Shown piece after piece: positions 1 to 34,928 of a DNA stretch of 34,928 nucleotides (position 1 is the first letter of the stretch; each line of letters opens with the position of its first letter). Under the pieces are notes generated by a model. It did no database searches and had not been told where the DNA came from. It was given only the letters and a program-made list of their open reading frames with translations. The position numbers were made by a program, and so were the translations under genes. The stretch is from a virus. The stretch is from IMG/VR virus record IMGVR_UViG_3300020437_000247, positions 1-34,928 of that record. One strand, given 5' to 3'.

Positions 1-108
1 TCTCTTGATGATGTATTAGCAAGAAACATTACAAAACTTTCTGCAAGGTATCCAGAAGGACACTTTAATTCATACTTTTCAGAGAATAGACGCATAGACG
101 ATATCTAA
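1..108 (+). CDS. C-terminal end of a MazG-like nucleotide pyrophosphohydrolase (partial)
   Basis: An open frame enters from the left edge and stops at 106-108, leaving 35 residues. The tail contains N-I-T-K-L, then R-Y-P-E-G and later S-E-N-R. This resembles the C-terminal signature of phage MazG-type NTP pyrophosphohydrolases (helix, K-L-x-x-R-Y-P-x-G, then a short tail with N-R). MazG-like enzymes are common in T4-like cyanophages and hydrolyse (d)NTPs or alarmones. The catalytic helices lie outside the window, so the call rests on the tail alone. The next gene starts 9 bases after the stop. A TCTAAATA box (104-111) overlaps the stop codon. Confidence 0.5.
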   Translation, partial: SLDDVLARNITKLSARYPEGHFNSYFSENRRIDDI

Positions 109-116
109 ATATCTCT

Positions 117-1538
117 ATGGCAGAAGCAAATACCCAGAAAAAGACCTCACTAGAACCCTCTGAGGTCTTTTGTGCTCTTGGATTACTAATACCAAATAAA
201 AAGATTGACGAACTCTGTAAAGATAATACAGGTGAGAAGTTGCTGCAATGGTCTGCAAAAGATGGTCTAGCATTATCTAAAAAAATTAAAGCTCTTGATC
301 CTAAATTTACAAAAATGATTCAAGCAGCAGGAAAACCTTTTACAGATAAAAAGAAAAGAAGTGATTTAGTTGCAAATATGGTAGCAGGATTTTCTGGTGC
401 TAAGGGTGTAAAGGAATATATGGCAGTGATGAGATCAAAAGTAGACATAGTAACTGCTGTTTATATGACAGGTGCTACATGGCCAACAGAGGTAGATAAG
501 TTTAGATTAAAAGCAAAAGGAAAAAACTTTGATTATAATTCATCTGATTTAGTTGTACAAGTTGGTCAGAAAAAATTCTTTGGTATTTCATTAAAGAAAA
601 AACCAGATAAAAATGCACCAGATCCTACTATCATAAACAAAGCATTTAGCACTTTCTTAGAAGGAAGCGAACAAAAAAATGTAGATGCATTGGAAAAGTT
701 AAACAAAGTTAGACAAGATTACTTTGCAGATATGGTTAGACAGGCAGACAAGGATGGGATAATAAGTATCAGAGATGTAAAAAACTTGAGCAATGAACAG
801 ATATGGAATTACAAACTTCAAAAACCTAACAAAAATGAAAAGGTTGCCTTGATTAATTTAAAAGGTTTCAATGAGAAGGATGATCCTATTGAAATATCAG
901 ATGTTGATGGTACAGTAAGAGAAAATACATTGTACGATAAACCAACAGGAAGATTAGGACTAAAAGGTTATATCAACCAAGACTTAGCAAAAGATGATAA
1001 TAAATTGTTCAAAGGTTTTACGGAAATTATTGATGATAATGCAGAATTTTTTGCTAACAAATTAATTGATATGGTTCTTAAAGTTAGACTGAACACTAAA
1101 TTAGCAGCAAAGGATATAGCAGATTTTAATTTTGAATTTGCTTTAGTTACTGGATATGCTTCATACAAAGCACATAGATCAGATCCTACTAAAGATGTAT
1201 TGACTTTAAAACCTGCAAAATATATACCTTTACATACTGTATTGTGTGGTCTTGCTAATTTATCAGGTAATAAAAAACCATATAAAATTTTACCAGATAA
1301 AACAAAGCAAGAGAAAGCTGATGCTGCAAAAGTATTTTACGAATTATCACGGGATGGAGTTCCCATTTTAGATTTGCAGTTAAGATATAAAGGTGACTTT
1401 AAATCAATGCCACAATTTTTTGCTACAATAACAGACAAGTTTCAAGAACAGATGGATGAGAAATGTCTTGTGACTAAACCAGACAAACCACCAAAAGAAA
1501 CTCAAATACTTAATAAAACATTTTTAGCAAAAGCATGA
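117..1538 (+). CDS. Conserved phage protein of unknown function, possible PD-(D/E)XK-like core
   Basis: A 473-residue Lys-rich soluble protein with no signal peptide or membrane segment; I do not recognise a firm family. Near residues 140-165 it has S-S-D-L-V-V, a short spacer, then G-I-S-L-K-K-K. This hydrophobic strand, Asp, second strand and S-L-K arrangement recalls the core of some phage PD-(D/E)XK nucleases, where the strand carrying the Lys is often degenerate. The usual E/D-x-K is S-L-K here, so a nuclease role is speculation. The stop overlaps the next start by 4 bases (ATGA), so it is probably co-translated with the oxygenase that follows. A virion or DNA-handling role would also fit. 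Confidence 0.6.
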   Translation: MAEANTQKKTSLEPSEVFCALGLLIPNKKIDELCKDNTGEKLLQWSAKDGLALSKKIKALDPKFTKMIQAAGKPFTDKKKRSDLVANMVAGFSGAKGVKEYMAVMRSKVDIVTAVYMTGATWPTEVDKFRLKAKGKNFDYNSSDLVVQVGQKKFFGISLKKKPDKNAPDPTIINKAFSTFLEGSEQKNVDALEKLNKVRQDYFADMVRQADKDGIISIRDVKNLSNEQIWNYKLQKPNKNEKVALINLKGFNEKDDPIEISDVDGTVRENTLYDKPTGRLGLKGYINQDLAKDDNKLFKGFTEIIDDNAEFFANKLIDMVLKVRLNTKLAAKDIADFNFEFALVTGYASYKAHRSDPTKDVLTLKPAKYIPLHTVLCGLANLSGNKKPYKILPDKTKQEKADAAKVFYELSRDGVPILDLQLRYKGDFKSMPQFFATITDKFQEQMDEKCLVTKPDKPPKETQILNKTFLAKA

Positions 1539-2167
1539 ATCATGAAATTATTTTTGGGGTTCCATTGTTTAGGTATCATCTAGACCCCAGTAAAATAAAG
1601 AGAGATGCAGAAGAAAAATTTAAAGCAAGTCAAGGGTTTCCTATAGATGAAACTCCTGATGGGTGGGACTGCACTCTTAGGAGTGACTTTAATAATAGTT
1701 TAGCAAATGTATATACCAAACATTATGATGGTATCATGGAACAGTTTGGTAAAGATGTAGGATTAGTAAATGGAACTGCTATGATGCATGAGTCATGGTT
1801 AAATTATTATGTCAAAGGTATGAATCAGGAAGAGCATGATCATCTACCATCATTCTATTCTGGAATACATTATATAAAGTTTGATTCTACTGTACATCAA
1901 GCAGTATGTTTAGTGAATCCATTGTTTCAATTATATAATTGTACATATACATTTACTTCTCAAATTTGTAGAGGAGATAATGCATTAAATCATCATCCTT
2001 TTTCTAGACAATACATATCACCAGATGTTAAAGAAGGTGATATATTAATATTCCCATCCTTTTTGAAACATAGAGTTAACAAACAAATGACAGATGTTCC
2101 TAGGATTACCTGTTCATTTAATATAAATACCATCAAGGGATCTACTCGAAGAGTTTATAGTCAATGA
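1535..2167 (+). CDS. 2OG-Fe(II) oxygenase
   Basis: A 210-residue protein of the 2-oxoglutarate/Fe(II)-dependent dioxygenase superfamily, most like the short cyanophage group (2OG-FeII_Oxy_5 type). The facial triad is visible as H101-x-H103 after a W-L-N-Y-Y strand, with distal H179 in the K-H-R-V strand. R190 in P-R-I-T-C-S-F-N is positioned to bind 2-oxoglutarate. Such enzymes hydroxylate proteins, nucleic acids or small molecules; the substrate in cyanophages is unknown. It overlaps both neighbours by 4 bases, placing it in one operon with the preceding unknown protein and the nucleotidyltransferase. It is the first of six members of this superfamily in the window. H-x-H instead of H-x-D is usual for this subgroup. 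Confidence 0.85.
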   Translation: MNHEIIFGVPLFRYHLDPSKIKRDAEEKFKASQGFPIDETPDGWDCTLRSDFNNSLANVYTKHYDGIMEQFGKDVGLVNGTAMMHESWLNYYVKGMNQEEHDHLPSFYSGIHYIKFDSTVHQAVCLVNPLFQLYNCTYTFTSQICRGDNALNHHPFSRQYISPDVKEGDILIFPSFLKHRVNKQMTDVPRITCSFNINTIKGSTRRVYSQ

Positions 2168-3369
2168 AATCATTTGCGACTTTTATATCCGAATCAGTAT
2201 CAAACGCTGCCAAACAAGCCAAGAAACTTGGGTTGAAAGGTGACGGTCATGGTTCGTGGGTTGATCCAAATGGTCGTATTGTCGGACGAACCATCGAAGG
2301 TGAATTAGTATTTAATAGTGGACGCAAACCATCCAAAGGGTCAGACCCTCTCAATCCAGGTGCAGCAGCAAGACAAGCGGTTTCAGAAGTTCCACCGCCA
2401 TCTTCAACGAGTCAAGCACCTGAAGCAGTGCCCGCTGCAGATGAACAAGAACAAGTGGAAAAAACAAGAGGAACGCTTACTCTTGGTTTTGGTCGCTTTA
2501 ACCCACCGACAGCTGGCCACGAGAAACTCCTAGATAAGATTAAAGATACTGCAGAGAGTGGTGCGTACACAGTATACCCATCACATTCTCAGGACAATGA
2601 GAAGAATCCAATAGGTGCAGAGGATAAAGTTCTCTTTATGAAAAAACTTTTTCCTGCACACGCAAGTAATATAGTTTATGACCAATCTATTCGTACAATT
2701 ATTGACGCTTTGACCCATGCCGATGTCCAAGGATACCAATCCATCAATCTCGTGGTTGGCAGTGATAGACAAAAAGAGTTTGAGGGGCTCGCAAATAAGT
2801 ATAACGGGCAACTCTATAATTTTGATGCGATTAATGTTATATCAGCAGGGGACAGGGATCCCGATGCTGAGGGCGTCGAGGGCATGTCTGCTTCCAAACT
2901 TCGAGCTCTAGCAGCAGACGGAGACTTTGAATCATTTAAAAAAGGATTACCTAGAGCAGCAAAAGGTACAGTCGCACAAGAATTATTCAACACAGTTCAG
3001 AAATCTATTGGCAAGAAAGCATTGACCAAAGAAGGTATAGAACTATGGAGGATAGCACCTAAGTTTGATTTCAAAGGACTTAGAGAACAATTTATTGCGG
3101 GAAATGTATTCAACATAGGATCATTAGTAGAAAATCTTAACACAGGATTGATAGGTCGCATCCTTAGAAAGGGTACAAATTATGTGATTGCGGTGACCAA
3201 TGAAGGTATCATGTTTAAGAGTTGGATAAATGATTTAGCAGAGGCAAAAGTTGTTTCTGGAGTGGTCGCATCCAAGAGAGAAGTGGGTACAGAATCTTAC
3301 AGAGAGTATGTACAACAACTAACTCCTATGGAAAAGGTAAGATCATTTATAAATAATAAAAGAAAATAG
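2164..3369 (+). CDS. Nucleotidyltransferase (HIGH superfamily) with capsid-targeting-like N-terminus
   Basis: A 401-residue protein. Residues about 104-270 form a cytidylyltransferase-like domain, with the HIGH-type motif G-R-F-N-P-P-T-A-G-H at 110-119 and the second motif G-M-S-A-S-K-L-R at 240-247 (S-x-S-K). Related enzymes transfer NMP from NTP, releasing pyrophosphate; the acceptor here is unknown. The N-terminus M-K-S-F-A-T-F-I-S-E-S closely resembles the capsid-targeting sequence of T4 internal proteins (M-K-T-Y-Q-E-F-I-A-E-A). Residues 12-100 are low complexity (Ser, Pro, Gln). This suggests an enzyme packaged in the head. It overlaps the upstream oxygenase by 4 bases. A late promoter for the next gene lies inside its 3' end. 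Confidence 0.8.
   Translation: MKSFATFISESVSNAAKQAKKLGLKGDGHGSWVDPNGRIVGRTIEGELVFNSGRKPSKGSDPLNPGAAARQAVSEVPPPSSTSQAPEAVPAADEQEQVEKTRGTLTLGFGRFNPPTAGHEKLLDKIKDTAESGAYTVYPSHSQDNEKNPIGAEDKVLFMKKLFPAHASNIVYDQSIRTIIDALTHADVQGYQSINLVVGSDRQKEFEGLANKYNGQLYNFDAINVISAGDRDPDAEGVEGMSASKLRALAADGDFESFKKGLPRAAKGTVAQELFNTVQKSIGKKALTKEGIELWRIAPKFDFKGLREQFIAGNVFNIGSLVENLNTGLIGRILRKGTNYVIAVTNEGIMFKSWINDLAEAKVVSGVVASKREVGTESYREYVQQLTPMEKVRSFINNKRK
3348..3355 (+). promoter_or_regulatory. T4-type late promoter box TATAAATA
   Basis: An exact TATAAATA, the T4 late promoter -10 consensus read through gp55/gp33/gp45. It sits in the last codons of the nucleotidyltransferase gene, 29 bases before the ATG at 3385. The spacing is almost the same as for the box before 6223. 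It would drive the Lys-rich virion-like module. Confidence 0.6.
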
Positions 3370-3384
3370 TTCTGACTATAAGAG

Positions 3385-4803
3385 ATGAGCAACTTTATTG
3401 AAAAATCAGTGCAAGAAATATTTGATGAAAGCATGGCAAATGCGTTCATCAGAGAAAAGGTTGAACCTGTAGTAGAAGTTGAAGAGACTTTCCGATCTAC
3501 TCTTGCGTCTAGGATGGAGACTGATAGACAAGAAAAGTATGAGGAAGAGCAAAGACTCATCGAGATAGAAGAAAAGAAGATGTATAAAGGTGAGAACGCT
3601 ACTACATCTGATGAAAAGAACAAAGAAATTGTAGAGAAGAGTGTAAAGAATACTATTACAATTAATCCAGATATTAAAGAAACTATTGTTGGTAAGATAT
3701 ATGCAGCATACAATGATAGATATCTTACTGAGAAGAAAGCAAAGAAAGATTATGATGGTGACGGTAAAGTAGAGAGTGGTGCTAAAGAATATCGTGGTGT
3801 TATCCATAATAAAATTCAGCAGAAGAAAGGTGGTAAGGCAGACGGTCAGGATACCTCTAGCGTTAAAGAAGGTATGGCAACTCCTGAGTCTGGTACTGGT
3901 AAGTATTACAGAGAAGGTAAACCAACTGCAAAACAACTTGAGGTAAGAGCTAAACAGGATAAAATTAGAGCAGCTTCCAATAAAGGTAAGATGTATAAGG
4001 AAGAAACTATCGAAGAAAAGAAAGGTAGTCTTAAGCAAGCAAGAAAAAATGTAGGTGCATCTACATGTTGGGATGGATATAAAGCAAAAGGAACTAAGAT
4101 GAAGAATGGTAGATCAGTTCCTAATTGTGTAAAAGAAGAGGAAGTTGACGAGGGAGTATTAGTCAACCTTGCTAAGGGCACAGAGAAAGCTGTGGGTCAA
4201 GGTGTTAAGAAGTTCAACAAATTTGATGCAAAGGTTACTAAGGCAGCAAAGAAACAGGCAGGGAAACTTGCAAAAGGAGCAGGAAAAGTAGCTAAGAAAA
4301 CACTTGCTGCAACAGGAAGAGGAATGGCAGGTGCAGTTGGTGGTGCAATCAAGGGTGCATATCAAGGTGCAAGTAAAGGTGTTAAGAAAGGACTAAAAGA
4401 AACAGCACTAGAAATTCTAGAGAAGAGTAGACTTGCTGCTCTTGAAGAAAAGAAAGGTAGTCTTAAGCAAGCAAGAAAAAATATCGGAATGGATCCTAAT
4501 AAACCATCATGTTGGGATGGTTATAAAGCAACAGGAACTAAGATGAAAGATGGTAGACAAGTTCCTGACTGCAAAAAAGAAGATGTAGCATACGAAAATA
4601 GACAGGTTGCTTACGAACCTGAGAAGCATAAAGATCCAGACGAGTCTGATAAACCATACAGACAGAGATCTAGAGCTGCTAGAATGAGAGATCCAAAGAG
4701 AGGAATTAACTCTCCTGCATTTAAAAAGTTCATGGCAGACAGAGGTATGAGTGCGTCATATGAACCAACACTACCAATGTTGGAGAGTAAAAAAAAACTT
4801 TAA
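3385..4803 (+). CDS. Lys-rich virion-like protein with duplicated K-C-W-D-G-Y cassettes; likely frameshifts into 4797-5237
   Basis: A 472-residue, strongly charged (Lys/Glu) protein. An acidic coiled-coil-like N-terminus (1-110) is followed by D-Y-D-G-D-G-K-V-E-S at 122-131, which resembles an EF-hand Ca-binding loop. Then come two copies of a cassette, K-K-G-S-L-K-Q-A-R-K-N followed by C-W-D-G-Y-K-A and V/P-P-x-C (about 212-250 and 355-395), separated by an Ala/Gly/Lys-rich helical stretch. Similar cassettes occur in marine phage structural or prohead-core proteins, so an internal virion role is likely but inferred. The frame ends at TAA 4801-4803 right after a run of nine A. Coding character continues in the -1 frame to 5237, which would give a protein of about 617 residues. 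It has a T4 late box 29 bases upstream. Confidence 0.75.
   Translation: MSNFIEKSVQEIFDESMANAFIREKVEPVVEVEETFRSTLASRMETDRQEKYEEEQRLIEIEEKKMYKGENATTSDEKNKEIVEKSVKNTITINPDIKETIVGKIYAAYNDRYLTEKKAKKDYDGDGKVESGAKEYRGVIHNKIQQKKGGKADGQDTSSVKEGMATPESGTGKYYREGKPTAKQLEVRAKQDKIRAASNKGKMYKEETIEEKKGSLKQARKNVGASTCWDGYKAKGTKMKNGRSVPNCVKEEEVDEGVLVNLAKGTEKAVGQGVKKFNKFDAKVTKAAKKQAGKLAKGAGKVAKKTLAATGRGMAGAVGGAIKGAYQGASKGVKKGLKETALEILEKSRLAALEEKKGSLKQARKNIGMDPNKPSCWDGYKATGTKMKDGRQVPDCKKEDVAYENRQVAYEPEKHKDPDESDKPYRQRSRAARMRDPKRGINSPAFKKFMADRGMSASYEPTLPMLESKKKL
4012..4482 (+). repeat. Pair of 39-base exact direct repeats (4012-4050 and 4444-4482)
   Basis: The 39 bases at 4012-4050 recur exactly at 4444-4482, starting GAAGAAAAG and ending AAGAAAAAAT. 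They encode E-E-K-K-G-S-L-K-Q-A-R-K-N in the same frame. Similarity continues more loosely downstream through the C-W-D-G-Y-K region, so this is an intragenic duplication of a protein cassette. Exact identity at the DNA level suggests a recent duplication or gene conversion. Confidence 0.9.
4789..4797 (+). other. A9 slippery run: candidate -1 frameshift site (or homopolymer error)
   Basis: Nine consecutive A sit at the end of the 0 frame as AAA AAA AAA CTT TAA. Reading -1 from this run gives an open frame that continues without a stop to 5237. The upstream sequence GGAGAG (4782-4787) is Shine-Dalgarno-like and lies a few bases before the slip site. Stimulatory SD elements of this sort are known for -1 slips on A-rich heptamers (dnaX). 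I see no strong stem-loop just downstream. A missing A in the assembly would look identical. Confidence 0.6.
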
Positions 4804-5237
4804 CGATTGAAGAAGAAGATAAAATCTATCTAGTAAAAGCAAACGAACCTGAGCAAGCATACGAGGTTACAGATCTTGTCGTTGGAGACATATCTGAATT
4901 GAATCGCTATGGAAAAGAAACAGGTAAAGCAACTGGTTCATTGAATAAACCCAAAGGTAGTCCCGTAAAGAAAGGTGGAAGTGGTGACACTGCACTTAAT
5001 TTTGTAAGAAATAAAATTCGTAAAGAAACTGGTAGACCAGAGGGACAACGCAAGAAAGTAAAAGGTGAAAAGAAACAAGAAGGACCTAGTGCGGGAGTAA
5101 GAAAAGCAAGAGAAAAAATAGCAAGGAAAAAAGAAAGCAAAGCGTTAGACGCTAAGGCAAAGAAAGCAGGTTACAAGAGCACACAGGATTATGTTAATGT
5201 AAGAGCAAGATATGGAAGTGGAGGACTTGGATCATGA
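4797..5237 (+). CDS. -1-frame extension of the preceding Lys-rich virion-like protein
   Basis: An open frame of 146 residues in the -1 frame relative to the preceding gene, beginning T-L-T-I-E-E-E-D-K-I-Y-L-V-K. It has no in-frame ATG at all. The only plausible independent start is TTG at 4899, which would give 112 residues and discard a well-behaved coding stretch upstream. The tail is basic, with K-P-K-G-S-P-V-K-K, P-E-G-Q-R-K-K-V-K-G and A-R-E-K-I-A-R-K-K segments, and matches the Lys-rich character of the upstream protein. The simplest reading is one protein made by frameshifting, or a single-base deletion in the run at 4789-4797. Its stop overlaps the next ATG by 4 bases. Confidence 0.65.
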   Translation, partial: TLTIEEEDKIYLVKANEPEQAYEVTDLVVGDISELNRYGKETGKATGSLNKPKGSPVKKGGSGDTALNFVRNKIRKETGRPEGQRKKVKGEKKQEGPSAGVRKAREKIARKKESKALDAKAKKAGYKSTQDYVNVRARYGSGGLGS

Positions 5238-5959
5238 TCAATGAAGTAGCACCTCCTACCGCAAAACATGAGAGAATGGTAAAGCACATTAAAAAATCTT
5301 ATAAAAAAGATGGTAAGTTAACTGATGATGAAAAATCAATTGCTTATGCTACTGCATGGAAGAACTATAATAAAGAAGAAGTAATACCAGAGGCAAAGGT
5401 AGATAAGGGTAAATCCGATTATGCTAAACAAAATGAAAGAAACCAAAGAACATTTGGTAATAGAAGAGGATCTAGAGGTAGTTTGGCATCACACGATGAC
5501 ACAGAGGCAAGAAGATATAATACTAAAAAAAGTAGAGGTGTGAAAATGAGAGGGAAGAAGGATAAAACACCAGTAAATTATCACAAAAAAGATAGTCAAG
5601 CTCGTGTTGATGCTCTTCTCAAGAGTATGAAAGAAGAAGTGGTTAATGAGATTGCAATGAAAAAAGATAAGAAGATTCCTCTTGGAAGAACTAGTAATCC
5701 TTATGGTAAAAGAGCAGTTTTAAAAATGATTATTAAATCTATGGCAGAAAGAGAAAGGTCAAGAGCAGGTGTTACAAAAGAAACAACTGATCTACATTAT
5801 GAATTAATTAACAAAGCAAAAGAAAAATATGATGCAGCAAAAAAGAAGAAAAAATTTAAAGATTTTACCTCTCAAGCAAACGCTTCAAGAAAGAAAGTTA
5901 AGTTCTATGATAAGAAGGGAAGCGGTTACATTGTAAAGGGTAAGAAAAAGTACGATTAA
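5234..5959 (+). CDS. Lys-rich virion-like protein
   Basis: A 241-residue, highly basic protein. The N-terminus holds a helical module (residues 5-46: A-K-H-E-R-M-V-K-H-I-K-K-S-Y-x-K-x-G-K-L, ending A-I/Y-A-T-A-W-K) seen repeatedly in cyanophage structural-type proteins. Residues about 54-105 (E-A-K-V-D, then G-N-R-R-G-S-R-G-S-L-A, then R-G-V-K) match a cassette inside the 787-residue protein at 13425-15788. The C-terminal third is a Lys-rich helix ending in I-V-K-G-K-K-K-Y-D. No enzyme motif is visible. It starts at an ATGA overlap with the frame before it, so it is probably translationally coupled. An internal or core virion protein is the best guess. Confidence 0.65.
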   Translation: MINEVAPPTAKHERMVKHIKKSYKKDGKLTDDEKSIAYATAWKNYNKEEVIPEAKVDKGKSDYAKQNERNQRTFGNRRGSRGSLASHDDTEARRYNTKKSRGVKMRGKKDKTPVNYHKKDSQARVDALLKSMKEEVVNEIAMKKDKKIPLGRTSNPYGKRAVLKMIIKSMAERERSRAGVTKETTDLHYELINKAKEKYDAAKKKKKFKDFTSQANASRKKVKFYDKKGSGYIVKGKKKYD

Positions 5960-5991
5960 GAGCCTATATATTACAGCATATCACATTAATT

Positions 5992-6177
5992 ATGACTAAA
6001 TTTTTACTACCTATCGCAATCAATGTTATTAATAAAGCGGTAGACAAGATCCCAGAGGATCTAGAAGATAAACTAAAGCAGTTTGTTATTGGTATTCTTA
6101 AAAAAGCAGCAGCTAAATCTGGTAACAAAGTAGATGATAAACTAGTGGAAGCACTAGAGAAAGCACTACTAGGTTAG
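5992..6177 (+). CDS. Small amphipathic helical protein, unknown
   Basis: A 61-residue protein with no recognised family. The sequence predicts two or three helices: an N-terminal hydrophobic one (F-L-L-P-I-A-I-N-V-I-N-K), a central one (L-E-D-K-L-K-Q-F-V-I-G-I-L-K-K) and a C-terminal one (L-V-E-A-L-E-K-A-L-L). The regular hydrophobic spacing suggests an amphipathic, perhaps oligomeric or membrane-surface protein. It lies 32 bases after the Lys-rich gene and just before a T4 late box, so it probably ends the upstream transcription unit. Its short length lowers confidence, but codon use matches its neighbours. Confidence 0.55.
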   Translation: MTKFLLPIAINVINKAVDKIPEDLEDKLKQFVIGILKKAAAKSGNKVDDKLVEALEKALLG

Positions 6178-6183
6178 TAAGAT

Positions 6184-6191
6184 TATAAATA
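6184..6191 (+). promoter_or_regulatory. T4-type late promoter box TATAAATA
   Basis: An exact TATAAATA in the 45-base gap after the small helical gene, 31 bases before the ATG at 6223. The spacing matches the box at 3348. It is expected to drive the late gene at 6223 and those after it. Confidence 0.7.
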
Positions 6192-6222
6192 CCTTTAGAT
6201 AAATCGTAACTGGGTAAAAGAC

Positions 6223-6720
6223 ATGGCTCTCTGGGGTTCAAATGATAATATTACGACATTTGGTACTGTCGCTGTAAGTGGCACTACTGTAACTGGCACT
6301 GGTACTACTTTCACCTCCGATGTAGTCGTTGGACAAGTAATCCGAATTGGTGTTAGAGGCGGTGTCGGTACATATTATGGCGACGCAGTAATCACAGGTA
6401 TTACTAGCGATAGAATATTGACCATTGATACTACAGATGGTTTGAGTGCTACAAGTATTGCAGCAACCTCTTACTACATCAGTGAACTTCCAAAGAGTTC
6501 AGTATTGGATAGCGTTTATCAGGAAGGAAGATCAGACGCAGACTCACTAGTCTATGGTACAGCAACAGAAAACGAAGGGTTGTACAAATTAGGACACACT
6601 GGTTGGGTCGGTGTAACCACATATATAGATTGTCATGGTTCACTAAGGGTCAAAACAGAAACCCTAGTCGCTATGTCTGGTATCTCTACTGGTAATATAC
6701 CATATCCAACTGATGAATAA
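6223..6720 (+). CDS. Virion structural protein (beta-rich, cyanophage-conserved)
   Basis: A 165-residue Thr/Gly/Val-rich protein that looks all-beta. It starts M-A-L-W-G-S-N-D-N and has alternating T-V-T-G-T-G-T-T-F-T strands. It ends with the pattern G-W-V-G-V-T-T-Y-I-D, L-V-A-M-S-G-I and Y-P-T-D. I remember this pattern from T4-like cyanophage proteins annotated as virion structural components; the exact position in the particle is unknown to me. It has its own late promoter box 31 bases upstream, which supports a late, structural role. There is no signal peptide or membrane segment. Length and ends look complete. Confidence 0.7.
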   Translation: MALWGSNDNITTFGTVAVSGTTVTGTGTTFTSDVVVGQVIRIGVRGGVGTYYGDAVITGITSDRILTIDTTDGLSATSIAATSYYISELPKSSVLDSVYQEGRSDADSLVYGTATENEGLYKLGHTGWVGVTTYIDCHGSLRVKTETLVAMSGISTGNIPYPTDE

Positions 6721-6731
6721 TATGTAAATCA

Positions 6732-7103
6732 ATGAAATTTGATGAACTGAATGACAACAATTATCTATTATTTGCTATAAAAAATTACGAAAATCCACAG
6801 GCAGTGACCGAGGATGATTTTTATGATGACCTAAAGCGAATAAAGTATATAAAAAGATTACTTAAAAGGTATAGGAACACTGGAGAGTTGAGGACTCATC
6901 TTATCCTCAATCACTTCATTGTTCTTTTTAATGTTTTTGGGGACGCAGGAATACCTCTGTTGTTCTTTAAATTAGATAAAGAACTATGGTCTTGTACTAA
7001 AAGTTTTATAACTTATCTGGGTAGAGTGCCCGAATACCCTATCACAGGACTAAATAGAATTGTAGATGATAATTTTGTAATTAAACAATTACATGACCTC
7101 TAA
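6732..7103 (+). CDS. Conserved T4-like phage protein (DUF7207-like)
   Basis: A 123-residue soluble protein. The core reads Y-I-K-R-L-L-K-R-Y, then L-R-T-H-L-I-L-N-H-F-I-V-L-F-N-V-F-G, then a Trp/Phe-rich C-terminus. This is characteristic of a small conserved family in T4-like phages and other marine phages that I associate with DUF7207; its function is unknown. It follows the beta-rich virion protein by 11 bases and overlaps the next gene by a single base (TAATG), so these small genes are likely one late unit. No catalytic motif is visible. The family name is from memory and should be treated as tentative. Confidence 0.65.
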   Translation: MKFDELNDNNYLLFAIKNYENPQAVTEDDFYDDLKRIKYIKRLLKRYRNTGELRTHLILNHFIVLFNVFGDAGIPLLFFKLDKELWSCTKSFITYLGRVPEYPITGLNRIVDDNFVIKQLHDL

Positions 7104-7300
7104 TGGATCACCGTCTAGACAAGATAATCAGATACTTTCGTGAAGAAATGATGGCAGGTAACGCTGTCGGACAGTCTGGTGGTTTTAGTTCTAGTGCTGA
7201 TGCAAAAGGACCTGTTGCAGGATATGATAAACCCTTGAAGAAAAAGATAAAGAAAAGATATGCCTCTGGCGGTACTGGATCTAGAAAAAGATGGATGTAA
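7103..7300 (+). CDS. Small conserved cyanophage protein, unknown
   Basis: A 65-residue protein. A short N-terminal helix (L-D-K-I-I-R-Y-F-R-E-E-M) is followed by a Gly/Ser-rich linker and a basic tail (P-L-K-K-K-I-K-K-R-Y, ending S-R-K-R-W-M). Small proteins of this shape (helix, linker, Lys/Arg tail) recur in T4-like cyanophages next to the DUF7207-like gene. The basic tail could bind nucleic acid, but nothing shows it. It overlaps the previous stop by one base and the next start by 10 bases. Confidence 0.6.
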   Translation: MDHRLDKIIRYFREEMMAGNAVGQSGGFSSSADAKGPVAGYDKPLKKKIKKRYASGGTGSRKRWM

Positions 7301-7680
7301 ATTCTGCTATATTAGAAAGATTAGAAAAAGTTGTCTCAACCTTACAGGAAAATTCTGTAAAGATGGGTCAACTTCTTGCTGTACATAACGAAAAATTAGA
7401 TAAGCAAGACAGAATAGATGCTGTACTGTTTGAAAAAGTAGATAATGTTCATAAAGAAGTAACTAGAAAAACAGATGAAATTAAAAAAGGATGCGAGAGG
7501 GATATAAAATTAGTAGATGATAGACTCCGCATGATGGAGAAAAAAATGTGGTCTATCTTCGGTGCTCTGTCTATTATATCTGTACTCGTTAGTCCAATTG
7601 GACAAAGAATATTGACATCAGTAGTCACTAGTGCTACAATACAGGAGCAACAAAAAACATTCGTGAATGGATCTGATTGA
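7291..7680 (+). CDS. Coiled-coil protein with C-terminal membrane helix, unknown
   Basis: A 129-residue protein. Residues 5-90 are heptad-like and charged (L-E-K-V-V-S-T-L, then K-L-D-K-Q-D, then R-L-R-M-M-E-K-K-M), predicting a long coiled coil. Residues about 91-112 (M-W-S-I-F-G-A-L-S-I-I-S-V-L-V, P-I-G) form one membrane helix. The layout resembles small XhlA/haemolysin-type or lysis-accessory membrane proteins, but no lysis gene is adjacent, so this is only an analogy. It overlaps the previous gene by 10 bases and the primase by 14 bases. Confidence 0.6.
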   Translation: MDVNSAILERLEKVVSTLQENSVKMGQLLAVHNEKLDKQDRIDAVLFEKVDNVHKEVTRKTDEIKKGCERDIKLVDDRLRMMEKKMWSIFGALSIISVLVSPIGQRILTSVVTSATIQEQQKTFVNGSD

Positions 7681-8635
7681 TTCCAAGTATATTAATTTAG
7701 TTTCTGCAAGATTAGACAAGTTTAAGAGAGTAAAACCAAATTTATATAATTTTAGATGCCCTCTGTGTGGAGATTCACAGAAGCATAAGAACAAAGCAAG
7801 AGGATATTTTTACCAAGTAAAAGCAAATACAAATTACAAGTGCCATAACTGTGGTGCATCAATGTCATTCAATAACTTTCTTAAAAAGATTGATGGCACT
7901 CTTCATGGCAAATATTCTATGGAGAAATTTAAGGAAGGGTTCACTGGCAAGAACTTTCCTGCAGAAAAACCTAAGATAGAATATAAAAAACCTACATTTA
8001 AACCAAAGATCGACTTACCATCTTGTTCTGATGTGGTATCAGGCCGAACATACTTAGAGAATCGTGGAATAGATCCCTCTAAGTTTTATTTTGCTGACAA
8101 ATTTTGTGCCTTTGTGAACAGTTATCAACCCACATTCTCATCTAAAGTCATAGAAGAACCAAGGATAGTAATACCTTTGTATTATCAGAAACAAGTGGTA
8201 GGTTTTCAAGGCAGATCTCTAAATTCAAACTCTGTTAAATACATTACTATCATGTTAGATGATGAAGCACCTAAAATATATGGACTTGATGATATTCAAG
8301 AAAATCTTCCAGTCTATATCACAGAAGGACCGTTTGATTCGACCTTCCTCGACAACTCAATCGCACTATGTGGTGCAGATGGGGATGTTCACAAGTGGGG
8401 TGTTAGCAATCCTACTTGGGTTTATGATAACGAGCCACGCAATCGTGAGATTTGTAAACGAATCGAGTCCACCATTGACCGAGGAGATAAAATAGTGATA
8501 TGGCCATCTAATATTGTTGAAAAGGATATAAATGACATGGTATTAGGTGGACATGATGTGAAAAAGGTGGTAGAATTAAACACATATTCTAAACTACAAG
8601 CGAAAGTTAAATTTACTGAATGGAAAAAAGTTTAG
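7667..8635 (+). CDS. 61: DNA primase, T4 gp61-like
   Basis: A 322-residue primase subunit, close to the 342 residues of T4 gp61. It makes RNA primers for lagging-strand synthesis with the gp41 helicase. An N-terminal zinc ribbon is visible with C31-P-L-C34 and C59-H-N-C62. The TOPRIM-like catalytic region contains V-Y-I-T-E-G-P-F-D-S (E-G-P-x-D), followed by C-G-A-D-G and I-V-I-W-P-S-N, D-I-N-D-M, the metal-binding acidic positions. The start at 7667 overlaps the previous gene by 14 bases; no better ATG lies before the zinc ribbon. It shares a 16-base overlap with an oxygenase and runs into nrdA, so the cluster combines primer synthesis with dNTP supply. Confidence 0.9.
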   Translation: MDLIDSKYINLVSARLDKFKRVKPNLYNFRCPLCGDSQKHKNKARGYFYQVKANTNYKCHNCGASMSFNNFLKKIDGTLHGKYSMEKFKEGFTGKNFPAEKPKIEYKKPTFKPKIDLPSCSDVVSGRTYLENRGIDPSKFYFADKFCAFVNSYQPTFSSKVIEEPRIVIPLYYQKQVVGFQGRSLNSNSVKYITIMLDDEAPKIYGLDDIQENLPVYITEGPFDSTFLDNSIALCGADGDVHKWGVSNPTWVYDNEPRNREICKRIESTIDRGDKIVIWPSNIVEKDINDMVLGGHDVKKVVELNTYSKLQAKVKFTEWKKV

Positions 8636-9162
8636 AAATCCACACCATCTCTAAGATAGATGTGTGTAGAGGACAATCTAGCATCAACCCTAACGGTCTT
8701 CAATTGCTTGCTGATCTTATCTTAACTAAAAAGGATAAACGATTAGACAATGATGAATGGAGCACTCACTACGAGGACACAGAAGCTCCAAACTGTAAGA
8801 TGGTAGATGACATAGTGATTGAAATGGCAAAAGCATTTCATGCTGCTACAGGATTCCAACTGGTATTGGATAGCATGTGGTCACATATTCACGAAAAGAA
8901 TATGAGTACCACTATACATAATCATTACCCAGTAGAAATATCAGCAGTATACTATGTGTCTGTACCAGAGGGGTCAGGAAAACTTCTACTACATCCTCAT
9001 CATAACAAGTATCATCTTGCAACAGTTCCATTTGAACCAAAGGAGGGCATGTTTTTAATATTTCCAGGTTCACTAGAACATTCTGTTACTAGGAACCATT
9101 CAGACAAACCAAGAATATCATTGGCATTTAATTTCAATTTATACAAAGAAGAGGACAAATGA
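8620..9162 (+). CDS. 2OG-Fe(II) oxygenase
   Basis: A 180-residue 2-oxoglutarate/Fe(II) dioxygenase of the short cyanophage group. The facial triad is H100-x-H102 in I-H-N-H-Y-P, with distal H154 in L-E-H-S-V-T. R165 in P-R-I-S-L-A-F-N would bind the 2OG carboxylate. The strand A-V-Y-Y-V-S-V-P-E-G-S-G-K-L forms the usual core after the metal site. It sits between primase and nrdA, overlapping them by 16 and 4 bases, so it is expressed with replication genes. The substrate is unknown. The placement would fit a nucleic acid or nucleotide target, but that is inference only. Confidence 0.85.
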   Translation: MEKSLEIHTISKIDVCRGQSSINPNGLQLLADLILTKKDKRLDNDEWSTHYEDTEAPNCKMVDDIVIEMAKAFHAATGFQLVLDSMWSHIHEKNMSTTIHNHYPVEISAVYYVSVPEGSGKLLLHPHHNKYHLATVPFEPKEGMFLIFPGSLEHSVTRNHSDKPRISLAFNFNLYKEEDK

Positions 9163-11465
9163 GTAACGGAACTAATGTTCGTAAGAGATCAGGAAGTGTA
9201 GAGTCACTCGATCTTAATAAGATGCATAAGATAGTTGACGAGGCATGTAAAGATCTTGCAGGAGTATCAGCAAGTCAGGTTGAGATAAACTCTGGCATAC
9301 AGTTCTATGATGGGATTACCACAGCAGAAATACAAGAGATACTTATCAAAAGTGCAAGTGATCTAATAGAATTAGAGTCTCCAAACTATCAGTTCGTTGC
9401 TGCTAGACTATTATTATTTGGTGTCAGGAAAAAATTATGGGGTAGAATCCATGAAGCACCATCTCTAGGAAATCATATAACCAAATGTATAAGAGAGGGT
9501 GTATATGATTCTCATTTTACAAGTAAATATACAGACCAAGAGATAGATGAACTAGACTCTTACATAGACCACGATAGAGATTACCTGTTTACTTACGCAG
9601 GTCTTCGTCAGGTCACCGATAAATATCTCGTACAAGACCGTAGCACAGGAGATCTATACGAAACTCCTCAGTTCATGTATATCATGATTGCTGCTACGAT
9701 GTTTTCAGAATACCCTAAAGAAACTAGACTCGATTATGTCAAACGCTACTACGACGCAATCTCCAGACACAGAATCAACATCCCAACACCAGTCATGGGC
9801 GGTGTCAGAACACCCATTCGTCAATTTGCATCTTGTGTTCTGGTTGATATTGATGACACCCTCGATAGTATCTTTAGCAGTGATATGGCTATTGGCAAAT
9901 ATGTCGCACAGAGGGCTGGTATCGGTATTAACGCAGGGAGAATCCGTGGGATCAACAGTAAAATCAGGGGTGGAGAAGTTCAACATACAGGTGTTGTCCC
10001 CTTCCTTAAAAAGTTCGAGGCAACTGTCAGATGCTGTACTCAAAACGGCATCAGAGGTGGTTCAGCAACAGTCCACTTTCCTATCTGGCACAAAGAAATC
10101 CGTGACATCATTGTTCTCAAAAATAACAAAGGGACAGAGGACAACAGAGTAAGAAAACTAGACTACTCGATACAATTATCTAAATTATTCTATGAAAGGT
10201 TTATCGAAAATAAAGAAATCACGCTTTTTTCCCCTCATGATGTTCCTGATTTGTATGAGAATTTTGGGACCGATAGGTTTGATGAGTTATATTGCAGTTA
10301 CGAATTGGATGAATCAATCCCCAGAACCACAGTCAACGCTCAAGAACTAATCCTTGACCTATTAAAAGAGAGAGCAGAGACAGGTAGAATATATTTGATG
10401 AACATGGATCATGTCAATAGTCATAGTTCATTTAAGGATAAAGTAGAGATGAGTAACCTCTGTCAGGAGATAACTCTACCTACAACACCACTACAACACA
10501 TAGATGATCGTGATGGTGAGATTGCTTTGTGCATATTATCTGCTATAAATGTAGGAACTCTAAGAAATCTTGATCAACTTGAGGAATTATGTGACTTATC
10601 TGTTCGTGGATTAGATGCTTTGATTGATTTTCAAGGTTATCCTGTCAAGGCAGCAGAGATAGGAACCATAAATCGTAGGTCACTTGGTATTGGGTACATT
10701 GGGTTGGCACATTACCTTGCCAAGCATCATGTATCTTATGATGATCCAAAGGCATGGGAGTTGGTTCATGACCTTACAGAAGCGTTTCAATACTATTTAC
10801 TGAAGGCATCAAATCAACTTGCAAAAGAGCAAGGAAAGTGTGGATATTTTGACAAAACAAAGTATGCTGATGGAATACTTCCAATTGATACATATAAGAA
10901 GGATGTAGATGAGATTGTACAGAACAATTTAAAATATGATTGGTCATCTCTTAGGGATTCTATCAGAGAGTTCGGATTACGGAACTCAACATTGTCCGCA
11001 CAGATGCCATCGGAGAGCAGTTCCGTTGTGTCTAACGCAACAAACGGAATCGAACCCCCTAGGGGATACTTGTCCATTAAGAAGTCCAAGAAAGGTCCTC
11101 TTAAGCAAATTGTTCCGTCTTATCAATCGTTGAAATCATATTATACTTTGTTATGGGAAATGAAAGGCAATGATGGTTACATCAAAGTTGTCTCTGTTAT
11201 GCAAAAGTTCTTTGACCAAGCAATTAGTGGCAACTGGAGTTACAATCCAGAGAACTACCCTGACAATGAAGTACCTGTGACAGTAATGGCACAAGACTTC
11301 TTAACTACATTTAAGTATGGGTGGAAGACATCTTATTATCAGAACACATATGATAACAAAACTGACGAAGTAGAAGTAGAAGAAGATAAATCACAAGAAT
11401 GTACATTAGACAACTTACTAGACAACCTATCAACCGCCAATGAATGCGATGCCTGTGCAATCTAA
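9159..11465 (+). CDS. nrdA: Ribonucleoside-diphosphate reductase, class Ia alpha subunit
   Basis: A 768-residue large subunit that reduces ribonucleoside diphosphates to deoxy forms for phage DNA synthesis. An N-terminal ATP-cone-like region (residues about 5-90, R-K-R-S-G-S-V-E onward) is followed by the barrel. C226 and C458 match the E. coli redox pair C225/C462. N433-x-C435-x-E437 matches the N437/C439/E441 active site with the thiyl cysteine. The motif T-Q-N-G-I-R-G-G-S-A-T binds substrate. S-Y-Q-S-L-K-S-Y-Y-T near residue 660 carries the radical-transfer tyrosines. The C-terminal C763-x-x-C766 is the shuttle pair. All key residues are present, so it looks functional. It overlaps the upstream oxygenase by 4 bases and precedes nrdB by 10. 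Confidence 0.97.
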   Translation: MSNGTNVRKRSGSVESLDLNKMHKIVDEACKDLAGVSASQVEINSGIQFYDGITTAEIQEILIKSASDLIELESPNYQFVAARLLLFGVRKKLWGRIHEAPSLGNHITKCIREGVYDSHFTSKYTDQEIDELDSYIDHDRDYLFTYAGLRQVTDKYLVQDRSTGDLYETPQFMYIMIAATMFSEYPKETRLDYVKRYYDAISRHRINIPTPVMGGVRTPIRQFASCVLVDIDDTLDSIFSSDMAIGKYVAQRAGIGINAGRIRGINSKIRGGEVQHTGVVPFLKKFEATVRCCTQNGIRGGSATVHFPIWHKEIRDIIVLKNNKGTEDNRVRKLDYSIQLSKLFYERFIENKEITLFSPHDVPDLYENFGTDRFDELYCSYELDESIPRTTVNAQELILDLLKERAETGRIYLMNMDHVNSHSSFKDKVEMSNLCQEITLPTTPLQHIDDRDGEIALCILSAINVGTLRNLDQLEELCDLSVRGLDALIDFQGYPVKAAEIGTINRRSLGIGYIGLAHYLAKHHVSYDDPKAWELVHDLTEAFQYYLLKASNQLAKEQGKCGYFDKTKYADGILPIDTYKKDVDEIVQNNLKYDWSSLRDSIREFGLRNSTLSAQMPSESSSVVSNATNGIEPPRGYLSIKKSKKGPLKQIVPSYQSLKSYYTLLWEMKGNDGYIKVVSVMQKFFDQAISGNWSYNPENYPDNEVPVTVMAQDFLTTFKYGWKTSYYQNTYDNKTDEVEVEEDKSQECTLDNLLDNLSTANECDACAI

Positions 11466-11475
11466 AGTAGAGGGA

Positions 11476-12606
11476 ATGACTGTCTTTAATAGAGATCCAG
11501 TCGATGCCAAAAAACAACCAATGTTCTTCGGAGCACCTCTTGGAATACAAAGATATGATGAGTACAGATACCCTGTTTTTGAAAAGTTAACACAACAAAT
11601 GTTAGGATACTTCTGGCGACCAGAAGAGGTGTCCCTACAGAAAGATCGTGCTGACTACGAGACACTAAGACCAGAACAAAAACATATCTATACTTCTAAC
11701 TTGAAGTATCAGATCATGCTTGACAGTGTACAGGGAAGAGCACCTGGCATAGCACTTGCACCCTACTGTTCTATACCAGAACTAGAAGGTGCTATGAACA
11801 TCTGGCAAACTATGGAGATGATTCATAGTCGTTCTTACACATACATTATCAAGAACATATATCCAGATCCATCAGAGGTATTTGATACCATCATTGATGA
11901 TGAGAATATCTTAGAAAGAGCTGCTAGTGTTACTGCTGCATACGATGACTTCTTAAATTCTGCACAGGAATGGGGTAATGGTAATTGGTGGAAAGAAGGT
12001 TGGAAAGATACACCACAACATCAACAAGAAATAAAAGAGGTAAAGAGAAAACTTTATCGTGCTGTTGCTAATGTCAATATCCTAGAGGGTATTAGATTTT
12101 ATGTTTCCTTTGCTTGTAGTTTTGCCTTTGGTGAACTCAAGATGATGGAAGGTAGTGCAAAGATTGTATCTCTTATTGCTAGAGATGAGAACCAACATCT
12201 AGTTGTCACTCAAACCATACTAGACAAGTGGAAAAAAGGTGATGATCCTGTGATGCAGGAGATCATAAAGGAAGAAGAAGAGTGGTTGTACAGTGCATTT
12301 GCTAAGTGTGTAGATGAGGAAAAGAGATGGGCAGAATATCTGTTCAGAGATGGTAGTATGATAGGACTAAATGAAAAACTATTGTCACAGTATGTTGAAT
12401 GGATTGCTAACAAAAGAATGAAAGCAATAGGATTGAAACCACAATATGATATTGCTATGAGAGCAAACCCATTACCTTGGACTACTCATTGGATTAGTTC
12501 CAAAGGTCTACAGGTAGCACCACAAGAGACTGAGGTAGAGTCATATATTGTTGGTGGTATCAAACAAGATATGAAAAAGAATTCATTCAGTGGTTTTAAA
12601 TTATGA
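11476..12606 (+). CDS. nrdB: Ribonucleoside-diphosphate reductase, class Ia beta subunit
   Basis: A 376-residue radical-generating subunit. Di-iron ligands and the tyrosyl radical are all visible: D83, E114, H117, E204, E238, H241 and Y121, nearly the same numbering as E. coli R2. The context motifs are L-D-S-V-Q-G-R, M-E-M-I-H-S-R-S-Y and R-D-E-N-Q-H. I chose the ATG at 11476 (M-T-V-F-N-R-D-P-V-D) over an upstream ATG at 11440. T4 NrdB starts with the same T-V-F-N-x-x-P-V-D, a GAGGG lies just upstream, and this removes a 26-base overlap with nrdA. The C-terminus ends with a conserved hydrophobic tail (S-F-S-G-F-K-L) for docking to NrdA. Confidence 0.96.
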   Translation: MTVFNRDPVDAKKQPMFFGAPLGIQRYDEYRYPVFEKLTQQMLGYFWRPEEVSLQKDRADYETLRPEQKHIYTSNLKYQIMLDSVQGRAPGIALAPYCSIPELEGAMNIWQTMEMIHSRSYTYIIKNIYPDPSEVFDTIIDDENILERAASVTAAYDDFLNSAQEWGNGNWWKEGWKDTPQHQQEIKEVKRKLYRAVANVNILEGIRFYVSFACSFAFGELKMMEGSAKIVSLIARDENQHLVVTQTILDKWKKGDDPVMQEIIKEEEEWLYSAFAKCVDEEKRWAEYLFRDGSMIGLNEKLLSQYVEWIANKRMKAIGLKPQYDIAMRANPLPWTTHWISSKGLQVAPQETEVESYIVGGIKQDMKKNSFSGFKL

Positions 12607-12827
12607 GTTATGATGAGACAAATTGGAGAAAAGACTATGCCGAGAACTTTTGTAACAACAAACGACATCTCGAACTACTAGAGAACGGACCTAAAAGTTT
12701 ATCTCAGGCATGGTTACTCGGTGCATTGCACAACGAATGGAAAAAGATTAGAGGTATTAAAGAACCTCCTAGTCAAGAGACAGGGCATCAAACAACATTT
12801 AAGGAATGGAATGATAGACATAATTAA
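12603..12827 (+). CDS. Small conserved hypothetical protein
   Basis: A 74-residue charged soluble protein, rich in Trp, Asn and Glu. A helical middle reads L-S-Q-A-W-L-L-G-A-L-H-N-E-W-K-K, followed by a polar tail. No family is recognised and no metal or catalytic motif is clear. It starts in an ATGA overlap with the end of nrdB and overlaps the next oxygenase by 17 bases, so it belongs to the nrd operon. An accessory or regulatory role near ribonucleotide reductase is possible by position only. Confidence 0.65.
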   Translation: MSYDETNWRKDYAENFCNNKRHLELLENGPKSLSQAWLLGALHNEWKKIRGIKEPPSQETGHQTTFKEWNDRHN

Positions 12828-13398
12828 TGAAGGTATTGTTTTTAAGGTAAGTAACGATCATAAAGTACAGACAGAATTATTTGATGACATAGGTGTACTG
12901 GTAGTAGATAATTTTTATAAGAATCCAGATCTAGTTCGTAAACTTATAGATGATATACCTGCTACAACCCATACTAATAGGGGTGGATATCCTGCAGCAG
13001 CGATAAATGTATCATATAATATGCAACCTGTTGTAGAAACATACAGACATTACATACAAACTTACTTTCCCAACTGTTTGTCTGACGATTATATTACATC
13101 TATCATGAGTCAGGCCAGTTTTATGGTCAATGTAATGCAGAGTGATGGTAATGAATATCTACCACCACATACTGACTGTCCATCAACCACAAACTTAGCA
13201 AGTGGTATATTTTTAAACACTCCAGAGAAATGCTCAGGTGGTACATCGTTTTTTAAGGACAATAAGTATCTAGGATATGTCAAAATGAAGTACAATCGTA
13301 TGATTTTATATCATCAGAATGTACAACACACTGCATTCATGGATTATAACTCATTTGTTGGTGCTAATTATAGAATCAATCAGATGTTTTTTATCTAA
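12811..13398 (+). CDS. 2OG-Fe(II) oxygenase-like protein (DUF6445-like)
   Basis: A 195-residue protein of the double-stranded beta-helix oxygenase fold. The metal site is H120-T-D122 in P-P-H-T-D-C, with distal H173 in V-Q-H-T-A-F and the 2OG Arg at R188 in Y-R-I-N-Q-M-F-F. The strand C-S-G-G-T-S-F-F is typical of the DUF6445 branch. I chose the ATG at 12811 rather than the open frame back to 12721. The 12721 start would overlap the previous gene by more than 100 bases, and AAGGA lies 5 bases before 12811. The substrate is unknown. It ends the nrd cluster, and its stop codon lies inside a TCTAAATA late-like box. Confidence 0.8.
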   Translation: MIDIINEGIVFKVSNDHKVQTELFDDIGVLVVDNFYKNPDLVRKLIDDIPATTHTNRGGYPAAAINVSYNMQPVVETYRHYIQTYFPNCLSDDYITSIMSQASFMVNVMQSDGNEYLPPHTDCPSTTNLASGIFLNTPEKCSGGTSFFKDNKYLGYVKMKYNRMILYHQNVQHTAFMDYNSFVGANYRINQMFFI

Positions 13399-13401
13399 AT
13401 A
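13394..13401 (+). promoter_or_regulatory. Late-promoter-like box TCTAAATA
   Basis: TCTAAATA differs by one base from the T4 late consensus TATAAATA. It overlaps the stop codon of the preceding oxygenase and lies 23 bases before the ATG at 13425, whose product looks like a virion protein. The spacing supports use as a late promoter; the variant base lowers confidence. Confidence 0.5.
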
Positions 13402-13424
13402 CTATAGTAGATATTGTCGATGTT

Positions 13425-15788
13425 ATGAAGTTTGATACCTTTACATCAACCATAAACGAAAAGAAAGGACTCTGGGCTAACATGCATGCTAGACGCAAGG
13501 CAGGTAAACCTAAGAGAAAACCTGGTGATAAAAACTATCCTAAGACATTAAATGTCGAGCAGACCTGTGGTAAGGGAGAGTATTTTTGTAACGATGATCA
13601 GAAATGTAAACCAATACCAGAAGGACATAAAGTAAAAGCAGATGGTGAGTTGGTATCAGAGAGTGCAGCATGGCAAAGAAAGGAAGGTAAGAATAAATCA
13701 GGTGGTTTAAATGAGAAAGGTCGTAAGTCATATGAGAGAGCAAATCCTGGCAGCGATCTAAAAGCACCTAGTAAGAAGAAAGGTAACAAGAGAAGAGCAT
13801 CATTCTGTGCAAGAATGAAAGGTATGAAAAAGAAACTTACCTCAGCTAAGACTGCAAGAGATCCTGACTCAAGAATTAATAAGTCTCTTAGAGCATGGAA
13901 CTGTGAGTATGAGTGGGAACTAGATCTACTAGAAGATGCAAAGATGGGTAGACAGTCTGATGAGAAACTTGCTGCAGCACACAAAAGATTTAGTGGCATG
14001 GATCAGTCATCTCCTGCTAACAAATTTATGTTGAAGAGAATAGAGAAAGAACAAAATAGAAGAAAGAAACTGAGTGAGCATCATCAGAAAGATGAGAATG
14101 GTAAAGTCATAGAGCATGACGAAGTAGAGGAGACACCAGATCAGCAGATCATTAATCCTGCACAACCTTGGGATCAGGGATATGATGTAACAGTCATAGA
14201 TGAAGTAGTACATCAGTCTCAAAGACCATCTAACATGGCAAAGAAGGCAAAGTTAGCAGCAGCTCTTAATAGATTACAGGATCTTAAAGTTGCTAAGAAG
14301 AAAAGAGAGATGGGAGAAGAGTATGTCAAGATGACTAGGAAGGCATATAATAAAATTCATAAAGATTTTAAGAGTGATGATCCTAAAAATCCTAGAACTA
14401 CAAGATATGTTAAAGGTAAGGGTACAGTCTCATCTCCTGTCAAGTTTGTTGACGAAGCAAAGGTAGATAATCTAATTCCTGATTGGAAAAGATCTGCTGC
14501 AAGAAACAAACGCTATGGTAATCCTCATGGATCTCTAGCATTGGGTGGTGGTATTCAAAGAGATAGAAGAGATGACCACTACAATAGAAGAGGCAAGAAG
14601 ACTAAGGGTGTAAAAGAAGGTATGTATGATGTAGATCCTAAGACTGGAGAGTCACCTGTAGCAAAGTCAGTTAGAAAAGGAAATAAATTAGACGGTGATA
14701 AGAGACTCAAGCATTTTTCTAAACTTGCTAAGAAAATGGTAGGTGAAGGAATTAAGTATGATAAGTCTGGTTCTTCTATGGATTACTTCTTAGGTCCTGA
14801 TCCAAAGAAAACAAAATACTATAAAGATAATGTCAAGAAAAAGACAAAGAAAGAAGAGTATGTAAGTGAAAAGAAAATGGTTAAAGTTAAACTTAAAGAT
14901 CCATCAAAGATCAAAGTTAAGGTAACTGATATAGGAGCAGGTGGAAAAGAATATGTAAGAAAAAATGAGATGGATGAAGGAACATCATATGGTTTATACA
15001 AAGGATCAGGTAAACCATCAGGTGCTATGGCAGCATACCTTAAAAATAAGAAAAAGAAAGACAAAGAAAAGAAACTGGTAAAGGCAGAGGAATACTTTGT
15101 AGGTACAGTAAGGGACACTAGATGGGATGAAGATCATTTAGATGAAGTCCTAGGTTATGCAGCACAAATAGTAGGTGGTATGGTTCGTGATGGTGTGCGA
15201 GGTCTAGACAATCCTGACATAAAGCCTGGGAAAGACACCGTAAAAAAGTTAAAGACTCAGGCAGCTGAGAAAAAACAAACTGGTGGTAACAATAAAAAAA
15301 CTGGTGGTGGAGCAAGTGCTGTAAAGAGTGAGCAGGATGCTAAGAGACAAGCAGCTCTGAAGAAACAGAAAGAAGATAGAAGAGACAGAGCAAAGAAAAT
15401 ACTAACTGCTGACAAAGCAGCAAAGAAAAAAGTAAAGCAGAGTGATACTGGTCAGTCTCTAAGAGATGGTGAAGCAGGTGGTGCACCTAACGCTAAACCA
15501 ATGACTGCAGAACAGGTGAAGAGAGATGAGTATGGAGATCCAATAGGAGGTCCTAAAATTTCTAAGAAACAAATTAAAATAAACTTAGGAAAGAGAGAAA
15601 AGGATGAAAAAATTGTAAGAAGTGAGCAAGTAGATCCTAAACCTCAAGTAGGTGGTTCTAAACCAATGACTAAGGGACAGCAGAAACAGATAGAGGGTAA
15701 AAAGAAGCAAGCAAATATGATTAAGAAACAAATTCTAATGAAAAAATTAATGGCAGTAAGAGCAGGAGCTGATGGTGTGACCTCCTAA
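13425..15788 (+). CDS. Large Lys-rich virion-like protein with DUF6321-like cassette
   Basis: A 787-residue, very basic, low-complexity protein. Residues 12-70 hold K-K-G-L-W-A-N-M-H-A-R-R-K-A-G-K, then K-P-G-D-K-N-Y-P and a Cys pair region (C-G-K-G-E-Y-F-C). Residues about 79-160 carry W-Q-R-K-E-G-K-N-K-S-G-G-L-N, then F-C-A-R-M-K-G-M-K-K-K-L-T-S-A-K-T-A-R-D-P. This is a cassette conserved in many large phages that I associate with DUF6321. Around 345-400 it repeats the G-N-P-H-G-S-L-A and R-G-K-K-T-K-G-V-K module also found in the gene at 5234-5959. The tail is Lys/Gln/Gly rich. No enzyme motif is seen. A late-like box upstream suggests a virion or prohead-core component. Confidence 0.7.
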   Translation: MKFDTFTSTINEKKGLWANMHARRKAGKPKRKPGDKNYPKTLNVEQTCGKGEYFCNDDQKCKPIPEGHKVKADGELVSESAAWQRKEGKNKSGGLNEKGRKSYERANPGSDLKAPSKKKGNKRRASFCARMKGMKKKLTSAKTARDPDSRINKSLRAWNCEYEWELDLLEDAKMGRQSDEKLAAAHKRFSGMDQSSPANKFMLKRIEKEQNRRKKLSEHHQKDENGKVIEHDEVEETPDQQIINPAQPWDQGYDVTVIDEVVHQSQRPSNMAKKAKLAAALNRLQDLKVAKKKREMGEEYVKMTRKAYNKIHKDFKSDDPKNPRTTRYVKGKGTVSSPVKFVDEAKVDNLIPDWKRSAARNKRYGNPHGSLALGGGIQRDRRDDHYNRRGKKTKGVKEGMYDVDPKTGESPVAKSVRKGNKLDGDKRLKHFSKLAKKMVGEGIKYDKSGSSMDYFLGPDPKKTKYYKDNVKKKTKKEEYVSEKKMVKVKLKDPSKIKVKVTDIGAGGKEYVRKNEMDEGTSYGLYKGSGKPSGAMAAYLKNKKKKDKEKKLVKAEEYFVGTVRDTRWDEDHLDEVLGYAAQIVGGMVRDGVRGLDNPDIKPGKDTVKKLKTQAAEKKQTGGNNKKTGGGASAVKSEQDAKRQAALKKQKEDRRDRAKKILTADKAAKKKVKQSDTGQSLRDGEAGGAPNAKPMTAEQVKRDEYGDPIGGPKISKKQIKINLGKREKDEKIVRSEQVDPKPQVGGSKPMTKGQQKQIEGKKKQANMIKKQILMKKLMAVRAGADGVTS

Positions 15789-15796
15789 ATAGGAGC

Positions 15797-16237
15797 ATGG
15801 CATTAGATTATGAAAATCCCTGGTTATATAAAGGCACAGCTTTCACTTCTGACGATATTGACGGTCAGTTCGGTTTCGTCTACAGGATTACTAATATACA
15901 AACAGGTAAGCAATACATCGGTAGAAAATACTTCGTACAGAAAAGAAAACCCAAGGGTGGAAAGAGAAGAGTCACTTCTGAATCTGATTGGAAGAAGTAT
16001 TATGGAAGTTCCCCAGAACTCAAGGCCGACATATCCACCTACGGAAAGGAGAACTTCTCCAGAGAGATCTTATCCTTACATTCTACCCTCGGAAGAACCA
16101 ACTATGAGGAAACCAGACAACTATTCCTTCATAATGTCCTGACAGAAAAGTTGACAGATGATACCCCTGCCTATTATAATAGTAACATACTAGGTAGATA
16201 CTACCGCAAAGATTATTTTAATGAAGATTTTTCTTGA
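15797..16237 (+). CDS. GIY-YIG domain protein (putative endonuclease)
   Basis: A 146-residue protein. The GIY-YIG signature is at residues 26-44: G26-F-V-Y29, then K-Q-Y40-I-G42-R43-K. It is followed by W-K-K-Y-Y-G-S-S-P-E-L and Y-G-K-E-N-F-S-R-E-I-L, typical of the domain's second half. E in N-Y-E-E-T (about residue 108) may be the metal-binding Glu. The size fits a stand-alone nuclease domain such as T4 Seg-like proteins or repair nucleases; no DNA-binding domain is attached. AGGAG lies 3 bases before the ATG. The gene overlaps talC by 17 bases. A free-standing homing role cannot be told apart from a phage housekeeping role. Confidence 0.75.
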   Translation: MALDYENPWLYKGTAFTSDDIDGQFGFVYRITNIQTGKQYIGRKYFVQKRKPKGGKRRVTSESDWKKYYGSSPELKADISTYGKENFSREILSLHSTLGRTNYEETRQLFLHNVLTEKLTDDTPAYYNSNILGRYYRKDYFNEDFS

Positions 16238-16874
16238 TACTGCTAACAGCAGTGAAATTATGCAAGGTCTGGAGACAGGTCTTATTGATGGGGTAACAAC
16301 AAACCCAACTCTCATATTGAAAAATGGTGAAGATGTAGAGACAGTCTATGGTAACCTAATCAGTATGGGTGTACCAGATCTAAGTATGGAGATCGTGACT
16401 GATGATGTAGGAATATTTGTATCAGAAGGTCAAAGACTAAAAGAAAAGTATGGTGATGCAACTACAATTAAAGTTCCTTGTACACCTGCAGGATTAAAAG
16501 CATGTAAGATTTTAAATCAGTCAGGTATTAAAGTCAATGTAACTCTTATATTCTCTGCAGCACAGGCAATACTTGCAGCAAAGGCAGGAGCAACATACAT
16601 CTCACCATTCGTAGGTAGAGTAGATGACAATTCATTTGATGGTATAGGTCTGATAAAACAAATCAGTGATATATTTACAGCACAGATGATCACAGGAACT
16701 GAGATACTAGCAGCATCTATTAGAGATGTACACAGTGTGTCTGATGCATTTGAGGTAGGTGCAGATATAGTTACCTTACCACCTGCGGTCTTTAAGAAGA
16801 TGTACAATCATATACTTACAGAGAAAGGTCTAGCACTATTTGATCAGGACTATAAGAATACAGTAGGAGGTTAA
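16221..16874 (+). CDS. talC: Transaldolase (TalC/FSA type)
   Basis: A 217-residue short transaldolase, like the TalC auxiliary metabolic gene of cyanophages. It moves dihydroxyacetone units between sugar phosphates, directing carbon through the pentose phosphate pathway to make NADPH and ribose-5-phosphate for nucleotide synthesis. Motifs include F-L-D-T-A-N at the N-terminus, D-G-V-T-T-N-P-T, and the Schiff-base Lys K84 in T-I-K-V-P-C-T, matching K85 of E. coli fructose-6-phosphate aldolase. Further motifs are N-V-T-L-I-F-S and Y-I-S-P-F-V-G-R. It fits functionally with nrdA/nrdB upstream. It overlaps the GIY-YIG gene by 17 bases and the next gene by 1 base. Confidence 0.95.
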   Translation: MKIFLDTANSSEIMQGLETGLIDGVTTNPTLILKNGEDVETVYGNLISMGVPDLSMEIVTDDVGIFVSEGQRLKEKYGDATTIKVPCTPAGLKACKILNQSGIKVNVTLIFSAAQAILAAKAGATYISPFVGRVDDNSFDGIGLIKQISDIFTAQMITGTEILAASIRDVHSVSDAFEVGADIVTLPPAVFKKMYNHILTEKGLALFDQDYKNTVGG

Positions 16875-17542
16875 TGGCATATCTAGTCCATCCTCTACCA
16901 CCTAGAAAGGTGTGGGTAAAGAAAGAGTATCTCTATGACTTAGAGAAGGGTCACGGAGAACTAACGCCAGGTTTATGGATATCTGTTAGGAGTATACAGG
17001 CAAAAGCATTATACTTTGAGACATTACTAACTGACTATGGTGCACTCTTTGATAAGTTACCACTTAGTGCATTCGTATGGAAGGAAGATTACGATCAAGA
17101 TAATCAATTACCATTAGATGTATTAGAACTATGGGATTGTTTTGATTATAATATTACGGTAGTAGAGAAACCAATACTAGGTAGGTGTCAGTTCTTTGGT
17201 AAGGATAAAAGGATGCATGCAGGTGAGTATGAGTTTACTATTGATACTGCACACCCTGACTTCTCTGTATTAGATACAAACTTCTCAGAGCATGATCCAG
17301 AACACAAGACATTTAATATCATAGCACTAGACAATGGACAGTTTGCAGCACAACCAAACAACAGGTGTCAGTTCTTTGATAATAGTTTGATTGATAATGA
17401 CAACCTCAAGCAACCAGACTTTAAAGTATGCACACAGAACTATGCAGTAGAGACATTGCCTAAGTGGTGGTCAGTTGGACACACAGATGAGTGGGCATAC
17501 AAGACAGAAGAGGAAGAGAAGGACATAGGTATAAACTCGTAG
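16874..17542 (+). CDS. Conserved hypothetical protein downstream of talC
   Basis: A 222-residue acidic, soluble, beta-rich protein with many aromatic residues and no signal peptide. The pair G-R-C-Q-F-F-G and N-R-C-Q-F-F-D (near residues 110 and 173) is repeated, suggesting two related halves or a pair of structural strands. A His/Asp-rich stretch (A-H-P-D-F, E-H-D-P-E-H-K) could bind metal. No family is recognised. It starts on the last base of the talC stop (TAATG), so it is probably translated with talC. The function is unknown. Confidence 0.65.
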   Translation: MAYLVHPLPPRKVWVKKEYLYDLEKGHGELTPGLWISVRSIQAKALYFETLLTDYGALFDKLPLSAFVWKEDYDQDNQLPLDVLELWDCFDYNITVVEKPILGRCQFFGKDKRMHAGEYEFTIDTAHPDFSVLDTNFSEHDPEHKTFNIIALDNGQFAAQPNNRCQFFDNSLIDNDNLKQPDFKVCTQNYAVETLPKWWSVGHTDEWAYKTEEEEKDIGINS

Positions 17543-17587
17543 GCATAAATTTTTGTAAAACCGAACCTCTTTTATAAGCATTTCCTG

Positions 17588-17595
17588 ACTAAATA
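17588..17595 (+). promoter_or_regulatory. Late-promoter-like box ACTAAATA
   Basis: ACTAAATA lies in the 96-base gap after the previous gene, 43 bases before the ATG at 17639. It has one mismatch to NATAAATA and the same CTAAATA core as the boxes at 13394 and 32996. The gap otherwise holds no recognisable sigma-70 promoter. Confidence 0.35.
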
Positions 17596-17638
17596 ATGAT
17601 AGAATTAAGGATAGGACTATGACCTAAACTTATTCGTT

Positions 17639-17821
17639 ATGAAAGCAAACTTTAGTAAACCAATGTCACACAGCATATCATTCAATCAACTAGCAGAATG
17701 GACTCATCCCGATTCATCAAAAGATGATGAAAATATAGTCAATGACTATTTTGATTGTTTAATCGAGTGTGATGATCAGCAACACATCTGCAAAAGAGTG
17801 TGTAAAGAACTTTTAATTTAA
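17639..17821 (+). CDS. Small protein with paired CxxxC motifs, unknown
   Basis: A 60-residue protein. The C-terminal half holds D-Y-F-D-C-L-I-E-C and, after D-D-Q-Q-H-I, C-K-R-V-C-K-E-L-L-I, that is C-x3-C followed by C-x3-C. Four cysteines spaced on two helices suggest either a helical hairpin held by two disulfides (as in CHCH-like folds) or a metal site. The N-terminal 30 residues are polar and probably flexible. No family is assigned. It is bounded by a late-like box upstream and a strong hairpin directly downstream, so it may be a single-gene transcript. Confidence 0.6.
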   Translation: MKANFSKPMSHSISFNQLAEWTHPDSSKDDENIVNDYFDCLIECDDQQHICKRVCKELLI

Positions 17822-17839
17822 AAAAAATGTAAGAAATTT

Positions 17840-17869
17840 AGACCCCTTGACTCTTTGAGTCTGGGGTCT
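17840..17869 (+). terminator. Strong hairpin, terminator-like, overlapping a promoter
   Basis: The outer stem AGACCCC (17840-17846) pairs with GGGGTCT (17863-17869). The inner stem GACTC (17849-17853) pairs with GAGTC (17857-17861) around a TTT loop. It follows the small Cys-rich gene by 18 bases. The 3' side reads TTATAAT rather than a clean T run, so termination may be partial. Confidence 0.6.
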
Positions 17870-17875
17870 TATAAT
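17847..17875 (+). promoter_or_regulatory. Sigma-70 promoter TTGACT-N17-TATAAT within the hairpin
   Basis: The -35 TTGACT (17847-17852) lies inside the terminator-like stem. The -10 TATAAT (17870-17875) follows with the ideal 17-base spacer. The start site is predicted near 17882, which is the first base of the next gene's ATG, so the transcript could be leaderless. Confidence 0.6.
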
Positions 17876-17881
17876 GTAAAG

Positions 17882-18415
17882 ATGATATCACATATAATAG
17901 ACGACCTATTTGATAAAGATTTTATAAGTAATCTGGAATCAATTCTCACACATGAGATTCCAGTGACTGCTAACAATGTAGCAAACTCTCATAGATTATT
18001 TGGTACAAATATACTAGCAAGATCTAGTCTGAATAGAGTTGATTATTTACATGATAAAGCAGCAAAATTTTTTGATGCATTTGATGTCATAGAGGATCAA
18101 TTTAACAATCCTATATACTTGAAAAGAATTGATGTCAATCTTCAATTTATTGGTATGAATGGTTCAACTCATACAGATGCTGTAGATGATGAACTAACTG
18201 TAATGCTCATGAACAATAGTGAGTGGAAACCTGAGTGGGGTGGTCAGTTTCAATTGATGGATTGGAAAGAGAATGTAATTGAACAGCATGACTATGTGCC
18301 AGGTAGACTTATTATCTTTCCTGGCAAACACCCACACAGAGGATTAGCACCCACAGTTCCTCATGTACCTAGGTATACCACAGTATACAGAATTATTCCA
18401 GAAGAAAAATCATGA
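17882..18415 (+). CDS. 2OG-Fe(II) oxygenase (prolyl 4-hydroxylase-like)
   Basis: A 177-residue dioxygenase. The metal site is H97-T-D99 in S-T-H-T-D, with distal H152 in K-H-P-H-R-G. The 2OG Arg is R164 in P-R-Y-T-T-V-Y-R. The strand G-G-Q-F-Q-L-M-D-W and G-R-L-I-I-F-P-G are typical of the P4Hc-like branch. I chose the ATG at 17882 over an in-frame TTG at 17855 because the TTG lies inside the terminator hairpin. The predicted transcription start falls on this ATG. It overlaps the next gene by 4 bases. It is the first of three oxygenases between here and 20085. The substrate is unknown. Confidence 0.85.
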   Translation: MISHIIDDLFDKDFISNLESILTHEIPVTANNVANSHRLFGTNILARSSLNRVDYLHDKAAKFFDAFDVIEDQFNNPIYLKRIDVNLQFIGMNGSTHTDAVDDELTVMLMNNSEWKPEWGGQFQLMDWKENVIEQHDYVPGRLIIFPGKHPHRGLAPTVPHVPRYTTVYRIIPEEKS

Positions 18416-18663
18416 CTCCCTTCACATTTGATGACGAGATGCACCTGCTAGAGCATGGGTATGAATATACACCTGGCACTGGTTGGTCAGAAGAAAGAAA
18501 AGACAAATTGAATAGAGCAAAAACTTTATTCATTGAGTCGGTATTAGAACCGAATACCAAATTGCGTGGTTGTGCACACAATCAAGGTTGCTTTGATGAA
18601 CTAATGGAAGTTAGGACACATGTTTTAAAATACTTGGGGTTTAAAGATGAAATTAAAACCTAA
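18412..18663 (+). CDS. Hypothetical protein
   Basis: An 83-residue soluble protein, mostly helical and charged, with no recognised family. It includes a W-S-E-E-R-K-D-K-L-N-R-A-K helix, G-C-A-H-N-Q-G-C in the middle (C-x6-C-like pair with His), and a C-terminal helix. The short Cys/His stretch could bind a metal but no standard finger is apparent. It overlaps both flanking oxygenases, by 4 and 17 bases, and so is co-translated with them. It could be a partner or substrate of one, by position only. Confidence 0.6.
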   Translation: MTPFTFDDEMHLLEHGYEYTPGTGWSEERKDKLNRAKTLFIESVLEPNTKLRGCAHNQGCFDELMEVRTHVLKYLGFKDEIKT

Positions 18664-19222
18664 ACCTAGTATACAACAGGCAGATAATTTCTTTCCAGAC
18701 AACATAGCAATAGAGATGGCAGAGTTTGTACACAATGCCAAGTATCGTTATGGAGAGACAGACAATACGGAGCATCCTCCTACTGGATTAGTGTGTGACC
18801 TCTTTCACATAGATGAAAAGGAAGGTATACTTATAACTGACGAAACAAAATTAATTTATAATTATTTTATCAAATATATCCACGAAAAATATCCTAATTT
18901 TTGGAATGATTATGCTATCTATCGTCTATATGTAAATGTATTCGCACCTAAAGAGCAAGCATATTTTCATACAGACTCAGTAAATGATTCAGATCAATGG
19001 ACATTTATATACTATCCAAAACATCCACATGATTATGATATAAATCAGGGTGGATGGACAGAGTTCTCCTTAGATGATAAAATTATAGGTGTCCCACCAT
19101 ACTATAATAGTTTGGTTAGATTTACCTCTAGTGTATTGCACAGGGCAACACCATTTCGAGATCATCATAGGTTCAGCATTGCAATTAAATGTATGAACAA
19201 GAAAGAATTGAACTCTAAATAG
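18647..19222 (+). CDS. 2OG-Fe(II) oxygenase
   Basis: A 191-residue dioxygenase. The metal site H108-T-D110 is in Y-F-H-T-D-S, with distal H165 in V-L-H-R-A-T-P and the 2OG Arg R175 in H-R-F-S-I-A-I-K. The strand L-Y-V-N-V-F-A-P precedes the metal site and G-G-W-T-E-F supplies the core. The R-A-T-P-F after the distal His is typical of P4H-like halves. It overlaps the preceding gene by 17 bases, and a TCTAAATA box covers its stop. The substrate is not evident. It differs clearly in sequence from the other five oxygenases here, so it is not a recent duplicate. Confidence 0.85.
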   Translation: MKLKPKPSIQQADNFFPDNIAIEMAEFVHNAKYRYGETDNTEHPPTGLVCDLFHIDEKEGILITDETKLIYNYFIKYIHEKYPNFWNDYAIYRLYVNVFAPKEQAYFHTDSVNDSDQWTFIYYPKHPHDYDINQGGWTEFSLDDKIIGVPPYYNSLVRFTSSVLHRATPFRDHHRFSIAIKCMNKKELNSK

Positions 19223-19229
19223 AGTTACT

Positions 19230-19427
19230 ATGAATTTTTTCGATTCACTCAACGAATTTCTAGAAGACGATCCTTCAGAAGAAAAATCTGTAAATGATCT
19301 CTGGGAAGATATGGAGAAGTTAAATACTCTCTATGAAGAAATGATGTGGCCAGTAGATGCTCCTCTTAAAATGAGAGCAGACTTTGAAAACAATAGAATT
19401 ATTATTGAACTTGATGAAGATTCCTAA
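19230..19427 (+). CDS. Small acidic protein, unknown
   Basis: A 65-residue, strongly acidic protein. The N-terminal helix reads F-F-D-S-L-N-E-F-L-E-D-D, a second helix reads L-W-E-D-M-E-K-L-N-T-L-Y-E-E-M-M, and the C-terminal strand reads I-I-I-E-L-D-E-D-S. The fold might be a small alpha/beta unit or a DNA-mimic-like acidic protein, but nothing proves it. The start is 7 bases after the oxygenase stop. It overlaps the next oxygenase by 14 bases. No family is recognised. Confidence 0.6.
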   Translation: MNFFDSLNEFLEDDPSEEKSVNDLWEDMEKLNTLYEEMMWPVDAPLKMRADFENNRIIIELDEDS

Positions 19428-20085
19428 GTTTTTTGATCAGAATGACTTCTTAATGAATGATGAATGGAAGGTAACTATCTTACCTTTATTTGGAAGTCAT
19501 ATAGTATTTGTAGATGACATTTATAAAAGACCAGAGAGAGTACATGAGTGGTTAAATGAAGCACCTATAGTCTCTTTAAAACCACCTACTAAAGATGGTA
19601 TCAATGGTAAAGAGTTTATGGACGGTCAAAAGTATGGTGACTTTAGATTTGATCCAACCAGAACGATCTTGTTTAAACATATCTGTGACTTCTTTAAGAT
19701 ACCTGCTTCAACACCTCCTTATGGTACTAACCCTATCTCAGTTTTTAATCAGTTTAGATTGATAGATCCGTTTGATCATGAACCATATAACTGGTCACCT
19801 CATGTAGATAATAAATTGAATGTCTGCATCTATCTAAACCCAGATGAGAACTATACACCTGGTACAAGTTTCTATGATGCAACAGAACTAGGGTCAGAGA
19901 TGCTACACAAAGATACTGAGCATGTCATACCTTGGAAAGATGAAAAATATTTTAAAGAAAAACTCTGTATCTTATCAAAATTTAATTCATTAGTTGCATT
20001 TCCTGGTCAATGGCCACATGGTCAAACCATTGTTGACAATAGGTGGCAGCACAAAACAAGGTTCACTGAGGTAACTTTTTTCTAA
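19414..20085 (+). CDS. 2OG-Fe(II) oxygenase-like protein (DUF6445-like)
   Basis: A 223-residue protein. The metal site is H130-V-D132 in S-P-H-V-D-N, with distal H202 in W-P-H-G-Q-T and the 2OG Arg R216 in T-R-F-T-E-V-T-F-F. The strand C-I-Y-L-N-P followed by P-G-T-S-F-Y matches the DUF6445 type seen also at 12811-13398. I chose the ATG at 19414 (M-K-I-P-K-F-F) over the upstream ATG at 19384, which would extend further into the acidic gene. It closes the three-oxygenase cluster. The substrate is unknown. Two different branches of the superfamily therefore sit side by side here. Confidence 0.8.
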   Translation: MKIPKFFDQNDFLMNDEWKVTILPLFGSHIVFVDDIYKRPERVHEWLNEAPIVSLKPPTKDGINGKEFMDGQKYGDFRFDPTRTILFKHICDFFKIPASTPPYGTNPISVFNQFRLIDPFDHEPYNWSPHVDNKLNVCIYLNPDENYTPGTSFYDATELGSEMLHKDTEHVIPWKDEKYFKEKLCILSKFNSLVAFPGQWPHGQTIVDNRWQHKTRFTEVTFF

Positions 20086-20116
20086 TATTAATAAATATTA
20101 CAGTTGTTAGGATACC

Positions 20117-20145
20117 TTGACATATACATAGAAATATTATACAAT
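20117..20145 (+). promoter_or_regulatory. Sigma-70 promoter TTGACA-N17-TACAAT
   Basis: A consensus -35 TTGACA (20117-20122) with TACAAT at 20140-20145, spacer 17, in the 83-base gap before the ATG at 20169. An AATAAATA late-like string also occurs at 20090-20097. The predicted start is near 20152. Confidence 0.65.
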
Positions 20146-20168
20146 TATTAGACCTCCTACCTCTACCA

Positions 20169-20378
20169 ATGATCAACTTAGATGCCAGATACCACGAGTC
20201 TCTTATAAGAGATGATAAAAATTTTAGATTTGATGGTGTTGACGAAAAGGTTAAAGCATATGGTTACACTGATAATGGTAAAGAAATAGATGGTTACTAT
20301 GTGACCACAGAGAACTATACTTTCTACTTCTGCACGAAGGGAGTATTCAAACACAAAGAATTGCTGAACAAAGAGTAA
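20169..20378 (+). CDS. Small hypothetical protein
   Basis: A 69-residue protein with no recognised family. The sequence is polar and beta-leaning: V-K-A-Y-G-Y-T-D-N-G-K, G-Y-Y-V-T-T-E-N-Y-T-F-Y-F-C-T-K. It may be a small beta-sheet domain. It has its own sigma-70-like promoter upstream, and its 3' end carries the promoter of the glycan operon. It may be an early gene. The function is unknown; codon use and promoter placement support it being real. Confidence 0.6.
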   Translation: MINLDARYHESLIRDDKNFRFDGVDEKVKAYGYTDNGKEIDGYYVTTENYTFYFCTKGVFKHKELLNKE

Positions 20379-20389
20379 TATGCTATAAT
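20361..20389 (+). promoter_or_regulatory. Extended -10 sigma-70 promoter for the glycan operon
   Basis: TGCTATAAT (20381-20389) is an extended -10 with a perfect TATAAT at 20384-20389. TTGCTG (20361-20366) provides a -35 with a 17-base spacer. The start is predicted near 20396, 14 bases before the gmd ATG at 20410. This is the only clear promoter for the 12-gene glycan operon. Confidence 0.7.
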
Positions 20390-20409
20390 GTAAGAGCTGT
20401 AAAAAATAT

Positions 20410-21402
20410 ATGAAAGCTCTTATTACTGGAATAACAGGACAAGATGGTTCCTATTTGGCAGAACTTCTGCTAGAGAAAGGATATGAAGTACATGGTATTG
20501 TCCGTAGATCTTCTATGATTAACACCCATAGAATAGATCATATATACTCTCGTATCCATCTTCACTACGGAGATCTAACTGACTCTGGTAACATAATTAG
20601 TTTGGTTCAAAAGATCAAACCAACAGAGGTTTATAACCTTGCTGCTATGAGTCATGTAAAGGTATCTTTTGAAATGCCTGAGTATACAGGTGAGGTAGAT
20701 GCTCTAGGAACTCTTCGTCTGTTAGATGCAATTCGTTTACTAGATCATGAGTGCAGATACTATCAAGCATCTACATCAGAGTTATATGGATTGGTACAAG
20801 AAGTTCCTCAAACAGAGACAACTCCATTCTATCCTCGTAGTCCTTACGGTGTAGCAAAACTCTATGCTTACTGGATTACTAGAAACTATCGTGAGGCATA
20901 TGGTATCCATGCTAGTAATGGTATACTATTCAATCACGAGTCCCAGAGAAGAGGTGAGACATTTGTAACTCGTAAGATTACAATGGGTCTATCTCGCATC
21001 TCAACAGGTATGCAACAAGAGTTAGTGTTGGGTAACCTAGATGCTAAGAGAGACTGGGGACATGCTAAGGACTATGTTCGTGGCATGTGGATGATTACAC
21101 AACATGAAAAGGCAGATGACTTTGTACTAGCAACTGGTAAGATGTATAGTGTAAGAGAATTTGTAGAGTATGCTGCAGAGTATTTTGGTTTCAGCATACA
21201 ATGGAGAGGAGAAGGCTTGAAAGAAACAGGATATTGTCCTACAATGGGAAGAGATATCATTCGAGTCAGTGAAAAGTATTACAGACCCACAGAAGTAGAA
21301 CAACTTCTAGGTGATGCTACTAAGGCAAAAGAAGTCTTAGGTTGGGAACCAGAGTTATCTTTTAAAGATCTCGTTGAAGACATGTGTATTTACGGACAAT
21401 GA
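20410..21402 (+). CDS. gmd: GDP-mannose 4,6-dehydratase
   Basis: A 330-residue short-chain dehydrogenase/reductase that converts GDP-D-mannose to GDP-4-keto-6-deoxy-D-mannose, the first step to GDP-L-fucose. The NADP-binding [10 protein letters not shown] is at residues 7-16. R-R-S-S near residue 32 selects NADP. T/S-E-L-Y-G and the catalytic Y-x-x-x-K in Y-G-V-A-K are present. H-E-S[11 protein letters not shown], diagnostic for Gmd, is also there. The length matches bacterial Gmd. It opens the glycan operon directly after a consensus promoter and overlaps the next gene as ATGA. GDP-fucose synthase follows two genes later. Confidence 0.96.
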
Positions 21403-22643
21403 AATTATTTCACAAAATAACCAAGTGTAGAGTCTGTGGCAACGAACATTATGATGTTGTCCTAGACCTCGGTGATCAATATTTGTCAGGAGTATTTCCT
21501 AAAGAGATTGATCCTGAGATGTACAAAGGTCCTTTGACTCTTGTTAAGTGTGACGAATCTAAAGGTGGTTGTGGTCATGTACAACTAGAACATACCTTTG
21601 ATCTTCCTACAATGTACGGAGAAGAGTATGGTTATCGTTCTGGACTGAATGGTAGCATGGTCAAACACCTTAAAGGAAAAGCAGAAAAGATTATAAAGGA
21701 TATCAAACTAGACTCAGGTGACATTGTATGTGACATCGCAGGAAACGATGGAACATTCTTAGGATTCTTTCCACAAGATTGTCAACTAATAAGTATTGAT
21801 CCTACATCAAAAAAATTCAAAGATTATTTCCCAGAAAATGTACATTACATCGCAGACTTCTTCTCATCAAAAGTATTTAATGAAAGATTTGGAAAACAAA
21901 AAGCAAAAGTTATTACTTCCTTCTCGATGTTCTACGACCTCGAAGATCCATGTGAGTTTGCTAGAGAAGTAAGAGAGTGTCTTGACAGTGAGGGCATCTG
22001 GGTATTAGAACAGAGTTATATGCCAGAGATGTTAAGGGTTAACTCCTTTGATACTGTATGTCATGAGCATCTATCATACTATGGTATGAGACAACTCAAA
22101 TACATCATGGATAAGGCAGGATTTAAGATTGTTGATTTTGAATTTAATGATGTAAATGGTGGTAGTATATCTGTTGTAGTTGCAAAGAGTAATAGTAAGA
22201 GAAAAGAATGCACTACAAAACTAACTGCACTTATTGCTAGTGAGTTAGATCAAAAATTAGATACTAATGAACCTTGGACAGACTTTGCTATTAGATTAGT
22301 ACAGAACAGAGAACAGTTCTGGAAGATGCTAAACTTCTACAAAGAAAACAAAGCAACAGTATGTGCTCTAGGAGCTAGTACAAAGGGTAATGTAACCCTA
22401 CAGACATGGGAGGTAACTCCAAATGATATAACAGTCATAGGAGATGTAAACCCAGACAAAGATGGTTCTTATACGCCAGGTACTTGGATTCCTATTGCTA
22501 CAGAAGATAAGGTAATGGAACAAGAGTATGATTTATACATCGTTTTACCTTGGCATTTTAAGGAGTTCTTTGTGAAGCATCCTAAGTTCAAAGGTAAGAG
22601 GTTACTATTTCCGTTACCTCAACCAGAAGTTGTTATACCATGA
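21399..22643 (+). CDS. SAM-dependent sugar C-methyltransferase
   Basis: A 414-residue methyltransferase built like the sugar C-methyltransferases TylCIII/NovU. The N-terminal zinc domain has C-R-V-C-G at residues 10-14 and a second Cys pair in [11 protein letters not shown]. The SAM-binding strand is [23 protein letters not shown] is diagnostic of the family. The C-terminal domain carries A-L-G-A-S-T-K-G-N. These enzymes methylate keto-deoxy sugar nucleotides, and Gmd next door makes a 4-keto-6-deoxy GDP-sugar that could be the substrate. I chose the ATG at 21399, which overlaps the gmd stop as ATGA, over an in-frame ATG at 21384. Confidence 0.85.
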
Positions 22644-23587
22644 GGATTAGAACAATGCAAAAAGACTCCAAGATTTTTGTTGCAGGACATAAGGGGTTAG
22701 TTGGTTCTGCAATTGTTCGTAGATTAAAAGAAGAGGGTTACACAAATGTTATCACTAAAGATAGAAGTGAGTGTGACCTAACAAAATCAGATGATGTTAG
22801 AAAATTATTTGAAGATAACAGAATAGATTTTGTTTTTGATGCTGCTGCCAGAGTAGGTGGTATTCATGCTAATGATACTTACTCAGCAGAGTTCATCTAT
22901 CAGAACACAATGATTCAAACTAACCTGATTCATTGGGCATACAAATACTTTGTCAAGAAGTTTGTCTTCCTTGGTAGTGTTTGCATCTATCCTAAGTATG
23001 CTGAGACTCCTGTTAAAGAAGAGTCTATACTAACAGGTGAACTAGAACCTACTAATGAAGCATATGCTATTGCTAAGATACATGGCATAGAGATGCTAAA
23101 GATGTATAACAAACAGTATGGATTTAAAGGTGTGTCATTGATGCCATGTAATCTGTACGGTCCTAATGATAACTTTCATCCTGAGAATGGTCATGTCATT
23201 CCTGCATTGATGACTAAATTTAATAATGCTACAACAGATTCTGTAACCTGTTGGGGTGATGGAACTCCTACCAGAGAGTTTATGTATGTTGATGACCTTG
23301 CTGATGCCTGTCTGTTTGCTGTAGAGAACTACAGTAATGCAGAACTTATAAATGTAGGGTCAGGACAAGACATATCTATATTTCATCTAGCACATAAGAT
23401 TGCTGCTCTTACTGGTTATCAAGGTAAGATAGAATGGGATACTAGTCGTCCTAATGGTACACCAAAAAGACCATTAGATTATAGTAAGATTACAGAGAAA
23501 GGTTGGAAACCAAAGTATGATATTGATAAAGGTTTACAGGAGGCATATCTATGGTTCCAACAGGCAACACACTTGCAAACTAGATGA
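22640..23587 (+). CDS. fcl: GDP-L-fucose synthase (epimerase/reductase)
   Basis: A 315-residue enzyme that epimerises and reduces GDP-4-keto-6-deoxymannose to GDP-L-fucose using NADPH. The G-H-K-G-L-V-G-S-A-I nucleotide-binding motif starts near residue 16. A-A-x-V-G-G-I-H-A-N and F-L-G-S-V-C-I-Y-P-K are diagnostic of Fcl/WcaG. The catalytic Y-x-x-x-K is in A-Y-A-I-A-K-I-H-G. W-G-D-G-T-P-x-R-E-F and Y-V-D-D-L-A-D-A follow. The 22640 ATG overlaps the previous stop; an in-frame ATG at 22655 preceded by TGAGGA is a reasonable alternative. With Gmd it supplies GDP-fucose for the fucosyltransferase just downstream. Confidence 0.95.
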   Translation: MRIRTMQKDSKIFVAGHKGLVGSAIVRRLKEEGYTNVITKDRSECDLTKSDDVRKLFEDNRIDFVFDAAARVGGIHANDTYSAEFIYQNTMIQTNLIHWAYKYFVKKFVFLGSVCIYPKYAETPVKEESILTGELEPTNEAYAIAKIHGIEMLKMYNKQYGFKGVSLMPCNLYGPNDNFHPENGHVIPALMTKFNNATTDSVTCWGDGTPTREFMYVDDLADACLFAVENYSNAELINVGSGQDISIFHLAHKIAALTGYQGKIEWDTSRPNGTPKRPLDYSKITEKGWKPKYDIDKGLQEAYLWFQQATHLQTR

Positions 23588-24393
23588 TTGGTATAAACGC
23601 AGTAGGTAAAAAAGGTGAGCGTCTAGCAAACCAAATGTTTCAGTATGCTGCTGTAAAAGGTATAGCAAAAAACAGAGGGTATTCTTATGTTGTACCACCA
23701 TCAAAGTTTACAAGTAATGCAGATCAATGGCAAGAGCATCAACTGTTCATGCCATTTAGGTTAGAGACATTTAATCCTCTACAAATACAATGGTTAGATT
23801 TAAAAAGACCAGAGTTAAGAGAGAGACATTTTCATTTTGATGAGGACTTGTTTAACAATTGCCCAGACTGGGTATCACTACATGGATTCTATCAAAGTGA
23901 GAAGTATTTTTTAAATGTTAGAGATGAATTATTAAAAGATTTTTCATTCATAGATGACATAGAAAATCCCTGCACAGAAATGATGGAGGGTCTAAATAAA
24001 CCTATCGCTTTACATGTAAGACGAACTGACTATGCTCAGTATGGGCATCATCCTATTGTTGGTTTAGATTACTATGAGAAAGCACTGTCCTACTTTGATA
24101 AGGACAGAGAAGTGGTTGTTCTATCAGATGATCCTACATGGTGTATGGAACAATCCCTATTTGCAGATGATAGGTTTATGATTTCTGAGTCAAGAAATCA
24201 ATACATTGATCTATGTTTAATGACTAAGTGTTCTGATTTTATCATAGCAAATAGTTCTTTTAGTTGGTGGGGAGCATGGCTTTCAACATCGTCAGAAAAA
24301 CAAGTAATAGCACCAATGAAGTGGTTCGGTCCTCCATTGGATGCACAACACAATACCAAAGATCTTTATTGCGAAGGTTGGATGAAACTATGA
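23584..24393 (+). CDS. Alpha-1,2-fucosyltransferase (GT11 family)
   Basis: A 269-residue GT11 enzyme that transfers fucose from GDP-fucose to the 2-position of galactose. The conserved H-V-R-R-T-D-Y is at residues 144-150 and S-S-F-S-W-W-G-A-W at 224-232, both defining GT11. The N-terminal G-E-R-L-A-N-Q-M-F-Q-Y-A-A also matches (N-Q-x-F-Q-Y). The length is typical for bacterial members. It follows GDP-fucose synthase with a 4-base overlap and precedes a GT6 enzyme with another. That order suggests it builds the Fuc-alpha-1,2-Gal acceptor for GT6. No membrane segment or signal is present, so it acts in the host cytoplasm. Confidence 0.93.
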   Translation: MIGINAVGKKGERLANQMFQYAAVKGIAKNRGYSYVVPPSKFTSNADQWQEHQLFMPFRLETFNPLQIQWLDLKRPELRERHFHFDEDLFNNCPDWVSLHGFYQSEKYFLNVRDELLKDFSFIDDIENPCTEMMEGLNKPIALHVRRTDYAQYGHHPIVGLDYYEKALSYFDKDREVVVLSDDPTWCMEQSLFADDRFMISESRNQYIDLCLMTKCSDFIIANSSFSWWGAWLSTSSEKQVIAPMKWFGPPLDAQHNTKDLYCEGWMKL

Positions 24394-25091
24394 CAAATGT
24401 GGCAGTAATATTCATAGGTACTAATAAGTATCTTGACTTTCTTCCAAAGTATTATGACAGTTGCGAAGAGCATTTTATGCCTGATGCAAACAAACAATAC
24501 TTCGTATTTACAGATGGTAATTTAGAGGGTAACATACCCGACAACATTTCATTTTACAATATAGAACACAAACCATGGCCAGCAATAACTCTGGAAAGGT
24601 TTCACACTATACTTGAGGCCGAAAAAGAATTAAAAAAATATGACTGGATGGTATTCTTAGATGCCGACATGATGGTACGCAAGAAAATATTTTCTTATGA
24701 GATATTAAATCCTGAGAAAGAATACCTTGCTGTACATCATCCATGTCATTACGGTGATTACACAGGTACATTTGAAACTAATCCTAAGTCAGAAGCATAT
24801 GTAAAAGAACCGACACCTAAAAATTATTATCAAGGGTGTCTCTGGGGAGGACAGATTAAGAATGTCATACCTATGATGAAGACATTGAAAGAAAGAGTTG
24901 ACAAGGATTATGAGAATGATATAATAGCAGTGTGGCATGATGAAAGTCAGATCAATAAGTTCTTTTTAGAGAATGAAGATAAGGTCAATGCATTGCCTCC
25001 TGACTATGCATATCCAGAGTGTTTCCCGCATTATACATATGATAGAAAGATTATTCATCTTGCAAAAGATAATTCTACATTACAAACATGA
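24390..25091 (+). CDS. GT6 family glycosyltransferase (ABO blood-group-like)
   Basis: A 233-residue GT6 catalytic domain. D91-A-D93 is the metal-binding DXD, and Y-Y-Q-G-C-L-W-G-G near residue 150 matches Y-Y-x-G-x-x-x-G-G. W182-H-D-E-S-Q-I-N-K is the hallmark W-H-D-E-S-x-x-N-K of GT6. Members such as human ABO transferases add GalNAc or Gal in alpha-1,3 linkage to fucosylated galactose. From memory, most bacterial GT6 proteins have N-x-N instead of DXD, so the intact DXD is notable. I chose the ATG at 24390 in the ATGA overlap over the upstream 24264 start, which lies in the wrong frame inside the fucosyltransferase. The donor sugar cannot be read from sequence. Confidence 0.92.
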   Translation: MTNVAVIFIGTNKYLDFLPKYYDSCEEHFMPDANKQYFVFTDGNLEGNIPDNISFYNIEHKPWPAITLERFHTILEAEKELKKYDWMVFLDADMMVRKKIFSYEILNPEKEYLAVHHPCHYGDYTGTFETNPKSEAYVKEPTPKNYYQGCLWGGQIKNVIPMMKTLKERVDKDYENDIIAVWHDESQINKFFLENEDKVNALPPDYAYPECFPHYTYDRKIIHLAKDNSTLQT

Positions 25092-25789
25092 GTGACCCGA
25101 ATGCTTGGCAATTGCCTACCTTTTATACAGCAGATAAAAAGGAACAACTTCGTTATCAATTTAAGAATGTTGACTTAGTAAACCACCAAAACTTTTCACA
25201 GTGTTATCAGGATATGTTTGTCCTGTCTATGCTAGATGGTAAACCATATGGAACATTCTGTGAGATAGGTGCAGGACATCCTGTTATATCTAACAACACT
25301 GCTTTACTAGAGTCTAGGTTTGCATGGAATGGTATTGGATTTGAGATCAAAGAACATGAGGCAGATCTTTACAACGAACATCGTAAAGCACCCATAGCTC
25401 TAGGAGATGCAACCACTGCTGACTTTGATGCATTATTTGAAGAGGTAAAATTAGGACCTACCTTTGACTATCTACAGGTAGATTGTGAACCTGCTAGAGT
25501 AACTTTCGACTCAATGCTAAAGATTAACTTAGACAAGTTTAAGTTTGCTGTAATAACATTTGAACATGACAAATATAATGATGGTGACTCTGTACAAAAT
25601 GAGTCAAGACAGTATTTACAAGACAGAGGATATATTTTAATTGCTGATGACATTTCTGTAGATGATCAGCATCCATTTGAAGACTGGTGGGCACACCCTG
25701 ATCTGGTAGATGGTAACATCATCGCTGCTATGAAATGTGTCACAGGAAAAACTAAAAAAGCAGAAGATTATATGTTGGGGAAGGTATGA
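25088..25789 (+). CDS. FkbM-type SAM-dependent methyltransferase
   Basis: A 233-residue methyltransferase. The SAM motif is in G-T-F-C-E-I-G-A-G-H-P, followed by W-N-G-I-G-F-E-I (acidic strand end). Later Y-L-Q-V-D-C-E motif and F-A-V-I-T-F-E-H-D strands are typical of the FkbM family (Methyltransf_21). Family members O-methylate sugars in surface polysaccharides and natural products. It overlaps GT6 and the next gene by 4 bases each, so it probably modifies the same glycan. The regiochemistry is unknown. No membrane segment is present. Confidence 0.75.
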   Translation: MSDPNAWQLPTFYTADKKEQLRYQFKNVDLVNHQNFSQCYQDMFVLSMLDGKPYGTFCEIGAGHPVISNNTALLESRFAWNGIGFEIKEHEADLYNEHRKAPIALGDATTADFDALFEEVKLGPTFDYLQVDCEPARVTFDSMLKINLDKFKFAVITFEHDKYNDGDSVQNESRQYLQDRGYILIADDISVDDQHPFEDWWAHPDLVDGNIIAAMKCVTGKTKKAEDYMLGKV

Positions 25790-26700
25790 AAATAATATTA
25801 TGGGGGTATCCATTACACACAGATACCTATTCTTACATCTACGAAGCATTTAAGAAAGCATTTGAACATCAAGGGTATGAAGTTTATTGGTTTACTGACG
25901 AAGCACACCCACATAATTTTGATTATGATAACTGCTTATTCTTTTGCGAAGGATACAGAGATAAAAAAATACCCTTAAGAAAGACTAGTACATATGTATG
26001 CCATGTCTGTGTAAATCCAGAGAAGTATCTTGGTAATGTCAAGAAGTTGATTGACATGAGATATCATGTGGATTATATGCAAGATGTTAACTACACATAT
26101 GAATTAGATTATGATAATTGTGAGGAGTTAGAGTCAGGTGTATTGTATGATAAAAACTCATCTGATTATGATATAATATACATGGCATGGGCAGCAAACT
26201 TATTGCCAGAGGAGATTGATTTTAACTGGGCAACCAGAAAAAGAGAATCAGAATATCATATGATAGGTAGTATCTCTGAGAGTGGTAAGTTTGCTAACGG
26301 TCCTGTCATACAACAATGGATGCAGGAATGTCGTTATGCAAACATACAATGTTACTATAGCGATCCTTGGAATACACCACTCCCTGATGATCAATACAGA
26401 GAATACATGCAGAGATCTGTCATGCAACCTGACCTCAGAAATGAGACACATAAGGCATGGGGTGTAAAGAGTTGCCGAATATTCAAGGCAATTAGTTACG
26501 GTCATCTAGGCATGACAAACTCACCTAAACTTGCTAAGTTTATTGATGACACAGTTGTCTGCGAAGAGAACATTAAGGATCTATTTTTAAAAGGATTCCA
26601 AAAACATGACAATGTAGAATTGATTCAACATCAAATGAAAATTGTCAAAGAAAAACACACCTTTATGAATAGATCTAAAGGTATTTTAAAACTGGTTTAG
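25786..26700 (+). CDS. Putative GT-B-like glycosyltransferase
   Basis: A 304-residue protein. It begins M-K-I-I-L-W-G-Y-P, then a helix and E-V-Y-W-F-T, the opening Rossmann unit of GT-B enzymes. The C-terminal half has V-K-S-C-R-I-F-K-A-I-S-Y-G-H-L-G-M-T-N-S, like the donor-binding acidic/Gly loop of GT-B folds, although the usual E-x7-E is not clear. It is therefore a probable glycosyltransferase but not a firm family call. It sits in the middle of the glycan operon with a 4-base overlap upstream and a 2-base gap downstream, the only non-overlapping junction in the operon. Confidence 0.6.
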   Translation: MKIILWGYPLHTDTYSYIYEAFKKAFEHQGYEVYWFTDEAHPHNFDYDNCLFFCEGYRDKKIPLRKTSTYVCHVCVNPEKYLGNVKKLIDMRYHVDYMQDVNYTYELDYDNCEELESGVLYDKNSSDYDIIYMAWAANLLPEEIDFNWATRKRESEYHMIGSISESGKFANGPVIQQWMQECRYANIQCYYSDPWNTPLPDDQYREYMQRSVMQPDLRNETHKAWGVKSCRIFKAISYGHLGMTNSPKLAKFIDDTVVCEENIKDLFLKGFQKHDNVELIQHQMKIVKEKHTFMNRSKGILKLV

Positions 26701-26702
26701 TT

Positions 26703-27323
26703 ATGTACAACCCACTCAATTTTAATATCAATCCTAAGTTCAAACATTTTGAATTTTCTAGGGATCATTTACCTACTGTTGTTGTTGACAGTTTAGAAGA
26801 ATGGAAACCTCTCAAGGTAGCAGAGGTAGGTGTAGAGTATGGAGGATACTTGGACATATATTATCCTCAGATGAAAGATTTTGTTGATAAGTTTTATCTT
26901 GTTGACAAGTGGCAGACAGAAGGTAACGATGCTCACTTCACAAAGTTTGAAGATCGTGTGGAGCAAGGACATAAGAGAGTCAAAGAACTTTATGGTAACA
27001 ATCCACAGATAGAAATGTGTAAGGGTTCATCAGTAGAGTGGGCATCAAAGTTTGAGGATGGATTCTTTGATTATGTTTACCTAGATGCAGACCATACTAA
27101 AGAGGCAGTGTTAGAAGATCTTAATGCATGGTATCCAAAAGTAAAATACGGTGGTATAATAGCAGGACATGATACTTATTGTGATCCTGATAATGTAACT
27201 GCAGATTACTTTGATGTTGAAGGTGCTCTAGAAGAGTTCTTTGATAAGGAAGTATGGGAAGGCATTCATCTTACTAATGAGTACGCATATAAATCTTGGG
27301 TGTATATTAAAGCTGATCAATGA
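26703..27323 (+). CDS. SAM-dependent methyltransferase (Methyltransf_24-like)
   Basis: A 206-residue class I methyltransferase. Motif I is V-A-E-V-G-V-E-Y-G-G-Y, followed by F-Y-L-V-D-K-W as the acidic strand. F-D-Y-V-Y-L-D-A-D-H-T, ending a catalytic strand with D-A-D-H, is characteristic of the Methyltransf_24 group. G-G-I-I-A-G-H-D-T-Y follows. Members commonly O-methylate sugars. It is the third methyltransferase in the operon, so the glycan probably carries several methyl groups. The start at 26703 follows the previous stop by two bases, and the ATG four bases before the next stop-start overlap fits the operon pattern. Confidence 0.8.
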   Translation: MYNPLNFNINPKFKHFEFSRDHLPTVVVDSLEEWKPLKVAEVGVEYGGYLDIYYPQMKDFVDKFYLVDKWQTEGNDAHFTKFEDRVEQGHKRVKELYGNNPQIEMCKGSSVEWASKFEDGFFDYVYLDADHTKEAVLEDLNAWYPKVKYGGIIAGHDTYCDPDNVTADYFDVEGALEEFFDKEVWEGIHLTNEYAYKSWVYIKADQ

Positions 27324-28159
27324 ACAAAGTGACTTTTGGATTCATCGTTGGTGGTGATGACATTTATTATAAAAATCTTATGAGAGCATGTGAGTCACTT
27401 GAAAGAGTGAAACAACCGCATGAGATTCTTATAATAGATATGGATAATAGATTGAATATTGATGATCCTAATGTCAAGATAGTTAATGCTGAAGCAGAGA
27501 AGGTAGAGAATGAAGACGATAGAAATTATTTCCAACCACATATATGGAAGAAAAGATATGAACTGTATAAGCATTTAGAAACTGATTACTGTTTCTATAT
27601 GGATACAGATACAGTAGTAATAAATGATAGAACAGATGAGTTAATAGAACAGGCAGAAGATAAGTTCCTTTGTACACAACATTGGTGGGTTCCAACATTA
27701 CATAACTTCCTTGTTAGTAATCAAAAAATTAGTAGAGTAAATCTAGGTAATTATATTCCAGAAGATACATCATCATATGTTTATGCTGCATCAGGTGCAT
27801 TCTTATTTCAAAAAGAAAAGCATGATGGTTTGTTTGAGAAATATAATGAGATCTTTACAGATATATTTTCTGATGGTGGATTACATCATGGTGTAACTGA
27901 TGAATTAATTTTATGTTTTGCATTAAATTTATGGAAAAATTTTAAATTTACTAACGGTGCATTCAATCATTGTGCTGCTAAAAATTATATGCCTATGGAA
28001 CAGAGAGATGGTATCTGGTATGGATCTAATCCATATGAAACTGAGATGGAAAAAATATTTTTATTCCATAGTGCATGTCAAAATGTACACACTCTAGATC
28101 AGTACGATACTGATGTAGAGGAATTAAAAAAAGTAATGTATTGGGAGGACTATCAATGA
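27320..28159 (+). CDS. Glycosyltransferase with DXD motif (GT-A fold)
   Basis: A 279-residue GT-A-type enzyme. The N-terminal strand V-T-F-G-F-I-V-G-G, the D-x-D in Y-M-D-T-D-T-V-V (about residues 95-100), the acceptor-side Y-A-A-S-G-A-F-L-F and H-H-G-V-T-D-E-L-I-L with late H-C-A-A-K match retaining GT families near GT6/GT8. The D-E in T-D-E-L is in the position of the W-H-D-E-S of GT6, so it may be a distant GT6-like paralogue of 24390-25091. The donor and linkage are unknown. ATGA overlaps join it to both neighbours. Confidence 0.75.
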   Translation: MNKVTFGFIVGGDDIYYKNLMRACESLERVKQPHEILIIDMDNRLNIDDPNVKIVNAEAEKVENEDDRNYFQPHIWKKRYELYKHLETDYCFYMDTDTVVINDRTDELIEQAEDKFLCTQHWWVPTLHNFLVSNQKISRVNLGNYIPEDTSSYVYAASGAFLFQKEKHDGLFEKYNEIFTDIFSDGGLHHGVTDELILCFALNLWKNFKFTNGAFNHCAAKNYMPMEQRDGIWYGSNPYETEMEKIFLFHSACQNVHTLDQYDTDVEELKKVMYWEDYQ

Positions 28160-29109
28160 AGATTGCACTCATAGGACCTGGCATTATGAAGATCCCACCA
28201 GATAGGTGGGGTGCTGTAGAGATGATGATATGGGACTATGCCATCATACTAAAAGACTTAGGACATCGAGTACAGATTATCAATACACCTGACAAAGATG
28301 TAATTAAATTTGAGGTAGAGTATGGTAAGTTTGATGTTGTACATCTACACTATGATGTGTTCGCAGATATCTTAGAAGATCTCGCACCACATTGTAAATT
28401 ATTAATTGCATCAACTCACTATCCATATATCAATACACCTGCTATGTGGGGTAGAGATAATTATGGTGAGCACTTCCAACATCTAAGAGAGAATAAAAAT
28501 TTCCATCTCTTCTTATCAAGTCAAAAAGATATCAATACTTATACAGAATTTGGTGCTAATGCTGATAACATATGGTTAAGTAAACTAGGTGTTAGATGTA
28601 ATCCATATGAGTTCAATCAGTATCCTACTTATGATAGAACAATATGTTTCTCTCAAGTATGTGATAGAAAGAGACAGTATATACTAGAAGATCTAGATGG
28701 GATTGATATCTTTGGTCGTAGAGAGGCAGGTAAGTTTAGAGGTAAACACTATCAAGGAGAAATGGAGAGAGAAGTTTTAAATAAAAATATAACAAATTAT
28801 TCTAATTTTATTTTACTAAGTGAGGTAGAGAATACAACTCCATTAGTTGTTAAAGAAGCTTTAATATGTGGACTAGGTGTGGTAGTATCAGAGGCAGTTG
28901 CTCCTGAGTTAGATCTTAACAGAACATTCATAGATGTAATACCAGAGAATAAAATAAATGATCTAGAGTATATTCAGAGTGTTGTAGATACAAACAAAAG
29001 ATTATCCAGACAGATCAGAAGAGAGATCAGAAGATATGGTATAGATACATTTGGGTTAGAAAATATTCTTGCCTGTGAATACATACCTAAGTTGAAGTCA
29101 CTGCTATGA
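28156..29109 (+). CDS. Glycosyltransferase family 4
   Basis: A 317-residue GT-B enzyme. The N-terminus M-K-I-A-L-I-G-P-G followed by P-P-D-R-W-G-A-V-E and I-W-D-Y is typical of the GT4 branch seen in cyanophages and marine bacteria. The C-terminal donor site includes N-T-T-P-L-V-V-K-E-A-L-I-C-G-L-G-V-V-V-S-E (E-x7-E spacing). I chose the ATG at 28156 in the ATGA overlap over an in-frame ATG at 28141. It is paralogous to the next gene and shares the W-G-A-V-E opening, so this is an old tandem duplication. The donor is unknown. Confidence 0.85.
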   Translation: MKIALIGPGIMKIPPDRWGAVEMMIWDYAIILKDLGHRVQIINTPDKDVIKFEVEYGKFDVVHLHYDVFADILEDLAPHCKLLIASTHYPYINTPAMWGRDNYGEHFQHLRENKNFHLFLSSQKDINTYTEFGANADNIWLSKLGVRCNPYEFNQYPTYDRTICFSQVCDRKRQYILEDLDGIDIFGRREAGKFRGKHYQGEMEREVLNKNITNYSNFILLSEVENTTPLVVKEALICGLGVVVSEAVAPELDLNRTFIDVIPENKINDLEYIQSVVDTNKRLSRQIRREIRRYGIDTFGLENILACEYIPKLKSLL

Positions 29110-30056
29110 AAATAAGTATTATAGGACCTGCTACACAAATACCACCTGTCGGATGGGGTGCAGTTGAAAGTTTGATCTGGGACTACAGTGTCAACTTAAA
29201 GAAAGAAGGACATGATGTAGATATTATTAACATTGCTAATCCAAAAGAGATTATAAAAAGAGTTAATGAATTTAGTCCAGACTTTGTACACATACAATAC
29301 GATGATTGGATAGTATTATATCCTTACATACAATATCCATGTGCATGTACAACACACTTTGCTTACATAGAAAGACCAGACATGATGAATGGTTATGGTC
29401 AAATCTTCAGTGCATTCCAGACACATAAACCAAATGTATTTTGTTTATCAGAAGGCATTAAAAGAATCTATAATTTGATTGGAGGTATACCAGATGAAAA
29501 ATTATATACTATACCTAATGGTGTTGACTTAGATCTATTCCGCACCACAGATAAACCAGAGTTTCCTAATCGTAGTATCTACTTAGCAAAAATAGATTAC
29601 AGAAAAAGACAACATAAGTTTCAGTCAATAGATAATCTTTTCTTTGCAGGTAATATAGCAGACAAAAGATTTAATCAGAATCATAATTATCTTGGAGAGT
29701 GGACTAAGGAATATCTACATGACTACCTAACAGACTACGGTAATCTAGTTCTACTATCAGATGGTGAAGCACACTCTCTGGTAATTATGGAAGCATTTGC
29801 AGCAGGTCTAGGTGTTGTCATCAGTGAATTTGCTAAAGCAAATTTAGATTTAGATAAAGATTTTATTACTTTGATTCCAGAAGATAAGATTGACGATATT
29901 CAATATGTAGAGTATGCTATAAAAGAGAACAGAGAATACTCTGTTGCACACAGAGATGAGATCCTAGAGTATGCTCAGAACTTCTGTTGGAAGAATGTTA
30001 TAAAGAAACATTACCTACCCAATGTTCAAAAATTAATTTCTAATTATAATGACTAG
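29106..30056 (+). CDS. Glycosyltransferase family 4 (paralogue of the preceding gene)
   Basis: A 316-residue GT4 protein. It opens M-K-I-S-I-I-G-P-A, then P-P-V-G-W-G-A-V-E-S and I-W-D-Y, matching the gene before it. A-C-T-T-H-F-A-Y follows, then I-P-N-G-V-D-L-D-L-F, a hallmark of GT4 enzymes. The donor-site segment is A-H-S-L-V-I-M-E-A-F-A-A-G-L-G-V-V-I-S-E, with the E-x7-E motif intact. It overlaps the previous gene by 4 bases and the GT25 gene by 8. Two adjacent GT4 paralogues suggest a glycan with two similar but distinct linkages. Confidence 0.87.
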   Translation: MKISIIGPATQIPPVGWGAVESLIWDYSVNLKKEGHDVDIINIANPKEIIKRVNEFSPDFVHIQYDDWIVLYPYIQYPCACTTHFAYIERPDMMNGYGQIFSAFQTHKPNVFCLSEGIKRIYNLIGGIPDEKLYTIPNGVDLDLFRTTDKPEFPNRSIYLAKIDYRKRQHKFQSIDNLFFAGNIADKRFNQNHNYLGEWTKEYLHDYLTDYGNLVLLSDGEAHSLVIMEAFAAGLGVVISEFAKANLDLDKDFITLIPEDKIDDIQYVEYAIKENREYSVAHRDEILEYAQNFCWKNVIKKHYLPNVQKLISNYND

Positions 30057-30852
30057 TTTTATATTGGACAAAAATAAGTCTGCACAAAAACTAAAAGGAC
30101 TACCACACATCTATTGGATCAATCTTGATGACAAAACAGATCGTGCTGACTATATGAAAGAACAGTTTTCATATTGGGAGGTAGAAGATCATACTAGGAT
30201 ATCTGCATGCGATGGAAGAGAAGATGATCTAAGTGATATCATTACTGGTAAGTACCCTAACAATATGACATCAGGTGAGATAGGTTGCACAACATCTCAT
30301 CTAAAAGCAATGAAGTTATTCTTAGAGAGTGATCAAGATATTGCTATCATGATGGAAGATGATTGTGACTTATCAGTAGTAAGACACTGGCCATTTACTT
30401 GGAAAGATTTTATTGCTAACGCACCACATGGTTGGGATGTATTACAACTAGCAGTTATTAATCCTGCTAGTATCACAGCACAGATTCATCGTAGATTTAT
30501 TAATGATTTTTCTACAGCATGTTATGTAATCAATAGAAGATATGCACAGAAACTTGTGGACTTCCATGTGAGAGGAGACAAATATAAAATAGATCAGAAG
30601 GTTCTTCCTCGTGCAGTAGCAGATGATTTAATATACAATACTGGTTTGACTTATACAATACCAATCTTTATGTACAAGATAGCATTAGGTTCTGACATAC
30701 ATGATATCCATGTGGATGTTTATCATAAGAATTGTCACGATTCTTTGTGGGAGTTCTGGAGAAATCAAGTTCCCTTGATAGAGAACCCTAAACAACTCTT
30801 AGAACTGAATCCATACATCGGAACATTACCACCAGGTTTTGAAGGAAAGTGA
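30049..30852 (+). CDS. Glycosyltransferase family 25 (LPS-type)
   Basis: A 267-residue enzyme of the GT25 family, which includes galactosyltransferases of lipooligosaccharide synthesis. Motifs: Y-W-I-N-L-D-D-K-T-D-R near residue 25, G-E-I-G-C-T-T-S-H-L-K-A-M near 79, and M-M-E-D-D-C-D-L at about 102-109, the metal-binding acidic cluster. A-C-Y-V-I-N-R-R-Y-A follows. It could supply the galactose that GT11 later fucosylates, though that order is inference. It overlaps the previous gene by 8 bases and is the last gene of the glycan operon. A sigma-70 promoter begins 4 bases after its stop. Confidence 0.88.
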   Translation: MTSFILDKNKSAQKLKGLPHIYWINLDDKTDRADYMKEQFSYWEVEDHTRISACDGREDDLSDIITGKYPNNMTSGEIGCTTSHLKAMKLFLESDQDIAIMMEDDCDLSVVRHWPFTWKDFIANAPHGWDVLQLAVINPASITAQIHRRFINDFSTACYVINRRYAQKLVDFHVRGDKYKIDQKVLPRAVADDLIYNTGLTYTIPIFMYKIALGSDIHDIHVDVYHKNCHDSLWEFWRNQVPLIENPKQLLELNPYIGTLPPGFEGK

Positions 30853-30855
30853 TGG

Positions 30856-30884
30856 TTGACACATAATTCAAATCATGTTATGAT
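30856..30884 (+). promoter_or_regulatory. Sigma-70 promoter TTGACA-N17-TATGAT
   Basis: TTGACA (30856-30861) and TATGAT (30879-30884) with a 17-base spacer lie just after the GT25 stop. GATAAATA (30882-30889), a late-type box, overlaps the -10, so early and late polymerase could both use this site. The predicted start is near 30891, about 130 bases before the next ATG. Confidence 0.7.
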
Positions 30885-30890
30885 AAATAC

Positions 30891-31021
30891 TACAACTGGC
30901 ACATGTGACAGTTACACGAAGGACTCGAAAGATCGTAACCCTGCGTAGACCAAAGACACCCATGTCGGGGTAGTCTAACATCCGCAGGAATACTATATCT
31001 TGCGAGACACTAAAAACAACA
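30891..31021 (+). promoter_or_regulatory. Structured 5' leader upstream of the secreted beta-rich protein
   Basis: A 131-base noncoding leader. At its start is a near-perfect 20-base palindrome (30894-30913: AACTG, then CACATGTG, then CAGTT, with one mismatched pair), which could be an operator or a 5' hairpin. Further on are three nested stems: CCTGCG (30940-30945) with CGCAGG (30983-30988), TAGAC (30946-30950) with GTCTA (30973-30977), and ACCC (30958-30961) with GGGT (30968-30971). No known riboswitch is recognised. No clear Shine-Dalgarno precedes the ATG. Confidence 0.5.
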
Positions 31022-31393
31022 ATGATTAAATCAACAATAGCTGCTTTAGCAGCAACACCTCTTCTATTCTCTGGAGCCGCTTTTGCTGGTCCTTATGTTA
31101 ATGTAGAAGCAAGTGGTTCATATCCAGATGGAGCATACTCATCAGGTACATGGGAATTCCAACTTGGATACGAAGGCACAACACCTAATGGAATTGACTG
31201 GTATGTATCAGGTGGTCCTACAGTAACTCACACAGAGACTGCTGATGAGTTCGGTGACACTGAACTAATCGGTTACATCGGTGGTGGAAAAGCAATCAAC
31301 GATAAGGTTGGAGTATACGGAGAGATCTCTGCTGCTACTAATGTTGATGATGTAGACTGGGCTGGAAAAGCAGGACTTAAGTATACATTCTAA
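31022..31393 (+). CDS. Secreted small beta-rich protein, possible outer-membrane barrel
   Basis: A 123-residue protein with a clear signal peptide (residues 1-22: K at 3, hydrophobic A-A-L-A-A-T-P-L-L-F, cleavage A-F-A before G23). The mature part, about 101 residues, alternates polar and hydrophobic residues in about six strands. It ends G-L-K-Y-T-F; a C-terminal Phe with alternating hydrophobics is the usual beta-signal for BAM-mediated outer-membrane insertion. It is smaller than OmpX-type 8-strand barrels, so it would need to oligomerise or be a periplasmic beta protein. It has its own promoter, structured leader and terminator, so it is a single-gene unit. The role is unknown; modification of the host surface is one possibility. 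Confidence 0.7.
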   Translation: MIKSTIAALAATPLLFSGAAFAGPYVNVEASGSYPDGAYSSGTWEFQLGYEGTTPNGIDWYVSGGPTVTHTETADEFGDTELIGYIGGGKAINDKVGVYGEISAATNVDDVDWAGKAGLKYTF

Positions 31394-31441
31394 ATAAGAT
31401 TGAGACTCCTTTCGTGCAGTCTCTACAATCGGAACTTACCA

Positions 31442-31467
31442 GAGGGTGCTTGACACCCTCTTTTTTT
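31442..31467 (+). terminator. Rho-independent terminator
   Basis: The stem GAGGGTG (31442-31448) pairs with CACCCTC (31454-31460), with the loop CTTGA and a run of seven T at 31461-31467. It is 48 bases after the stop of the secreted protein. A smaller hairpin GAGACT/AGTCTC lies at 31402-31423. Confidence 0.9.
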
Positions 31468-31477
31468 ATGGTAAAAT
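31450..31477 (+). promoter_or_regulatory. Sigma-70 promoter embedded in the terminator
   Basis: TTGACA (31450-31455) starts in the terminator loop and runs into its 3' stem. TAAAAT (31472-31477) follows with a 16-base spacer. The predicted start is near 31484. Terminating one unit and starting the next in about 36 bases is very compact. Confidence 0.55.
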
Positions 31478-31483
31478 ATATGC

Positions 31484-31560
31484 AGGGAAACAGAACAGGT
31501 AGCATGGCATCCTTCGGGTATCAGTCCACATAGGAACTGCGTAAGTCCTAGTTTTTGTTT
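31484..31560 (+). ncRNA. Candidate ~77-nt RNA or attenuated leader
   Basis: It is bounded by the embedded promoter and by a second terminator-like hairpin. The stem TAGGA (31531-31535), a bulged A, and CT pairs with AGTCCTA (31544-31550) around a GCGTA loop, and is followed by GTTTTTGTTT (31551-31560). No coding frame of note is present and it does not fold as a tRNA. It could be a free small RNA or an attenuator for the gene at 31606. Confidence 0.4.
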
Positions 31561-31605
31561 CTCGCACCCAATTTGCAAGAAGAATCACCTATATATTGTT
31601 AGCAT

Positions 31606-32259
31606 ATGAATATAAAAATGGATCAAGATGAAGCAATGTTTGGTATCGGTGTTGGAACTACTGACTCCATGTATACTGTAGACTTATCTAACGCTCCTAA
31701 AACCAAACCCAAAACAAACTGGACAAAGATAGGTGCGATAACTTTAGGTGCACTAGTTGGTCTGTCTCATATTGGTATGATAGGAATGATCTCAAGGAAG
31801 TCAGAGTTCCCTGTAGTTAATGTACCAGTAGGTCCTTACACATCTTATGTGGTAGAGGCAGATAAAGAAGGATATAGAATTAGTTACAAAGCAAATGACC
31901 CTAAAGTAATGCGTGTGGAAAGGGATCTTAAAGAGAAAGGTGGGTTTCTTGGGTTGGCTAACGAGAACACTAGGACATACGAAGAGTACACGATGGATGG
32001 GTCTAAACATTTACAGTATCAAGGACAAAGAGATCAAATCTCAGAAAGTGGAAAGTCTGAAGCATGCATCGAAGCAATCGGATCAGGAAAAGGAACAGGT
32101 AAAATGGTTGGGGCTAGTGTTGGTGCTGCTGTTGCTCCTGCCTTTAGTAATATTCCCTTTGTTGGGTGGGTTATTGCAGGTGCTGTTACGATGATGGGTA
32201 TGGATCAGGGAGCAGAGATTGGTGGCAATATGGTAGAGGATTTAAACAAGAATTGTTAG
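31606..32259 (+). CDS. Membrane protein with C-terminal glycine-zipper, unknown
   Basis: A 217-residue protein. Residues about 40-62 (I-G-A-I-T-L-G-A-L-V-G-L, then G-M-I-G-M) form one membrane helix after a polar 38-residue N-terminus. A charged middle domain (70-155) follows. The end has G-S-G-K-G-T-G-K-M-V-G-A-S-V-G-A-A-V-A-P, then V-G-W-V-I-A-G-A-V, a Gly-zipper pair that could form a membrane hairpin. Similar glycine-zipper ends occur in outer-membrane-associated and pore-forming proteins. No family is named. M5 at 31618 is an alternative start; neither start has a good Shine-Dalgarno. It is the first gene after the embedded promoter and attenuator-like hairpin. Confidence 0.65.
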   Translation: MNIKMDQDEAMFGIGVGTTDSMYTVDLSNAPKTKPKTNWTKIGAITLGALVGLSHIGMIGMISRKSEFPVVNVPVGPYTSYVVEADKEGYRISYKANDPKVMRVERDLKEKGGFLGLANENTRTYEEYTMDGSKHLQYQGQRDQISESGKSEACIEAIGSGKGTGKMVGASVGAAVAPAFSNIPFVGWVIAGAVTMMGMDQGAEIGGNMVEDLNKNC

Positions 32260-32288
32260 TGAGTCCAAACTTAAGTAATATTACCTAG

Positions 32289-32317
32289 TTGACAGAATTT
32301 AATATTTCCTATATAAT
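32289..32317 (+). promoter_or_regulatory. Perfect sigma-70 promoter for the hli cluster
   Basis: TTGACA (32289-32294), a 17-base spacer and TATAAT (32312-32317): exact consensus in both boxes. The start is predicted near 32324, 23 bases before the first hli ATG. Host RNA polymerase should use it well. Confidence 0.88.
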
Positions 32318-32346
32318 TATGTTACAGTTCTTAACAAAACTTAAAA

Positions 32347-32553
32347 ATGACAGTTACAACAGAATCAGGTGGAAGACAAAACGCTTTCCCTAACGAGACT
32401 CGTCCTTACATAGACGAAAGCATCTCTTATGAATCTTATGCAAAAAATGCAGAAAAGATTAATGGAAGATGGGCAATGCTAGGATTAGTTGCAGGTGTAA
32501 CTTCATATATTTGTACAGGGAACTTCTTCTTCTTTGGACTCGCAGGATTCTAA
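32347..32553 (+). CDS. hli: High-light-inducible protein 1
   Basis: A 68-residue Hlip with one membrane helix. The chlorophyll-binding signature A-E-K-I-N-G-R-W-A-M-L-G (E-x-x-N-x-R-x-A-M-x-G) is complete, at residues about 35-46. It is followed by L-V-A-G-V-T-S-Y-I-C-T-G. Residues 1-30 are a polar N-terminal extension. Hlips bind chlorophyll and carotenoid in the thylakoid and protect photosystem II during assembly and light stress, keeping energy flowing during infection. It is the first of four tandem hli genes behind a perfect sigma-70 promoter, and lies a few hundred bases from psbA. The C-terminus ends F-F-F-F-G-L-A-G-F instead of the common I-I-P-G-F. Confidence 0.93.
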   Translation: MTVTTESGGRQNAFPNETRPYIDESISYESYAKNAEKINGRWAMLGLVAGVTSYICTGNFFFFGLAGF

Positions 32554-32555
32554 AG

Positions 32556-32708
32556 ATGAAAATTACCACCCAATTCACCACACCCAAAGAGGACAAACTC
32601 ATGACACCAGAAGCAGAAAGATTTAACGGATGGGCAGCAATGCTTGGTTTCGTAGCAGCTGTAGGAGCATATGCTACAACAGGAAATATCATACCAGGTA
32701 TCTTCTAA
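32556..32708 (+). CDS. hli: High-light-inducible protein 2 with altered chlorophyll motif
   Basis: A 50-residue Hlip. The motif reads A-E-R-F-N-G-W-A-A-M-L-G: the Arg of E-x-x-N-x-R-x-A-M is replaced by Trp. That Arg normally pairs with the Glu of a partner helix and helps hold chlorophyll, so this copy may have weaker or different pigment binding. The helix continues G-F-V-A-A-V-G-A-Y-A-T-T-G and ends I-I-P-G-I-F. I chose the ATG at 32556 over the longer open frame back to 32469, which lies inside hli 1 in another frame. AAAG lies just before the ATG. It overlaps the next gene by one base (TAATG). Confidence 0.9.
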   Translation: MKITTQFTTPKEDKLMTPEAERFNGWAAMLGFVAAVGAYATTGNIIPGIF

Positions 32709-32848
32709 TGTATCCATCAAACAAGAAAGAGATAGAAGCACAGAAAGTAGTTGCTGAAAAACTTAACGGTAGACTAGCAATGCTTGGCATCATCGCAGGA
32801 TTAGGTGCTTACTTAACAACAGGTCAAATCATACCAGGTTTCGTATAA
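32708..32848 (+). CDS. hli: High-light-inducible protein 3
   Basis: A 46-residue Hlip with the complete motif A-E-K-L-N-G-R-L-A-M-L-G, then G-L-G-A-Y-L-T-T-G and the common ending I-I-P-G-F-V. The start at 32708 shares one base with the stop of hli 2 (TAATG), which implies coupled translation. The open frame extends back to 32630 but overlaps hli 2, so the short form is chosen. The ending Q-I-I-P-G-F is the phage-type Hlip C-terminus. It is predicted to sit in the thylakoid membrane as a single helix that dimerises with other Hlips. Confidence 0.92.
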   Translation: MYPSNKKEIEAQKVVAEKLNGRLAMLGIIAGLGAYLTTGQIIPGFV

Positions 32849-32961
32849 TGAACTATTGGAAAACAGCAGAGCAAATGAACGGTCGTCTAGCGATGATGGG
32901 TTTGTTCGCAGCAGTAGTCAACTACGGATTCACTGGTTGGATTATACCAGGTTTCTTCTAA
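32848..32961 (+). CDS. hli: High-light-inducible protein 4
   Basis: A 37-residue Hlip, close to the minimum size for the family. The signature A-E-Q-M-N-G-R-L-A-M-M-G is intact, followed by L-F-A-A-V-V-N-Y-G-F-T-G and the ending W-I-I-P-G-F-F. The ATG at 32848 overlaps the stop of hli 3 by one base (TAATG). It is short enough that automated calling can miss it. After its stop comes a short T run (32971-32978) with only a weak hairpin, so a terminator is uncertain. It completes the four-gene hli operon. Confidence 0.9.
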   Translation: MNYWKTAEQMNGRLAMMGLFAAVVNYGFTGWIIPGFF

Positions 32962-32995
32962 GGGTCTTATTTTTTTTCTCTTAGAACTTTACAAA

Positions 32996-33003
32996 ACTAA
33001 ATA
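32996..33003 (+). promoter_or_regulatory. Late-promoter-like box ACTAAATA
   Basis: ACTAAATA is 33 bases before the ATG at 33037, in the 75-base gap after the hli cluster. It has the same CTAAATA core as the boxes at 13394 and 17588, and a spacing close to the exact late boxes. Confidence 0.45.
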
Positions 33004-33036
33004 GTTACTCGTTACATTACTTAATACTAAACATCT

Positions 33037-33225
33037 ATGTCAGACTTAGCAGTCTCAACAAATTCTATAACCCCTTTCATGGCAGTGCTTTGGTGTCTTT
33101 ATCCATTTGCATTTGTCGTACTACTAGAATTAGTTCTTCGTGCTGCTGATGATGACGATGATGATTTAGGTGGTGGCAAGGGTGTTCGAGTAACTGAACC
33201 CATTCCAGTCCCCACAGGAGCATAA
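33037..33225 (+). CDS. Small single-pass membrane protein with Asp-rich tail, unknown
   Basis: A 62-residue protein. Residues about 12-34 (P-F-M-A-V-L-W-C-L-Y-P-F-A-F-V-V-L-L-E-L-V-L) are one membrane helix. A run of six Asp follows (about 38-43), then G-G-G-K-G and a Pro-rich end. It resembles small thylakoid-type membrane proteins in size, but I cannot name it; PsbN, PetN and PsaJ do not match well. Its neighbours (hli, psbA) suggest a photosynthetic membrane role. TAATG links it to the next tiny gene. Confidence 0.65.
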   Translation: MSDLAVSTNSITPFMAVLWCLYPFAFVVLLELVLRAADDDDDDLGGGKGVRVTEPIPVPTGA

Positions 33226-33299
33226 TGTATCACATTTTATTCACTTCAGTAGTTGCACTTTACATCACAACAGGTGTAGGCAACATCGCATTCGCATAA
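33225..33299 (+). CDS. Tiny membrane peptide (24 residues)
   Basis: A 24-codon open frame that starts on the last base of the preceding stop (TAATG) and ends with a second TAATG. The sequence M-Y-H-I-L-F-T-S-V-V-A-L-Y-I-T-T-G-V-G-N is one short hydrophobic helix; Y-I-T-T-G recalls the Hlip helix end (Y-x-T-T-G) but the chlorophyll motif is missing. It may be a truncated Hlip-like remnant or a small photosystem-type peptide. Being framed by two one-base overlaps supports real translation. Confidence 0.45.
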   Translation: MYHILFTSVVALYITTGVGNIAFA

Positions 33300-33415
33300 T
33301 GTTATCAGTATTAAATCAAATTTTTACGACAATTCCATCAGACCATATGCCTTTGGTGGAATTTTTTGGTATGATGACAATTGGCATAACTGCAGGTTCG
33401 CTTGGTATAATATAA
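33299..33415 (+). CDS. Tiny membrane protein (38 residues)
   Basis: A 38-residue open frame starting at the TAATG junction with the previous tiny gene. After a polar start (M-L-S-V-L-N-Q-I-F-T-T-I-P) it has a hydrophobic stretch E-F-F-G-M-M-T-I-G-I-T-A-G-S-L-G-I-I that could be a membrane helix. No family is recognised. The chain of one-base overlaps from 33037 suggests three coupled small membrane proteins. An extended -10 promoter lies in its last codons. Confidence 0.45.
   Translation: MLSVLNQIFTTIPSDHMPLVEFFGMMTIGITAGSLGII
33381..33411 (+). promoter_or_regulatory. Extended -10 promoter TGGTATAAT
   Basis: TGGTATAAT (33403-33411) has a TG extension and a perfect -10. TTGGCA (33381-33386) is a possible -35 with a long 19-base spacer; extended -10 promoters tolerate a weak -35. 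The start near 33418 is 20 bases before the ATG at 33438. Confidence 0.55.
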
Positions 33416-33437
33416 AAGAAGTACCAAAAATACTTCT

Positions 33438-33602
33438 ATGAATGGCAGATTGACCAAGGTGTATATGAATGCTAGACTATTAAGGATCAAGCAAGGTATA
33501 CATGACAAGACTTGGTATCCAGATTGGAACGATGAGCAGCGTTGGGCAGCACAACAAGCACTGAACAACGCATTAGATGTTCTCGATGAATACTATTACT
33601 AA
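33438..33602 (+). CDS. Small conserved cyanophage protein, unknown
   Basis: A 54-residue soluble protein: M-N-G-R-L-T-K-V-Y, then A-R-L-L-R-I-K, T-W-Y-P-D-W, and a helix D-E-Q-R-W-A-A-Q-Q-A-L-N-N-A-L, ending E-Y-Y-Y. The W-Y-x-D-W and D-E-Q-R-W-A-A-Q combination looks conserved from memory of other cyanophages, where no function is assigned. It has its own extended -10 promoter 20 bases upstream. An internal ATG ten residues in (M-N-A-R-L) is an alternative start. Confidence 0.6.
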   Translation: MNGRLTKVYMNARLLRIKQGIHDKTWYPDWNDEQRWAAQQALNNALDVLDEYYY

Positions 33603-33610
33603 GAAAACGC

Positions 33611-33925
33611 ATGACTATTAGTTCAAAACAAATTAAAGAAGATCAAGTCTATACTAAGGCAGAAGTCGATGCGTTAATTGAATATGCTGTTGAGCAAGCA
33701 AGACAAATAGATCAAGCGTCTATGGCAAAGCACAACAGAGAAGCAACTGTTATCAGCATGATACTAGGTTTCACAACTCTCGCATTATTCGTAGATGGAT
33801 TACTAAGAATGCTTGGTATTATCCCACCTTTTATGGAAATTGATATCAATATCATAGACAATATATCAGATAAAGTTGAGACAGATCTCATACCAATAAT
33901 AAAAAGAATTTACAACCACTACTAA
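33611..33925 (+). CDS. Small single-pass membrane protein, unknown
   Basis: A 104-residue protein. Residues 1-44 are polar and helical (D-A-L-I-E-Y-A-V-E-Q-A-R-Q). Residues about 47-69 (V-I-S-M-I-L-G-F-T-T-L-A-L-F-V-D-G-L-L) form one membrane helix, and an acidic amphipathic tail follows. No family is recognised. Location between hli genes and psbA suggests expression with the photosynthesis genes. It is followed after one base by another membrane protein, so the two may act together. Confidence 0.65.
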   Translation: MTISSKQIKEDQVYTKAEVDALIEYAVEQARQIDQASMAKHNREATVISMILGFTTLALFVDGLLRMLGIIPPFMEIDINIIDNISDKVETDLIPIIKRIYNHY

Positions 33926-33926
33926 C

Positions 33927-34214
33927 ATGATTCCATTACTACTAACATCAGCAAGTTTACTTAACTTTTTGTTTTACATCTATGCAATAGGATTTGTAAT
34001 TGCATTAGGTCTAGAGCAGTACATTAAAGTTAGACCTCTCTCCGCAGAGACAACAATGAACGAGAGAAATATGTTTATTGTACAGAGCAATAGAAAGTAT
34101 CTCTGGAGACAAACTTGGGTAGTAAATATAAACTGGTTCGTATGTAACCTAGGATTGTACTTCCTATCAAGGAACTTACAACCTGTAACAGATAATTTCT
34201 GGCAAGGTATATAA
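33927..34214 (+). CDS. Two-helix membrane protein upstream of psbA, unknown
   Basis: A 95-residue protein. The first membrane helix is at residues about 5-28 (L-L-T-S-A-S-L-L-N-F-L-F-Y-I-Y-A-I-G-F), the second at about 66-82 (I-N-W-F-V-C-N-L-G-L-Y-F-L). A polar loop with R-P-L-S and E-R-N-M-F lies between. It does not match any photosystem subunit I can name. Its stop is 3 bases before the psbA -35 box, so the two are transcribed separately. Confidence 0.65.
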   Translation: MIPLLLTSASLLNFLFYIYAIGFVIALGLEQYIKVRPLSAETTMNERNMFIVQSNRKYLWRQTWVVNINWFVCNLGLYFLSRNLQPVTDNFWQGI

Positions 34215-34217
34215 AAC

Positions 34218-34246
34218 TTGACAAAACTTTACAATTAATATATAAT
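34218..34246 (+). promoter_or_regulatory. Perfect sigma-70 promoter for psbA
   Basis: TTGACA (34218-34223), a 17-base spacer and TATAAT (34241-34246): exact consensus. The start is near 34253. It is the same architecture as the hli promoter and should be read by host RNA polymerase. Confidence 0.9.
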
Positions 34247-34252
34247 AAAGAT

Positions 34253-34396
34253 ATAAAGTGAGGGTTTCCTCACCTGTCAGTGCTCTCAAACCAAGACCTA
34301 TAGGCACTATAATACTTCGTCTTTCTATCCTGTAGTGAGGGATTACAGGAAATAAGTTTCGCATCTACCCTTGATGCCCTACTTACAATCGTCCTA
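34253..34396 (+). promoter_or_regulatory. Structured psbA leader RNA (PhotoRC-II-like candidate)
   Basis: A 144-base leader with four hairpins: GTGAGG/CCTCAC (34258-34273), AGTGC/GCACT (34279-34308), TCCTGTA/TACAGGA (34328-34350, loop GTGAGGGAT) and GCATC/GATGC (34361-34377). The loop of the third repeats the 5' arm of the first, so CCTCAC can pair with either, giving a switch or pseudoknot. Conserved RNA motifs named PhotoRC have been described upstream of cyanophage psbA. I cannot confirm a match without a covariance search. Confidence 0.6.
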
Positions 34397-34928
34397 ATGA
34401 CAACTCTTTCAAATACACGCAGACAAGGTGGACTCCTAGCAGGGTGGCCTGAGTTCTGTGAGTGGGTTACATCTACAAACAACAGAATTTATGTTGGTTG
34501 GTTCGGTGTACTCATGATCCCATGCTTGCTAACAGCAGCAGCATGTTTCATCGTTGCATTCATTGCAGCACCTCCAGTCGATATCGACGGAATCAGAGAA
34601 CCAGTAGCAGGTTCTTTCATGTATGGTAACAACATCATCTCAGGTGCAGTTGTACCATCATCAAACGCAATCGGTCTACACTTCTACCCTATCTGGGAAG
34701 CAGCAACAGTAGACGAATGGTTGTACAATGGCGGTCCTTACCAGTTGGTAATCTTCCACTTCCTAATTGGAATCTCTGCTTACATGGGCAGACAGTGGGA
34801 ACTATCATACAGATTAGGAATGCGTCCTTGGATTTGCGTAGCATATTCCGCACCAGTATCTGCAGCATTTGCAGTATTCTTAGTATACCCATTCGGTCAG
34901 GGTTCATTCTCTGATGGTATGCCTCTAG
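34397..34928 (+). CDS. psbA: Photosystem II D1 protein, 5' part (runs off the window)
   Basis: The first 177 codons of psbA. D1 is the reaction-centre core of photosystem II; phage copies replace damaged host D1 in infected cells. Recognisable segments include [44 protein letters not shown] and [15 protein letters not shown]. With the 3-residue N-terminal offset, tyrosine Z (Y161 in other cyanobacteria) is Y164 and the Mn ligand D170 is D173, both present. The sequence is of the Prochlorococcus/cyanophage type. No frameshift is seen and the frame is open to the edge. It has a perfect promoter and a structured leader. Confidence 0.98.

Follow-up and report, generated by a model that had tools for sequence, protein, structure and literature searches.

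Why should a long reading frame without a start codon follow directly, and out of phase, on a gene that ends in a run of A? In the stretch of viral DNA analysed here (the window, from an IMG/VR virus record, 34,928 nt, 36% GC), an ORF at 3385..4803 on the plus strand, where the other window features described below also lie, encodes a Lys-rich, modular protein of 472 aa. The 3' end of this ORF reads GAG AGT AAA AAA AAA CTT TAA, so that the product ends in SKKKL. The run consists of exactly nine A (4789..4797), read as three AAA codons in the 0 frame, and the stop codon TAA at 4801..4803 is the second codon 3' of it. When the last A is reread, the -1 frame continues from 4797 as ACT TTA ACG ATT GAA and stays open for 146 codons, up to the TGA at 5235-5237. 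This extension (4797..5237) encodes a segment that begins with TLTIEEEDKIYLVKA, followed by a C-terminal module of the form LNRYGKETGKATGS...GGLGS, and the fused product of both frames would have 617 aa. The extension contains no ATG at all, and its first potential start among ATG, GTG and TTG is the TTG at 4899, which lies 98 nt beyond the 0-frame stop. The slippery heptamer A_AAA_AAA lies in phase within 4789-4797, 5' of that stop. Since the -1 frame has a TAA of its own at 4788..4790, the frame change is possible solely inside the A-run (4791-4800). The next gene, again Lys-rich (5234..5959), starts at an ATGA that overlaps the stop of the extension. The features that the first-pass annotation had read from the window, namely nine A, 146 open codons in the -1 frame with no ATG among them, and potential protein forms of 472 and 617 aa, are thus all confirmed in the sequence.

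Taken alone, these features are not compelling. The A9 run is the sole A or T run of at least nine in the window, with about 1.3 runs of at least nine A expected. The non-coding frames of eight window genes contain 730 open stretches with a mean of 9 and a maximum of 154 codons, and an open frame of 146 codons is, by length alone, long but not impossible, and only suggestive. Nor is there anything special about the run itself, since the family is Lys-rich and AT-rich and has in-frame runs of at least nine A as well. As the run is not rare and the length of the open frame is not decisive, the case rests on relatives.

A protein search with the extension identified 58 relatives. In the closest ones, the upstream ORF ends in an A-run and CTY TAA, and the downstream frame (KKTLTIEE...) lacks a start. 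A search of IMG/VR with the TLTIEE segment yielded 16 loci. In 13 of these, TLTIEE is found in the -1 phase directly 3' of A9, A10 or A12, the 0-frame TAA comes at most two codons after the run (as CTT, CTC or CCT TAA, or as TAA straight after A12), and there is no start codon within 45 nt past the stop. The run is A9 in the group of the window, A10 preceded by TTT in L103-L106, A12 in L109 and L110, and A9 in L111 and L112. The boundary between the -1-frame TAA and the seven A that follow it in the window recurs in L097-L101, L111 and L112. The three other loci have TLTIEE in frame, either behind A9 (L107, L108) or downstream of an earlier -1 junction at A10 (L102, the same virus as L012). 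When L103/L104 and L111/L112, pairs of identical sequences from separate samples, are each counted once, 11 distinct -1 sequences remain, the window included. With a DNA pattern open to any run of A5 or longer, family members turned up with A9 or A10 only, and none with a run shorter than nine.

Within each lineage, the length of the run is constant despite divergence (A9 in 6/6, A10 in 4/4, A12 in 2/2 and A9 in 2/2). The window and L103 are separated by a dS of about 1.1, which is synonymous divergence near saturation, and still share the phase and length conservation of the run. The modules 5' of the run are unrelated between lineages (ESKKK, DLKKK, VEAKKK, AAAKKKK, EAKKKK), and the run, the phase and TLTIEE are retained; this shuffling around the site is observed directly. 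L097 (473 codons), L098, L100 and L101 have equal or shorter sets of modules, with the same junction at the end. Where the phase differs between lineages, this is due to the flanking codons and not to the length of the run. Among the 29 distinct runs of at least nine A in Lys-rich ORFs of the family, 18 are in frame, 11 are at -1 and none is at +1. Random indels should yield both out-of-frame states, and the +1 state could be rescued only through a deletion or through two insertions. Relatedness among the 11 sequences reduces them to about 5-7 origins; with this number of origins, the probability that all are -1 by chance is about 0.01-0.03. In comparison with its relatives, the junction is lifted by its conservation far above chance, and a private mutation of the window, which we considered, was rejected, since 11 distinct sequences keep the run in the -1 phase.

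Selection points in the same direction. In the 48 codons that precede any possible start, pN/pS is 0.009/0.333 for the window and L101, 0.009/0.185 for the window and L098, 0.072/0.392 for L105 and L106, and 0.070/0.465 for L106 and L109, and nearly all pairs show far less nonsynonymous than synonymous change. The pair L109/L110 is an exception and gives no signal over these few pre-start codons (0.121/0.133), but a clear one over the whole extension (0.075/0.424). Purifying selection upstream of any start implies that the region is translated in the -1 frame.

We therefore return to the initial question with a fairly confident answer, which is nevertheless drawn from sequence comparison. The A9 run is most likely a programmed slippage site that has been conserved, and from it a 472-aa protein and a 617-aa form, likely of a head polyprotein, would be made. 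The run, its phase, its conservation and the purifying selection are observed. That slippage occurs, by which route and with what efficiency, is inferred, and there are no transcript, reporter or peptide data. The majority of transcripts or ribosomes would follow AAA AAA AAA CTT TAA and yield the 472-aa protein. In a minority, one A would be gained in the mRNA by slippage of the RNA polymerase, which is the route that we prefer, or the ribosome would move back by one base. The shifted reading AAA AAA AAA ACT TTA ACG ATT GAA would then lead to the 617-aa form with the TLTIEE segment and the LNRYGKETGK...GGLGS module. Slippage would in this way keep the C-terminal module sub-stoichiometric, at a set ratio to the remainder of the Lys-rich polyprotein. 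The extension out of frame that the first-pass annotation had proposed is borne out by phase, run and purifying selection in the 11 distinct sequences and by the parallel junctions described below. Comparison of homologues for a conserved A-run, which it had put forward as a check, shows A9, A10 or A12 kept in the -1 phase, and the tenth A that it had named as refutation, because it would make a plain fused gene, is absent from close relatives, which also have nine.

It is less clear how the frame is changed. At the A9 and A10 sites, no stable downstream structure above shuffles was found by hairpin folding, which does not cover pseudoknots; the downstream folding z-scores are -0.27 for the window (4798-4870), +0.31 for L010, +0.61 for L074 and -0.67 for L005. 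A hairpin stimulator was detected only at relatives with another type of junction (cassette B, below), not at the A-run sites tested. An SD-like GGAGAG, previously suggested to stimulate the slip, is indeed present directly 5' of the run (4782..4787), but is not conserved, its counterparts in relatives being TCGAGAG, TAGAGAG, GTGGAAG and GAGGATTT. The absence of a canonical stimulator at the A9 site counts against programmed slippage. AAA fills all three codons of the run, and runs of nine A or T are known to be long enough for efficient slippage of RNA polymerase (PMC5009743). As there is no stable hairpin, the SD-like element is not conserved and the run is long enough, slippage of the RNA polymerase is favoured for A9. 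Of the -1 frameshift envisaged in the first-pass annotation, the frame change at the run has stood up; a ribosomal route is less secure, since without downstream structure polymerase slippage is at least as likely. From the sequence features listed, we lean slightly towards transcriptional slippage over a purely ribosomal shift at the window site, and both may coexist.

A shift without any part for the polymerase, by a tandem tRNA-Lys slip on A_AAA_AAA in the absence of a strong stimulator, remains a possibility, to which we give distinctly less weight. Slips of this kind are found in IS elements and at dnaX-like sites. The heptamer is in phase in the window, as is U_UUA_AAA in L103-L106, and the combination of A_AAA_AAG and a hairpin in other members of the family is clearly of the ribosomal type. 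Apart from the missing downstream structure and the lack of conservation of the SD-like element, the retention of pure A9-A12 where a short heptamer would do is difficult to reconcile with this explanation.

It could also be argued that the -1 state is merely tolerated damage: an indel in the A-run would have shifted the module out of frame, with enough product rescued through infidelity of the polymerase, and without benefit or regulation. Rescue of frame damage by polymerase infidelity is known for poly(A) tracts in endosymbionts. An indel in the in-frame A9 runs of relatives could create the -1 state, and the only out-of-frame states seen are those that one extra A rescues. However, given how often homopolymers gain or lose bases, reversion of a deleterious -1 state would be expected, whereas phase and length persist up to the window/L103 divergence (dS about 1.1) and through exchange of modules. 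Moreover, the hairpin-type junctions carry dedicated RNA structure. We find this scenario rather improbable as a full account, but sequence alone does not tell regulation of the slip from mere tolerance.

Phase variation, with replication slippage altering the length of the run and toggling the extension in the population, appears very unlikely. In-frame (L107, L108) and -1 versions do share the run length, as this would allow, but the run is constant within lineages, the phase is set by flanking codons and there are no +1 states. A phase-variable contingency locus was rejected, there being no variation of run length among close relatives. Still less credible is a separate downstream gene, on which ribosomes would reinitiate past the TAA from a cryptic non-AUG start (e.g. 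ATT at 4806). In its favour, the C-terminal module is a stand-alone gene that starts at an ATG in the cyanophages P-SSM4, P-SSM7 and P-RSM1. Yet none of the -1 relatives has an ATG, GTG or TTG within 45 nt past the stop, relatives have ATT, ATA or GTT at the Ile position, and spacing and context differ in L109/L110. The earlier view that the extension is not a separate gene holds for the cassette relatives, in which an independent start is not conserved. Finally, the loss of one A from a plain fused gene in sequencing or assembly, raised in the first-pass annotation as giving the same picture, can practically be dismissed in spite of the error-prone nature of homopolymers, as the identical run and phase are present in distinct contigs from about ten metagenomes.

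Further junctions of the same polarity are present in the family. A mechanical detector of -1 overlaps, run on the coding strand of all loci, found additional -1 junctions at A10 (L012 2790-2812) and A11 (L015/L016 near 2690-2715), each in one lineage only, and no +1 cases in family genes. In L154 (MH319730.1, single-cell virus AG-345-D19), Lys-rich ORFs of 326 and 417 codons are joined in -1 at GCA AAA AAG CAA AAA AGG (A_AAA_AAG), and IMG/VR contains no match with the same junction. The junction of cassette B occurs at loci with an ERLGGKGY module, in four upstream contexts (L091 about 10268-10300; L092, L119, L120, L129). It consists of a codon ending in A, AAA AAG, one further codon, TAA, and the hairpin GCCCRATT-N7-RATTGGGC. 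The hairpin has 8 bp and begins six bases 3' of the A_AAA_AAG heptamer, with the 0-frame stop in the 6-nt spacer; in L091 it folds at -14.4 kcal/mol (z -2.0). The 3' arm requires the codons TTG GGC, and the bases that build the hairpin are synonymous choices confined to the shift modules. These codons and the 5' arm GCCCRAT are found together in 4/4 shift modules, and the 5' arm is found in 0/29 other ERLGGKGY modules (Fisher 2.4e-5, ignoring relatedness). A scan of IMG/VR for the whole signal returned cassette B contigs and no others. Judged by heptamer, spacing and predicted fold, cassette B is a textbook dnaX-like signal with a stem-loop selected at the RNA level, and it is the best sequence evidence of genuine -1 recoding in the family. 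Because of the hairpin, ribosomal -1 frameshifting is favoured at these A6G sites, which are observed alongside the A-runs. It is an even question whether the frame-change signals are exchangeable joining cassettes, which may move with the downstream module in shuffled head-interior polyproteins and fix a low C-terminal dose, two unrelated recoding mechanisms having converged in one family.

All TLTIEE cassette loci are metagenome contigs. The cassette is absent from the approximately 216 kb of homologous regions scanned in isolate phages, one metagenome-assembled phage genome and single-cell virus records, where only ambiguous A6G overlaps (P-HM2, S-CAM3) and the one single-cell contig junction were seen. 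In P-HM2 (PHM2_164/165, L163 near 6145-6156), the gene end GAA AAA AAG CAA TAG has an overlapping -1 ORF, and the same is true for the gene end GAA AAA AAG TGA in S-CAM3 (T040910_181/182, L160 near 6570). These overlaps could reflect either -1 recoding or plain overlapping starts.

The junctions resemble known recoding sites only in part. Like the window, Thermus thermophilus dnaX has a run of nine, needs no RNA structure and gives two products that differ C-terminally (PMC5009743). Among dnaX genes with slippage, it varies whether the long product comes from the 0 frame or from the shift (PMC5009743). The in-frame A9 of L107/L108, behind which each of the two remaining frames is closed immediately or by about the eighth codon, mirrors the role reversal known for dnaX genes (PMC5009743). 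Unlike Thermus dnaX, the window encodes a phage modular Lys-rich protein, with an extension that would be reached by the shift rather than as unshifted product. Cassette B shares A_AAA_AAG and a stem-loop (GCCCRATT/RATTGGGC) with the -1 site of the E. coli dnaX type, but its shift extends the protein whereas the shift in E. coli dnaX truncates it; the window A9 has no hairpin. The lambda G/GT tail-assembly chaperone is similar in being a structural-type phage gene in which a -1 shift adds a C-terminal extension to a minor fraction. However, no homology to it was found, and the window gene is not beside a tape-measure gene. In tailed phages, recoding is described mainly for tail chaperones, capsid proteins and few others. 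In the literature on frameshifting or slippage in cyanophages, as far as its text is open access, we found no description of such a junction.

What is the protein for? ORF 3385..4803, a gene of a marine T4-like cyanophage, sits between genes for a cytidylyltransferase (2164..3369, family T4-GC190) and for DNA primase/NrdA. T4-like cyanophages such as P-SSM4, P-SSM7, P-TIM40 and S-SZBM1 have a matching neighbourhood, and the protein family at this locus is variable among them. Pfam has no family for the ORF or the extension; in PHROGs, the ORF belongs to unknown-function families only and the extension to none. The AlphaFold model of the extension is of low confidence (mean pLDDT 57). A clue comes from the module boundaries. 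The motif [VILFM]xE precedes 53/53 module starts of the LNR type and 39/39 of the RLGGKGY type, compared to a background of 2.1% per position; this is a motif only, without cleavage data, and the modules GLDGK and TLTIE lack a preceding hydrophobic-x-E. The T4 prohead protease gp21 cuts after L/I-x-E (PMC9026906). As module starts follow hydrophobic-x-E, like T4 gp21 sites, we regard the product as a probable head-interior protein that is processed, and by this analogy a Lys-rich polyprotein probably enters the phage head and is cut into pieces, although there are no cleavage or virion data for it, and both location and cleavage are inferred. One of these hydrophobic-x-E sites (fused residues 503-505) lies in GDISE|LNRY, where a cut would free the C-terminal module, and the slip would set the dose of the last piece of a head polyprotein.

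The N termini are compatible with this proposal to varying degrees. Many genes of the family and its neighbours begin with MK(S/T/N)F..F(I/L)xE, among them that of the window cytidylyltransferase. In the T4 capsid-targeting sequence, residues 4 and 7 serve targeting, and residues 8 and 10 processing. With aromatic residues at 4 and 7 and I/L-x-E at 8-10, N termini of the family or its neighbours agree with these determinants, and MKSFATFISE of the cytidylyltransferase fits those of T4 internal proteins. MSNFIEKSVQE of ORF 3385..4803 is a poorer fit. On the strength of the motif, such N termini could mark head-packaged cyanophage proteins. T4-GC190, the cytidylyltransferase family, has been found in S-SM1 virions (PMC3037559), and the designation of the window protein as virion-like in the first-pass annotation gains from this and from the motifs indirect support only. 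The family resembles the gp21-processed internal head and core proteins of T4 in having hydrophobic-x-E at module starts, but no sequence homology to them has been shown, and it is modular and built of multiple repeats. We know of no frameshift junctions in T4 internal proteins.

If the preferred reading of the A9 run as a programmed slippage site is true, recoding would act as a dosage device for polyproteins that likely fill the head, or are injected from it. It would also account for split or 'hypothetical' ORFs in cyanophage annotations. The family offers a paired natural test, with in-frame and -1 versions on the one hand, and A-run and hairpin versions on the other hand.

In many relatives, a continuous ORF has a module of the LNRY...GGLGS type as its C terminus, and in the isolate P-TIM68 such a module ends an ORF of 1006 aa. 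A separate observation concerns a P-SSM4 gene (L004 3135-3725), which is a single ORF with an A8 run. Its counterpart in P-SSM3 (L003 3135-3970, PRAG_00072/73) is split into two frames near the run, which could be due to mutation, to error or to a slip site.
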